Part shown: positions 1 to 39,318 of the stretch, piece after piece | Numbering within the stretch: the stretch's first letter is position 1 | Layout: the number at the start of each line of letters is the position of its first letter | Assembly: GCA_945868215.1 (NCBI GenBank) | Contig: CAMBLN010000005.1 | Coordinates: 1-39,318, forward strand | DNA from: Opitutus sp. GAS368 | GTDB taxonomy: Bacteria > Verrucomicrobiota > Verrucomicrobiia > Opitutales > Opitutaceae | DNA: 39,318 nucleotides | Reading direction: 5' to 3' | The notes under the pieces: generated by a model | The model's input: the letters and a program-made list of their open reading frames with translations, nothing else | Databases searched by the model: none | What the model was told of the DNA's origin: nothing | Position numbers and translations under genes: made by a program

Positions 1-453
1 CGGGCGTTTCCAAAGTCCGTAAAACTGGGCGAGGAGGAGGCGACCCTCCTTGTTGCCGGGGGCCTTGATCAAGCCTAGGCGGAAACCATAGAATGCCTCG
101 CGAAATTTTTGCTCTTTCAGGTGTTCCTGCGCCTTTTTGATAAGAAAATTACCACGGGCCACTTCCGAGGCGTCCCATCTAGCGGGTAGCAGTAGCATGT
201 CGGTGAACTTAACTTCCGTAAAACCGCGTCGATATTTTACAAATGTGTAGGCGGCTGAGGCCATTCCAAGCCATCCAAGAAGAGCGACGATCACGGTGCA
301 AACTGCTAGGCGCTTCCAATAAACCTGCACCTGCCATCCTTGGGATTTTCTACGAATGGAAATGGGAGCAAAGCGTTTGATGCCCTTCGGGGGTGAAGGT
401 ATGTGGGATGACGATTGCTTGAGGGCACCCGCTTTTGAGGTGGGCTCTGGCAT
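1..453 (-). CDS. Membrane-anchored protein with TPR-like C-terminal part, partial (3' end outside window)
   Basis: An open frame of 151 codons starts with ATG at 453 on the minus strand and runs off the window at base 1, so the C-terminus is missing. The first 47 residues are polar and basic (RRKSQGW, YWKRL). One membrane helix follows at about 48-71 (VCTVIVALLGWLGMASAAYT). The rest looks helical, with a TPR-like pattern around 100-148 (FLIKKAQEHLKEQKFREAFY, then LAQFYGLWKR). I do not recognise a named family, and a tetratricopeptide protein is the likeliest reading. It is divergent from the exopolysaccharide genes across a 246-bp gap, so it may belong to the same locus. Its base composition is as low in G+C as that of those neighbours. 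No Shine-Dalgarno sequence precedes the ATG. Confidence 0.75.
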   Translation of the reverse strand, partial: MPEPTSKAGALKQSSSHIPSPPKGIKRFAPISIRRKSQGWQVQVYWKRLAVCTVIVALLGWLGMASAAYTFVKYRRGFTEVKFTDMLLLPARWDASEVARGNFLIKKAQEHLKEQKFREAFYGFRLGLIKAPGNKEGRLLLAQFYGLWKRP

Positions 454-699
454 AACGAAATTTTTATTTGATCCGCTCAGACTGCTTTAAAATAACCTTG
501 CATCCGAAATTCGGTTGCATCTTGTTGGCGGCCTTCTCCCAGGACGCACGATTTTAACTCAAACTTAAGTATGCAATCTTGCGCTCGATCTTTTTTTAGC
601 AACATCCTTCTCGCCCGTGTCGTTGGCCTATTTGCTGCAACCTACGAATAATCTGTTTGAGTCCATCCCTGAACGTTTCCAACTTTGCCACACTTACTC
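454..699. promoter_or_regulatory. Divergent intergenic region of the exopolysaccharide locus
   Basis: This 246-bp A+T-rich gap separates two divergent genes and must hold promoters for both. An 11-bp palindrome, CCGAAATTCGG at 504-514, is flanked by TTGCAT-like sequence on each side and could be an operator. I cannot place -35 and -10 boxes with confidence, and I see no open frame in the gap that I would call a gene. Confidence 0.4.
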
Positions 700-1848
700 A
701 TGAAGAACATCGTCCGTAACCTGACTACCTTGAGCTGCGTTGCCAGTTCTGCCTTTGCCGCTCCGTTTCTCGCCATTGGTGACAACGCAGAGCTTTTTGC
801 CATTGCTGACCTAAGGGCGGCCTACAACGACAACATTCTCCTCGCACCATCGGGTCCTGACGAGGACGAGGATACGGTTGTTACGTTTGTCCCCGGTTTT
901 GATCTTGTTTATGGTAAGGATTCTTTGCTCAAGGGCAACCTTGTGGGAACTGCGACGCTGACCAGCTATTCTGACAACAGCGAACTTAACAATCAGTTGC
1001 TGGCTATCGCCGCCAACTCTTCATATGAGAGTGCCAGCTTGAGCCTGAATGCATTTGCTTCATTTAAAGAGCTTGATCAAGCGACGGTCGATGTGCTTCC
1101 CGGCGCATTTGGCAGGCTCGTCGAACGGCATATCGCATCCGTGGGCGTGAATGGCGAGTATGCGTTTTCCGAGAAGATCAGTTTGGGCAGCGGTGTTTCC
1201 TATAATCATGTTGATTACAAAGATCCCAACTATACCGAGCAGGAAGATTACACTGTGCCGGTGAACGTCTACTACGAGCTCACCCCCAAGGTTGATATCA
1301 GTGCCGGTATTCGTTATGTTAATACGCAATTGGATACCGGTATCGAATATGATGCCTTCTACTACAACGTAGGCGCACGCGGGTCTTTTACCCCCAAGCT
1401 CTCCGGTGCTTTCAGTGTTGGTTACAATACGCGTGACGCGAGTGGTCCTGGTGCCGTGGATGACGATGGTTCCATCGGTGCTGATGCCTCCCTCTCTTAT
1501 GCTTACAGCGATAAGACTCAGTTTACTCTCTCTTTGGCGCGTAATTACACCAACTCGGCTTCCGGTGGTGCGTCCTATGAAAACACCCAAGTTACCCTTG
1601 GTGCGAGCAACGCGATTACGGTTGACTGGCGTTTGAACGCTTCGATCACTTACCGCACGCTCGATTACCAAAATGTCGTTCCCAGCCGCACGGATGATTA
1701 CATCGAAGGCTCCATCGGTGCGACTTACATCATCAACAGCCATTTGAGTGCTTCGTTGTCTTATCTTTATCGCGAGAATACCTCCGATGTTGCGGGCAGC
1801 GAATTCTCCAACAACGTGGTGTCCCTGTCGCTTTCGGCCCGCTATTAA
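700..1848 (+). CDS. Outer-membrane beta-barrel protein of the exopolysaccharide locus
   Basis: The protein has 382 residues. I chose the ATG at 700 over the in-frame TTG at 685 because it gives a clean signal peptide (MKNIVRNLTTLSCVASSAFA, cleaved before APFL). The mature part is built of alternating polar/hydrophobic strands rich in Tyr, Ser, Asn and Gly. It ends in an aromatic residue after a beta strand (SLSLSARY), the usual C-terminal signature of Bam-assembled barrels. It resembles the beta-barrel porin 2 type proteins found beside bacterial polysaccharide export genes. Its likely role is an outer-membrane pore or accessory for the polymer handled by the next two genes; the role is inferred from position. 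Base composition is much lower in G+C than in the rest of the window (29 of 60 bases G or C in line 961-1020). An intrinsic terminator follows. Confidence 0.8.
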   Translation: MKNIVRNLTTLSCVASSAFAAPFLAIGDNAELFAIADLRAAYNDNILLAPSGPDEDEDTVVTFVPGFDLVYGKDSLLKGNLVGTATLTSYSDNSELNNQLLAIAANSSYESASLSLNAFASFKELDQATVDVLPGAFGRLVERHIASVGVNGEYAFSEKISLGSGVSYNHVDYKDPNYTEQEDYTVPVNVYYELTPKVDISAGIRYVNTQLDTGIEYDAFYYNVGARGSFTPKLSGAFSVGYNTRDASGPGAVDDDGSIGADASLSYAYSDKTQFTLSLARNYTNSASGGASYENTQVTLGASNAITVDWRLNASITYRTLDYQNVVPSRTDDYIEGSIGATYIINSHLSASLSYLYRENTSDVAGSEFSNNVVSLSLSARY

Positions 1849-1874
1849 TCGGGTCGGCTTGACCATTTCCATTC

Positions 1875-1912
1875 AACGGAAGAAGATCCTTCGGTCTTCT
1901 TCCGTTTTTTTT
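1875..1912 (+). terminator. Intrinsic terminator after the beta-barrel gene
   Basis: A perfect 10-bp stem (CGGAAGAAGA at 1877-1886 with TCTTCTTCCG at 1895-1904) with an 8-base loop is followed by nine T residues at 1905-1913. It lies only about 10 bases before the next gene, so it may act as an attenuator that lowers wza/wzc expression relative to the barrel. Confidence 0.85.
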
Positions 1913-1925
1913 TCCCGTTGTGACT

Positions 1926-2534
1926 ATGTCGTCCAAGATACTATTCCCGATTTGCTTTCTGTGTTCGTTGATTCTTCCGTTTTCACTTTCGGGTGAAGAG
2001 GAAAAAAGACCACTGCCGGCGGCGGCGGCGCTTGATTACGTCCTGCTGCCTTCGGATTTGCTTAGTGTGCAGATATTCCAAGAGGAAAATCTGAAGCGGG
2101 ACGTGCGTATTTCCAAGGAGTATTCCATCACGTTACCTTTGATCGGCAAGGTTGACTTGAAGGGGAAAACCCTTCGGCAAGCCGAAGATCTGATTCGGGA
2201 ATTATATGACCGGGATTACCTGGTTAATCCCCAAGTGAATGTGGTCGTGGTCGAGTATGCTCAGCGTTCGGTCAACGTGATTGGCCAAGTCAACCAACCG
2301 GGGGCGGTTTTGTTTCCGCAAGAGCAGGGATTGACTCTTTTGGACGCAATTTCCCGGGCGGGTGGTTTTAGCCGGCTTGCCGATCGCAAGCAGGTTAAAT
2401 TGACCAGAACCAACGCCGACGGAAAAACCGACACTTACATTATCAATGCAAATGATCTCATCGGTGGTAGTTCCAGCAACAGTTGGCCCTTGCTGGTGAA
2501 CGATATCATTTTTGTGCCGGAACGAATTATCTAA
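1926..2534 (+). CDS. Polysaccharide export protein, Wza-like (Poly_export + SLBB)
   Basis: The product is 202 residues long from the ATG at 1926; an in-frame GTG at 1920 would add two residues. Residues 1-22 form a signal peptide (LFPICFLCSLILPFSLSG). A cysteine lies within the hydrophobic stretch, but I see no convincing lipobox. A Poly_export domain covers about 37-115 (DYVLLPSDLLSVQIF, then PLIGKVDLKGKTLRQAE). An SLBB domain follows at about 116-165 (VNVIGQVNQPGAV, LTLLDAISRAGGFSRLAD). Proteins of this family form the periplasmic/outer-membrane channel that passes capsule or exopolysaccharide out of the cell together with a Wzc-type copolymerase. It is much shorter than E. coli Wza (about 380 residues) and lacks the extra SLBB repeat and C-terminal helix. 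The upstream beta-barrel may therefore supply the outer-membrane pore. It is probably co-transcribed with the kinase gene 18 bases downstream. Confidence 0.88.
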   Translation: MSSKILFPICFLCSLILPFSLSGEEEKRPLPAAAALDYVLLPSDLLSVQIFQEENLKRDVRISKEYSITLPLIGKVDLKGKTLRQAEDLIRELYDRDYLVNPQVNVVVVEYAQRSVNVIGQVNQPGAVLFPQEQGLTLLDAISRAGGFSRLADRKQVKLTRTNADGKTDTYIINANDLIGGSSSNSWPLLVNDIIFVPERII

Positions 2535-2552
2535 AGCCCAAGGCTATTTTTC

Positions 2553-4775
2553 ATGGATCAGAATTTAAAGCATCAGTCCCAAGGCGGCAATCGTTCTGGG
2601 GAATACGGGTATGGCGGAGGGTATGCAGGATATTCTGCCGTCGGCTATGGCGGCGAGAGTTCGATGCAGCGCGGGTTTCGAGATTATGCCCTGATCCTTC
2701 GCGAGCGCATTTGGTATGTGATCGTGGTCTTCCTAGTCGTGTTTTCATCGGCTTTGGTTTACACGTTCAGCCAGACAAAAATTTATCAGGCTGCGGCCAG
2801 CGTTCACATTTTGCGCAGCGCGCCGAATGTGATGAACAAGGTCGAGGACATCATTGATGACAAGGTCCGCGGCACGGAAGATTTGAACACGGTGGTGGAA
2901 GTTCTAAGCAGTGGTTCCATCATTCAGAAGGTTGCTGAGCGTATCACGGGCGAAGATATGCGTCTGTTCATGGCCCCTTATGAAAAGGGCAAAGGGAGCG
3001 ATCCGGTCACGCCGTTGGAAGTGCTGGGAGAAAACCGTAAGATCGTTCCCAAGCGTCTGAGCTTGGTCATCAACGTGGTTTACACTCATCCGGACCGGCA
3101 AATTGCTGCGAAGGTCGCCAATCTATTTGTCGATGAGTTCATCACCTACAATACGCGGGTTCGCATCGAGGAATCGATGAAGGCGGTGGAGGAGTTGAAG
3201 ATTCGTGCAGAGCAGCAGGAGCGGACGGTTCGCGAGCTGGCCAACGAGTTGCAGACGTATCGCGAGAAGAACAACATGATCTCGCTGGATCAGCGCAAAG
3301 ACATCGTTACGGAAAAGCTAAAAGCGCTGAATCTTTACGTCACGCAGACCGAGGCGAAGTTGAAGGACGCGGAGATTCGTTGGAGGCAGGTGCAGGAGCG
3401 GCGTGCGGCCGGAGGCGATCTCACGGAGCTCTCATTTATTTCGGGACAGCCGCTGATCGACCAGCTGGTCAAAGATGTGTCCGGAAAAAAAATCCTGGTG
3501 GCGCAGTTGCGGGATCGTTACCGCGAAAAGCATCCGATCATGATGGAGACCATGAATTCGCTGGCTCAAGCCGAGCGTGAGTTGGTCAGGGCCATTGAAA
3601 ATGCCGAGGCGACCATCGAATCCGAATACCAAAACGCGCGCAGGAACGACGAACAGGCGCGCGCATCTTTGGTGCAAGCCGGCGTGGAAACGATGGCGCT
3701 CGACCGTGCCGCCGTTGAATACGACGAGCGTGCGCGGAAACTGATGATCAACGACGAGCTTTTGCAGAATCTGATCGGGCGTATGCGCGACACCACGATG
3801 ATCGCCACGATGGAAACACAAAGCGCACGCGTGGTGGACAAAGCGTCTCCTCCTCCGGAACATGATTATGTTTCGCCGAAAATTGCTCTGAATCTGGGCC
3901 TCGGGTTCGTCTTTGGTTTGGGGCTCGGTTTGGCCTTTGCCTTCTTTGTGGCATTTATCGATGACCGGGTGAAGAGCTCGTTTGATATCGAGGCGGTCGT
4001 CGGGTTGCCCCTGATCGGCATTATTCCGCAGATCAAAAAGATGGAGCAGCCGGACAAGGCTCAGATCGTCGTGAACAACGCGGACCGGCAGGTATGTGAA
4101 GCGTTTCTTACCCTCCACTCCAGCTTGCGCCTGAAGGATGAAAGCAAGAATGCGCAGTGTATCCTTACGACCAGCACGATTCCTGGTGAGGGTAAATCAT
4201 TCACCACGACCAATCTTGCCCTGACGTTTGCCGCGCATGGTGAGCGGGTTGCCATCGTTGACTGCGATCTTCGCAAGCCGAACATCCACAAATCATTTCG
4301 TTTGGAAAATCGCAAAGGTGTGATCGATATTTGCGCCGGCACGGCGACGATTGATGATGTGGTGATCCGCGGGGTTCACCCCAATCTCGACGTGATTCCG
4401 ACGGGTGGGCGTGCGAAAAACCCGACGCAGATTCTTAACGGGAAAGCGTTCGAGTCGATGATCTCGGATTTGCGCAAGCGCTATGATCGTGTGTTCTTCG
4501 ACACGCCTCCGCTGGCTGCGGTGAGCGATGCGTTGATCATCCTGCCGTTGGTCGATGGCTCGGTGTTCACGATTTTCTTCAACAAGGTTCGCCGCAAGGC
4601 CGCGCAGTTCAGCGCGAAGAAACTCTCGGAAACCAATGTGCCGGTTTTTGGCGCGGTGCTCAACGGTCTGAATCTCGCCGTATCCGGTTATTACTACGCG
4701 CAATATTACGACAAGTCCTACAAGGATTACTACGTCGTGATGTCGAAGGACGATCCGACACCGGAACGCGAATAA
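2553..4775 (+). CDS. Wzc-like polysaccharide copolymerase / bacterial tyrosine autokinase
   Basis: The protein has 740 residues. A Gly/Tyr-rich cytoplasmic N-terminus (residues 17-34, with Tyr 18, 20, 24, 27 and 32) precedes transmembrane helix 1 at about 53-71. A Wzz chain-length domain and long coiled coils lie at about 205-400. Transmembrane helix 2 is at about 445-468. The C-terminal BY-kinase ATPase has Walker A (TIPGEGKSFT, 542-551), Walker A' (VAIVDCDLRKP, from 567) and Walker B (RVFFDTPP, from 646). The tail carries eight tyrosines between 713 and 727 (GYYYAQYYDKSYKDYY), the usual autophosphorylation cluster. Such proteins control polymer length and export by cycling between phosphorylated oligomers and dephosphorylated monomers. 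No phosphatase gene lies nearby in the window. Start: ATG at 2553, with only a distant AAGG upstream. The Tyr-rich N-terminus is unusual. Confidence 0.93.
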   Translation: MDQNLKHQSQGGNRSGEYGYGGGYAGYSAVGYGGESSMQRGFRDYALILRERIWYVIVVFLVVFSSALVYTFSQTKIYQAAASVHILRSAPNVMNKVEDIIDDKVRGTEDLNTVVEVLSSGSIIQKVAERITGEDMRLFMAPYEKGKGSDPVTPLEVLGENRKIVPKRLSLVINVVYTHPDRQIAAKVANLFVDEFITYNTRVRIEESMKAVEELKIRAEQQERTVRELANELQTYREKNNMISLDQRKDIVTEKLKALNLYVTQTEAKLKDAEIRWRQVQERRAAGGDLTELSFISGQPLIDQLVKDVSGKKILVAQLRDRYREKHPIMMETMNSLAQAERELVRAIENAEATIESEYQNARRNDEQARASLVQAGVETMALDRAAVEYDERARKLMINDELLQNLIGRMRDTTMIATMETQSARVVDKASPPPEHDYVSPKIALNLGLGFVFGLGLGLAFAFFVAFIDDRVKSSFDIEAVVGLPLIGIIPQIKKMEQPDKAQIVVNNADRQVCEAFLTLHSSLRLKDESKNAQCILTTSTIPGEGKSFTTTNLALTFAAHGERVAIVDCDLRKPNIHKSFRLENRKGVIDICAGTATIDDVVIRGVHPNLDVIPTGGRAKNPTQILNGKAFESMISDLRKRYDRVFFDTPPLAAVSDALIILPLVDGSVFTIFFNKVRRKAAQFSAKKLSETNVPVFGAVLNGLNLAVSGYYYAQYYDKSYKDYYVVMSKDDPTPERE

Positions 4776-4810
4776 TTCGGCGGCTGGTAGTGCCGATCTC
4801 GGGATATTTC

Positions 4811-4839
4811 AAAGCGGACCGGGACTGGTCCGCTTTTTT
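4811..4839 (+). terminator. Bidirectional intrinsic terminator between wzc-like gene and tsaC/sua5
   Basis: A perfect 9-bp stem (AAGCGGACC at 4812-4820 with GGTCCGCTT at 4827-4835), a 6-base loop and six T residues lie between convergent genes. The A residues on the left make it usable on the minus strand too. Confidence 0.85.
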
Positions 4840-4843
4840 GTGT

Positions 4844-5845
4844 TCAGCGCTTGGCGGCGGCGCGGCGGAGGCGGTCGTTGACGGCCAGAGCGAGCGCGTC
4901 GGCTCCGGGTGCGAGTTCGGCGTGGATGTGCGACCAAGTGCCGTTGTCGAGTGTGCGGAGCCGGTCGAAGAGATTATGCGCGGCCTGATCGAAGGCGTTA
5001 GGAGCTTCGGCGAGCCAGAAGGTGTTGGGGCCGGTGACCGCGGGTTTTTGGATGAAGAGCAGCGCTTCGCGGGCGGTGGCTTTGCGGATGAGCGCGGGTG
5101 TGAGTTTTTTTACCAACGTGAGAGGCGTGCGCGGGCTGTAGTGGCGTTCGAGCAGGCCGGGGGAGACGGCGGCGGATGCGGCGGGCACGGGCCGGCGGTG
5201 GAGGGTGATTTTGCGGCCCAGCACGCGGGCCAATGCTTCGCGGGAGACTGCGCCGGGACGGAGCAGCACGGGGTGTTTGGGGTCGCGTAAATCCAAGATG
5301 GTGGATTCGACGCCGATCTTGGCGGAGCCGCCATCGAGGATGTGGTTGATGCGTTTGCCGAGACCGTCGAAGACATGGGCGGCGGTGGTCGGGCTGACGT
5401 AGCCGAAAGGGTTGGCGCTGGGAGCGGCGAGCGGGCGTCCGCTGAGGCGGATGAGCTCGCGGAAAAGTTGATGGGACGGCAGGCGCACGGCGACGCTGGG
5501 AAGACCGGAGGTGACGATGTCGGGCACGTTATCCCGTTTGGGAAGCACGAGGGTGAGCGGACCGGGCCAGAAGAGTTTGGCGACTTTGCGCGCGGCGTCG
5601 TTGAGGACGGCGACCGTGTCGGCTTGTTCAACGCTGGCGACGTGGACGATAAGGGGATCGTTGGCGGGGCGACCCTTGGCGCGGAAGATTGCGCGGCAGG
5701 CCTTGGCATTGAGGGCGTCGGCGGCCAGACCGTAAACGGTTTCGGTGGGGGCGGCGACGAGTCCGCCCTCGGCAAGGACACGGGCGAGCCGCGCGAGGTT
5801 ACGCGGAGTGGGGCGGTAAATTTTGGCGGAAGGCGTCGCGGTCAT
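4844..5845 (-). CDS. sua5: Threonylcarbamoyl-AMP synthase (Sua5/YrdC/YwlC family)
   Basis: The 333-residue protein makes threonylcarbamoyl-adenylate from threonine, bicarbonate and ATP, the first step of t6A37 modification of tRNAs reading ANN codons. Residues 1-205 form the YrdC domain, with PTETVYGLAADA (33-44), KGRP (57-60), the SAN motif (143-145) and VESTI (179-183). Residues 228-238 carry the SPGLLERHYSP linker typical of full-length Sua5, followed by the C-terminal Sua5 Rossmann-like domain. The two-domain form distinguishes it from the short TsaC of E. coli. The start is ATG at 5845, directly after the bS18 terminator, with no Shine-Dalgarno sequence. It lies downstream of rpsR on the same strand, probably with its own transcription start or read-through. 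Confidence 0.95.
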   Translation of the reverse strand: MTATPSAKIYRPTPRNLARLARVLAEGGLVAAPTETVYGLAADALNAKACRAIFRAKGRPANDPLIVHVASVEQADTVAVLNDAARKVAKLFWPGPLTLVLPKRDNVPDIVTSGLPSVAVRLPSHQLFRELIRLSGRPLAAPSANPFGYVSPTTAAHVFDGLGKRINHILDGGSAKIGVESTILDLRDPKHPVLLRPGAVSREALARVLGRKITLHRRPVPAASAAVSPGLLERHYSPRTPLTLVKKLTPALIRKATAREALLFIQKPAVTGPNTFWLAEAPNAFDQAAHNLFDRLRTLDNGTWSHIHAELAPGADALALAVNDRLRRAAAKR

Positions 5846-5851
5846 GGCATG

Positions 5852-5883
5852 AAAAAGGCCGGAGGGATGAGCTCCGGCCTTTG
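5852..5883 (-). terminator. Intrinsic terminator of rpsR
   Basis: An 11-bp perfect stem (AAAGGCCGGAG at 5854-5864 with CTCCGGCCTTT at 5872-5882) reads on the minus strand into five T residues (A run 5852-5856). It lies 22 bases past the rpsR stop and just before the sua5 start. Confidence 0.85.
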
Positions 5884-5904
5884 CTGAAAAACCTTACCGG
5901 TCGC

Positions 5905-6099
5905 TTAGAGGGCGAGCAGGTTGTTACGGGACTGTTTGATGGTCTTCGTAATCGCGCGCTGCTGCTTGGCGGACAGGTGGGTGTATTTGCGCGGAAGGAT
6001 CTTACCGGTGTCGGTAACGAAGTTGCGCATGGCCTGGGGCGTGGTGAACGGAATGTTCTCCGCGTTGACGGTCTGCTGGGTGGTTTCGGTCGTGCTCAT
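5905..6099 (-). CDS. rpsR: Small ribosomal subunit protein bS18
   Basis: The 64-residue protein is recognisable from its central block (GKILPRKYTHLSAKQQRAIT) and the C-terminal KTIKQSRNNLLAL. This matches bS18, which binds 16S rRNA with bS6 in the platform of the 30S subunit. I chose ATG 6099 (MSTTETTQQ) because the longer upstream frame translates into a nonconserved stretch and would overlap the promoter. The zinc-ribbon cysteines found in some paralogues are absent, so it is a C-minus form. It stands alone: no rpsF, ssb or rplI, its usual partners, is adjacent. A -35 TTGACA box lies upstream. Confidence 0.93.
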   Translation of the reverse strand: MSTTETTQQTVNAENIPFTTPQAMRNFVTDTGKILPRKYTHLSAKQQRAITKTIKQSRNNLLAL

Positions 6100-6114
6100 T
6101 TGAAAAAGGGGAGA

Positions 6115-6144
6115 ATGAAAGCCTGTGCAGCCAAAGATTGTCAA
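6115..6144 (-). promoter_or_regulatory. Candidate sigma-70 type promoter of rpsR
   Basis: On the minus strand a perfect TTGACA (6144-6139) and TTTCAT (6120-6115, four of six matches to TATAAT) are spaced by 18 bases. They lie 16-45 bases upstream of the bS18 start codon. The -10 box is weak. Confidence 0.4.
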
Positions 6145-6155
6145 CCTGCAATCCA

Positions 6156-6172
6156 GCACCCAACGTGGGTGC
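6156..6172. other. Short inverted repeat between rpsR and tRNA-Arg
   Basis: A perfect 7-bp inverted repeat (GCACCCA / TGGGTGC) with a 3-base loop lies between two divergent stable-RNA/ribosomal genes. It could be an operator or an RNA hairpin, and I cannot tell which. Confidence 0.3.
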
Positions 6173-6189
6173 CGATTTGGAGTTTTGCG

Positions 6190-6264
6190 GTCCCTGTAGT
6201 TCAACGGATAGAACAGTCGTTTCCTAAACGACGGATCCGGGTTCGATTCCCGGCGGGGGCACCA
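6190..6264 (+). tRNA. tRNA-Arg, anticodon CCT
   Basis: A full cloverleaf can be folded. The acceptor GTCCCTG pairs with CGGGGGC (two G-U pairs). There is a D-arm with GTTC/GAAC, an anticodon stem GTCGT/ACGAC with loop TTCCTAA, and a T-arm CCGGG/CCCGG with loop TTCGATT. The loop gives anticodon CCT, which reads the arginine codon AGG. Discriminator A and a genome-encoded CCA end at 6261-6264. A weak hairpin (ACGCC/GGCGT, 6303-6318) lies downstream, before gspG. Confidence 0.96.
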
Positions 6265-6335
6265 GCTTTCAAATCGCTTTTGCAGCAGGCTCCCGCAACT
6301 TTACGCCCTTTCAGGCGTCTTCCACTCTCAAGCGT

Positions 6336-6782
6336 ATGCGTTTTCCCCATCGTAACTCCCTTCGCGCGGCCCGCCGTGCGTTCACTCTGCTCGAAATTCT
6401 CGTCGTTCTGGCGATCATCGGCCTCTTGGTAGGCTTGGCGGTCACCCGCGTGGGCGGGATTTTTGGCGCGAAACAGGAAGACATCGCCCGTCTTTTTGTG
6501 AATTCGAGCGTCAAAACCCCGCTCACGGCCTACCGCATCGACATGGGCGGGTATCCCTCGACGGCGGAAGGTTTGCAGGCGTTGGTTTCGGCGCCGCAGA
6601 ACAAGGGTGACAACTGGAAAGGGCCCTACATCGAGTCTCCGGGTGGCAAGCTGCCGGTCGATCCGTGGCAGGAGGCTTACGTTTACCGGTTTCCGGGCGT
6701 GAAAAACAAGGACAGCTACGATCTTTATTCGAAGGGGGCGGACAAGACGGAAGGCACGGCCGACGATATCGGCAATTGGTAA
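6336..6782 (+). CDS. gspG: Type II secretion major pseudopilin GspG
   Basis: The 148-residue protein is the main subunit of the periplasmic pseudopilus that pushes folded proteins through the secretin. It has a short basic leader (MRFPHRNSLRAARR), the prepilin motif FTLLEILVVLAI and one hydrophobic helix (17-38). The C-terminal half is conserved in GspG (YRIDMGGYPSTAEGLQAL; WKGPYI; PVDPW) and ends in the calcium-site region with SKGADKTEGTADDIGNW. Unusually the residue before the cleavage site is alanine (RRA^FTLLE) instead of the near-invariant glycine. It is the first gene of the plus-strand operon gspGHIJKLM, 71 bases after tRNA-Arg. The start is ATG at 6336 with no Shine-Dalgarno sequence. 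Confidence 0.95.
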   Translation: MRFPHRNSLRAARRAFTLLEILVVLAIIGLLVGLAVTRVGGIFGAKQEDIARLFVNSSVKTPLTAYRIDMGGYPSTAEGLQALVSAPQNKGDNWKGPYIESPGGKLPVDPWQEAYVYRFPGVKNKDSYDLYSKGADKTEGTADDIGNW

Positions 6783-6812
6783 GCCGGACGGAGTTTGACC
6801 GGCCCGCGCCCC

Positions 6813-7334
6813 ATGTTTGCATCCGCTTCGAGAACCGCCGGTGGCCGGGGCGGGTTTACGTTGATCGAAGTGCTGGTGTCGATCGCGCTGATCGCGCTGC
6901 TCACGGGCGTGCTGGTGGTGGGCACGACGCGTTTATTGCGCGAGCGGCCGATGTCGGCGGATGAATTTTTCTGGGCGGCGGTCGCGGAAGTGAGGAAGGA
7001 TGCGCTGCTGACGAATCGCGAAGTGCGGTTGAGTCTGGATACGGAGAAAGCCGAGTTGGTGGCCACGTCGGACGGGGCGGAGACAAGGCATCCGTTTGTG
7101 GCGAAGGAGACGGCGGAGCTTGATTTTCTGGCGGCGAAACCGCCCGGCGGGGGATCCTCGATTTTATTGGGCGGGCAGTTGGTGGAAACGCAGACGATTC
7201 CGTTTGTGACGTTTTATGGCGACGGGACCTGTTCGCCGTTTCGCGTGCAGTTGAAGAGCAGAAACGGGGCTCGGGTGCTGGAGATCGATCCCTGGACCTG
7301 CGCGCCGATGTTGTCAGCCGAAGCACCCCGATGA
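6813..7334 (+). CDS. gspH: Type II secretion minor pseudopilin, GspH-like
   Basis: The product has 173 residues from ATG 6813; an in-frame TTG at 6795 would add six. The leader ends in RGG^FTLIEVLVSIALIALL, a standard prepilin peptidase site with Gly at -1 and Glu at +5. A helix of about 20 hydrophobic residues follows, then a soluble beta-rich domain starting near ADEFFWAAVAEVRKDALL. Low sequence identity is normal for GspH. The assignment rests on the pseudopilin N-terminus, the size and the position straight after GspG. It sits in the predicted pseudopilus near the tip complex. Its stop overlaps the next start by ATGA (7331-7334), so translation is probably coupled. Confidence 0.82.
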   Translation: MFASASRTAGGRGGFTLIEVLVSIALIALLTGVLVVGTTRLLRERPMSADEFFWAAVAEVRKDALLTNREVRLSLDTEKAELVATSDGAETRHPFVAKETAELDFLAAKPPGGGSSILLGGQLVETQTIPFVTFYGDGTCSPFRVQLKSRNGARVLEIDPWTCAPMLSAEAPR

Positions 7335-7792
7335 AACGCAACGGCCACGCGGGGTTCACGCTTATTGAGGTCATGTTTGCGCTGGCGATTTTCGCGCTGG
7401 CGGCGGTGGTGCTGGCGACGGCGTATGTGAACGTGCTGACGGGTTATGAAGTCGCGCGGCGGGCGACGGTGAGTGATCCCGAGACGGCTTTTGCGCGTGC
7501 GCAGTTGCTGGCGCAGCCGGATGTGGATCTGGCGCGGCAAGGAGGGGATTTCGAGGCGGCGGACGGGCGGCGGGTGCGGTGGACGGCGACGATCGATCCG
7601 ACGAATACGGCGGATCTTTTTACGGTGACGTTTGAGTGCGAGCTGGACGCGGTGGATTCGCTGAAGGCGCATACAGTCCGTCAGGTGTTTCGCGTGTTGA
7701 GGCCGACCTGGTCGGTGGAGGCGGATCGCGAGACGTTGCGGGCCGAGGCAAAGGAACGCATTCTCAAGATCATGGAAGGGGTGAACCAATGA
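7331..7792 (+). CDS. gspI: Type II secretion minor pseudopilin, GspI-like
   Basis: The 153-residue protein begins MKRNGHAG^FTLIEVMFALAIF. This is a short leader, a prepilin cleavage site with Gly at -1 and Glu at +5, and a membrane helix to about residue 32. A compact soluble domain of roughly 115 residues follows (VRWTATIDPTNTADLFTVTF). Size and operon position (H-I-J order) fit GspI, which with GspJ and GspK forms the tip of the pseudopilus and starts its assembly. It overlaps the genes on both sides by four bases. Confidence 0.83.
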   Translation: MKRNGHAGFTLIEVMFALAIFALAAVVLATAYVNVLTGYEVARRATVSDPETAFARAQLLAQPDVDLARQGGDFEAADGRRVRWTATIDPTNTADLFTVTFECELDAVDSLKAHTVRQVFRVLRPTWSVEADRETLRAEAKERILKIMEGVNQ

Positions 7793-8430
7793 GACGCCGC
7801 GGGTTCACGTTGTTGGAGATCATGGTGGCGCTGGCGATCACGGGGATGCTGATGATCGCGCTCAACACCTTCATTTTTTCGATGGGGGAATTGTGGGGGA
7901 AGAACACGGATCTGCGGTTGTTTGACCGGCATGTGCGGGCGGTCACGCGGTTTGTGGAGCGGGAGTTGCGGGCGGGCGCGCTGCCGCCGGCGGGGGTTGC
8001 GGACCAGGCGCCGATCACGGTGCAGGAGATCCGCACGCATGCGGGGATGACGGAGACGCTCCTGACCTTCGAGCTGTTTGAAGGCAGCCGGATTTTCACG
8101 TGGCCGGGGCAACCGCTGCCGGAAGTGGTGTGTTCGCTGTCGGTGCGCGAAGGCACGGGGTTGTTGTTCCTGTGGCATTCGCGACTGGAGAAAGATTTTG
8201 CGACGCAGTCGCCGCGCGAGACGCTGGTGTCGCCGCTGGTGTCGGCGATCAGTTACGACTACTATGACGCGGATTTCAAAAACTGGAAAAACGAGACGCA
8301 GCCGCGGAAGAATACGGAAGGCGCCTACGAAGCGCCGCAAAGGTTGCGGTTGAAGTTCACCTACCGGACGCGGAATCAGGAAGTGTTGATTTTGGTGCCG
8401 ACGGTCACGCAGGGGGCGCCGGTGTTTTAA
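7789..8430 (+). CDS. gspJ: Type II secretion minor pseudopilin, GspJ-like
   Basis: The product has 213 residues from ATG 7789. I rejected an upstream in-frame extension to 7636 because it would overlap gspI by 150 bases, and the prepilin leader begins at MRRRG^FTLLEIMVALAI. A hydrophobic helix covers about 6-28. The soluble domain shows GspJ-like features: the segment FDRHVRAVTRFVERELRAGA, a bulky beta domain, and the ending RTRNQEVLILVPTVTQGA. GspJ belongs to the tip trimer I-J-K. Four-base overlap (ATGA) with gspI; gspK begins two bases after the stop. Confidence 0.86.
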   Translation: MRRRGFTLLEIMVALAITGMLMIALNTFIFSMGELWGKNTDLRLFDRHVRAVTRFVERELRAGALPPAGVADQAPITVQEIRTHAGMTETLLTFELFEGSRIFTWPGQPLPEVVCSLSVREGTGLLFLWHSRLEKDFATQSPRETLVSPLVSAISYDYYDADFKNWKNETQPRKNTEGAYEAPQRLRLKFTYRTRNQEVLILVPTVTQGAPVF

Positions 8431-8431
8431 G

Positions 8432-9589
8432 ATGAGACACGCAAAGTCACATCTTATCGGACGGGCGCGGCGCGGGTCGGTGCTGTTGATCGTGCTGATC
8501 ACGCTGGTGTTCGCGACGTCGGCGCTGCTGCTGTTTATCGAGAAGGCGGGGACGGATTTGTTGGTGGATATTCGCGAGGCGGATGCGGGACGGTTGCGGG
8601 TCGAGGCCTACTCCGCGCTCGAGACGACGCTGGCGGTGCTGGAGGATTTTCGGATCACGTGCGAGGGGTTGCACAGTCCGGCGGAAGGCTGGGGTGATCC
8701 GCTGGGGTTTGCCGGTTACGAGCCGGCGGAGGGACGGACGGTCGAGGTCACGTTGGAGGACGAGAGCGCCAAGCTGCCGCTGCCGGAAGTGAAGCCGGAG
8801 GTGCTGGTGGCGTTGCTGAAATATTGGGGAGTGCCGCAATACGATGCGGAGCGCGTGGCGGATTCGTTGCTGGGATGGATCAAGAAAGATCACACGACGA
8901 CGGCGGTGGGGGCGCCGACGGTGCAGGATTACGAAGGCGCGGCGCTGCCGTTTGTGCCGCCGGGGCGGTCGCTGCGGTCGTTTGCGGAGCTGGCGGCGAT
9001 CGAAGGGGTGCGGCAGGCGTTTTTTGACGAGGCCACGGGACTGCCGAACGAAGTGCACCGGAAGTTTTGCGAGACGTTTTCGCTGTATAAATTCGAGGCG
9101 CCGAACATCAACGGGAGCCGGTTGGAGCCGCTGCTGGCGCAGGAGGTTTTTGATGAGCAGCAAGTGCAGCGGGTGAACGAATATCTGAATGGCGCGGGGG
9201 CTTACCAGGCGCAGGGGCCGGGGTTTTTCAAGAATGCGCGGAGCATCGCGGCGGTGGCGGGCGGGCAGGCGGGGGAGCTGGGCTATGGGATGACGGTGCG
9301 GGCGCTGCGAATCACGGTAACGGTGAGGCAGGGGCAGTCGTCATTCCGGTTGTCCACCGTGGTGGCGCCGGCCGAAGGGGCGGAAGTTGTGCGCACGGTG
9401 GTCGCGGATGCAGCGACGGGCGAGGGCACGGCTTCTTCCGCGCAGCCGGCAGCCACGGAGGCCGCTTCGACGCCGGCAACGGCGGTGCCCGAGGCGGTTG
9501 ATTTGAAATACCCGTTTACGTTTCTCGAAATCCGTGAAAACGATAAGACGGTGCCACCTTCCGTCCTGACCGACGAACCGACCGCATGA
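8432..9589 (+). CDS. gspK: Type II secretion tip pseudopilin GspK
   Basis: The 385-residue protein has a basic leader (MRHAKSHLIGRARRG) and a hydrophobic helix starting SVLLIVLITLVFATSALLLF. As usual for GspK it lacks Glu at +5. The long soluble part contains the GspK pattern: DESAKLPLPEV near 110, a helical insertion rich in Tyr/Trp (LLKYWGVPQYDAERVADSLL), FVPPGRSLRSFAEL, and a C-terminal beta strand. The last 70 residues are an Ala/Thr/Pro-rich tail (SSAQPAATEAASTPATAVPE). GspK caps the pseudopilus and blocks further subunit addition in front of it. ATGA overlap with gspL at 9586-9589. Confidence 0.9.
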   Translation: MRHAKSHLIGRARRGSVLLIVLITLVFATSALLLFIEKAGTDLLVDIREADAGRLRVEAYSALETTLAVLEDFRITCEGLHSPAEGWGDPLGFAGYEPAEGRTVEVTLEDESAKLPLPEVKPEVLVALLKYWGVPQYDAERVADSLLGWIKKDHTTTAVGAPTVQDYEGAALPFVPPGRSLRSFAELAAIEGVRQAFFDEATGLPNEVHRKFCETFSLYKFEAPNINGSRLEPLLAQEVFDEQQVQRVNEYLNGAGAYQAQGPGFFKNARSIAAVAGGQAGELGYGMTVRALRITVTVRQGQSSFRLSTVVAPAEGAEVVRTVVADAATGEGTASSAQPAATEAASTPATAVPEAVDLKYPFTFLEIRENDKTVPPSVLTDEPTA

Positions 9590-10803
9590 GTCTCTCTTCG
9601 CTTAAACGCTTTCTTCCCTCCCCGCCGCCCCGCCAAGTCGTGCTGGTTCCCGACGCGCTTTTTTTTGTGCGGTCGGTGCCGGTGACCGAAGGGGCGACGG
9701 CGGCCGAGGTGGCGGCGCAGGTGGAGCTGGCCATCGAGACGCTGGCGCCGTTTCCCGTGGGGCAGCTTTATTACGGGCATCAGTGGTTGGCGGGGGCGGA
9801 TCACGCGTTGATCTACGCGGCGTATCGGAAGCGGTTCACGGCGGACGAAGTGGATGCGTGGCCGAGTGCGGAGGTGGTGCTGCCGTCGTTTGTGACGCTG
9901 CTGGCGAAGGGTGCGGCGCCGAAACCGGCGACGGCCTGGGTCGTGCCGGGGGCGGCGAGCGTGACGGGACTTTATTTTGCGGATGGGAGCGGGGTGCCGA
10001 CGCAAGTGCGCGTAGAGCCCGTGGCGGCGGAGGCGACCGAGGCGGAGCGTGCGGCGGTGCGCGACGGGGTGCTGGGGGCGTTTCCCGAGATGCGGCACGT
10101 GATCGATGTGGCGGGGGAGCCGCAGTTTGATCCGGCGTCGCCTCAAGGGGAGTTTGTTTTCAAGGCGGGCGGGATGGAGATGCATTTTGACGCGGCGGAC
10201 GTGGCGGCGCTGGATGTGCGGGACAAGGACGAGCTGGCGGCGCGGAGGCGGGCTCATGCGCGCGATGTGATTTTGTGGCGCACGTTTTTGGGTGCGGTGG
10301 CGGCGATCGCGTTGTCGGCGGTGCTGGAGTTGGTGCTGGTGGGCACCTCGATCTGGCAGAAACAGAGACTGGCGCTGGAGGAGCGGCAGAAACCGGTGGT
10401 CGAGGCGGTGATGACCTCGCAGACGCTGGCGACGCGCATTGATGAGCTTTCGACGAAGCGGTTGCTGCCGTTTGAGATGATGGCGCTGGTGAACACGGTG
10501 CGTCCGCGGACGATCCAGTTCATGGTCACGAACACGAAGGGGCTTTATACATTGGAGATCGATGCGCAGACGAGTTCGTCGGGTGACATCGATGTGTTTC
10601 GATCGGCTCTGAACGATCTCGATACTTGTGAAAAGGCCGAGGTGCTGGATCAGCGGAGCCGGGACGGCATTTCGACTTTCCGGATGATGGTGACGTTCAA
10701 GCCCGAGGCGTTCAAGGCGGTCGAGGAGGCTGCACCGGCGGCGGAGCCGGTGACGCCCGCGCCCGCCGCGCCGGTGGAAACGAATACGGAGGTCGAAACA
10801 TGA
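9586..10803 (+). CDS. gspL: Type II secretion inner-membrane protein, GspL-like
   Basis: The 405-residue protein has a cytoplasmic region at 1-225 (in GspL an actin-like fold that binds the GspE ATPase). One membrane helix is at about 229-256 (LGAVAAIALSAVLELVLVGT). A periplasmic coiled coil (257-292) and a PilN-like ferredoxin-fold domain (about 295-375) follow, and the protein ends in a Pro/Ala/Glu tail. Similarity to known GspL is weak. The call rests on this topology and on the place between gspK and gspM. With GspM it forms the inner-membrane platform linking the ATPase to the pseudopilus. Four-base overlaps on both sides indicate coupled translation. Confidence 0.78.
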   Translation: MSLSSLKRFLPSPPPRQVVLVPDALFFVRSVPVTEGATAAEVAAQVELAIETLAPFPVGQLYYGHQWLAGADHALIYAAYRKRFTADEVDAWPSAEVVLPSFVTLLAKGAAPKPATAWVVPGAASVTGLYFADGSGVPTQVRVEPVAAEATEAERAAVRDGVLGAFPEMRHVIDVAGEPQFDPASPQGEFVFKAGGMEMHFDAADVAALDVRDKDELAARRRAHARDVILWRTFLGAVAAIALSAVLELVLVGTSIWQKQRLALEERQKPVVEAVMTSQTLATRIDELSTKRLLPFEMMALVNTVRPRTIQFMVTNTKGLYTLEIDAQTSSSGDIDVFRSALNDLDTCEKAEVLDQRSRDGISTFRMMVTFKPEAFKAVEEAAPAAEPVTPAPAAPVETNTEVET

Positions 10804-11324
10804 AAGCTTTTTTCCTGAGCCGTTTGTTGCGTGAGAAAATCCTGCTGCTGGCCTTCGTGCTGATCGGCGCGCTGATCTGGCTGAGCGGGGTGGGTGAGCG
10901 GGCAAATGTGCGGTTGCGCGAGATCAAGACCACATCCACCGACCTGGATGTGCAGCAACGGTGGTTGTTGCAGCGGGCGCGCATCGAGAAAGAGGCGCAG
11001 CTGGCGATCGAACATCTGGAGCCGTCGAAGAGCCTCGACAGCGTGCGGTTGCAGAGCGAGTTGAACACGCTGGCGCGGACGGCGGGTCTGACGAATTACA
11101 CGGTGTCGGACAGCCGCACGTCGCGCACGAGCCAGTTTGCGGTGCACTCGGTGCAGTTCTCGGCGCAGAACGCGAACATCGGGGCGTTGATCACGTTTTA
11201 TCAGTCGATCGCGCAGCGGGCGCCGTATCTGGGGCTGGAGGAGTTCAAGCTGGGCAGCAACCGGTCGAATCCGTCGCAGCTGGCGGCGACGTGGCGGGTG
11301 ACGTCGGTGGAGATCGCGCGGTGA
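10800..11324 (+). CDS. gspM: Type II secretion inner-membrane protein, GspM/PilO-like
   Basis: The product has 174 residues: a short cytoplasmic N-terminus, one membrane helix at about 13-31 (ILLLAFVLIGALIWLSGV), a coiled coil (34-70) and a small periplasmic domain with the two-strand pattern of GspM/PilO (LTNYTVSDSRTSRTSQFAVH; ITFYQSIAQRAPYLGLEEF). GspM pairs with GspL through the periplasmic domain. It is the last gene of the plus-strand operon. Its end faces the end of gspF across 35 bases holding a hairpin. No gspN or prepilin peptidase gene follows. Confidence 0.8.
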   Translation: MKAFFLSRLLREKILLLAFVLIGALIWLSGVGERANVRLREIKTTSTDLDVQQRWLLQRARIEKEAQLAIEHLEPSKSLDSVRLQSELNTLARTAGLTNYTVSDSRTSRTSQFAVHSVQFSAQNANIGALITFYQSIAQRAPYLGLEEFKLGSNRSNPSQLAATWRVTSVEIAR

Positions 11325-11334
11325 TGTGAAGCGG

Positions 11335-11359
11335 CGCGGTAGGGATAACGCGCCCTACC
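11335..11359. repeat. REP-like hairpin between convergent gspM and gspF
   Basis: A perfect 7-bp inverted repeat (GGTAGGG at 11338-11344, CCCTACC at 11353-11359) has an 8-base loop. An alternative pairing uses GGCGCG/CGCGCC. Read on the minus strand it starts with GTAG. No T run follows, so it is a poor rho-independent terminator. It may be a REP-like element or a protective 3' hairpin for both convergent messages. Confidence 0.4.
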
Positions 11360-12631
11360 TCACATTTTGAAGCTGGAGCTGAGTTGGAAGACGGCGCTGA
11401 CGATGGCGAAGGCGATGAAGCCGACGAAGCTGAAGACGCCGAGGAGGACCGCGGTGGCGATGATTTTGGTGAAGGCGTTGAGCTGGTGCGAAATCGCCTT
11501 CTGATACGCGACGGCGATTTTTTTGAGGCTGGGGACCAGGTTGCCGGTGTTTTCGCCGACGGAGAGTTGGTCAAGGACGAGGTCGGGGAAACAGCCGGTG
11601 CGGGTGAGCGCGGCGGAGAGGGCTTCGCCTTCCAGGACGCGGTCGGTGGCGGCGTCGAAGGCGGCGCGGTGGACGCGGTTTTGGATCTGGCGCTCGGTCA
11701 TGCGCAGGGCTTCGGAGGTGGTGATGCCGTTTTCGAGGAGGACGGAGAGCGTCTGGCTGAAGGCGAGGACGGTTTGGGAGATGGAGAAGGGGCCGAGGAG
11801 CGGGAGCTTGAGGGCCCAGGCGTCGGTTTGGAGGCGGCCGGCTTCGGTGGCGCGCCAGCGCCAGAAGGCGACGGCGCCGAAGATGAGGCCGGCGATCACG
11901 AAGATGCCGTAGTTGAGGCCGAATTGGGAGAAGCCGAGGAGGATGCGGGTGGAGGTGGGGAGTTCGCCGCCGAGGGAAGTGAGGAGGGTTTGCAGGCGGG
12001 GCAGCAGGAACACCATGAAGAAGAGGACGACGCCGCCGGCGACGAACATCATGAAGGCGGGGTAGGCGAGGGCGCTGAGGACTTTTTGACGGAGTTCTTT
12101 TTCTTCCTGGAGGTGGGTGATGAGGCGGACGAGGACTTCGTTCAGGTTGCCGGTGGCTTCGCCGGATTGGATGAGGTTGATGGTCGAGCCGTCGAAGACG
12201 GCGGGGAGCGTGCCCATCGCGCGGGAGAGCTGGGCGCCTTCGCTCAACTGGTCCCAGAGGCTGGTGCAGACGAGACGCAGGCGCGGCTCTTTCATGCGCA
12301 TGCTGAGGAGACGCACGGATTCGCCGGCGGAGAGTCCGCTGGAGGTGAGGTCAACGAGGGCTTCGAGGAAAGGGAGGCGTTCGCGGCGGGAGAGCGAAGC
12401 CGCTTTCGGAATCGGAGCCGTGAGCGTTGAAGGTTGAGCGCGGAGGGAGGCGGACGCGGATTTGGGTTTGCGTTTGCCGGGGACGGGGCGGGCAGCGGCT
12501 TCGCTGACACTGACGGGGGTGAGTCCGCGGGCGCCGAGGAGGCGGAGGGCGTCTTTGCGGCTGGGCGCGTCGAGGTGATCGGAGACGGTCGCGCCGGTGC
12601 GGTTGCGGGCGATGTAGGTGAAGGACGGCAT
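11360..12631 (-). CDS. gspF: Type II secretion inner-membrane platform protein GspF
   Basis: The product has 423 residues from ATG 12631 (MPSFTYIARNRTGATVSDHL). The frame stays open 30 bases further up, but only by translating the heptamer repeat, so I reject that start. Two T2SF domains (about 90-215 and 290-415) and three membrane helices are visible (FMMFVAGGVVLFFMVFLLP; IFVIAGLIFGAVAFW; GVFSFVGFIAFAIVSAVF). Conserved motifs include GEATGNLNEVL and its second copy GENTGNLVPSL. A Lys/Ser/Ala-rich linker (about 48-80) joins the N-terminal domain. GspF transmits GspE motion to pseudopilin assembly. It is the last gene of the minus-strand operon gspD-gspE-gspF. Confidence 0.95.
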   Translation of the reverse strand: MPSFTYIARNRTGATVSDHLDAPSRKDALRLLGARGLTPVSVSEAAARPVPGKRKPKSASASLRAQPSTLTAPIPKAASLSRRERLPFLEALVDLTSSGLSAGESVRLLSMRMKEPRLRLVCTSLWDQLSEGAQLSRAMGTLPAVFDGSTINLIQSGEATGNLNEVLVRLITHLQEEKELRQKVLSALAYPAFMMFVAGGVVLFFMVFLLPRLQTLLTSLGGELPTSTRILLGFSQFGLNYGIFVIAGLIFGAVAFWRWRATEAGRLQTDAWALKLPLLGPFSISQTVLAFSQTLSVLLENGITTSEALRMTERQIQNRVHRAAFDAATDRVLEGEALSAALTRTGCFPDLVLDQLSVGENTGNLVPSLKKIAVAYQKAISHQLNAFTKIIATAVLLGVFSFVGFIAFAIVSAVFQLSSSFKM

Positions 12632-12644
12632 GGTCGCTAGCGCG

Positions 12645-12745
12645 AAATGACCAATGACCAATGACCAATGACCAATGGGCGGAGGGACGCGGACCGATGG
12701 CTCGTGGGTATTTTATTGGTCATTGGGAATTGGTCATTGGTCATT
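12645..12745. repeat. Inverted clusters of the heptamer TTGGTCA between gspE and gspF
   Basis: Four exact tandem copies of ATGACCA (12647-12674) are followed by a 42-base spacer. Three copies of the complementary heptamer TGGTCAT (12717-12723, 12731-12737, 12738-12744) follow, with one degenerate unit (TGGGAAT) between the first and second. The two clusters could form a long hairpin in the gspE-gspF message. The unit is a rotation of TTGGTCA, the heptamer I recall as STRR2 in filamentous cyanobacteria. The array creates spurious upstream start codons for gspF. Confidence 0.9.
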
Positions 12746-12762
12746 CCGCGCGGAATGCGCGG

Positions 12763-14484
12763 TTACTTTTCGGCGACGGTGATGACGCGGAGGACTTCGT
12801 CGAGGGTGGTGTGGCCGGCTTTGACTTTTTCCCAACCGGACTGGCCGAGGGTGCGCATGCCGTTGGCGCGGGCGCATTCGGCGAGGGTGCGGGTGCTTTC
12901 GCGCTTCAGGACGAGGTCGTGGAGTTCGTCGGTGGGCTTGAGGATTTCGAAGAGGCCGATGCGTCCGCGGTAGCCGGTGCCGCGGCAGCGGTCGCAGCCG
13001 ACGGGATTGTGAAGGTGGGTGACCCCGGCGGCGTCGGATTCGGGGAGTCCGAGGATGGCCATGGTCTCCTTGAGCTTGATGGCGGGGACGGGTTCGGCGC
13101 GGGAGCAGTCGTGGCAGAGACGGCGGACGAGACGCTGGGCGATGACGAGCTCGATGGCTGAGGCGACGAGGAACGGCTCGATGCCCATGTCGATGAGACG
13201 CGTGATGGCGCCGGGGGCGTCGTTGGTGTGGAGGGTTGAAAACACCAAGTGACCGGTGAGGGAGGCGCGGATGGCGATGTCGGCGGTGTCGCGGTCGCGG
13301 ATTTCGCCGACCATGATTACGTCGGGGTCCTGGCGGAGGATGGAGCGGAGGGCGTTGGCGAAGGTGAGGCCGATCTCGGAGCGGATCTGGATCTGGTTCA
13401 CGCCGGGGACCTCGTATTCGATGGGGTCTTCGACGGTGATGATGCGCAGATCGGAGGAGTTGATCTTGCGGAGGAAGGCGTTGAGCGAGGTGGATTTTCC
13501 GGAGCCGGTGGGGCCGGTGACGAGGATGATGCCGTGGGGGTAGTCGAGGACGTGGTTGATCTGGGCCTGCTCGTCGGGGCTCATGCCGAGGCGGTCCATG
13601 GTGTAGGCCTCCTTCTTCTGGTTGAGGAGACGGAGGGAGACGGACTCGGCGTAGATGGTGGGGGCGGTGGCGACGCGGATGTCGAGGACGTTGGAGCCGG
13701 CGCGGAAGTTGATGCGTCCGTCCTGCGGGAGGCGTTTTTCGGAGATGTTGAGCTTCGCCATGATTTTCAGGCGCGAGATGATGGCGTCCTGGAAGCGGCG
13801 GAGGTTTTCGGGGACGGGGACCTGGACGAGCAGGCCGTCGACGCGGTAGCGGATGGTGAGCTGGTTTTCCTGGGGCTCGAAGTGGATGTCGGTGGCTTCG
13901 TCGGAGACGGCCTGCGAGATGACATCGGTGACGAAACGGACGACGGCGGCGTCTTCGTCCACGTCGGCTTCGTTTTGCTGGAGGGTCTCGGGGGCGACGT
14001 AGTCTTCATCGCCGCCTTCGAGGCTGCCGGAGCCGACGCCGAAGTGCTGGAGGATGAGGTGGTGGATTTTCTCGGGGACGCCGAGGTGCCAGACGAGCGG
14101 GCGCGGGGTGAACGTGCGTATCCAGTCGGCCATGACGGGCTCGGGCGGCCAGGCGGTGGCGAGGTGGAGGGGGGCGGAGGGCACCGGGGAATCGGAGTCG
14201 GAGTCGGGTTTTTCGCCGAAGGCGATGGGGACGAGTTGGTAGTCGTGGACGAGGCGGGCGGGGAGGAGGCCGAGGGCGGTGTCGTCGGCCTGGAGGTTGC
14301 TGGCGACGTCGAGGCCGGAAGCGGCGGCGAGGGCGGCGAGAGCCTTGGGTTCGTCGAGGGCGAGGGCGTCGGCGAGGAGTTTGAGCCGCTGGTTGCGGGG
14401 GGCCTCGGCGATGGCCTGACGCTGGGCGTCGGAGATGCGTTCGGCGAGGGAGACGGGGAGGGGCGAGGACGGGGCTTCGATCAT
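12763..14484 (-). CDS. gspE: Type II secretion assembly ATPase GspE
   Basis: The 573-residue hexameric cytoplasmic ATPase powers pseudopilus growth. An N-terminal GspE-N/MshEN-like domain covers about 15-150. The catalytic core has Walker A GPTGSGKST (324-332), the Asp box IITVEDPIEYEVPG (348-361), Walker B DPDVIMVGEIRD (386-397) and the His box FSTLHTND (415-422). A tetracysteine zinc site (C457, C460, C497, C500) is typical of GspE/PilB. The frame starts at ATG 14484 and overlaps the gspD stop by four bases, so the two are translationally coupled. A 131-bp gap with heptamer repeats separates it from gspF. Confidence 0.97.
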   Translation of the reverse strand: MIEAPSSPLPVSLAERISDAQRQAIAEAPRNQRLKLLADALALDEPKALAALAAASGLDVASNLQADDTALGLLPARLVHDYQLVPIAFGEKPDSDSDSPVPSAPLHLATAWPPEPVMADWIRTFTPRPLVWHLGVPEKIHHLILQHFGVGSGSLEGGDEDYVAPETLQQNEADVDEDAAVVRFVTDVISQAVSDEATDIHFEPQENQLTIRYRVDGLLVQVPVPENLRRFQDAIISRLKIMAKLNISEKRLPQDGRINFRAGSNVLDIRVATAPTIYAESVSLRLLNQKKEAYTMDRLGMSPDEQAQINHVLDYPHGIILVTGPTGSGKSTSLNAFLRKINSSDLRIITVEDPIEYEVPGVNQIQIRSEIGLTFANALRSILRQDPDVIMVGEIRDRDTADIAIRASLTGHLVFSTLHTNDAPGAITRLIDMGIEPFLVASAIELVIAQRLVRRLCHDCSRAEPVPAIKLKETMAILGLPESDAAGVTHLHNPVGCDRCRGTGYRGRIGLFEILKPTDELHDLVLKRESTRTLAECARANGMRTLGQSGWEKVKAGHTTLDEVLRVITVAEK

Positions 14485-16520
14485 GGCTGGACGACGGGGA
14501 CGACCGGGGTGTTCACGGCGGCGGGGCGGGTGTCGATGACGGCGCGGACGGCCTTGCCCTGGGGATTTTTGTCGAGGCGGCCGAGGGCCTCGACGTTGTC
14601 GGCGGCGGTGTTGGTCAGCATGACCGGGCGGAGGAAGAAGATGAGATCCGTGCGGGATTTGCTGCGGGAGCGGCGGCCGAAGAGATCACCGATGAAAGGA
14701 ATGGGGCCGAGGCGGCTGGAGACCTTGGAGTTGCTTTCGCGTTGGAGGCCGCCGAGGACGATGATGTCGCCGTTGCGGGCGCTGACGAAGGAGTTGGTGG
14801 TGCGGCGGCCGATGCGGGGTTGTTCGTTGCCGTCGATGACGACGGTGCCGAGGACGTCTTCGACCTCCTGTTCGACCTCGAGCTGGACGGAGCCGTCGGG
14901 GCCGATGAGCGGGGTGACCTTGAGGCGGATGCCGATCTCCTGCTGGGTGACGGAGGAGGACGTGCTGAGGCCGTTGTTGTTGCCGGTGGGGGTGGAGGTG
15001 GTGCCGGAGATGACGGGGCGGGTTTCGCCGACGAAGATCTCGGCCTCCTTGTTGTGGGAGGTGACGATGGTCGGGACGGAGAGGATGGTGGTGTTGTTTT
15101 TGCGCGGGGTGGTGCTCAGGCCGATGGCGGCGCTGAGGTTTTGGCCGTAGCCGCTGCTGTCGGCGAAGCCGGAGGCGGTGCCGTTGCCGATGCCGCCGAT
15201 GGAGCCGCCGGGGCCGGAGGCGAGGAAGCCGGTGAGTTTGTTGTCCTCGACGCGGAGGCCGAGGCTGTCGATGCCGGTGGTGGCGTCGTCGTTGAGGGTG
15301 ACCTCGGCGATGACGACCTCGATGCGGACCTGGGCGAGGAGAACGTCGATTTTGACGACGAGTTCGCGGAGGAGACGGATGTCGTCGGCGGTGCCGGAGA
15401 CGACGAGGGCGTTGGAGCGTTCGTCGGCGAGGATGGTGAGGAGGCTGCTGAACGTCTCGGCGGCGGCGGCGTTTTGGACGAGGGCGGTGGCGGGGGCGTT
15501 GGCAGCGGGGGCGGCGTTGTTGGCGGCGGGGCGGGCGGGGGAGGCGGGGTTGTTGCGGTTGTTGGGCTGCTGGCCGGCGGTGCGGGCGGCGGCGGTTTGT
15601 CCGGTGACGAGCTGGCTGAGGAGGGTGGCGACGTCGACGGCCTTGGCGTTGTTGAGCTGGAGGACGTCGGTGCGGGTGTTGGGGTCGGCTTTGACGTCGA
15701 GCTTGGCGATGAGTTCGTCGAAGAACGGGTGCTGGCGGGGGTCGGCGATGAGGACGGCCTGGTTGGTGCGGTCGTCGGCGGAGAAGGAGAGGGAGTTGCC
15801 GAGGGCTTGCTGGCCGGGACCCTGGAGCATTTGTTTCACGCGGGTGACGAGGTCGCTGGCCTTGGCGAAGCGGAGGGTGTAGAACTTGGGGGCGAAGTCG
15901 GTGGAGGCGGGGCGGTCGAGGGCGGCGATGAGCTGTTCGACGCGCTGGAGGTTGGAGATGGAGTCGGTGACGAGGAAGGCGTTGGTGTTGTTGAAGAGGA
16001 CGGCGCCGCCGAGCTGGACGTTGAGGAGGGTGTTGAGCTGGGGGACGAAGTCGGCGGTCTTGAGGTTGCCGAGTTCGAAGACCTTGGAGGCGGTGCGGCC
16101 GGAAGGGGGCATGCCGAGGGTGGAGCCGGTGATGAGTTCGGGGGCCTCGGTGCGCGCCTGGTTCGCGAGGGCAATGATCTTCAGGTATTTGTCGCCCATC
16201 TCGACGACGCCGATGTTGTTCATCGCGAGGACGGAGACGAGGGCCTGAATGGCCTCGGACTTCGGGATGGGCTTGGTGATGTTGAGGGTGATGAGAGGGG
16301 TGGGAAGGCCCTGGGGACGAAGGACGATGCGGCCGGTCCAGACCTCAAGACGGTCGATGACGAAATCGACCTGGGCGTCGCGAAGGCGCAGGTTGTCGAT
16401 CATCTCCTCGGGCGCTTGGGCGGCGGGGACGGTGGTGCTGGGGGTTTCGGGAATCTGCGCGAAGAGGGCGGCAGGGAGGAGGCAGAAACCGGCGAGGACG
16501 AACGAACGGGAGAGTCGCAT
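14481..16520 (-). CDS. gspD: Type II secretion secretin GspD
   Basis: The product has 679 residues from ATG 16520 (MRLSRSFVLAGFCLLPAALFAQ, a clear signal peptide). The 54-codon upstream extension has no signal-like sequence and is rejected. An N0-like domain lies at about 40-120, N1 at about 145-203, N2 at about 212-276 and N3 at about 284-394. N3 carries a low-complexity Ala/Pro/Asn insertion (314-355). The secretin barrel runs from about 398 to 635, with VPTIVTSHNKEAEIFVGE, VTPLIGPDGSVQLEVEQEVE and DIIVLGGLQRESNSKV, then PFIGDLFGRRS and the final strand DLIFFLRPVML. It forms the outer-membrane exit channel. No pilotin-binding S-domain is evident. It is the first gene of the minus-strand operon, divergent from aroC. 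Confidence 0.96.
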   Translation of the reverse strand: MRLSRSFVLAGFCLLPAALFAQIPETPSTTVPAAQAPEEMIDNLRLRDAQVDFVIDRLEVWTGRIVLRPQGLPTPLITLNITKPIPKSEAIQALVSVLAMNNIGVVEMGDKYLKIIALANQARTEAPELITGSTLGMPPSGRTASKVFELGNLKTADFVPQLNTLLNVQLGGAVLFNNTNAFLVTDSISNLQRVEQLIAALDRPASTDFAPKFYTLRFAKASDLVTRVKQMLQGPGQQALGNSLSFSADDRTNQAVLIADPRQHPFFDELIAKLDVKADPNTRTDVLQLNNAKAVDVATLLSQLVTGQTAAARTAGQQPNNRNNPASPARPAANNAAPAANAPATALVQNAAAAETFSSLLTILADERSNALVVSGTADDIRLLRELVVKIDVLLAQVRIEVVIAEVTLNDDATTGIDSLGLRVEDNKLTGFLASGPGGSIGGIGNGTASGFADSSGYGQNLSAAIGLSTTPRKNNTTILSVPTIVTSHNKEAEIFVGETRPVISGTTSTPTGNNNGLSTSSSVTQQEIGIRLKVTPLIGPDGSVQLEVEQEVEDVLGTVVIDGNEQPRIGRRTTNSFVSARNGDIIVLGGLQRESNSKVSSRLGPIPFIGDLFGRRSRSKSRTDLIFFLRPVMLTNTAADNVEALGRLDKNPQGKAVRAVIDTRPAAVNTPVVPVVQP

Positions 16521-16684
16521 AAAAGAGGATACGAGGCGGCTGGGGCGAAAGGGTTGAGGAGAGGCGAATGAGGGGGCGTTGTAAATGGAGTTGTGCGGGC
16601 GGGGCGTGCTTTGGGGGAGGAGGAGGCGCGAAGATTTTTGACACTTGCGGGGGACGGAGGGCACCGCAACCGTGACGCTCAAAC
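16521..16684. promoter_or_regulatory. Divergent promoter region gspD / aroC
   Basis: This 164-bp gap separates the divergent gspD and aroC starts and must contain both promoters. The segment TTTTTGACACTTGC (16635-16648) contains a TTGACA box on the plus strand, a plausible -35 element for aroC. No convincing -10 box stands out to me. Confidence 0.4.
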
Positions 16685-17791
16685 ATGCCCAATAGTTTCG
16701 GTCATCTTTTTCGTATCACCACCTGGGGCGAGAGCCACGGTCCGGGAATCGGTGTGGTCATCGACGGCTGTCCGCCGCTCCTGCCGATCACGGCGGAGGA
16801 AATCCAGGCGGAACTGGACCGGCGCCGGCCGGGGCAGAGCGACATCACGACCCCGCGCAAGGAGGCGGACGTGGTGGAGATTTTGTCGGGCGTTTACGAG
16901 GGGAAGACCACGGGGACGCCGATCGGGCTTTTTGTGCGCAACACGGACCAGCGGTCGAGCGCTTACAACGAGATGAAGGCGGCGTTTCGTCCGTCGCACG
17001 CGGACTTTACGTATCAATCGAAGTTTGGTGTGCGCGACCCCAACGGCGGCGGCCGCAGCTCGGCGCGCGAGACCATCGGGCGCGTGGCGGCGGGGGCGCT
17101 GGCGAAAAAGATTCTGGCGCTGGCGAACGGCGTGGAGTTTCGCGCGTATATCACGCGGGTGCACGACATCGCGATGCCGGCGGGGGCGCTGACGGAGTTT
17201 CCCACGCTCGAGCAAGTCGAGGCGACGGCGGTGCGTTGTCCGCATCCGGCGACGGCCGAGGCGATGATTGCGCGCATCAAAGACGTGCGCAGCAACGGCG
17301 ACTCGGTCGGCGGCGTGATCGAGTGCCGCATCCGCAACGTGCCGGTGGGGCTGGGCGAGCCGGTGTTTGACCGGCTGGAGGCGGATCTGGCGAAGGCGAT
17401 GTTGTCGTTGCCGGCGACGAAGGGCTTTGAGATCGGCAGCGGGTTTGGCGGATCGCTGCTGAAAGGCTCGGAGCACAACGATTTGTTTGAGAAGCGGGAT
17501 GGGCGCGTGCGCACGGTGACGAACAACTCGGGCGGTGTGCAGGGCGGGATCAGCAACGGGGAGGAGATTGTGTTCCGCGTGGCGTTCAAACCGACGGCGA
17601 CGATTTTGCAGCCGCAGCAGACGGTGGATTTGCAGGGCAACGCGACGGAGCTGATGGGCAAGGGCCGCCATGATCCGTGTGTGGTGCCGCGCGCGGTGGT
17701 GATCGTCGAGGCGATGGCGGCGCTGGTGCTGCTCGACCATGCGATGCGCCAGGCGGGGCAAAATCGCGCGTTTGAGTTTCCCGCGAAATAA
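16685..17791 (+). CDS. aroC: Chorismate synthase
   Basis: The 368-residue protein catalyses the last step of the shikimate pathway, 5-enolpyruvylshikimate-3-phosphate to chorismate, using reduced FMN. Family signatures are all visible: [18 protein letters not shown] near the start, [15 protein letters not shown] (47-61), [15 protein letters not shown] (near 123-137), [14 protein letters not shown] (near 279-292), and [17 protein letters not shown] close to the C-terminus. The length is normal for the family. The start is ATG 16685 without a Shine-Dalgarno sequence. The next gene begins 15 bases after the stop, so the two may share a transcript. Confidence 0.98.
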
Positions 17792-17806
17792 GAAAGAGTC
17801 GGCGGC

Positions 17807-18661
17807 ATGGACACCGCCCCGATGATTGATCCTGATGTGCCGATGACTGCAGAGAATCCGTTGGTTTATATCATTCTGGGTGCGTCCGGCTCGGGCCGGC
17901 GCGAGGTGCTGGCCGACTTGATCGACGGCGGGTTGTCCGAGGGCGAGCGGGCGGCGGTGCTGTTGTCGGCGAACGAAACCGCGAGCGAACACGATGCGAA
18001 CCTCGGGAACGTGGCGCGCTGGACCTGGCACGAAGGCGCGATCGAAGCGGTGATGCCGCCGGGGGCGACGCATGTGTTTTTTGTGACGGACGGGCGGCGC
18101 AACCCGGTGGATCAGATCGAGGTCCTGGAGAAGTGGCTCAAGCTGGTGCAGGCGGATCTGGGCCGCGTGATCACGGTGGTTAACTGCCAACTGGCCGAGA
18201 AACACAGCGCGCTCGTGGCGTGGTATGAGGCGTGTATCCATTTTTCGGATGTGGCGCTGCTCAATCGACGCGAGGGCGTGGCGAACAAGTGGATGTCGGA
18301 GTTCCAGGCGAAATTTAAGGACGCGTTTTATCCTTGTCTGTTTGAGATGGTGAAAGGCGGGCGCGTGAAAAACCCGGTCATCGTGCTCAATCCGGAGGCG
18401 CGGAGGATGTCGCACATTTTCGACGTCGACGAGTGGACGGGCATCGACCTGGAAGGCGTGGAGTTTGGCACCGAAGGCGCGGATGAGCCGGAGGCGGACG
18501 ACGACAAACCGGCCAAGGGTGACGGAAAAAAGAAAGGGCATCCGAACCAGTCGCCGTTGGATGATGACGACTGGTTGCCGGAGAAGGAGCCGTATTTCGA
18601 GATTCTGCCCAACGGGCGGAGGGCGAAGGAGATTCCGGATATCGGGAAATATCTTGCGTAA
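17807..18661 (+). CDS. CobW/COG0523-like protein with degenerate P-loop, function unknown
   Basis: The 284-residue protein opens with a short leader, then a hydrophobic strand and P-loop-like turn (VYIILGASGSGRREVLADLI, 20-39). In CobW-type metal-chaperone GTPases this reads GFLGSGKTTLL, so here the essential lysine is arginine and the Ser/Thr is missing. Downstream, VITVVNCQLAEKH and HFSDVALLNRREGV resemble the CobW order of a Walker-B/switch strand and an NKxD-like base motif, also degraded (NRRE). The C-terminus is acidic and lysine-rich (DDDKPAKGDGKKK), then DDDDWLPEKEPYFEILPNGR. It is probably an inactive or altered nucleotide-binding homologue; the family link is my inference. It lies directly downstream of aroC and ahead of a strong terminator. 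An alternative start is Met13. Confidence 0.6.
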   Translation: MDTAPMIDPDVPMTAENPLVYIILGASGSGRREVLADLIDGGLSEGERAAVLLSANETASEHDANLGNVARWTWHEGAIEAVMPPGATHVFFVTDGRRNPVDQIEVLEKWLKLVQADLGRVITVVNCQLAEKHSALVAWYEACIHFSDVALLNRREGVANKWMSEFQAKFKDAFYPCLFEMVKGGRVKNPVIVLNPEARRMSHIFDVDEWTGIDLEGVEFGTEGADEPEADDDKPAKGDGKKKGHPNQSPLDDDDWLPEKEPYFEILPNGRRAKEIPDIGKYLA

Positions 18662-18686
18662 GGGGGAATTGGATACGTGAAAACGT

Positions 18687-18717
18687 GAAAAAGCCCGGCG
18701 GGATGCCGGGCTTTTTC
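18687..18717 (+). terminator. Intrinsic terminator after the CobW-like gene
   Basis: A perfect 13-bp stem (18687-18699 with 18705-18717; core AAGCCCGGC/GCCGGGCTT) with a 5-base loop has a T run inside its right arm. The flanking A and T runs allow use in both directions; the facing gene is eda. Confidence 0.85.
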
Positions 18718-18726
18718 GTGTTCGGA

Positions 18727-18751
18727 CGAAAGCGCTCCGCGCTTCCGCTAC
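18727..18751 (-). repeat. REP-like element (GTAG plus palindrome)
   Basis: On the minus strand, GTAG (18751-18748) is followed by CGG and a palindrome AAGCGC-GGA-GCGCTT (18744-18730). This layout, a GTAG head and a hairpin, is that of bacterial REP sequences mobilised by RAYT transposases. It sits between the convergent CobW-like gene and eda. Confidence 0.45.
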
Positions 18752-18765
18752 GGTGAGACGGAGGC

Positions 18766-19410
18766 TTACTTCACGCCGGCGGCGGCGGCCGCGGCGACGA
18801 AGGCCTTGGCGCGGGCGGTGATGGCGGCCCAGTTCTTTTCCTTGAGGGATTTCGCATCGACGAGCGAGCTGCCGGCGGCGGTGGCGAAAGCGCCGGCGCG
18901 GAGGAAGTCGCCGAGATTTTCGGCGGTGACGCCGCCGGTGGGAACGAGCTCGATCTGGGGGAGCGGGGCCTTGATGGACTTGATGTAGTTGGGTCCGAAG
19001 AACTCGGCGGGGAACACCTTGGCGGCGTCGGCGCCGGCTTCCCAGGCGGCGACGATTTCGGTGGGCGTGAAGGCGCCGGAGAAAATCGGAACGCTGTAGC
19101 GTTTGCAGAGCGTGATGACGTCGGGGCGCAGGGCGGGGGTGACGATGAATTTGGCGCCGGCGAGGATGCCCATGCGGGCGGTTTCGGCGTCGAGCACGGT
19201 GCCGAGGCCGAAGACGAAGTCGGGGAGTTCGGCGGTGACTTTTTCGAGGACGCGGATCGCGCCGGGGGTCGTCATGGTGAGCTCGATGGAGGTCAAGCCG
19301 CCGTCGGCGAGGGCTTTGGCGCAATCGAGGAGTCCGTCGGCGGATTCGGCGCGAATGAGGGCGATGACTTTCTCGGCTTTGAACTTCGAGAGGATGGCGT
19401 CTTTTTTCAT
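18766..19410 (-). CDS. eda: 2-dehydro-3-deoxy-phosphogluconate (KDPG) aldolase
   Basis: The product has 214 residues from ATG 19410 (MKKDAILSKFKAEKVIALIR). The frame remains open 250 codons upstream but only as a shadow of the esterase gene, so I reject that extension. It is a class I aldolase with a TIM barrel. Arg20, Glu43 (SIELTMTT), GLGTVLD (68-74), the Schiff-base lysine K131 in AAKVFPAEFFGP, and PTGGV (157-161) are all in place. It splits KDPG (and often 4-hydroxy-2-oxoglutarate) into pyruvate and glyceraldehyde-3-phosphate, the last step of the Entner-Doudoroff or a hexuronate route. The galactonate isozyme DgoA is an alternative, since no edd or kdgK is in the window to decide. An inverted repeat lies 60-80 bases upstream. 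Confidence 0.9.
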   Translation of the reverse strand: MKKDAILSKFKAEKVIALIRAESADGLLDCAKALADGGLTSIELTMTTPGAIRVLEKVTAELPDFVFGLGTVLDAETARMGILAGAKFIVTPALRPDVITLCKRYSVPIFSGAFTPTEIVAAWEAGADAAKVFPAEFFGPNYIKSIKAPLPQIELVPTGGVTAENLGDFLRAGAFATAAGSSLVDAKSLKEKNWAAITARAKAFVAAAAAAGVK

Positions 19411-19471
19411 GGGTAATGGAGGAGGGGAAATGTTGCGCGGTGGGCGAATGCGCGGCGAGAGGGAATCGTGT

Positions 19472-19491
19472 GGTGACGTTAGCACGTCACC
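19472..19491. promoter_or_regulatory. Perfect inverted repeat upstream of eda
   Basis: GGTGACG (19472-19478) and CGTCACC (19485-19491) form 7-bp arms around a 6-base centre TTAGCA. They lie in the 103-bp gap between the esterase stop and the eda start, 62-81 bases before the eda ATG. It could be an operator for eda or a 3' hairpin of the esterase message; there is no T run on the minus strand. Confidence 0.35.
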
Positions 19492-19513
19492 GACATGGCT
19501 AGCACGAGGGCGT

Positions 19514-20473
19514 TTAAGCGAAGAAGCGGGTGAGGGCGGCGCGGATTTCAAGGTCTTCGCGGGATTGGCCGGGGTAAACGTCGTAGTGGCCGGCGGTGAG
19601 CGGGTAGAGTTCCTTGGGGCCGGCGAGGGAGTTGAAGACGGAGTATTGTCCGGCGGGCGGGACGGCGGGGTCGAAGGCGGCGGCGGCGACGAACACGGGT
19701 TTATGCGTGTGGCGGGCGGCGAGGGCGGCGTCGAAGTAGGCGAGGACGGAGCGGAGTTCGGGGCGTTTTTGGACGAGGAGGCGGACGGCCTCACCGCTGC
19801 CGTTACAGGGAAGTTGGAGGCGCAGCGGGTGGTTGCCAAAACTCGGGACGCAGAGGTAGGCGGAGCGGATGCGGTCGTCCCACGGGAGGGCGAGGGCGCC
19901 GATGCCGCCGCCGAAACTGCCGCCGAGGTAATCGAGGCGCGGGCGGGATTCTGGGACGGCTTCGTGGAGGACGGAGGCGGCGCGCCAGAGGTCCATGACG
20001 GAGTGGCGGTGAACGTAGGTTTCGCGGCGGTCGATGCCGTGGAGGACGTGTTCGCCGCCTTGCGAAGGGATGCCGGCGTGAAGGCTGCGGGTGGGCAGGC
20101 CGGTGCAGACGGGCTGGATGGTGGCGGCACCGGCGACGGGCGGAGCGAGGTCGGGTGCATCGCGTCCGCCGTAGCCGTGGCCGATGAGCAGGCCGCAGGT
20201 GACGGGGGTGTTGCGAGGTTTGGTCAGCCAGCCGCCGATGCGGTTGCCGAGAAGCCCGGCGTATTCAATATCGAATACGGCGTGGTCGGCGTTGCCGGGG
20301 TGGGCGGAAGGTTTGACGGACCAGTCGAGCGGGGCGGCGAGGGCTTCGGCGAATGTGGCGCGCCAGAAAGCGGCGAAGTCGGCCGGCTCGTCGATGACGG
20401 GGCGGAGGTTGCGAAGTTGCTCGGGCGAGTAGCCGCCGGTGGGATCAAACGGGCAGGAATGAGGAAGGGACAT
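19514..20473 (-). CDS. Acetyl xylan esterase / cephalosporin deacetylase-like hydrolase (AXE1 family)
   Basis: The product has 319 residues from ATG 20473 (MSLPHSCPFDPTGGYSPEQL). It is an alpha/beta hydrolase: oxyanion region LLIGHGYGGR (95-104), nucleophile elbow GGSFGG with Ser186, acid Asp268 in AAFDPAVPP, and His296 in AGHYD. The catalytic order and the Pro/Gly-rich acid loop fit the AXE1 (carbohydrate esterase 7) family, which deacetylates xylo-oligosaccharides and small acetylated compounds. The elbow is usually GGSQGG; here Gln is replaced by Phe. There is no signal peptide, so it is probably cytoplasmic and acts on imported oligosaccharides. The next gene downstream on the same strand is KDPG aldolase, hinting at plant-polysaccharide catabolism. 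Confidence 0.85.
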   Translation of the reverse strand: MSLPHSCPFDPTGGYSPEQLRNLRPVIDEPADFAAFWRATFAEALAAPLDWSVKPSAHPGNADHAVFDIEYAGLLGNRIGGWLTKPRNTPVTCGLLIGHGYGGRDAPDLAPPVAGAATIQPVCTGLPTRSLHAGIPSQGGEHVLHGIDRRETYVHRHSVMDLWRAASVLHEAVPESRPRLDYLGGSFGGGIGALALPWDDRIRSAYLCVPSFGNHPLRLQLPCNGSGEAVRLLVQKRPELRSVLAYFDAALAARHTHKPVFVAAAAFDPAVPPAGQYSVFNSLAGPKELYPLTAGHYDVYPGQSREDLEIRAALTRFFA

Positions 20474-20563
20474 GGTGCGCGACGAGCGTCCAGCATAAGC
20501 CGGAGAGCGGCGGGCAACGCAAGACGCGCGGCGCAGCAAGCGGGACGGAGCGCGGACGGGCGA

Positions 20564-23500
20564 TTATTGGGAGACGCGGAGGCGGAGGAAGCGTTTGGTG
20601 GCGTTGGTCTCGGTGTCGGTGGCGGTGACGGTCTGGCCGACGGTGCCGGGGTTGGTCGCCACGGTGGTCCAGGTGGTGAGATCGCTGCTGCCTTGGACGG
20701 TGTAGGTGAGGTCGGCGCGCTCGCGTTTGAAAGTAAGGGTGAGCGCGCCGGCGGAGTTGCCCAAGGCCGGCTGCGAGGACGGTCCTGACAAGGCGGAGAC
20801 GGGCGAGGTGCCCAGGGCGTATTCAAGAAGATTGGACAGACCGTCGTTGTCGGGATCGGCGAGCGGCTGGGCGGCGGGGGTGTTGGCGTCTTCGTTGAAG
20901 TGGGCGGCCTGCCAGAGCTGGAACGGGCTGTCGGTGAGCGTGACGGTGGCGCCGGGGGCGGGATCAAGCAGGGCTCCGCCGGTGGGTGCGGAGAGTTGCA
21001 GGCCGATGGTTTTGCCGCCGTCCACGACGGTGTCGGGGAGCAAGGTGAGCGTGACGGTGCGGTCGGTGCTGTCGCCGTCGGCCCAGGAGAGCGTCGTGGA
21101 AAGCGCGGTGTAGTCCACGCCGGGGTGGGCGGAACCGCCGGGGGTCGAGGCGAGGTTGACGGTTACCGCGCCGGAAGAGCCGCCGGTGCGTTTCACGGTG
21201 ATCGTGACGGTGGTGGCGGTGCCGGCTTCCTGTCCGGAGTAAGTGGGGGCGGAGAGCGAGAGGGTGCCGGCGGAGGCGAGTTGGGTGATCCAGTCGCGGA
21301 GGAGCGCCTGCTGGGCGGTCGGCATGGGATCGCCGGGTCTCATGCGGGTGCCGACCTGCGGGAGCATGGAGTTGATTTTCTCCATGAGGTAGCTGCGTTC
21401 GGGGTGGCCGGGATCGACGAGTTTCACGCCGCGGGCTTCGACGCTGGGTTGGTTGACGAGGGCGGCGTAGCTGGCGCCGGCTTGGAGGTCGAGGCCGCCG
21501 CTGTTGGTGGCGATGTCGTTGTGGCAGGCGGCGCAGTTGGCGGTGAAGATGGCCTGGACTTGGGTGAAGGTGACGTTGGGCGTGACGGCGATGGCGGAGA
21601 GATCGTCGCGGCCCTGGCCGCCGTTTTGGAGGCCGATGGCGAGGTCGCGAACGAGGGTGCCGGTGGCCGGAACGGTGAAGGTCGAAACGACGCGGCCGTG
21701 CGTGGTGGCGAGGGTGTCGGCGGCGGTGTCGAGCGTGAAGGACGCGTCGCCATCGGAGGAGCGTATGGGCGCGTGGTAGTAGCCGAGCGCGTCGGAGACG
21801 AGACGATGGGCGACGCCGGACGGCGGGTGTCCGGACGCGGGGAGAAAATCGCGTCCGCCGGAGACGGCGTAGGGGGCGGGGACGGAGCCGCGCGCGACGC
21901 CGATGTCGACGGCGAGCGGAGCGCCGAGGGTGTCACGAAGGCGTCCGCGGATCATGACGTCGGACAAGCGGAAGACGGGCGCGATGGTTTGGTTGGCGGC
22001 GGAGGTGGACAGCGCGAAGCCGGTGAAGGCGGCTTCGACGGAGTCACCGGCGGGTTCGCCGGCGGAGACCACGATGCCGGGGCCGGTGAGGTTGACCGCG
22101 AGGGTGGTGTCGAGGACGTCGCCGGGCGGGACATCGACGCTGTTGCTCTCGGGGCCGGTGCCGCCGGTGAAGGCGAGCGGGGTGACTCCGTCGTGTTGGT
22201 AAAGACGGAGGGACGTGGCGGTGGCGAGCGGGGAAACGACAGCGGTGCGGGCGTCGTAGAGACGGGCGTTGAGCGTGAGATTGGTGGGATGAAACGCGGT
22301 GACCGTGGCGGTGTGGGTGGAGCGGAGGCCCTGGGTGTTGATGACGGTGAGCGTGACGGTGTAGATGCCCGGAGCGGTGAACGTATGCGCGGGACTCGGT
22401 TGGGTGGACGTGGTGCCGTCACCAAAGTCCCAAGCCCACGATGCAAGCGTGCTGCCGGGGGCAGTCGAAGTGTCGGAGAACGTGACGGCGAGCGGGGTGG
22501 GGCCGGTGGCGGCGACGGGAGAGACGGTGAACGCGGCGACGGGCGCGGTGCCGCCTTGGTAGCGGATGCGGCCGATGCGGTAGTTGGTGCCGGTGGAGGC
22601 GCCTTGGTTGCTGTCGGTGAAGTAGAGGTGCCCGTCGGGTCCGAGCTCGAAGCTGACGATGTTGAAGGACGTGAAGCCGGTGAGGAACGGTTCGCCGTTG
22701 TCCTCGGGGAACGGGGTGAGCGTGTCGAGGTTGGGACCGGTGAGATACCAGCGGCGGATTTCCTTGCGGTCGTCGCCGCCGTAGCGGGCGTTGTAGAGCG
22801 CGACGCCATCGGGGGCGAAGACGCCGCCGCGGATGAGCGTGATCGCGGTGAGCGAAGGCTGCGTGGTGTAGAGGATCTTGCGTTTGCCGTCGGAGGAATC
22901 GGTGGTGAACTGGTTGTCCCAACCGCCGTCGGCGCCCTTGGTGATGCGGGCGATGCGGTCGGTGCCGTCGCCGTTTTCGGAGATGTAGAGGACGTCGGGG
23001 ACGGGGGCGGCGGGATCGAATGCGAAGCGGAACGGGTTGCGGTAACGATGGGACCAGATGCGCGAGCGGACGGAGGACGCGTTGCCATCCCAGTGCGGGT
23101 TGTCGGGCAGACCGAGACCGGTGGAGGAGTCGATGCGGAGCAATTTGCCGGCGTAGAGGTCGAGGTTGCCGACCAGGGAGCGGTCGCCGTCGTCGCCGAG
23201 CATGACGTAGAGCTGGTAGTCGTTGTCGGGGTGGAAGGCGATGTCGCCGGCCTTGTGGACGTTATTGGTGTTGGGCAGGCCGGAGAGCAGGATGGTTTCG
23301 GAGCCGGGCTCGACGCCGGTGAACGTGGAGTTGGCGGTGAGGCGCGAGATGCGCTGGTCGGTGTTGGTGGAGTAGAGGACGTAGAGGTAGCGGTTGTTGA
23401 GGTAGTCGGGGTCGAGGGCGAGGCCGAGGAAACCGCGTTCGCCGGCGGTGTTCACGCCGGTGAGTGTAGCGAAAACGACGGGTGCTTTGAACGGCCCGCG

Positions 23501-24151
23501 GTTGGCACCGACGATTTGTTTCGGGAGATTGGGACCCGAGTAGCTGACCTGAAGGGCCTGGCCGCCGTTGGCTTCGAGATACTCGACACGCAGGGTGTGT
23601 GTGCCGGCCGCGAGGGTGATGGTGCCGCTCTTCTCGGTGTTGCCGTGGAGGCCGTCGTGATCGACGACCAGAGTGCCGTTGACGTAAACTTTGCTGCCGT
23701 CGTCGGACTGGGTGTAGAACGTGTAGGTGCCGGCGTCGGTGATCGGAAGATCGCCTGTGAAACGAAGCGCGTAGAAATCGGGGCGGACGGTCGAAGGGAT
23801 CGCAATGGTTGCGGACGTGCCGGTGCCGTCGGGAGTGAGTGCGTCGAGATTGGGGATGACGTTCCACGTGGCACCGTCGGGACGCTCATAGTATTGCCAG
23901 GCGAACGAGAGCGGGGAGATGCCGGTGTTGGGTTCGAATTGAAGGATGCGGCCTTGTTTTTCGGCGACGTAGAGACGCCCGGCCTGATCGAAACGGAGCG
24001 AGATGGTGCCGTTGCCCTTGTGGATTTCTTCGTCCACGAAGCCGGGATTGGTGAACGTCGGCGCGGCGGTGAGGCAGAGGTTAATTGCCGCGGAAACCAA
24101 GAGGGACAGGGCGAAGCGGCGGGGTGAACGAAAACAAGCGGGGCGGGGCAT
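20564..24151 (-). CDS. Secreted multidomain protein: glucose/sorbosone dehydrogenase-like propeller with PA14, PKD, c-type cytochrome and Calx-beta domains
   Basis: The 1195-residue protein has a signal peptide at 1-30 (LSLLVSAAINLCLTAA). A six-bladed propeller of the soluble PQQ glucose/sorbosone dehydrogenase type starts near 31-77 (ISLRFDQAGRLYVAEKQGRI) and resumes at about 222-535 (GERGFLGLALDPDY, NVHKAGDIAFHPD, SHRYRNPFRFAFDP). A PA14 carbohydrate-binding domain (about 82-212) is inserted between. A PKD domain follows (538-620, WDFGDGTTS), then a Thr/Gly/Val-rich region (625-850). A monohaem cytochrome c-like domain (about 857-958) carries CAACH at 873-877 and a candidate axial Met in MRPGDPMP. 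A Calx-beta domain (962-1075) and a C-terminal module with DPDNDGLSNLLEYALG complete the chain. It is probably a periplasmic or extracellular sugar oxidase with built-in electron acceptor. Substrate and PQQ content are not provable from sequence. Confidence 0.88.
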   Translation of the reverse strand: MPRPACFRSPRRFALSLLVSAAINLCLTAAPTFTNPGFVDEEIHKGNGTISLRFDQAGRLYVAEKQGRILQFEPNTGISPLSFAWQYYERPDGATWNVIPNLDALTPDGTGTSATIAIPSTVRPDFYALRFTGDLPITDAGTYTFYTQSDDGSKVYVNGTLVVDHDGLHGNTEKSGTITLAAGTHTLRVEYLEANGGQALQVSYSGPNLPKQIVGANRGPFKAPVVFATLTGVNTAGERGFLGLALDPDYLNNRYLYVLYSTNTDQRISRLTANSTFTGVEPGSETILLSGLPNTNNVHKAGDIAFHPDNDYQLYVMLGDDGDRSLVGNLDLYAGKLLRIDSSTGLGLPDNPHWDGNASSVRSRIWSHRYRNPFRFAFDPAAPVPDVLYISENGDGTDRIARITKGADGGWDNQFTTDSSDGKRKILYTTQPSLTAITLIRGGVFAPDGVALYNARYGGDDRKEIRRWYLTGPNLDTLTPFPEDNGEPFLTGFTSFNIVSFELGPDGHLYFTDSNQGASTGTNYRIGRIRYQGGTAPVAAFTVSPVAATGPTPLAVTFSDTSTAPGSTLASWAWDFGDGTTSTQPSPAHTFTAPGIYTVTLTVINTQGLRSTHTATVTAFHPTNLTLNARLYDARTAVVSPLATATSLRLYQHDGVTPLAFTGGTGPESNSVDVPPGDVLDTTLAVNLTGPGIVVSAGEPAGDSVEAAFTGFALSTSAANQTIAPVFRLSDVMIRGRLRDTLGAPLAVDIGVARGSVPAPYAVSGGRDFLPASGHPPSGVAHRLVSDALGYYHAPIRSSDGDASFTLDTAADTLATTHGRVVSTFTVPATGTLVRDLAIGLQNGGQGRDDLSAIAVTPNVTFTQVQAIFTANCAACHNDIATNSGGLDLQAGASYAALVNQPSVEARGVKLVDPGHPERSYLMEKINSMLPQVGTRMRPGDPMPTAQQALLRDWITQLASAGTLSLSAPTYSGQEAGTATTVTITVKRTGGSSGAVTVNLASTPGGSAHPGVDYTALSTTLSWADGDSTDRTVTLTLLPDTVVDGGKTIGLQLSAPTGGALLDPAPGATVTLTDSPFQLWQAAHFNEDANTPAAQPLADPDNDGLSNLLEYALGTSPVSALSGPSSQPALGNSAGALTLTFKRERADLTYTVQGSSDLTTWTTVATNPGTVGQTVTATDTETNATKRFLRLRVSQ

Positions 24152-24235
24152 GCACGGAGTAAAGTTGCATAAAGTTGCAATTTGTAAATCCCAAAACCGG
24201 GCGGAGGCGCCAGAGGCAGAAGATGCTCGGAAAGC

Positions 24236-24266
24236 AAAAAGTCGCCATCCGTGGGGATGGCGACTT
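24236..24266 (-). terminator. Intrinsic terminator of tRNA-Leu
   Basis: A perfect 12-bp stem (24239-24250 with 24255-24266; AAGTCGCCATCC on the plus strand) with a 4-base loop reads on the minus strand into five T residues (A run 24236-24240). It begins 10 bases past the tRNA 3' end. Confidence 0.9.
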
Positions 24267-24276
24267 GGCGATAAAA

Positions 24277-24361
24277 TGGTGCCCGAGGACGGACTCGAAC
24301 CGTCATGCGATTAAGCACAGGCTTCTGAGACCTGCGTGTCTACCAATTCCACCACCCGGGC
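24277..24361 (-). tRNA. tRNA-Leu, anticodon CAG
   Basis: A class II tRNA of 85 bases. Acceptor GCCCGGG pairs with CTCGGGC (one G-U pair). Anticodon stem CAGGT/GCCTG has loop CTCAGAA, giving CAG, which reads CTG, expected to be the main leucine codon in this G+C-rich genome. A variable arm (TGCTTAATCGCA) and T-arm GACGG/CCGTC with TTCGAGT are present. CCA is encoded (24279-24277). A strong terminator follows. Confidence 0.96.
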
Positions 24362-24452
24362 AGGGAAGGGAGGGAAACCACACGGACCGGTGACACCCTA
24401 GGCAAACACAAAATGTCAGCGGCGGGACCGTGCAGGTGGGGAGCGGGGGCGT

Positions 24453-24728
24453 TTATTTGCCCATCGCGGCGAGGTCGTCGCGGGCGCTTTGCATCTCGGC
24501 GATGATCTTGTGGGCGTGGTCGAGCAGGTGTTGGCCGGGGGCGGTCAAGGTCACGCGGCGGCCCAAGCGATCAAACAAACGGCAGTCCAAATCTTGTTCG
24601 AGCGACTTGATCGCATGGCTGATGGCGGACTGCGTGAGGCTGAGTTCACGAGCGGCCAAGGTGAAACTGCCGACTCGTGCAAGAGTTGTGAAGGCGAGCA
24701 GCTTGCGGCTGTCGAGGATGGTCGTCAT
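24453..24728 (-). CDS. LysR-type DNA-binding domain without effector domain
   Basis: The product has 91 residues from ATG 24728 (MTTILDSRKLLAFTTLARVG). It contains the complete LysR winged helix-turn-helix (SFTLAARELSLTQSAISHAI, KSLEQDLDCRLFDRLGRRV) and the start of the linker helix (GQHLLDHAHKIIAEMQSARD), then stops at AAMGK. The roughly 200-residue inducer-binding domain of ordinary LysR regulators is absent. The 91 bases between its stop and tRNA-Leu show no remnant, so this is a short gene rather than a fresh frameshift. LysR linker helices dimerise, so it could bind DNA as a dimer without an inducer. It is divergent from hrpA across 114 bases. Target unknown. Confidence 0.8.
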   Translation of the reverse strand: MTTILDSRKLLAFTTLARVGSFTLAARELSLTQSAISHAIKSLEQDLDCRLFDRLGRRVTLTAPGQHLLDHAHKIIAEMQSARDDLAAMGK

Positions 24729-24842
24729 GTGAGGTGTGGGCGGCCGAAAGAATTTTGTTAATAGCACGATCCAAGCCAGCCAGCTGCGTTAGCTTAGGTT
24801 ATTGTAAAAAACCCCTCGCGAGTCCGGAAGTTCGCTGCCACG

Positions 24843-27800
24843 GTGCCGCCTCTTTTCTCTGTGGCCCGCCCTGACGACAGCTCCCCGCCCGCCTTCCGCA
24901 TCGATTTTCCGCCGGAACTGCCCATCAGCAGTCGCGCCGGGGAGATCGTGGATCTGATCGCGTCCAGTCAGGTGGTCATTTTGGCGGGCGAAACCGGTTC
25001 GGGTAAAACCACGCAAATTCCTAAAATGTGTCTCGCGGCCGGACGAGGCCAGCGCGGGGCCATCGCGTGCACGCAGCCGCGGCGCGTGGCGGCGTTGTCG
25101 GTTTCGAAACGCGTGGCGGAGGAACTCAACGTCGAGTGGGGCGGGCCGGTGGGCTGCAAAATCCGTTTCGACGACCGCACGTCGCGCAACACGGTCATCA
25201 AGTTCATGACCGACGGCATGCTGCTCGCCGAGGTGCAGAGCGACCCGATGCTGCGTAACTACGACACGGTCATCCTGGACGAGGCGCACGAGCGTTCGCT
25301 CAACATCGACTTTCTCCTCGGGCATCTGCGCAACCTCCGTCACCAGCGGCCCGAGCTCAAAATCATCGTCACCTCGGCGACGATCGACACCGAGGCGTTT
25401 TCCAAGGCGTTTGATGATGCGCCGATCATCCAAGTTTCGGGGCGCACTTATCCGGTCGAAGTGATTTACGCGCCGCTCGACGAGTTCGGCAGCGATGCGG
25501 CTGAGGGCGATGAACGCTCCGCCAAATCCGAGGCGCTTCACTACATCGACGGCACCGTCGAGGCGGTGCAGCGCATCGTGCGCGAAAGCGATTCGGGCGA
25601 CATCCTTGTGTTCCTGCCCGCCGAGCGGGACATTCGCGAAACCACGGAATTGCTGGAAGGGCGTCGGCTGCCGAACACCGAGATTGTTCCGCTCTTCGGG
25701 CGGCTTTCCAACAGCGAGCAGCAGCGGGTGTTTTCCTCGTCGCAGCGGAGGAAACTGATTCTCGCGACGAACATCGCGGAAACCTCGCTCACGATTCCGG
25801 GTATCCGCTACGTGGTGGACACGGGTCTGGCGCGCATCAGCCGCTATTCGCCGCAGGCGCGCACGCGGCGGCTGCCGATCGAGGCGGTGGCGCAATCGAG
25901 CGCCGACCAGCGCAAGGGACGAGCCGGCCGCGTGGCCGACGGCGTGTGCATCCGGTTGTATTCGGAAGCCGACTACAATGAGCGTCCGCGTTTTACGCAG
26001 CCGGAGATTCAGCGGTCCAATTTGGCGGACGTGATTTTGCGGATGAAGGCGTTCGGCCTCGGCGACATTGAGCGGTTTCCGTTCATCAACATGCCGGCGG
26101 CGAAGTCGATCCGCGCGGGTTATGCGCTGCTGGAGGAAATCGGCGCGCTTGATTCGAACGCGAATGAAGCGTCGCGGCAGCTCACGCCGCTTGGCCGCGA
26201 GCTGGCGCGGTTGCCGGTGGATCCGACCGTGGGCCGTATGATTTTGCAGGCGCGTGCCGAGAAGGCCGTGCGAGAAGTGCTCATCATTGCCTCGGGTTTG
26301 AGCATTCAAGATCCGCGGGAGCGTCCGATGGAAGCGCGCGAGAAAGCCGATGCCGCGCACCGTAGGTTCAATCATCCGGATTCGGATTTCATGGCGCTGC
26401 TCAATATCTGGGACGCCTACCACGATCAGTTTGACCGGCTTTCGCAGGCCAAGCTGCGGCGGTTTTGCAAAGACCATTTTTTGAGTTACACGCGGATGCG
26501 CGAGTGGCGTGACGTGCATTCGCAGCTCCTGGATGTATTGGAGCAGCGGAAGGATTTTCAGTTCACGTCGGTGTTTGACGGCGTGCCGGCGGACAAAATC
26601 AACGACGACAAAACCGCGTTTGCGACGCCGGCTTATCGGGCGATTCATCGGAGTATTCTCGCGGGTCTGCTCGGCAACATCGCGACGCGCGATGAGGAGA
26701 ACGGCGGCTACAAGGCGACGCATGACCGGAAGGTGACGTTGTTTCCGGGGTCGGTGTTGTTTGTGCGCGAAGAAAAAAAATCAGGACCGGCGCGCGGTGC
26801 AGATACGCGCGGCAAAAAAGACGCGAAGAGTCCGCGTTGGATCATGTCGGCGGAGATCATGGAGACGTCGCGGTTGTATGCGCGGACATCGGCGCGGCTG
26901 GATCCGTTGTGGGCGCTGGATCTGGGCGAGCACGTCGTGAAGGTTGCGCACAGTGAGCCGTTTTGGAATCAGGATGCGGGGCGCGTGATGGTGAAGCAGC
27001 GCACGCGGCTGTATGGACTGGAGCTGGAATCGCGGGCGGTGAGCTACGGGAAAATCAATCCGGCGCACGCGACGGAGCTTTTTATCCGAGAAGCGCTGGT
27101 CAACGACATGGTCACGTGGCCGCTCGACTTCATCGCTCACAACCGCCGCGTGCGCGAGGACATCGAGAACCTGCTCACGCGCACGCGGGACAGCGGTTAC
27201 TTGAATTTGGATGAAGGAATTTACCGGTTCTATGCGGCGCATTTGTTGCCGCAGAACGCGGACGACCCTGTCGTTTCTTCGGTCGCCGAACTCGTGGCGT
27301 TGGTGCGCGAGCGCAAGGGGGCCGAGCCGCATTTTCTGGAGCTGCAGCCCGACGATTTGCGTGATCCCGAGGAGTTGCAGGCGGACACCGAGGCGTATCC
27401 GGAAGCGATGCCGCTGCAGCAGTCGGCGCTGCCGTTGAATTACGCCTACAAGCCGGGGCAGACGGATGACGGCGTGACGCTCGACGTGCCGGTGCGGGTG
27501 GCGGCGGAGCTCACGCCGGCGGCGCTGGATTGGGCGGTGCCGGGTCACCTGGCGGCAAAGGTGGAGCATTACCTGCGGGCGTTGCCGAAGGAGTTGCGCC
27601 GTGACTTCGTGCCGCTGGGGGATGCGGCGCGGGCGTTGGCGAAGGCGGCGGCGCAACATTCGCGGCTGACGGGGCAGCGCGAGACGCTGCCGCAAGCGCT
27701 GGCGACGCTGATTGGCGAACGGTTGAAACTGAAACTGGATGCGAGTGTGTTCGCCGAGGATCGTCCGCTGCCCGACCACTTGCGCGTGCGGGTGCGCGTG

Positions 27801-28871
27801 GTGGATGACGAAGGGCGCGAGATTTGCGCGAGCCGCGAGTTGGCGGAGATCGCGGCGGGCGTGGCGGCGCATCAGCGCGAGGTGAGCGTGAGTGTGTCGC
27901 GGGAAGATCCCGATGCGTGGCGGCGCGCGCGGGCGAAGCATGAGATGGGCGAGCAGACCGAGTGGAAATTTGGCGACGTGCCCGCGCAGGTGCATGTGTG
28001 CGACCAGGCGGGCGTGGCGGTTCACGCGTATCCCGGACTCAAAAACGGACCGGGCGGCGGAGTGGCGCTGAGGCTGTTCAAGACGCCGGAGGAGGCGGCG
28101 GTGGCGACCGCGCCGGCGTTGGAGCGGATGTTGGAATGGCAGCTCACGCATCAGTTGGCGTGTCTGCACAAAGACCTGAAGCAGTTGCGCGAACTCGGGG
28201 CGTTGCCGGCGACGCTGGGAACGGCGGACACGTTGCGCGAACACGCCTACATCGGGATCAGCCGGTGGTTGCTGGCGGCGGAACGGGTGAAGCACCTCAA
28301 TGCGTCCGCGTTTGCGGCTGCGGTGATGAAGGCGAAGGCGGATTTGCAGGGACTGGTGCCGCGCTTCGTGGAGCTGGTGCGGGAAATTTTGGGTCTGCGG
28401 CAGGCGTTGCTGGTGCATCCGAATCCGTATCGCGGACAAGGTCCGGAGCTGGCGGCGCTGGTGCCGAATGATTTTCTGAAGGTGACGCCTTACGAGCGGC
28501 TGGCGCATTTTCCGCGTTATCTGAAGGCGATGAAGCTGCGGGCGGATCGCTGGAAACAGGCGCAGGTGAAAGATACGGAGCGGGCGAAACAACTCGCGGT
28601 GTTTGCGGGTGTGCCGGAGCTGCGTTGGCAAGTGGAGGAGTTGCGCGTGAGTGTGTTTGCGCAAGAGCTGGGCACGGCGGAGCCGGTGTCGGTGCAGAAA
28701 CTGGAGCGGGTGCTGGCGGAGCTGCGCCAAGGGGCGAAGCATGGCGTGAAGCAAGCCACGGCGCCCGAGCCCGTGAAACCGCGCGAGGCGACGCCGCTGC
28801 CGGTGACGACGACGAAGCCGAAGGCGCCGTTGAAAAACTTCGGGGCGCTGGACGCGTTATTTAAACGCTGA
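24843..28871 (+). CDS. hrpA: ATP-dependent DEAH-box RNA helicase HrpA
   Basis: The 1342-residue protein starts with GTG at 24843; no ATG fits. Motif I AGETGSGKTTQ (48-58), TQPRR (77-81), DEAH (146-149), SAT (178-180), NIAETSLTIPG (310-320) and motif VI QRKGRAGR (356-363) are complete. Helicase-associated and OB-fold domains follow at about 420-640 (LLNIWDAYHDQF, FLSYTRMREWRDV). The long HrpA-specific C-terminal half (DUF3418) includes WPLDFIAHNRRVREDIENLL. Length matches E. coli HrpA (about 1300). In E. coli it is linked to resolving stalled ribosomes and to mRNA processing. A Lys/Thr/Pro-rich stretch precedes the C-terminal LKNFGALDALFKR. It stands alone, with a REP doublet just after the stop. 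Confidence 0.96.
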   Translation: MPPLFSVARPDDSSPPAFRIDFPPELPISSRAGEIVDLIASSQVVILAGETGSGKTTQIPKMCLAAGRGQRGAIACTQPRRVAALSVSKRVAEELNVEWGGPVGCKIRFDDRTSRNTVIKFMTDGMLLAEVQSDPMLRNYDTVILDEAHERSLNIDFLLGHLRNLRHQRPELKIIVTSATIDTEAFSKAFDDAPIIQVSGRTYPVEVIYAPLDEFGSDAAEGDERSAKSEALHYIDGTVEAVQRIVRESDSGDILVFLPAERDIRETTELLEGRRLPNTEIVPLFGRLSNSEQQRVFSSSQRRKLILATNIAETSLTIPGIRYVVDTGLARISRYSPQARTRRLPIEAVAQSSADQRKGRAGRVADGVCIRLYSEADYNERPRFTQPEIQRSNLADVILRMKAFGLGDIERFPFINMPAAKSIRAGYALLEEIGALDSNANEASRQLTPLGRELARLPVDPTVGRMILQARAEKAVREVLIIASGLSIQDPRERPMEAREKADAAHRRFNHPDSDFMALLNIWDAYHDQFDRLSQAKLRRFCKDHFLSYTRMREWRDVHSQLLDVLEQRKDFQFTSVFDGVPADKINDDKTAFATPAYRAIHRSILAGLLGNIATRDEENGGYKATHDRKVTLFPGSVLFVREEKKSGPARGADTRGKKDAKSPRWIMSAEIMETSRLYARTSARLDPLWALDLGEHVVKVAHSEPFWNQDAGRVMVKQRTRLYGLELESRAVSYGKINPAHATELFIREALVNDMVTWPLDFIAHNRRVREDIENLLTRTRDSGYLNLDEGIYRFYAAHLLPQNADDPVVSSVAELVALVRERKGAEPHFLELQPDDLRDPEELQADTEAYPEAMPLQQSALPLNYAYKPGQTDDGVTLDVPVRVAAELTPAALDWAVPGHLAAKVEHYLRALPKELRRDFVPLGDAARALAKAAAQHSRLTGQRETLPQALATLIGERLKLKLDASVFAEDRPLPDHLRVRVRVVDDEGREICASRELAEIAAGVAAHQREVSVSVSREDPDAWRRARAKHEMGEQTEWKFGDVPAQVHVCDQAGVAVHAYPGLKNGPGGGVALRLFKTPEEAAVATAPALERMLEWQLTHQLACLHKDLKQLRELGALPATLGTADTLREHAYIGISRWLLAAERVKHLNASAFAAAVMKAKADLQGLVPRFVELVREILGLRQALLVHPNPYRGQGPELAALVPNDFLKVTPYERLAHFPRYLKAMKLRADRWKQAQVKDTERAKQLAVFAGVPELRWQVEELRVSVFAQELGTAEPVSVQKLERVLAELRQGAKHGVKQATAPEPVKPREATPLPVTTTKPKAPLKNFGALDALFKR

Positions 28872-28878
28872 GGTTTGG

Positions 28879-28960
28879 AATGTAGGAGCCTGCTTGCAGG
28901 CGATGAGAGATAAACGAAGTCGAGTATCTCCCGAATCGCCTGCAAGCAGGCTCCTACATT
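28879..28960. repeat. REP doublet (REPIN-like) in the hrpA / ABC gene gap
   Basis: Two identical 26-bp units in inverted orientation (28879-28904 and 28935-28960) enclose a 30-base spacer. Each contains GTAGGAG followed by its own small palindrome CCTGC-TT-GCAGG and ends CGAT. The spacer extends the pairing (GAGAGATA with TATCTCCC, one mismatch), so the whole element can form one hairpin of more than 30 bp. GTAG head, internal hairpin and inverted pairing are the REP/REPIN plan known from Pseudomonas. It lies between the convergent hrpA and ABC ATPase genes. Confidence 0.88.
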
Positions 28961-28967
28961 CGGCGGG

Positions 28968-29753
28968 TCACGCGTTCAGGGACAGATGCAGGCGGTCCTT
29001 ACGACGGGTGAGTTTAGCCGGCGCGTCGAAGATCGCTGACAAATTCGCGGAGTTGAGGGTGGTTGCACGCGGACCGCGGGCGTGCACACGTCCGGATTTG
29101 AGCAGAAGGGCGTGGGTGAAGCCCGGGGTGATTTCCTCGACGTGGTGGGTGACTAGCACGAGGGCGGGACCGCGCGGCTGGCGGGCGAGGGATTCGACGA
29201 ACTGCAAAAATTGTTCGCGGGCGACGGGGTCGAGGCCGGCGCACGGCTCGTCGAGGATGAGCAGCTTCGGTTTCGCCATGAGGGCGCGGGCGATGAGGAT
29301 GCGCTGGCGTTCGCCTTGGGAGAGTTGTCCCCAGAGACGTTGGGGAAGTTTGCCGGCGCCGGTGAAGCGAAGGAGTTTCAGCGCGGCGCGGCGGTCGGCG
29401 GGCGTGACGTCCATCCACAGGTCGAGTTGCGCGTATTTGCCGCTGACGACGGTTTCGAGCGCGGGTTCGTCGGGAGGCACGCTGGCTTGGAGTGCGCTGG
29501 TCACGAGGCCGACTTGGAGGCGGAGGTCGCGCCAGTCGCTGGCGCCGTAGTGTTGATTGAGCAGCTCGATTTCGCCGGAGCTCGGGGTGAGGTAGCCGGT
29601 GAGGGCTTTGAGGAGGGAGGTTTTGCCGCAGCCGTTGGGGCCGAGGATGACCCAGTGTTCGCCGGATTCCATGCGCCAGGCGATGTCACGCAGCAAGGTG
29701 ATGCGGGCTCGGTGGATGGAGAGATTTTGAACGTTTAGGAGACAGGCCGGCAT
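28968..29753 (-). CDS. ABC transporter ATP-binding protein (ModF/YlmA-like)
   Basis: A 261-residue single ATPase domain: Walker A GPNGCGKTS (38-46), Q-loop near 80, signature LSQGERQR (144-151), Walker B LLILDEP (164-170) with the D-loop AGLD, and H-loop THH (His203). Length and motifs resemble the stand-alone ATPases annotated as molybdenum/iron transporter or ModF-like. No permease or binding protein is nearby, so the partner is unknown. The frame starts at ATG 29753 (MPACLLNVQNLSIHRARITL). It may have a role other than import, as many orphan ATPases of this group do. It is divergent from the EEP gene and convergent with hrpA. Confidence 0.85.
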   Translation of the reverse strand: MPACLLNVQNLSIHRARITLLRDIAWRMESGEHWVILGPNGCGKTSLLKALTGYLTPSSGEIELLNQHYGASDWRDLRLQVGLVTSALQASVPPDEPALETVVSGKYAQLDLWMDVTPADRRAALKLLRFTGAGKLPQRLWGQLSQGERQRILIARALMAKPKLLILDEPCAGLDPVAREQFLQFVESLARQPRGPALVLVTHHVEEITPGFTHALLLKSGRVHARGPRATTLNSANLSAIFDAPAKLTRRKDRLHLSLNA

Positions 29754-29882
29754 GAAGCTTGAAGGTGAAGGAACGGGGGTTCAGGTCAAACGATGCGGGG
29801 TTTTGCAATAATCAGGAAACAACCTCCTTTCATTTTGCGTCAGTGAGTTGGTCTGAAAAAAGCTGATGTGATCTCTACCTCT
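29754..29882. promoter_or_regulatory. Divergent promoter region, ABC ATPase / EEP-fold gene
   Basis: A 129-bp gap between divergent starts. It is clearly richer in A+T than its neighbours (TTTTGCAATAATCAGG, TTTCATTTTGCG), as expected for promoters. I cannot assign boxes reliably. Confidence 0.35.
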
Positions 29883-31367
29883 ATGCGCAAAATTCTGTTT
29901 CTGCTGGCCTTGGCGGCGTCGGTGTCCGCCGGATGGGCCCGTCCCTTTTCGGTTGTCATCTATAATGTCGAAAACCTGTTCGATGCTGACGGGGCCGCTG
30001 TTTACGAGGATTATCAGGGCTCCAAATACACACCGGCGCATCTGACGACCAAGCTGGCCAACATCACTCAGATTCTGGCCAAAGTGGACAAAGGCGTGGG
30101 GCCGGACGGGATCTTTTTTTGCGAGATCGAAGCGGATCAGACGCCCAACACCACGGTAAGCGACGTGCCGGCGTGGATGGAAAAATATGAAAAGCAGACT
30201 TTTACCGAACTGCTGGCGCAGTCGCCGTTGCCGGCCGAGCTCGCGGGTGTGCCGTCGGAAGTGTGGCTGCAGAAGGCGCTCCATGATCAGGGCATGCGTG
30301 GTTACAACGTGGTCAGCGGCGACGACAAATCCGGGTCGATCGCGATCAAGTGCGTGATTTTTTCGCGGTTTCCGGTGAAGCGCGTGAAGCTGCATCCCAC
30401 GCAGAATGCTCGCCCGATCGTGGAGGCGGAACTCGATGTCGAAGGTTACCCGCTTTATGTGTTCAACAATCACTGGAAGTCCGGTGCGGGTGATTTGAGG
30501 ACGGAGCCGGATCGCCAGGCCAACGCGAAGACGCTGCGCACGCGGCTCGATGAGATTCTGGCGGGCGATGCGAACGCGGACATCATTATCGGCGGCGACC
30601 TGAATTCGCAATACAACCACAAGGTGCGTTATCGCGAGATGCGCGAGACGGGCATCAACGACATCCTAGGTTCGCAGGGGAACGAACTGGCGGTGCGCGG
30701 CAAGGAACGCGATCTCTACAATCTCTGGTTCGAATTGCCGTCGGATGCGCGCGGCAGCGATGTGTTCAAGGGCGAGTGGGGGACGTTGATGCACATCATT
30801 TTGTCGCGAGGGCTCTACGACATGAACGGCGTGCAATATGAGGACAACAGTTTCGCGGTGATGAAGATTCCGGGGTTGAATGCGGATTCGCTCGGGCTGC
30901 CCAACCGGTGGAAACCGTATTCGGCGACGGGGTCGGGGTTCTCGGATCATTTTCCGCTCTATGCGCGGTTTCGCACGGTGGCGGACGGTCGCACCGACCG
31001 GTGGATGCCGCTGGTCAAGCCGAGCACCGATGAAACCAGCACGACGCTCAAAGTGGATTATGCGCGGGTGGATCTTTTCTCCACGGCGATCAAACCGTCG
31101 GAGTTGCCGGCGAACGCGGACATCCGCGACGGCACTTACACCGGGAAGATTTTCTACATCTCGGCCAAGGGTTACACCAACGACAAAGGGCACGTGAAGG
31201 TGAAGGTGAAAAACCAGGAATATGATGTGTTCAGCCACCAGAAGGAGATTCGCGACGAGCTCCGCAACCAAGCCAAGGAAGGTAAAAACCTGCGGTTTTA
31301 CGGCGAACTCGGCATCTATAAGGGGAACTGGCAATTTGTGGTGCAGGGCAAAGAGTGGGTGAAATGA
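29883..31367 (+). CDS. Secreted endonuclease/exonuclease/phosphatase-fold protein with C-terminal extra domain
   Basis: The product has 494 residues from ATG 29883. An in-frame GTG at 29868 would add five residues ahead of the signal peptide MRKILFLLALAASVSAGWA. The EEP fold covers about 21-365: FSVVIYNVENLFD (metal-binding Asn28 and Glu30), FFCEIEAD (Glu81), VFNNHWKSG (catalytic His region), IIIGGDLNSQ (Asp/Asn pair) and SGFSDHFPLYA (terminal SDH). About 100 further residues form a separate beta-rich domain (GKIFYISAKGYTNDKGHVKV, NLRFYGELGIYKGNWQFVVQ) that looks like an OB-type fold. It probably cleaves phosphodiester or phosphomonoester bonds outside the cytoplasm. DNA, RNA and phospholipid are all possible, and the sequence does not decide. 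The stop overlaps the next start (ATGA). Confidence 0.85.
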   Translation: MRKILFLLALAASVSAGWARPFSVVIYNVENLFDADGAAVYEDYQGSKYTPAHLTTKLANITQILAKVDKGVGPDGIFFCEIEADQTPNTTVSDVPAWMEKYEKQTFTELLAQSPLPAELAGVPSEVWLQKALHDQGMRGYNVVSGDDKSGSIAIKCVIFSRFPVKRVKLHPTQNARPIVEAELDVEGYPLYVFNNHWKSGAGDLRTEPDRQANAKTLRTRLDEILAGDANADIIIGGDLNSQYNHKVRYREMRETGINDILGSQGNELAVRGKERDLYNLWFELPSDARGSDVFKGEWGTLMHIILSRGLYDMNGVQYEDNSFAVMKIPGLNADSLGLPNRWKPYSATGSGFSDHFPLYARFRTVADGRTDRWMPLVKPSTDETSTTLKVDYARVDLFSTAIKPSELPANADIRDGTYTGKIFYISAKGYTNDKGHVKVKVKNQEYDVFSHQKEIRDELRNQAKEGKNLRFYGELGIYKGNWQFVVQGKEWVK

Positions 31368-31762
31368 GCCGAGAGCCGACGCTGACCGTTTATACCTACG
31401 CCAACTGCGACACCTGCCGCCGCGCCGTGAAATGGCTGCGGGCGCAGGGAATCGCGTTTACGGAGAAACCCATTCGCGAGACGCCGCCGACACCGGCTGA
31501 ATTGCGGATGATACTCGCGCGCCTCGGAGGCCCGGAGGCGCTACGCAAACTCTTCAACACCTCGGGGGTCGATTACCGGGCGCAGAAACTCGGCGAGAAG
31601 CTTCCGTCGATGAGTGAGGACGAGGCGATCGCGTTGCTGGCCGGCAACGGGAATCTGGTGAAGCGTCCGTTCGCGCTGGGTGCGGGTGCAGGGGCGGGCA
31701 CGGGTGGCGTGGGGCTGGTGGGGTTCGATGAGGCGAAGTGGGCGGAGGTGTTTGGCGCGTGA
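31364..31762 (+). CDS. ArsC/Spx-family thioredoxin-fold protein (arsenate reductase-like)
   Basis: The product has 132 residues from ATG 31364, overlapping the EEP stop by four bases. The N-terminus LTVYTYANCDTCRRAVKWL carries a CxxC pair (C15, C18). TEKPIRETPPTPAELRMIL is the ArsC/Spx region, and FNTSGVDYRAQKL and NLVKRPFAL mark the conserved substrate loop and cis-Pro-like end. A Gly/Ala-rich insertion (GAGAGAGTGGVG) lies near the C-terminus. The CxxC rather than single catalytic Cys and the lack of ars genes point to the YffB/Spx-like subgroup, a glutathione- or thiol-dependent reductase, rather than true arsenate detoxification. It is probably co-transcribed and coupled with the EEP gene. 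Confidence 0.82.
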   Translation: MSREPTLTVYTYANCDTCRRAVKWLRAQGIAFTEKPIRETPPTPAELRMILARLGGPEALRKLFNTSGVDYRAQKLGEKLPSMSEDEAIALLAGNGNLVKRPFALGAGAGAGTGGVGLVGFDEAKWAEVFGA

Positions 31763-31843
31763 GGAGAGAGTGACGGTGACGGGCGGGGCTTTTCATTTTC
31801 CGCTCGTTGACTCGCGACGGGTTTTAGCTGCACAGTCCCTCGC

Positions 31844-32107
31844 GTGACTGCTCCCGTATCCACACCGCTGCAAAAAACCGTCCGCTGGCTCGCGACTCAT
31901 GCGAATTTTCCGGCGACGCGGCTGGCTGCACGCGCGGAGTTGTTGATCTTGATCGCCACGGCGGCCGAACAGGAGCAGGTCGCGTTGCAACGCTCTCCGC
32001 GCTTCCTGGTCGAGCGCAACGACATCGCGGGCGACGCGTCGTTGAAGGCTTACACGATGAACCGGTCGCTGGCTCATTACGTCTGCAATAACGCGCAGAA
32101 GACCTGA
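31844..32107 (+). CDS. Small conserved-looking hypothetical protein
   Basis: An 87-residue frame starts with GTG at 31844 (MTAPVSTPLQKTVRWLATHA). I do not recognise the family. It is helical and soluble, with alternating Ala/Leu and charged residues (ARAELLILIATAAEQEQVAL). It ends in KAYTMNRSLAHYVCNNAQKT with a single cysteine. I prefer it to the 94-residue frame on the other strand because the plus-strand frame fits the gap between the ArsC-like and DUF4097-like genes and reads as a normal protein. No membrane segment or signal peptide. Both existence and start are moderately supported. Confidence 0.6.
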   Translation: MTAPVSTPLQKTVRWLATHANFPATRLAARAELLILIATAAEQEQVALQRSPRFLVERNDIAGDASLKAYTMNRSLAHYVCNNAQKT

Positions 32108-32136
32108 TGGCAGACCGCAGGTTTTTTGGTTGAAGT

Positions 32137-32154
32137 CTAGGGTGTTTACCCTAG
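32137..32154. promoter_or_regulatory. Candidate operator ahead of the DUF4097-like gene
   Basis: A perfect inverted repeat with 7-bp arms, CTAGGGT and ACCCTAG, around GTTT ends 10 bases before the GTG start. The arms contain CTAG, rare in many bacterial genomes, twice in 18 bases. Position and symmetry suit a dimeric repressor. Confidence 0.45.
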
Positions 32155-32163
32155 TCCGAATGG

Positions 32164-33180
32164 GTGCGAGCGACGTCCTACACCGTGTTTTTACTGGGCT
32201 GGCTGATGATGGCCGCGCCTGTGTTTGCCGTCATTGAGCGGCGGGTTGAGCGCACGTTTCCCGTTTCGGAGGCACCGCATTTGAGTCTGGGCAGTTCTTT
32301 CGGTGCGGTGAACATCCGGGAAGTGCCCGGGGCGAAGGAAATCAAAGTGGTGGTTATTCAGACGGCCGATGTGGAAGACGAGGAGGAGATGGATCGCCGG
32401 CTGACGACGTTGGAGCTGGCAATGAAGCAGCCTGACGCGAAGACGGTTTCGATCGAGGCGACCTTTACGCGTTCGGTCACGTGGAGTTGGAAAACCTGGC
32501 CGCCGGTCACGTTGATTTACGAAGTGGACGTGCCGCAGCGTTGCGATTTGAAGATCACGACGGGCGAGGGGCAGATTTTGATCGGTGCGGTTCACGGGAA
32601 ACTGGAGCTGGCCTGTGACACGGGGGGGATTTTTACCGGAGAGATCGACGGCTCGATCGTGGCGCGCAGCCGTTCGGGGCCGGTGTCGATCACGGCCTGC
32701 ACGGGAGGGATTGATGTATCCACGGATTCGGGACAAATTGCCGTGGGGCGCGCGGGAGGGCGGACGGTGCTGGCGAGCCGGGGCGGTTATATCGAGTTGC
32801 AACGCGCCAGTGGCGAAGTGGTGGTGCGGGGGAACGGCTCGTATGCGCAGGTGGGCTTTGTTTCCCCGATCCGGCATGGGGCGGATATCGTCACTTCGGG
32901 CGGTTCGATCACGTTGCAGCTGGAGACGGATGCGGCGTGTTTGCTGGATCTGCGGGCGTCGATTTTCGGGGATGTGGCCATGCGCGGCGAATTGCCGCTG
33001 GTGGTGACTTCGGGGGGGCTGGGGAAGTCGCGGCTCAAGGGGAAATTGAACGGGGGCGGAGTGCGCATCGTGGCGAAGGCCGGTGGCGGCAACGTGAGGT
33101 TGCGCGGTATCGAGCCGGCGGTGACGGAGTTTGGTGAAGCGGCCAGGAAGCTGGAGTCCCGATCCGACGGCGGACTTTGA
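32164..33180 (+). CDS. Secreted DUF4097-like beta-repeat protein
   Basis: The 338-residue protein starts with GTG at 32164; the nearby ATG at 32160 is out of frame. A signal peptide (SYTVFLLGWLMMAAPVFA) is cleaved near residue 22. The rest is a beta-rich repeat pattern: VERTFPVSEAPHLSLGSSFG at the N-terminus, then short strands with Gly turns (SGPVSITACTGGIDVSTDSG, SGGSITLQLETDA). This is the DUF4097/DUF4098 type of putative adhesin or beta-helix found in many bacteria and often linked to cell-envelope stress genes. No membrane anchor or lipobox is visible, so it is likely periplasmic. The function is unknown. The stop (33178-33180) is 44 bases before the M32 peptidase start. Confidence 0.78.
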   Translation: MRATSYTVFLLGWLMMAAPVFAVIERRVERTFPVSEAPHLSLGSSFGAVNIREVPGAKEIKVVVIQTADVEDEEEMDRRLTTLELAMKQPDAKTVSIEATFTRSVTWSWKTWPPVTLIYEVDVPQRCDLKITTGEGQILIGAVHGKLELACDTGGIFTGEIDGSIVARSRSGPVSITACTGGIDVSTDSGQIAVGRAGGRTVLASRGGYIELQRASGEVVVRGNGSYAQVGFVSPIRHGADIVTSGGSITLQLETDAACLLDLRASIFGDVAMRGELPLVVTSGGLGKSRLKGKLNGGGVRIVAKAGGGNVRLRGIEPAVTEFGEAARKLESRSDGGL

Positions 33181-33224
33181 TTCTTCGCTTCGCTTCGGGG
33201 GTCGGGGTGTGCTTGCATGACGAC

Positions 33225-34739
33225 ATGTCCGCCGCCTACGAGAGACTTGTCGCCCGACTGAAACGCGCCCACATCCTGGGCACCGTTGCCGGCCTGCTGG
33301 GCTGGGACGAGCAGGTGAACCTGCCGCCGGACAGCGCGGACCAGCGTGCCGAGCAGTCCGCGCTGCTGGCGGAACTGCATCACGCGGCGGCCAGTGACCC
33401 GGAAATCGGCCGGCTGCTGGCCGAAGTCGAAAAGGAAGTTTGTCACTTATTAAGTGACAAACTTTCGGAGGATGTTGATGAGAAGGTGGTTTGGCGGGAG
33501 GCGAAGAAGGATTATGAGCGGGTGGTGAAGTTGCCGGCGGAGTTTGTGGCTGAGAAGGCGCGGCTCTCGAGCGCGGCTTATCACGGGTGGGCGGCGGCGA
33601 AGGGGAAGAGTGATTTCGGGGCGTTTGCGCCGTTTTTGGAGAAGCACTTGGAGATGGCGAAACAGGAGGCGGCGTATTTGGGCTGGGGAGACCGGGCCTA
33701 CGACTACGCGATCGATAAACACGATCCGGGCATGACGGCGGCGAAGATCACGGAGCTGTTTGCGGAATTGAAAGCGGGGCTCGTGCCGCTCGTGCGGGCC
33801 ATCGCGGCGTCGCCGGTGCGGGCGCGCACGGATATTTTCAAAGGGTTTCCGGTGGAGGCGCAGCGGGAGTTTTTGCGCGAGGTGACGGAGCGGTTGGGTT
33901 TCAACTATCGGCGCGGGCGGATTGATGTTTCACTTCATCCGTTCTGCGAGGGGTCGGGTGCGGATATCCGCATGACCACGCGGTTCGATGCGGATAATCC
34001 GCTCGATTCGCTGTTTTCGTCGATTCACGAGACCGGGCACGGGTTGTATGAACAGGGGTTGCCGCTGGCGGCACAGGGCACGCCGCTCGGGCAGAACGCG
34101 GGCATGGGCGTGCACGAGTCGCAGAGCCGGCTGTGGGAGAACCAGGTTTCGCGGAGCCGGGCGTTTTGGGCGTTTTTCGAGCCGCGTTTTCGCGAGAAAT
34201 TCCCGGCGCAACTCGCGGCGGTGTCGTCGGAGGAATTGTATCTCGCGGTGAATGAAGTCGCGCCGACGCTGATCCGCGTGGATAGCGACGAGGTGCATTA
34301 CAACCTGCACATCATTCTGCGCTTTGAGATCGAGCGGCGGTTGTTCTCAGGCGAACTCGCGGTGGCGGATCTGCCGGCGGCGTGGAATGCGTTGTCGCAG
34401 GAGTTGCTCGGGCTCACTCCGACGAGCGACAAGGTCGGCGTGTTGCAGGATGTGCACTGGTCGGGCGGGGCGTTCGGATATTTCCCGAGTTACTGTCTGG
34501 GCAACATGATGGCGGCGCAGTTGTGGTTTGCGGTGCGCGCGAAGTATCCGGAGTTGGATACGGATTTTGAAAAGGGGGATTTCGCGCGGTTGCTCGGCTG
34601 GTTGCGGGCGGAGATCCACGAACAAGGGCGGCGGTATGAAATGGGCGAATTGGTGCGGCGGGTGACGGGGGAGGAGCTTACGCCGAAGTATCTGCTGCGG
34701 TATTTGCAGGAACGATATGCGCCGTTGTATTTGAAATAA
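33225..34739 (+). CDS. M32 metallocarboxypeptidase (carboxypeptidase Taq family)
   Basis: The product has 504 residues from ATG 33225 (MSAAYERLVARLKRAHILGT), preferred over the GTG/ATT-rich frame further up. Zinc motif HETGH (268-272) with the family's second box GMGVHESQSRLWEN (294-307) and Asp/Glu-rich surroundings is intact; LLGWDEQVNLPP near the N-terminus is also typical. It removes C-terminal residues from peptides in the cytoplasm. Oddly, residues 71-80 (EVCHLLSDKL) are encoded by a 29-bp perfect palindrome containing two consecutive TTA codons in an otherwise G+C-rich gene. The insertion lies in the loop between helix LLAEVEK and the conserved KKDYERVVKLPAEFV. The tatD-like gene starts 1 base after the stop, so the two are likely co-transcribed. 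Confidence 0.93.
   Translation: MSAAYERLVARLKRAHILGTVAGLLGWDEQVNLPPDSADQRAEQSALLAELHHAAASDPEIGRLLAEVEKEVCHLLSDKLSEDVDEKVVWREAKKDYERVVKLPAEFVAEKARLSSAAYHGWAAAKGKSDFGAFAPFLEKHLEMAKQEAAYLGWGDRAYDYAIDKHDPGMTAAKITELFAELKAGLVPLVRAIAASPVRARTDIFKGFPVEAQREFLREVTERLGFNYRRGRIDVSLHPFCEGSGADIRMTTRFDADNPLDSLFSSIHETGHGLYEQGLPLAAQGTPLGQNAGMGVHESQSRLWENQVSRSRAFWAFFEPRFREKFPAQLAAVSSEELYLAVNEVAPTLIRVDSDEVHYNLHIILRFEIERRLFSGELAVADLPAAWNALSQELLGLTPTSDKVGVLQDVHWSGGAFGYFPSYCLGNMMAAQLWFAVRAKYPELDTDFEKGDFARLLGWLRAEIHEQGRRYEMGELVRRVTGEELTPKYLLRYLQERYAPLYLK
33436..33464. repeat. In-frame palindromic insertion within the M32 peptidase gene
   Basis: A perfect 14-bp inverted repeat around a single T: AAGTTTGTCACTTA (33436-33449), T, TAAGTGACAAACTT (33451-33464). 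It is an A+T-rich island in a G+C-rich gene, keeps the reading frame, and falls where family members vary in length. Confidence 0.9.
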
Positions 34740-34740
34740 C

Positions 34741-35538
34741 ATGACGCTGATCGACACACATACGCATCTGGATGGTTTTGCGCGGGCGGGGACGCTGGAC
34801 GCGGTGCTGGCGCGGGCGAGTGAGGCGGGGGTGACGGAGATGATCTCCATCGGGACGGAGAGCGATGATTGGGCGTTGATCCGCGATCTGGCGGTGGCGC
34901 ATCCGGGAGCGGTGCATTTTTCGGTCGGGCTGCATCCGTGCTGTGTGCGCGAAAACTGGGCCGACGAGGTGGCGCAGATCGAGGCGTTTTGGAGTGGCGA
35001 AAAAAAGCCGGTGGCTCTCGGCGAGTGCGGGTTGGACCGGTTTCATTTGCCGAAGGATGACGCGGTGAAGGCGGAGCAGGTGTTTGCCTGGCAGAAGGCG
35101 GCGTTTGCGGCGCAGTTGGAAATTGCGAAGCGGCTGGGGTGTCCGCTGGTGGTGCATTCGCGCGGGGCGTTTGCGGAGTCGGTGGCGATGATTGATGAGA
35201 GCGGCGTGGATTGGACGCGGGTGGTGTTTCATTGTTTCAGCGAAGGGCCGGCGGAGATGGGCGAGCTGATGAAACGCGGCGCGTATGCGTCGATCACGGG
35301 CGTGCTGACTTACAAGAACGCGGAGAATGTGCGCGAGGCGGCGAAGGTGCAGGGTTTGGCGCGGCTGATGGTGGAGACGGATGCGCCGTATCTGACGCCG
35401 GTGCCGCATCGCGGGAAGCCGAACGAGCCGGCGCTCATGCGGCATACGGCGGAGTATGCGGCGGCGATGTTTGGGGTGACGTTGGACGAGCTGGCTGCGG
35501 CGAGCACGAAGACGGCGCGGTGTTTTTTCGGAATTTAG
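34741..35538 (+). CDS. TatD-family metal-dependent hydrolase (DNase-like)
   Basis: The 265-residue TIM-barrel metal hydrolase shows all TatD signatures: DTHTHLDGF (5-13, two metal-ligand His), SVGLHPCCV (61-69), LGECGLDRFH (bridging Glu), PLVVHSRGA (His), FHCFSEGP (usually HCFSG) and METDAPYLTPVPHRG. Members act as 3'-5' exonucleases and have roles in DNA repair and tRNA quality control; some close homologues are only putative. Length is normal. The start ATG 34741 follows the M32 peptidase stop by one base. A terminator and CACGAAA repeats follow. Confidence 0.93.
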   Translation: MTLIDTHTHLDGFARAGTLDAVLARASEAGVTEMISIGTESDDWALIRDLAVAHPGAVHFSVGLHPCCVRENWADEVAQIEAFWSGEKKPVALGECGLDRFHLPKDDAVKAEQVFAWQKAAFAAQLEIAKRLGCPLVVHSRGAFAESVAMIDESGVDWTRVVFHCFSEGPAEMGELMKRGAYASITGVLTYKNAENVREAAKVQGLARLMVETDAPYLTPVPHRGKPNEPALMRHTAEYAAAMFGVTLDELAAASTKTARCFFGI

Positions 35539-35540
35539 CC

Positions 35541-35566
35541 CACGAAACACACGAAAAGACACGAAA
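35541..35566 (+). repeat. Three direct CACGAAA repeats after tatD-like gene
   Basis: CACGAAA occurs at 35541-35547, 35550-35556 and 35560-35566, separated by 2 and 3 bases, in the 97-bp gap between convergent genes. The spacing is near one helical turn. Confidence 0.5.
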
Positions 35567-35577
35567 GTCGGAAAATG

Positions 35578-35609
35578 AAAAAGGCGACCCAGACGGATCG
35601 CCTTTTCTT
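35578..35609. terminator. Bidirectional intrinsic terminator between tatD-like gene and HPr gene
   Basis: Stem AAAAGGCGA (35579-35587) pairs with TCGCCTTTT (35598-35606), extended by CC/GG with one bulge. It ends in T and A runs usable on either strand between two convergent genes. Confidence 0.75.
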
Positions 35610-35635
35610 ATACTTGTGTCTTCGCGGGTAACGAC

Positions 35636-35932
35636 TCAGGCCTCGTCGAATTTGCGGGTGAAGAGTTGTTCGAGTTCGACGAGCATCTGGGGGGCGTCTT
35701 CGCCGGTGGCGAGGAACTTGACCTTCGAGCCTTTGCCGGCGGCGAGCATCATGAGGCCCATGATGGATTTGCCGTTCACCTGCTCCTCGTCTTTTTCGAC
35801 GAAGACGTCGGCTTTGAATTTGTTGGTGATGCGCACGATCATCGCGGCAGGGCGCGCGTGGATGCCCATCTTGTTTTGAACGACCAGCTCTTTCACATGC
35901 TGGCCGGTCGCGGTCGTGTCGTTCTTTTCCAT
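35636..35932 (-). CDS. ptsH: HPr family phosphocarrier protein
   Basis: The 98-residue protein has the HPr fold. Active-site GIHARPAAM carries His25 (the equivalent of His15), and NGKSIMGLMML carries Ser56 (the equivalent of regulatory Ser46, the HPrK/P target). The C-terminal helix is LVELEQLFTRKFDEA. It is slightly longer than classic HPr (85-90) because of a 12-residue N-terminal extension (MEKNDTTATGQH). No EI, EII or HPrK gene lies in the window. A role in a regulatory phosphorelay rather than sugar uptake is possible but unproven. It is divergent from kdsB across 77 bases that hold three GCGGAC half-sites. The start is ATG 35932. Confidence 0.93.
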   Translation of the reverse strand: MEKNDTTATGQHVKELVVQNKMGIHARPAAMIVRITNKFKADVFVEKDEEQVNGKSIMGLMMLAAGKGSKVKFLATGEDAPQMLVELEQLFTRKFDEA

Positions 35933-36009
35933 TTCGTTTAGCGGACAAACGTCCGCTTTGAGCGGACGGCTTGCAACCCAAAAACCTGCTGCGCAGATTT
36001 TGCGGCAAC
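35933..36009. promoter_or_regulatory. Divergent HPr / kdsB region with repeated GCGGAC sites
   Basis: In this 77-bp gap, AGCGGAC (35940-35946) and its inverse GTCCGCT (35951-35957) form a palindrome with a 4-base centre, and a third GCGGAC copy lies at 35962-35967. The palindrome starts eight bases before the HPr start codon on the minus strand, so it would also form a hairpin in the HPr leader. Confidence 0.4.
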
Positions 36010-36825
36010 ATGTCCACGACCGCGATCATCGTCCCGTGCCGCCTCGAATCGACGCGCTTTCCGCGCAAATTGCTGCATGTCATCAAAGGAAAACCGCTGG
36101 TGTTGTGGGTGGCGGAGCGGATCAAGGCGGAGGCGCCGGAGTTTCCGCTTTACTTTGCGGTGGATGACGAGCTGCTCGCGGCGCCGCTGAGGGCGGCGGG
36201 GTTCGCGGCGATCCTGACGGGGGTGCAGCACCAGAGCGGGACGGACCGGATCGCGGAGGCGAACCGGACGGTGAAGGCGGAGTGCGTGATCAATGTGCAG
36301 GCGGACGAGCCGCTGGTGACGCGGGCGCAGATTTTGACGCTGGCGGAGTTGATTGCCGGCACGGCGGCGATGGCGACGCTGGGCACGCCCTTCACGACGG
36401 CGGCGGATTTCAACAATCCGAACCAGGTGAAAGTGGTGTTCGCGGCGGGAGGCGGGAGGGCGTTGTATTTTTCGCGGGCGGCGGTGCCGTTTGCGCGGGA
36501 CCGGGCGGGGCAGGTGGACGATGCGTGGGTGCGGGCGAACCCGTGTTTCAAGCACCTCGGGCTTTACGCCTACAAAGCGGAGTTGATCGAGCGATTCGCG
36601 AAGCTGCCGCCGGGGCGTTACGAGCAGATCGAGAAGCTGGAGCAGTTGCGGGTGATCGAGAACGGTTACGAGATCCTGTGCGGGGTGACGAATGATCCGA
36701 CCATCGGCGTGGACACGCCGGAGGACGCGGTGAAATTCGAGGAATGGCTGGGTGAGGGGGGCGGCCGGCGGTTTGCGGCTTTCCACGCGGGGGCGGGAGG
36801 GATAGGACGGAGAGTTCCCCAATGA
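36010..36825 (+). CDS. kdsB: 3-deoxy-manno-octulosonate cytidylyltransferase (CMP-KDO synthetase)
   Basis: The product has 271 residues from ATG 36010 ([20 protein letters not shown]). It activates KDO with CTP for lipopolysaccharide core synthesis, so the cell has an LPS-type outer membrane. Nucleotide-binding motif [14 protein letters not shown] (9-22), [10 protein letters not shown] (the usual QGDEP reads QADEP here), [10 protein letters not shown] and the C-terminal [12 protein letters not shown] are present. A Gly/Arg-rich tail of about 20 residues ([19 protein letters not shown]) extends past the usual end. The stop overlaps the start of the sensor kinase gene (ATGA, 36822-36825), implying coupled translation. 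Confidence 0.93.
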
Positions 36826-39101
36826 ATTTTTGCCATTCCAGTGTCGGCGCAGACCGGACAGGACCGCGTTGGTTGCGCGCGGTTGCGGTGATGGCTGCCG
36901 CGGGACCCGGGCTGGCGGCGCGGGCGGCGGCGGCATCCGGGCCGGGGCAGGGCGCGGCGGGATTCGAGTGGGCGGGGGTCGCGGCGGGATTGCTGGCGGC
37001 GGGGCTGGCGACGGCCTGGTGGCGCGAGCGACGGGCGAGGCGACGGGCCGAGGAAAAGCTGGATTCGGCGAACGACCGGCTGAGGGTGTTGTTCGATGAA
37101 TCGCCGTTGAGCGTGTATTTGTTTGATCCGAACGACCGCCTGATTCCCTGCCGTATCGTCGAGTGCAACCGTTACGCGTGCGATCTCCATGGGTGGACGC
37201 GCGAGGAGATGGTCGGGCGGAGCCTGCAGATGCTGACGCCTGTGGAGCTGAACTGCGAAGGGGCGCGGAATTTTCTGGAGCAGTTGCGCGCGGGACCCTG
37301 CCGGGGGGAGACTCCGCATCTGCGGAAGGACGGGTCTGTATTCTGGATTGAATACGTGGCGCGCAGGGTGGTGATCGACGGGCGCGAGTATATGATCGGG
37401 GTGGATCGCGATCTTTCGGCTGAAAAGGCGCGGCAGGCCAGCGAGGAAAAGCTGCGGCGGACGGTGGAGCTCAACCAACTGGTGTTGCGCGCCTCGAAGG
37501 ACGGCATCTGGGACTGGGCGGTGAGGGATGGCGGTTCCGTTTACAACGACGCCTGCCGCGAGATGCTCGGGTATACGGCGGAGGAGCTGCCGGACAACGA
37601 CCCGAAGTGGACGGCGTTGATCCACCCGAAGGATTTGATGAACAACGCGGAGTTGCTGCGCCGGCATTGGGAGGAGGGGGTGCCGTATGTGTTTCAATAC
37701 CGGGCGCGGCACAAGGACGGCAACTGGCGGTGGATCATCAGCCGGGGGATCACGCTTTTCGACACGGACGGGCGGCCGGTGCGCATGGTGGGCTGCCGGA
37801 CGGACATCACGGAGCTGAAGCGCATGGACGCAGAGCTGTTGCACAGCCGGAAACTGCGGGCGGTGGGCGAGATGGTGGGCGGGATCGCTCATGAGTTTAA
37901 CAACCTGCTCACGCCGATGCTGCTGCATGCGGAGCTGCTCGGGATGGAAAACGAGGGGAATGCGAAGGTGGCGGCGCATGTGGGCCCGATCCGCACGGGG
38001 ATCGACCGGGCGCGGGAGCTGACGCAGCGGATACTGACCTTCGGGCGGTGGTCGGTGGAGGCCTGCGAGATCCTGGATCTGGGCGAGGTGGTGCGGGACA
38101 ACCTTAAGTTCCTCGCGCAGACGATAGACCGGCGTATTCAAATCACGGTTACGCCTTCGTCGGGGGAGGATGTGGTGAGGGCGAACCGGTCGGATCTGAA
38201 CCAGCTGGTGATGAATCTGCTGTTGAACGCGCGGGACACCCTGATGGACAAGGCGGGGAAGAAGCCGCCGGAGGAGTGGACGCCGCGGATCGATATTTTG
38301 CTGGAGCCGGTGACACGGGAGTCGGGTTCGCGCGAGGCGACGGACCGCCATACGCCGCGGCGTTGGCACCGGTTGACGGTGAGGGACAACGGTCTGGGGA
38401 TGAGTGAAATGGTGCGCGAGCGCGTGTTTGAGCCGTTTTTCACGACGAAGACGGTGGGCAAAGGGACGGGGCTCGGCCTGGCCACGGCGTGGCACATCAG
38501 CACGGCGCTGGGCGGGTGGATAGAAATCGAGTCGGAGGAAGGCGAGGGGACGGCGTTCCATGTGTTTTTGCCGGCGGCGGCGCAGGCGGCGATGCAGGCG
38601 GAGGACGCGGGCGAGGCAGGCACGGGCGTGGCAGGCGTGGGCGTGGCAAGTGTGGAGCGGGTGCCGGAGACGGTGCCGGCGGCGTCGCGCGAGACGGTGG
38701 TGCGCCGGCGGGTGTTGCTGGTGGAGGACAGCGAGTTCGTGGCGTTTGCGACGCAGGAGTTGATCCGGTCGTTCGGGCACGAGGTGGAGTTGTGCGCGGA
38801 CGGGCTGGCGGCGTGGAAGGCGGTTGCGGAGAAGCCGCGGGGTTATTTTGACGTGGTGTTCACGGACCTGAATCTGCCGGGGATCTCCGGGGTGGAGCTG
38901 GTGAGGCGGTTGCGGGCGGCGCGTTATGCGGGACGGGTGGTGGTTTACAGCGGTTATTTTTCGGCGGAGAACCAGGCGGAACTGGAAGGGATGGCGGTGG
39001 ACCACCTGCTGGGGAAGCCCTTCGGAAGGGCGCAGATGGTGCCGATTTTCGGTGGCGCGGCGGAGGCGGCCGGCGGGGCGGACGGAGCCGGGATCAGTTG
39101 A
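36822..39101 (+). CDS. Hybrid sensor histidine kinase with two PAS domains and C-terminal receiver
   Basis: The 759-residue protein has an N-terminal hydrophobic, Ala/Gly-rich segment with one or two possible membrane helices (about 18-35 and 49-66). PAS 1 covers about 85-200 ([16 protein letters not shown]) and PAS 2 with PAC about 215-335 ([24 protein letters not shown]). A coiled coil leads to the H-box [14 protein letters not shown] with His357. The HATPase domain has the N-box ([13 protein letters not shown]), G1 (VRDNGLGM), the F-box (VFEPFFTTK) and G2 (GKGTGLGLA). A low-complexity Ala/Gly/Val linker (about 588-612) precedes a receiver (630-735): Glu635/Asp636, phospho-acceptor Asp682 in FTDLNLPG, Ser710 and Lys732 (GKPF). 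Overlap with kdsB suggests an envelope-related signal, which is inference. It ends 8 bases inside the oppositely oriented next gene. Confidence 0.93.
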
Positions 39102-39318
39102 CCGGGGTGGAGGTGATTGCGGTGATCCACAGGATCTCGCAGGCGCCGCCGCGGGTGTCGGTGCGGCTGAGGGACGAACGCCAGCGGCGGTTCTTGGGGC
39201 CGGCGACCTCGACGAGGAATCCCTCGAGGGTGACGATATCGTGGCGGCGGACGGCGAGGAGCTGTTTGCGAATGGCGGGGGAGGACGGCAGGCAGTGGGT
39301 GTTGGCGGAGTGGGCGTT
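39094..39318 (-). CDS. Small conserved protein, partial (5' end outside window)
   Basis: Seventy-four codons are open from the window edge on the minus strand to a TGA at 39096-39094. Visible sequence: HSANTHCLPSSPAIRKQLLA, then RRHDIVTLEGFLVEVAGPKN, RRWRSSLSRTDTRGGACEIL and [12 protein letters not shown] recognise the pattern of small proteins with an N-x-H-x-x-P opening and a final RWRSSLSRxDTxxGACE box, which carry an OB-like fold and have no named function that I know of. The stop overlaps the sensor kinase stop tail to tail by 8 bp. The N-terminus, and any membrane segment, lies outside. Confidence 0.75.
   Translation of the reverse strand, partial: NAHSANTHCLPSSPAIRKQLLAVRRHDIVTLEGFLVEVAGPKNRRWRSSLSRTDTRGGACEILWITAITSTPVN

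Follow-up and report, generated by a model that had tools for sequence, protein, structure and literature searches.

The perfect palindrome that lies in frame within a peptidase gene of Opitutus sp. GAS368 probably belongs to a selfish two-part system consisting of very small, dispersed palindromic insertion elements, each type of which is paired with a palindrome-specific helix-turn-helix (HTH) protein. The insertion and spread of the palindromes, the upkeep of their symmetry, and their linkage and coevolution with the HTH proteins are apparent from sequence comparison alone; neither movement in real time nor a new insertion at the strain level was seen.

Within the window, that is, the whole stretch of 39,318 nucleotides that was analyzed, the palindrome is located in an M32 (Taq family) carboxypeptidase gene at positions 33225 to 34739 of the plus strand, as identified from the open reading frame (ORF), Pfam, and the comparison of orthologs; translated from 33207, the ORF matches PF02074 with 565 bits over residues 16–504 of 510. 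The 29-bp palindrome itself (AAGTTTGTCACTTA-T-TAAGTGACAAACTT, type TT; 33436 to 33464) consists of two 14-nt arms (33436–33449 and 33451–33464) that are 100% complementary and separated by a 1-nt spacer, and 8 exact copies are present among the listed matches in genome G000. Nested in it are a conserved 23-bp core (TTTGTCACTTAWTAAGTGACAAA; 33439 to 33461) and a 19-bp core of the superfamily (TGTNACNNAWTNNGTNACA; 33441 to 33459), which is found in the TT, GT, and CC types and for which contact with the HTH protein is inferred. The preliminary description had presented a perfect palindrome with two consecutive TTA codons, inserted in frame in an M32 gene, and this reading holds: the gene is intact, and the ORF remains open through the palindrome, which encodes residues 71–80 counted from the ATG at 33225 and reads ..GTT TGT CAC TTA TTA AGT GAC AAA CTT... 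Of the 13 genus genomes, 7 have an intact palindrome at these codons, G012 has a decayed one, and G003, G005, G006, G007, and G008 have none. The loop from EIG to VV comprises 25–56 residues when filled, 30 in G012, and only 15–18 when empty (the length in G007 was counted by eye); thus, orthologs that lack the inserted residues, which the preliminary description proposed to look for, do exist within the genus. The palindrome motif was found in none of 13 M32 orthologs from other genera and families. The insert is probably neutral for the enzyme.

When up to three mismatches were allowed, the 23-bp core matched once in the window compared to no matches in 100 shuffles, and 64 sites were detected in the 3.07-Mb genome compared to none with the reversed control; given these counts and the orthologs without the insert, an origin by chance or from ordinary codons was rejected. 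Pairing at positions 1–11 from the center reaches 97–100% in 60 G000 copies, against the 78–79% that is expected from column composition at the variable positions 3, 10, and 11. Some copies, chiefly those of G004, have longer arms of 18–21 bp, with outer letters that are specific to the locus; the element comprises a core of 19–23 bp and, with the outer arms, extends up to ~43 bp. With regard to the inverted pairs that characterize REPINs and BIMEs, 19 neighboring pairs less than 150 bp apart were counted among 169 copies, and their center bases are mixed; 18 neighboring pairs are spaced by 45–78 bp. At two G002 loci (L462 and L463), three and four palindromes, respectively, are arranged in tandem with a period of ~90 bp. 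In G032, the only genome with positions seen, the palindromes are spread over 0.2–5.8 Mb (the origin was not located). The G-rich strand carries the center T, the sole asymmetric base, in 45 of 47 G000 copies versus 76 of 121 copies from other genomes. In the window, several plus-strand genes score far below minus-strand genes of similar length in genus codon usage, which suggests a strong strand skew.

We assigned 169 TT-type copies (at most two mismatches, more than 300 bp from the end of a locus) to genes predicted with a custom gene caller trained on the fetched loci: 48 (28%) are in predicted genes, 67, 30, and 19 are between tandem, convergent, and divergent genes, respectively, and 5 are at edges. 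Because 86.8% of the sampled loci are coding, intragenic copies are depleted approximately threefold. These 48 copies represent 21 gene families, of which 14 contain at least two copies (as a pair within a single ORF in 4 families), and 44 of the 48 reside in ORFs of at least 150 amino acids with a good codon score. All ten carrier genes checked against Pfam match known families, including allophanate hydrolase, Fmt, RsmE-like RNA methyltransferase, Ogt-like, HPPK plus anthranilate-synthase-like (PabB), class V aminotransferase, TatD, and NAD(P)H-hydrate dehydratase. The in-frame copies are inserted in either orientation (22 one way and 26 the other) and encode the peptides CHLISDK (23 copies), CHLLSDK (19), or close variants (6), with the consensus C-H-L-[LI]-S-D-K; on each strand, all copies are read in a single frame because the other two contain stop codons. 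In-frame insertion is tolerated, the core having one open frame on each strand. The surmise of the preliminary description that this is a family of protein-invading palindromes, with many genomic copies, some of them inside other genes, is thus borne out by the 64 core sites and by the intragenic fraction of the sampled copies.

Besides M32, six proteins were compared across the genus, namely, allophanate hydrolase (AtzF; 2 sites), Fmt, a methyltransferase (MTase), RsmE-like, PabB-like (3 sites), and Ogt-like, and their sites are filled in some species but empty or decayed in others. In all seven proteins, a single site carries different palindrome types depending on the species; the types observed at the gene sites of the genus are TT (TTTGTCACTTAWTAAGTGACAAA), CC (AGTGTCACCYAWTRGGTGACACT), a third type (AAAGTAACCYAWTRGGTTACTTT), and, in G010, TA. 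Strict genome-wide type switching was considered and dropped given that several types coexist in one genome. The MTase loop is a hot spot of insertion across the Opitutaceae: of 26 further genomes from other genera, 11 have a palindrome with at least 8/10 pairs at the expected offset, and two more have decayed ones. At this site, the palindrome type also switches between genera. Longer inserts, seen as split matches, are also present in the MTase loop of eight genomes (G015, G029, G056, G058, G059, G066, G022, and G028; L386–L393). Different palindromes at one protein site stay self-complementary, and their letters and the encoded residues change in pairs. When 20 of the 38 MTase genes were aligned, the paired cells amounted to 85.0%, compared to 71.2 ± 1.6% after shuffling, the covariation score is 0.396 compared to 0.142 ± 0.022 (0.03–0.13 in slid controls), and two-sided changes outnumber one-sided ones by 35 cells to 4. 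The remaining 18 genes, with no symmetric center at the expected codon, were left out, so this choice of genes favors symmetry. The peptide variants include CHLIGDT, CQLIVDT, CHLLDDT, CHVIRDT, CHLISDK, CNLISYK, and SNPIGYF; because these residues change pairwise as the symmetry of the DNA demands, we infer that the constraint acts on the nucleic acid rather than on the peptide.

Every type of palindrome seems to have its own counterpart in a putative DNA-binding HTH protein of ~120 amino acids (Cro/XRE/YdaS-like), the gene of which is usually located beside or between copies of the palindrome. In G000, the gene for a 117-aa HTH protein is bracketed by two palindromes 436 bp apart, and the cassette of G007 is homologous to that of G000 from palindrome to palindrome; the 900-bp flanks of these two cassettes match nothing in the fetched loci except their own. 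Homologs of the HTH gene were detected in 32 of 71 Opitutaceae genomes, and 53 loci were examined (52 of the 65 homolog matches, the other 13 not being included, and the G007 locus). Strict palindromes (at least 10/11 pairs) occur at 3.04 per kb within 250 bp of the HTH gene versus 0.02 per kb beyond 500 bp. Within 400 bp of the gene, they flank both sides in 26 of the 53 loci, and in 25 of these the two sides share a type, the exception being G059_C159, where an unrelated GC-rich palindrome is found on one side; at least one side is flanked in 39 loci, and neither side in 14. Exclusion of the 4 loci that were reached through palindromes leaves 22 of 49 with the same type on both sides and densities of 3.05 versus 0.014 per kb. 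Under a laxer test (9/11 pairs, 300 bp), the gene is bracketed by palindromes in 9 of 13 further loci of the family from a profile search, and 12 of the 13 have a palindrome on one side or both. Five additional loci, fetched for their palindromes, are all bracketed (5 of 5), and no palindromes flank the two weak matches outside the Opitutaceae. In 26 cassettes, G059_C159 included, the distance between palindrome centers is 390–595 bp.

A genome can encode up to 8 paralogous HTH proteins, with site types that differ where compared; the flanking types include GTAACC, GTAACG, GTCACC, GTCACG, GTCACT, GTCAAC, GTCATC, TGCCG, GTCCG, and GTAGTT. One genome of the Opitutaceae, G249, shows eight matches to the HTH profile. 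The TT-type gene occupies one locus, with shared flanks, in the six genus genomes compared and hence does not appear to hop often. We detected no nuclease, transposase, or recombinase domain in the cassette protein. Pfam yielded only weak matches to YdaS or HTH_3, and an AlphaFold model of the L053 protein, itself weak (pLDDT 65), predicts the HTH helices at residues 66–74 and 78–84; fold matches were weak as well, HipB, CylR2, and C proteins among them, without any PDB match to the model at E 0.001 or better, and a PDB sequence search returned only weak HTH matches.

The residues of the predicted recognition helix covary with the letters of the palindrome, a relationship that has been read from sequences and not from binding experiments. 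Among 47 HTH genes whose palindrome has 9/11 pairs or more, the ten strongest letter–residue associations involve residues 74–100 (G000_C16 numbering), in or next to the HTH; weaker ones are found elsewhere too (R117, T61, and P53). Position 3 of the palindrome is associated with residue 100 (C with R in 16 cases, G with A in 11, T with Q in 8, and other combinations in 3 or fewer each), position 6 with residue 92 (H accompanies C in 21 of 29 cases versus A in 1 of 13), and positions 4 and 8 with residues 87–94. Generally, a recognition helix with RVH goes with GTCAC and one with RVQ goes with GTAAC. Thus, in G010 (Q92), GTAAC is present in at least one half of 11/11 palindromes of that class, whereas in G000, G001, G004, G007, and G009, GTCAC is present in both halves of 130/134 palindromes, a count that is biased because the loci of the sister genomes, except for G000, were largely fetched with the exact GTCAC pattern. 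A search with the 29-mer, three mismatches allowed, gave 3 matches in G010 versus 39 in G000. The code has exceptions: L113 combines residue A, elsewhere found with G at −3, with TT palindromes, S92 of G007 is accompanied by GTCAC, and H92 of G084_C120 by GTAAC.

As far as sampled, the element is confined to one bacterial family, the Opitutaceae. Of 56 related genomes, 7 contain the 29-mer with up to three mismatches, and these belong without exception to the genus (7 of 13, versus 0 of 43 outside); a covariance model of the superfamily, built from 30 varied copies, detected matches in 38 of 54 Opitutaceae genomes versus 0 of 30 genomes from other families of the order; within the genus, G003 and G008 gave no model match, and G006 gave 3. 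Among the matches listed, those with a name are metagenome-assembled genomes titled Opitutaceae, Rariglobus, Opitutus, or just Verrucomicrobia/Verrucomicrobiota, and the exact core was not found in viral contigs. Likewise, a search of 387 genomes from the phylum gave strong HTH matches in the Opitutaceae alone (18 genomes), with four weak ones outside, and no HTH matches were found in plasmids or phages. In the 43 genomes covered by both the model and the HTH search, model matches number 0–86 in HTH gene-positive genomes (n = 20) versus 0–18 in gene-negative ones (n = 23; p = 8e-8 in a U test that takes no account of relatedness); these counts rest on at most 90 scored candidates with both strands counted and were used only as ranks. 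There are exceptions to this link: in G219, an HTH gene is present but palindromes are not, and in G065, the model gave 0 matches although the gene is flanked.

Conventional mobile elements occur in the vicinity of some palindromes. In G002, three copies of a DDE_5 insertion sequence (99.3–99.4% identical; terminal inverted repeat (TIR) CTGGAGTTTGGCC) each lie between two copies of a locus-specific palindrome (~29–43 bp), and so do three 0.5-kb units with the same TIR; the bracketing palindromes (at loci L456, L457, L458, L460, and L461) match including the outer arms, less exactly in L461. We infer that the whole palindrome was duplicated as the target, which would be expected if cleavage took place at the base of a cruciform extruded from the DNA. 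The 1.86-kb unit was rejected as an autonomous form of the palindrome given that it is a DDE_5 insertion sequence with a TIR of its own that sits beside the palindrome and doubles it whole; for its own TIR and its location beside the palindromes, it was also rejected as the parent of which the palindromes would be MITEs.

It remains to be considered whether the palindromes are REP-like elements that are moved in trans by a RAYT/IS200-type or other conventional transposase, with the HTH gene as a passenger or regulator. The size, the pairs, the intergenic preference, and the intragenic copies all fit, and Y1 transposases are present in 25 of the 33 genomes tested. Yet TGTNACNYANTRNGTNACA occurs in 0 of 30 sampled Y1 (PF01797) loci (24 of them in the family; up to 1.5 kb on each side, other palindrome types not scored), on which ground a RAYT link was rejected, and the flank profiles contain neither a GTAG nor a CGTC tag. 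Furthermore, orphan half-sites are at background (0–1 per genus genome and 2 in G004, similar to the reversed control, with a pattern that sees about three-quarters of the possible orphans), and hence there is no hidden element ending in half a palindrome. We therefore consider such transposition in trans unlikely. The absence of an excess of orphan half-sites also led us to reject a hidden element with half a palindrome as its terminal repeat and a MITE of a TIR transposon; pairs of DNA uptake sequences were rejected as well, single half-sites not being abundant.

Alternatively, the HTH protein could be a host nucleoid or segregation factor, such as Noc, MatP, or SlmA, and the palindromes its binding sites, maintained by selection to organize the chromosome. 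A cognate DNA-binding protein with dozens of sites per genome, both intragenic and intergenic, and paired changes that keep the symmetry are compatible with this role; but the palindromes are inserts absent from sister species, two genomes of the genus lack model matches altogether, the multiple HTH paralogs differ in site type where compared, and 18 neighboring pairs are only 45–78 bp apart, so that we assign little likelihood to this explanation. An element acting at the RNA level, as a terminator or mRNA-stability hairpin, seems highly improbable. Folding of the 53 nt around the palindrome does predict a strong hairpin (−20.7 kcal/mol, z −6.1 for RNA; −13, z −6.4 for DNA), and gaps between convergent genes are mildly enriched in palindromes (26% of 116 copies versus 15% of intergenic bases). 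However, the in-frame copies occur in both orientations, one-sided changes are few, and the letters of the palindrome track the HTH residues. The only Rfam families found in the window are two tRNAs, with none at the palindrome.

Under the two-part selfish system that we favor, the HTH protein would bind the palindrome as a dimer, an inference made without binding data, and would be needed for its spread or upkeep. No transposase was found in the unit; the spread is presumed to be replicative, based on a hairpin or cruciform and carried out by host enzymes, and an incoming type may overwrite an existing palindrome of another type. A bolder version can be offered only tentatively, namely, a transposase-free selfish repeat in which the HTH protein propagates its own binding site: the palindrome–HTH–palindrome cassette would be the autonomous unit, the solo palindromes would be its offspring, and changes in the recognition helix would drive the turnover of the whole palindrome population, including the copies in housekeeping proteins.

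Rickettsia palindromic elements (RPEs) are inserted in frame, and like these, the Opitutaceae palindromes are found inside many unrelated protein genes. We know of no HTH partner of RPEs. The likeness to RPEs that was drawn in the preliminary description stands with respect to behavior (in-frame copies in unrelated genes, absent from some orthologs) but not membership, in view of the lack of the CGTC tag and the different partner. The partner HTH gene, the covariation at orthologous sites, and the occurrence throughout the family were beyond what the preliminary description could see. RPE-4 and RPE-6 are CGTC REPs, RPE-1 is longer, and no linkage exists between CGTC repeats and transposase genes (PMC3733652); the Opitutaceae palindromes lack the CGTC tag and reside in a different host group. 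The same source describes REP/RAYT as repeats with a dedicated, flanked gene and reports REP palindromes inside ORFs of Opitutus terrae, a member of the same family (PMC3733652). Where the preliminary description knew of no such element in this group, intragenic palindromic repeats had therefore been on record, although of the GTAG-tagged REP kind. The present system is similar to REP/REPIN–RAYT in that small palindromes are dispersed as singles and pairs, mostly between but also within genes, and a dedicated gene is flanked by the repeats. It differs in the lack of an unpaired GTAG or a variant thereof (in the flank profile of 60 G000 copies and in listed copies of other genomes), in the long perfect palindrome with a 1-nt center, and in the HTH partner in place of a tyrosine transposase. 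The small dispersed repeats of cyanobacteria (Elhai, 2008) are reportedly very small mobile repeats of 20-odd bp, for which we are not aware of a cognate HTH gene. Cro/CI-like or C-protein repressors are small HTH proteins with a palindromic operator adjoining their own gene, and the HTH proteins described here resemble them in having a palindrome beside the gene; unlike those operators, however, the palindrome often brackets the gene, and it is dispersed in dozens of copies that also invade genes.

The palindrome/HTH system of the Opitutaceae works like REPIN/RAYT or RPEs but belongs to neither. That palindromes occur inside proteins and that repeats can flank a gene dedicated to them was already known; what is new is that the dedicated gene encodes a cognate HTH protein, and no palindrome family with such a gene was found in the open-licence literature searched. 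This connects a large, protein-invading repeat family with a DNA-binding protein that is small and variable and has a specificity code that can be read; the letter–residue table yields direct predictions for binding assays. This is a system in which the turnover of binding sites, the proliferation of repeats, and the lengthening of proteins can be followed together and, if the HTH protein alone drives the spread, it would be a kind of transposase-free selfish element.
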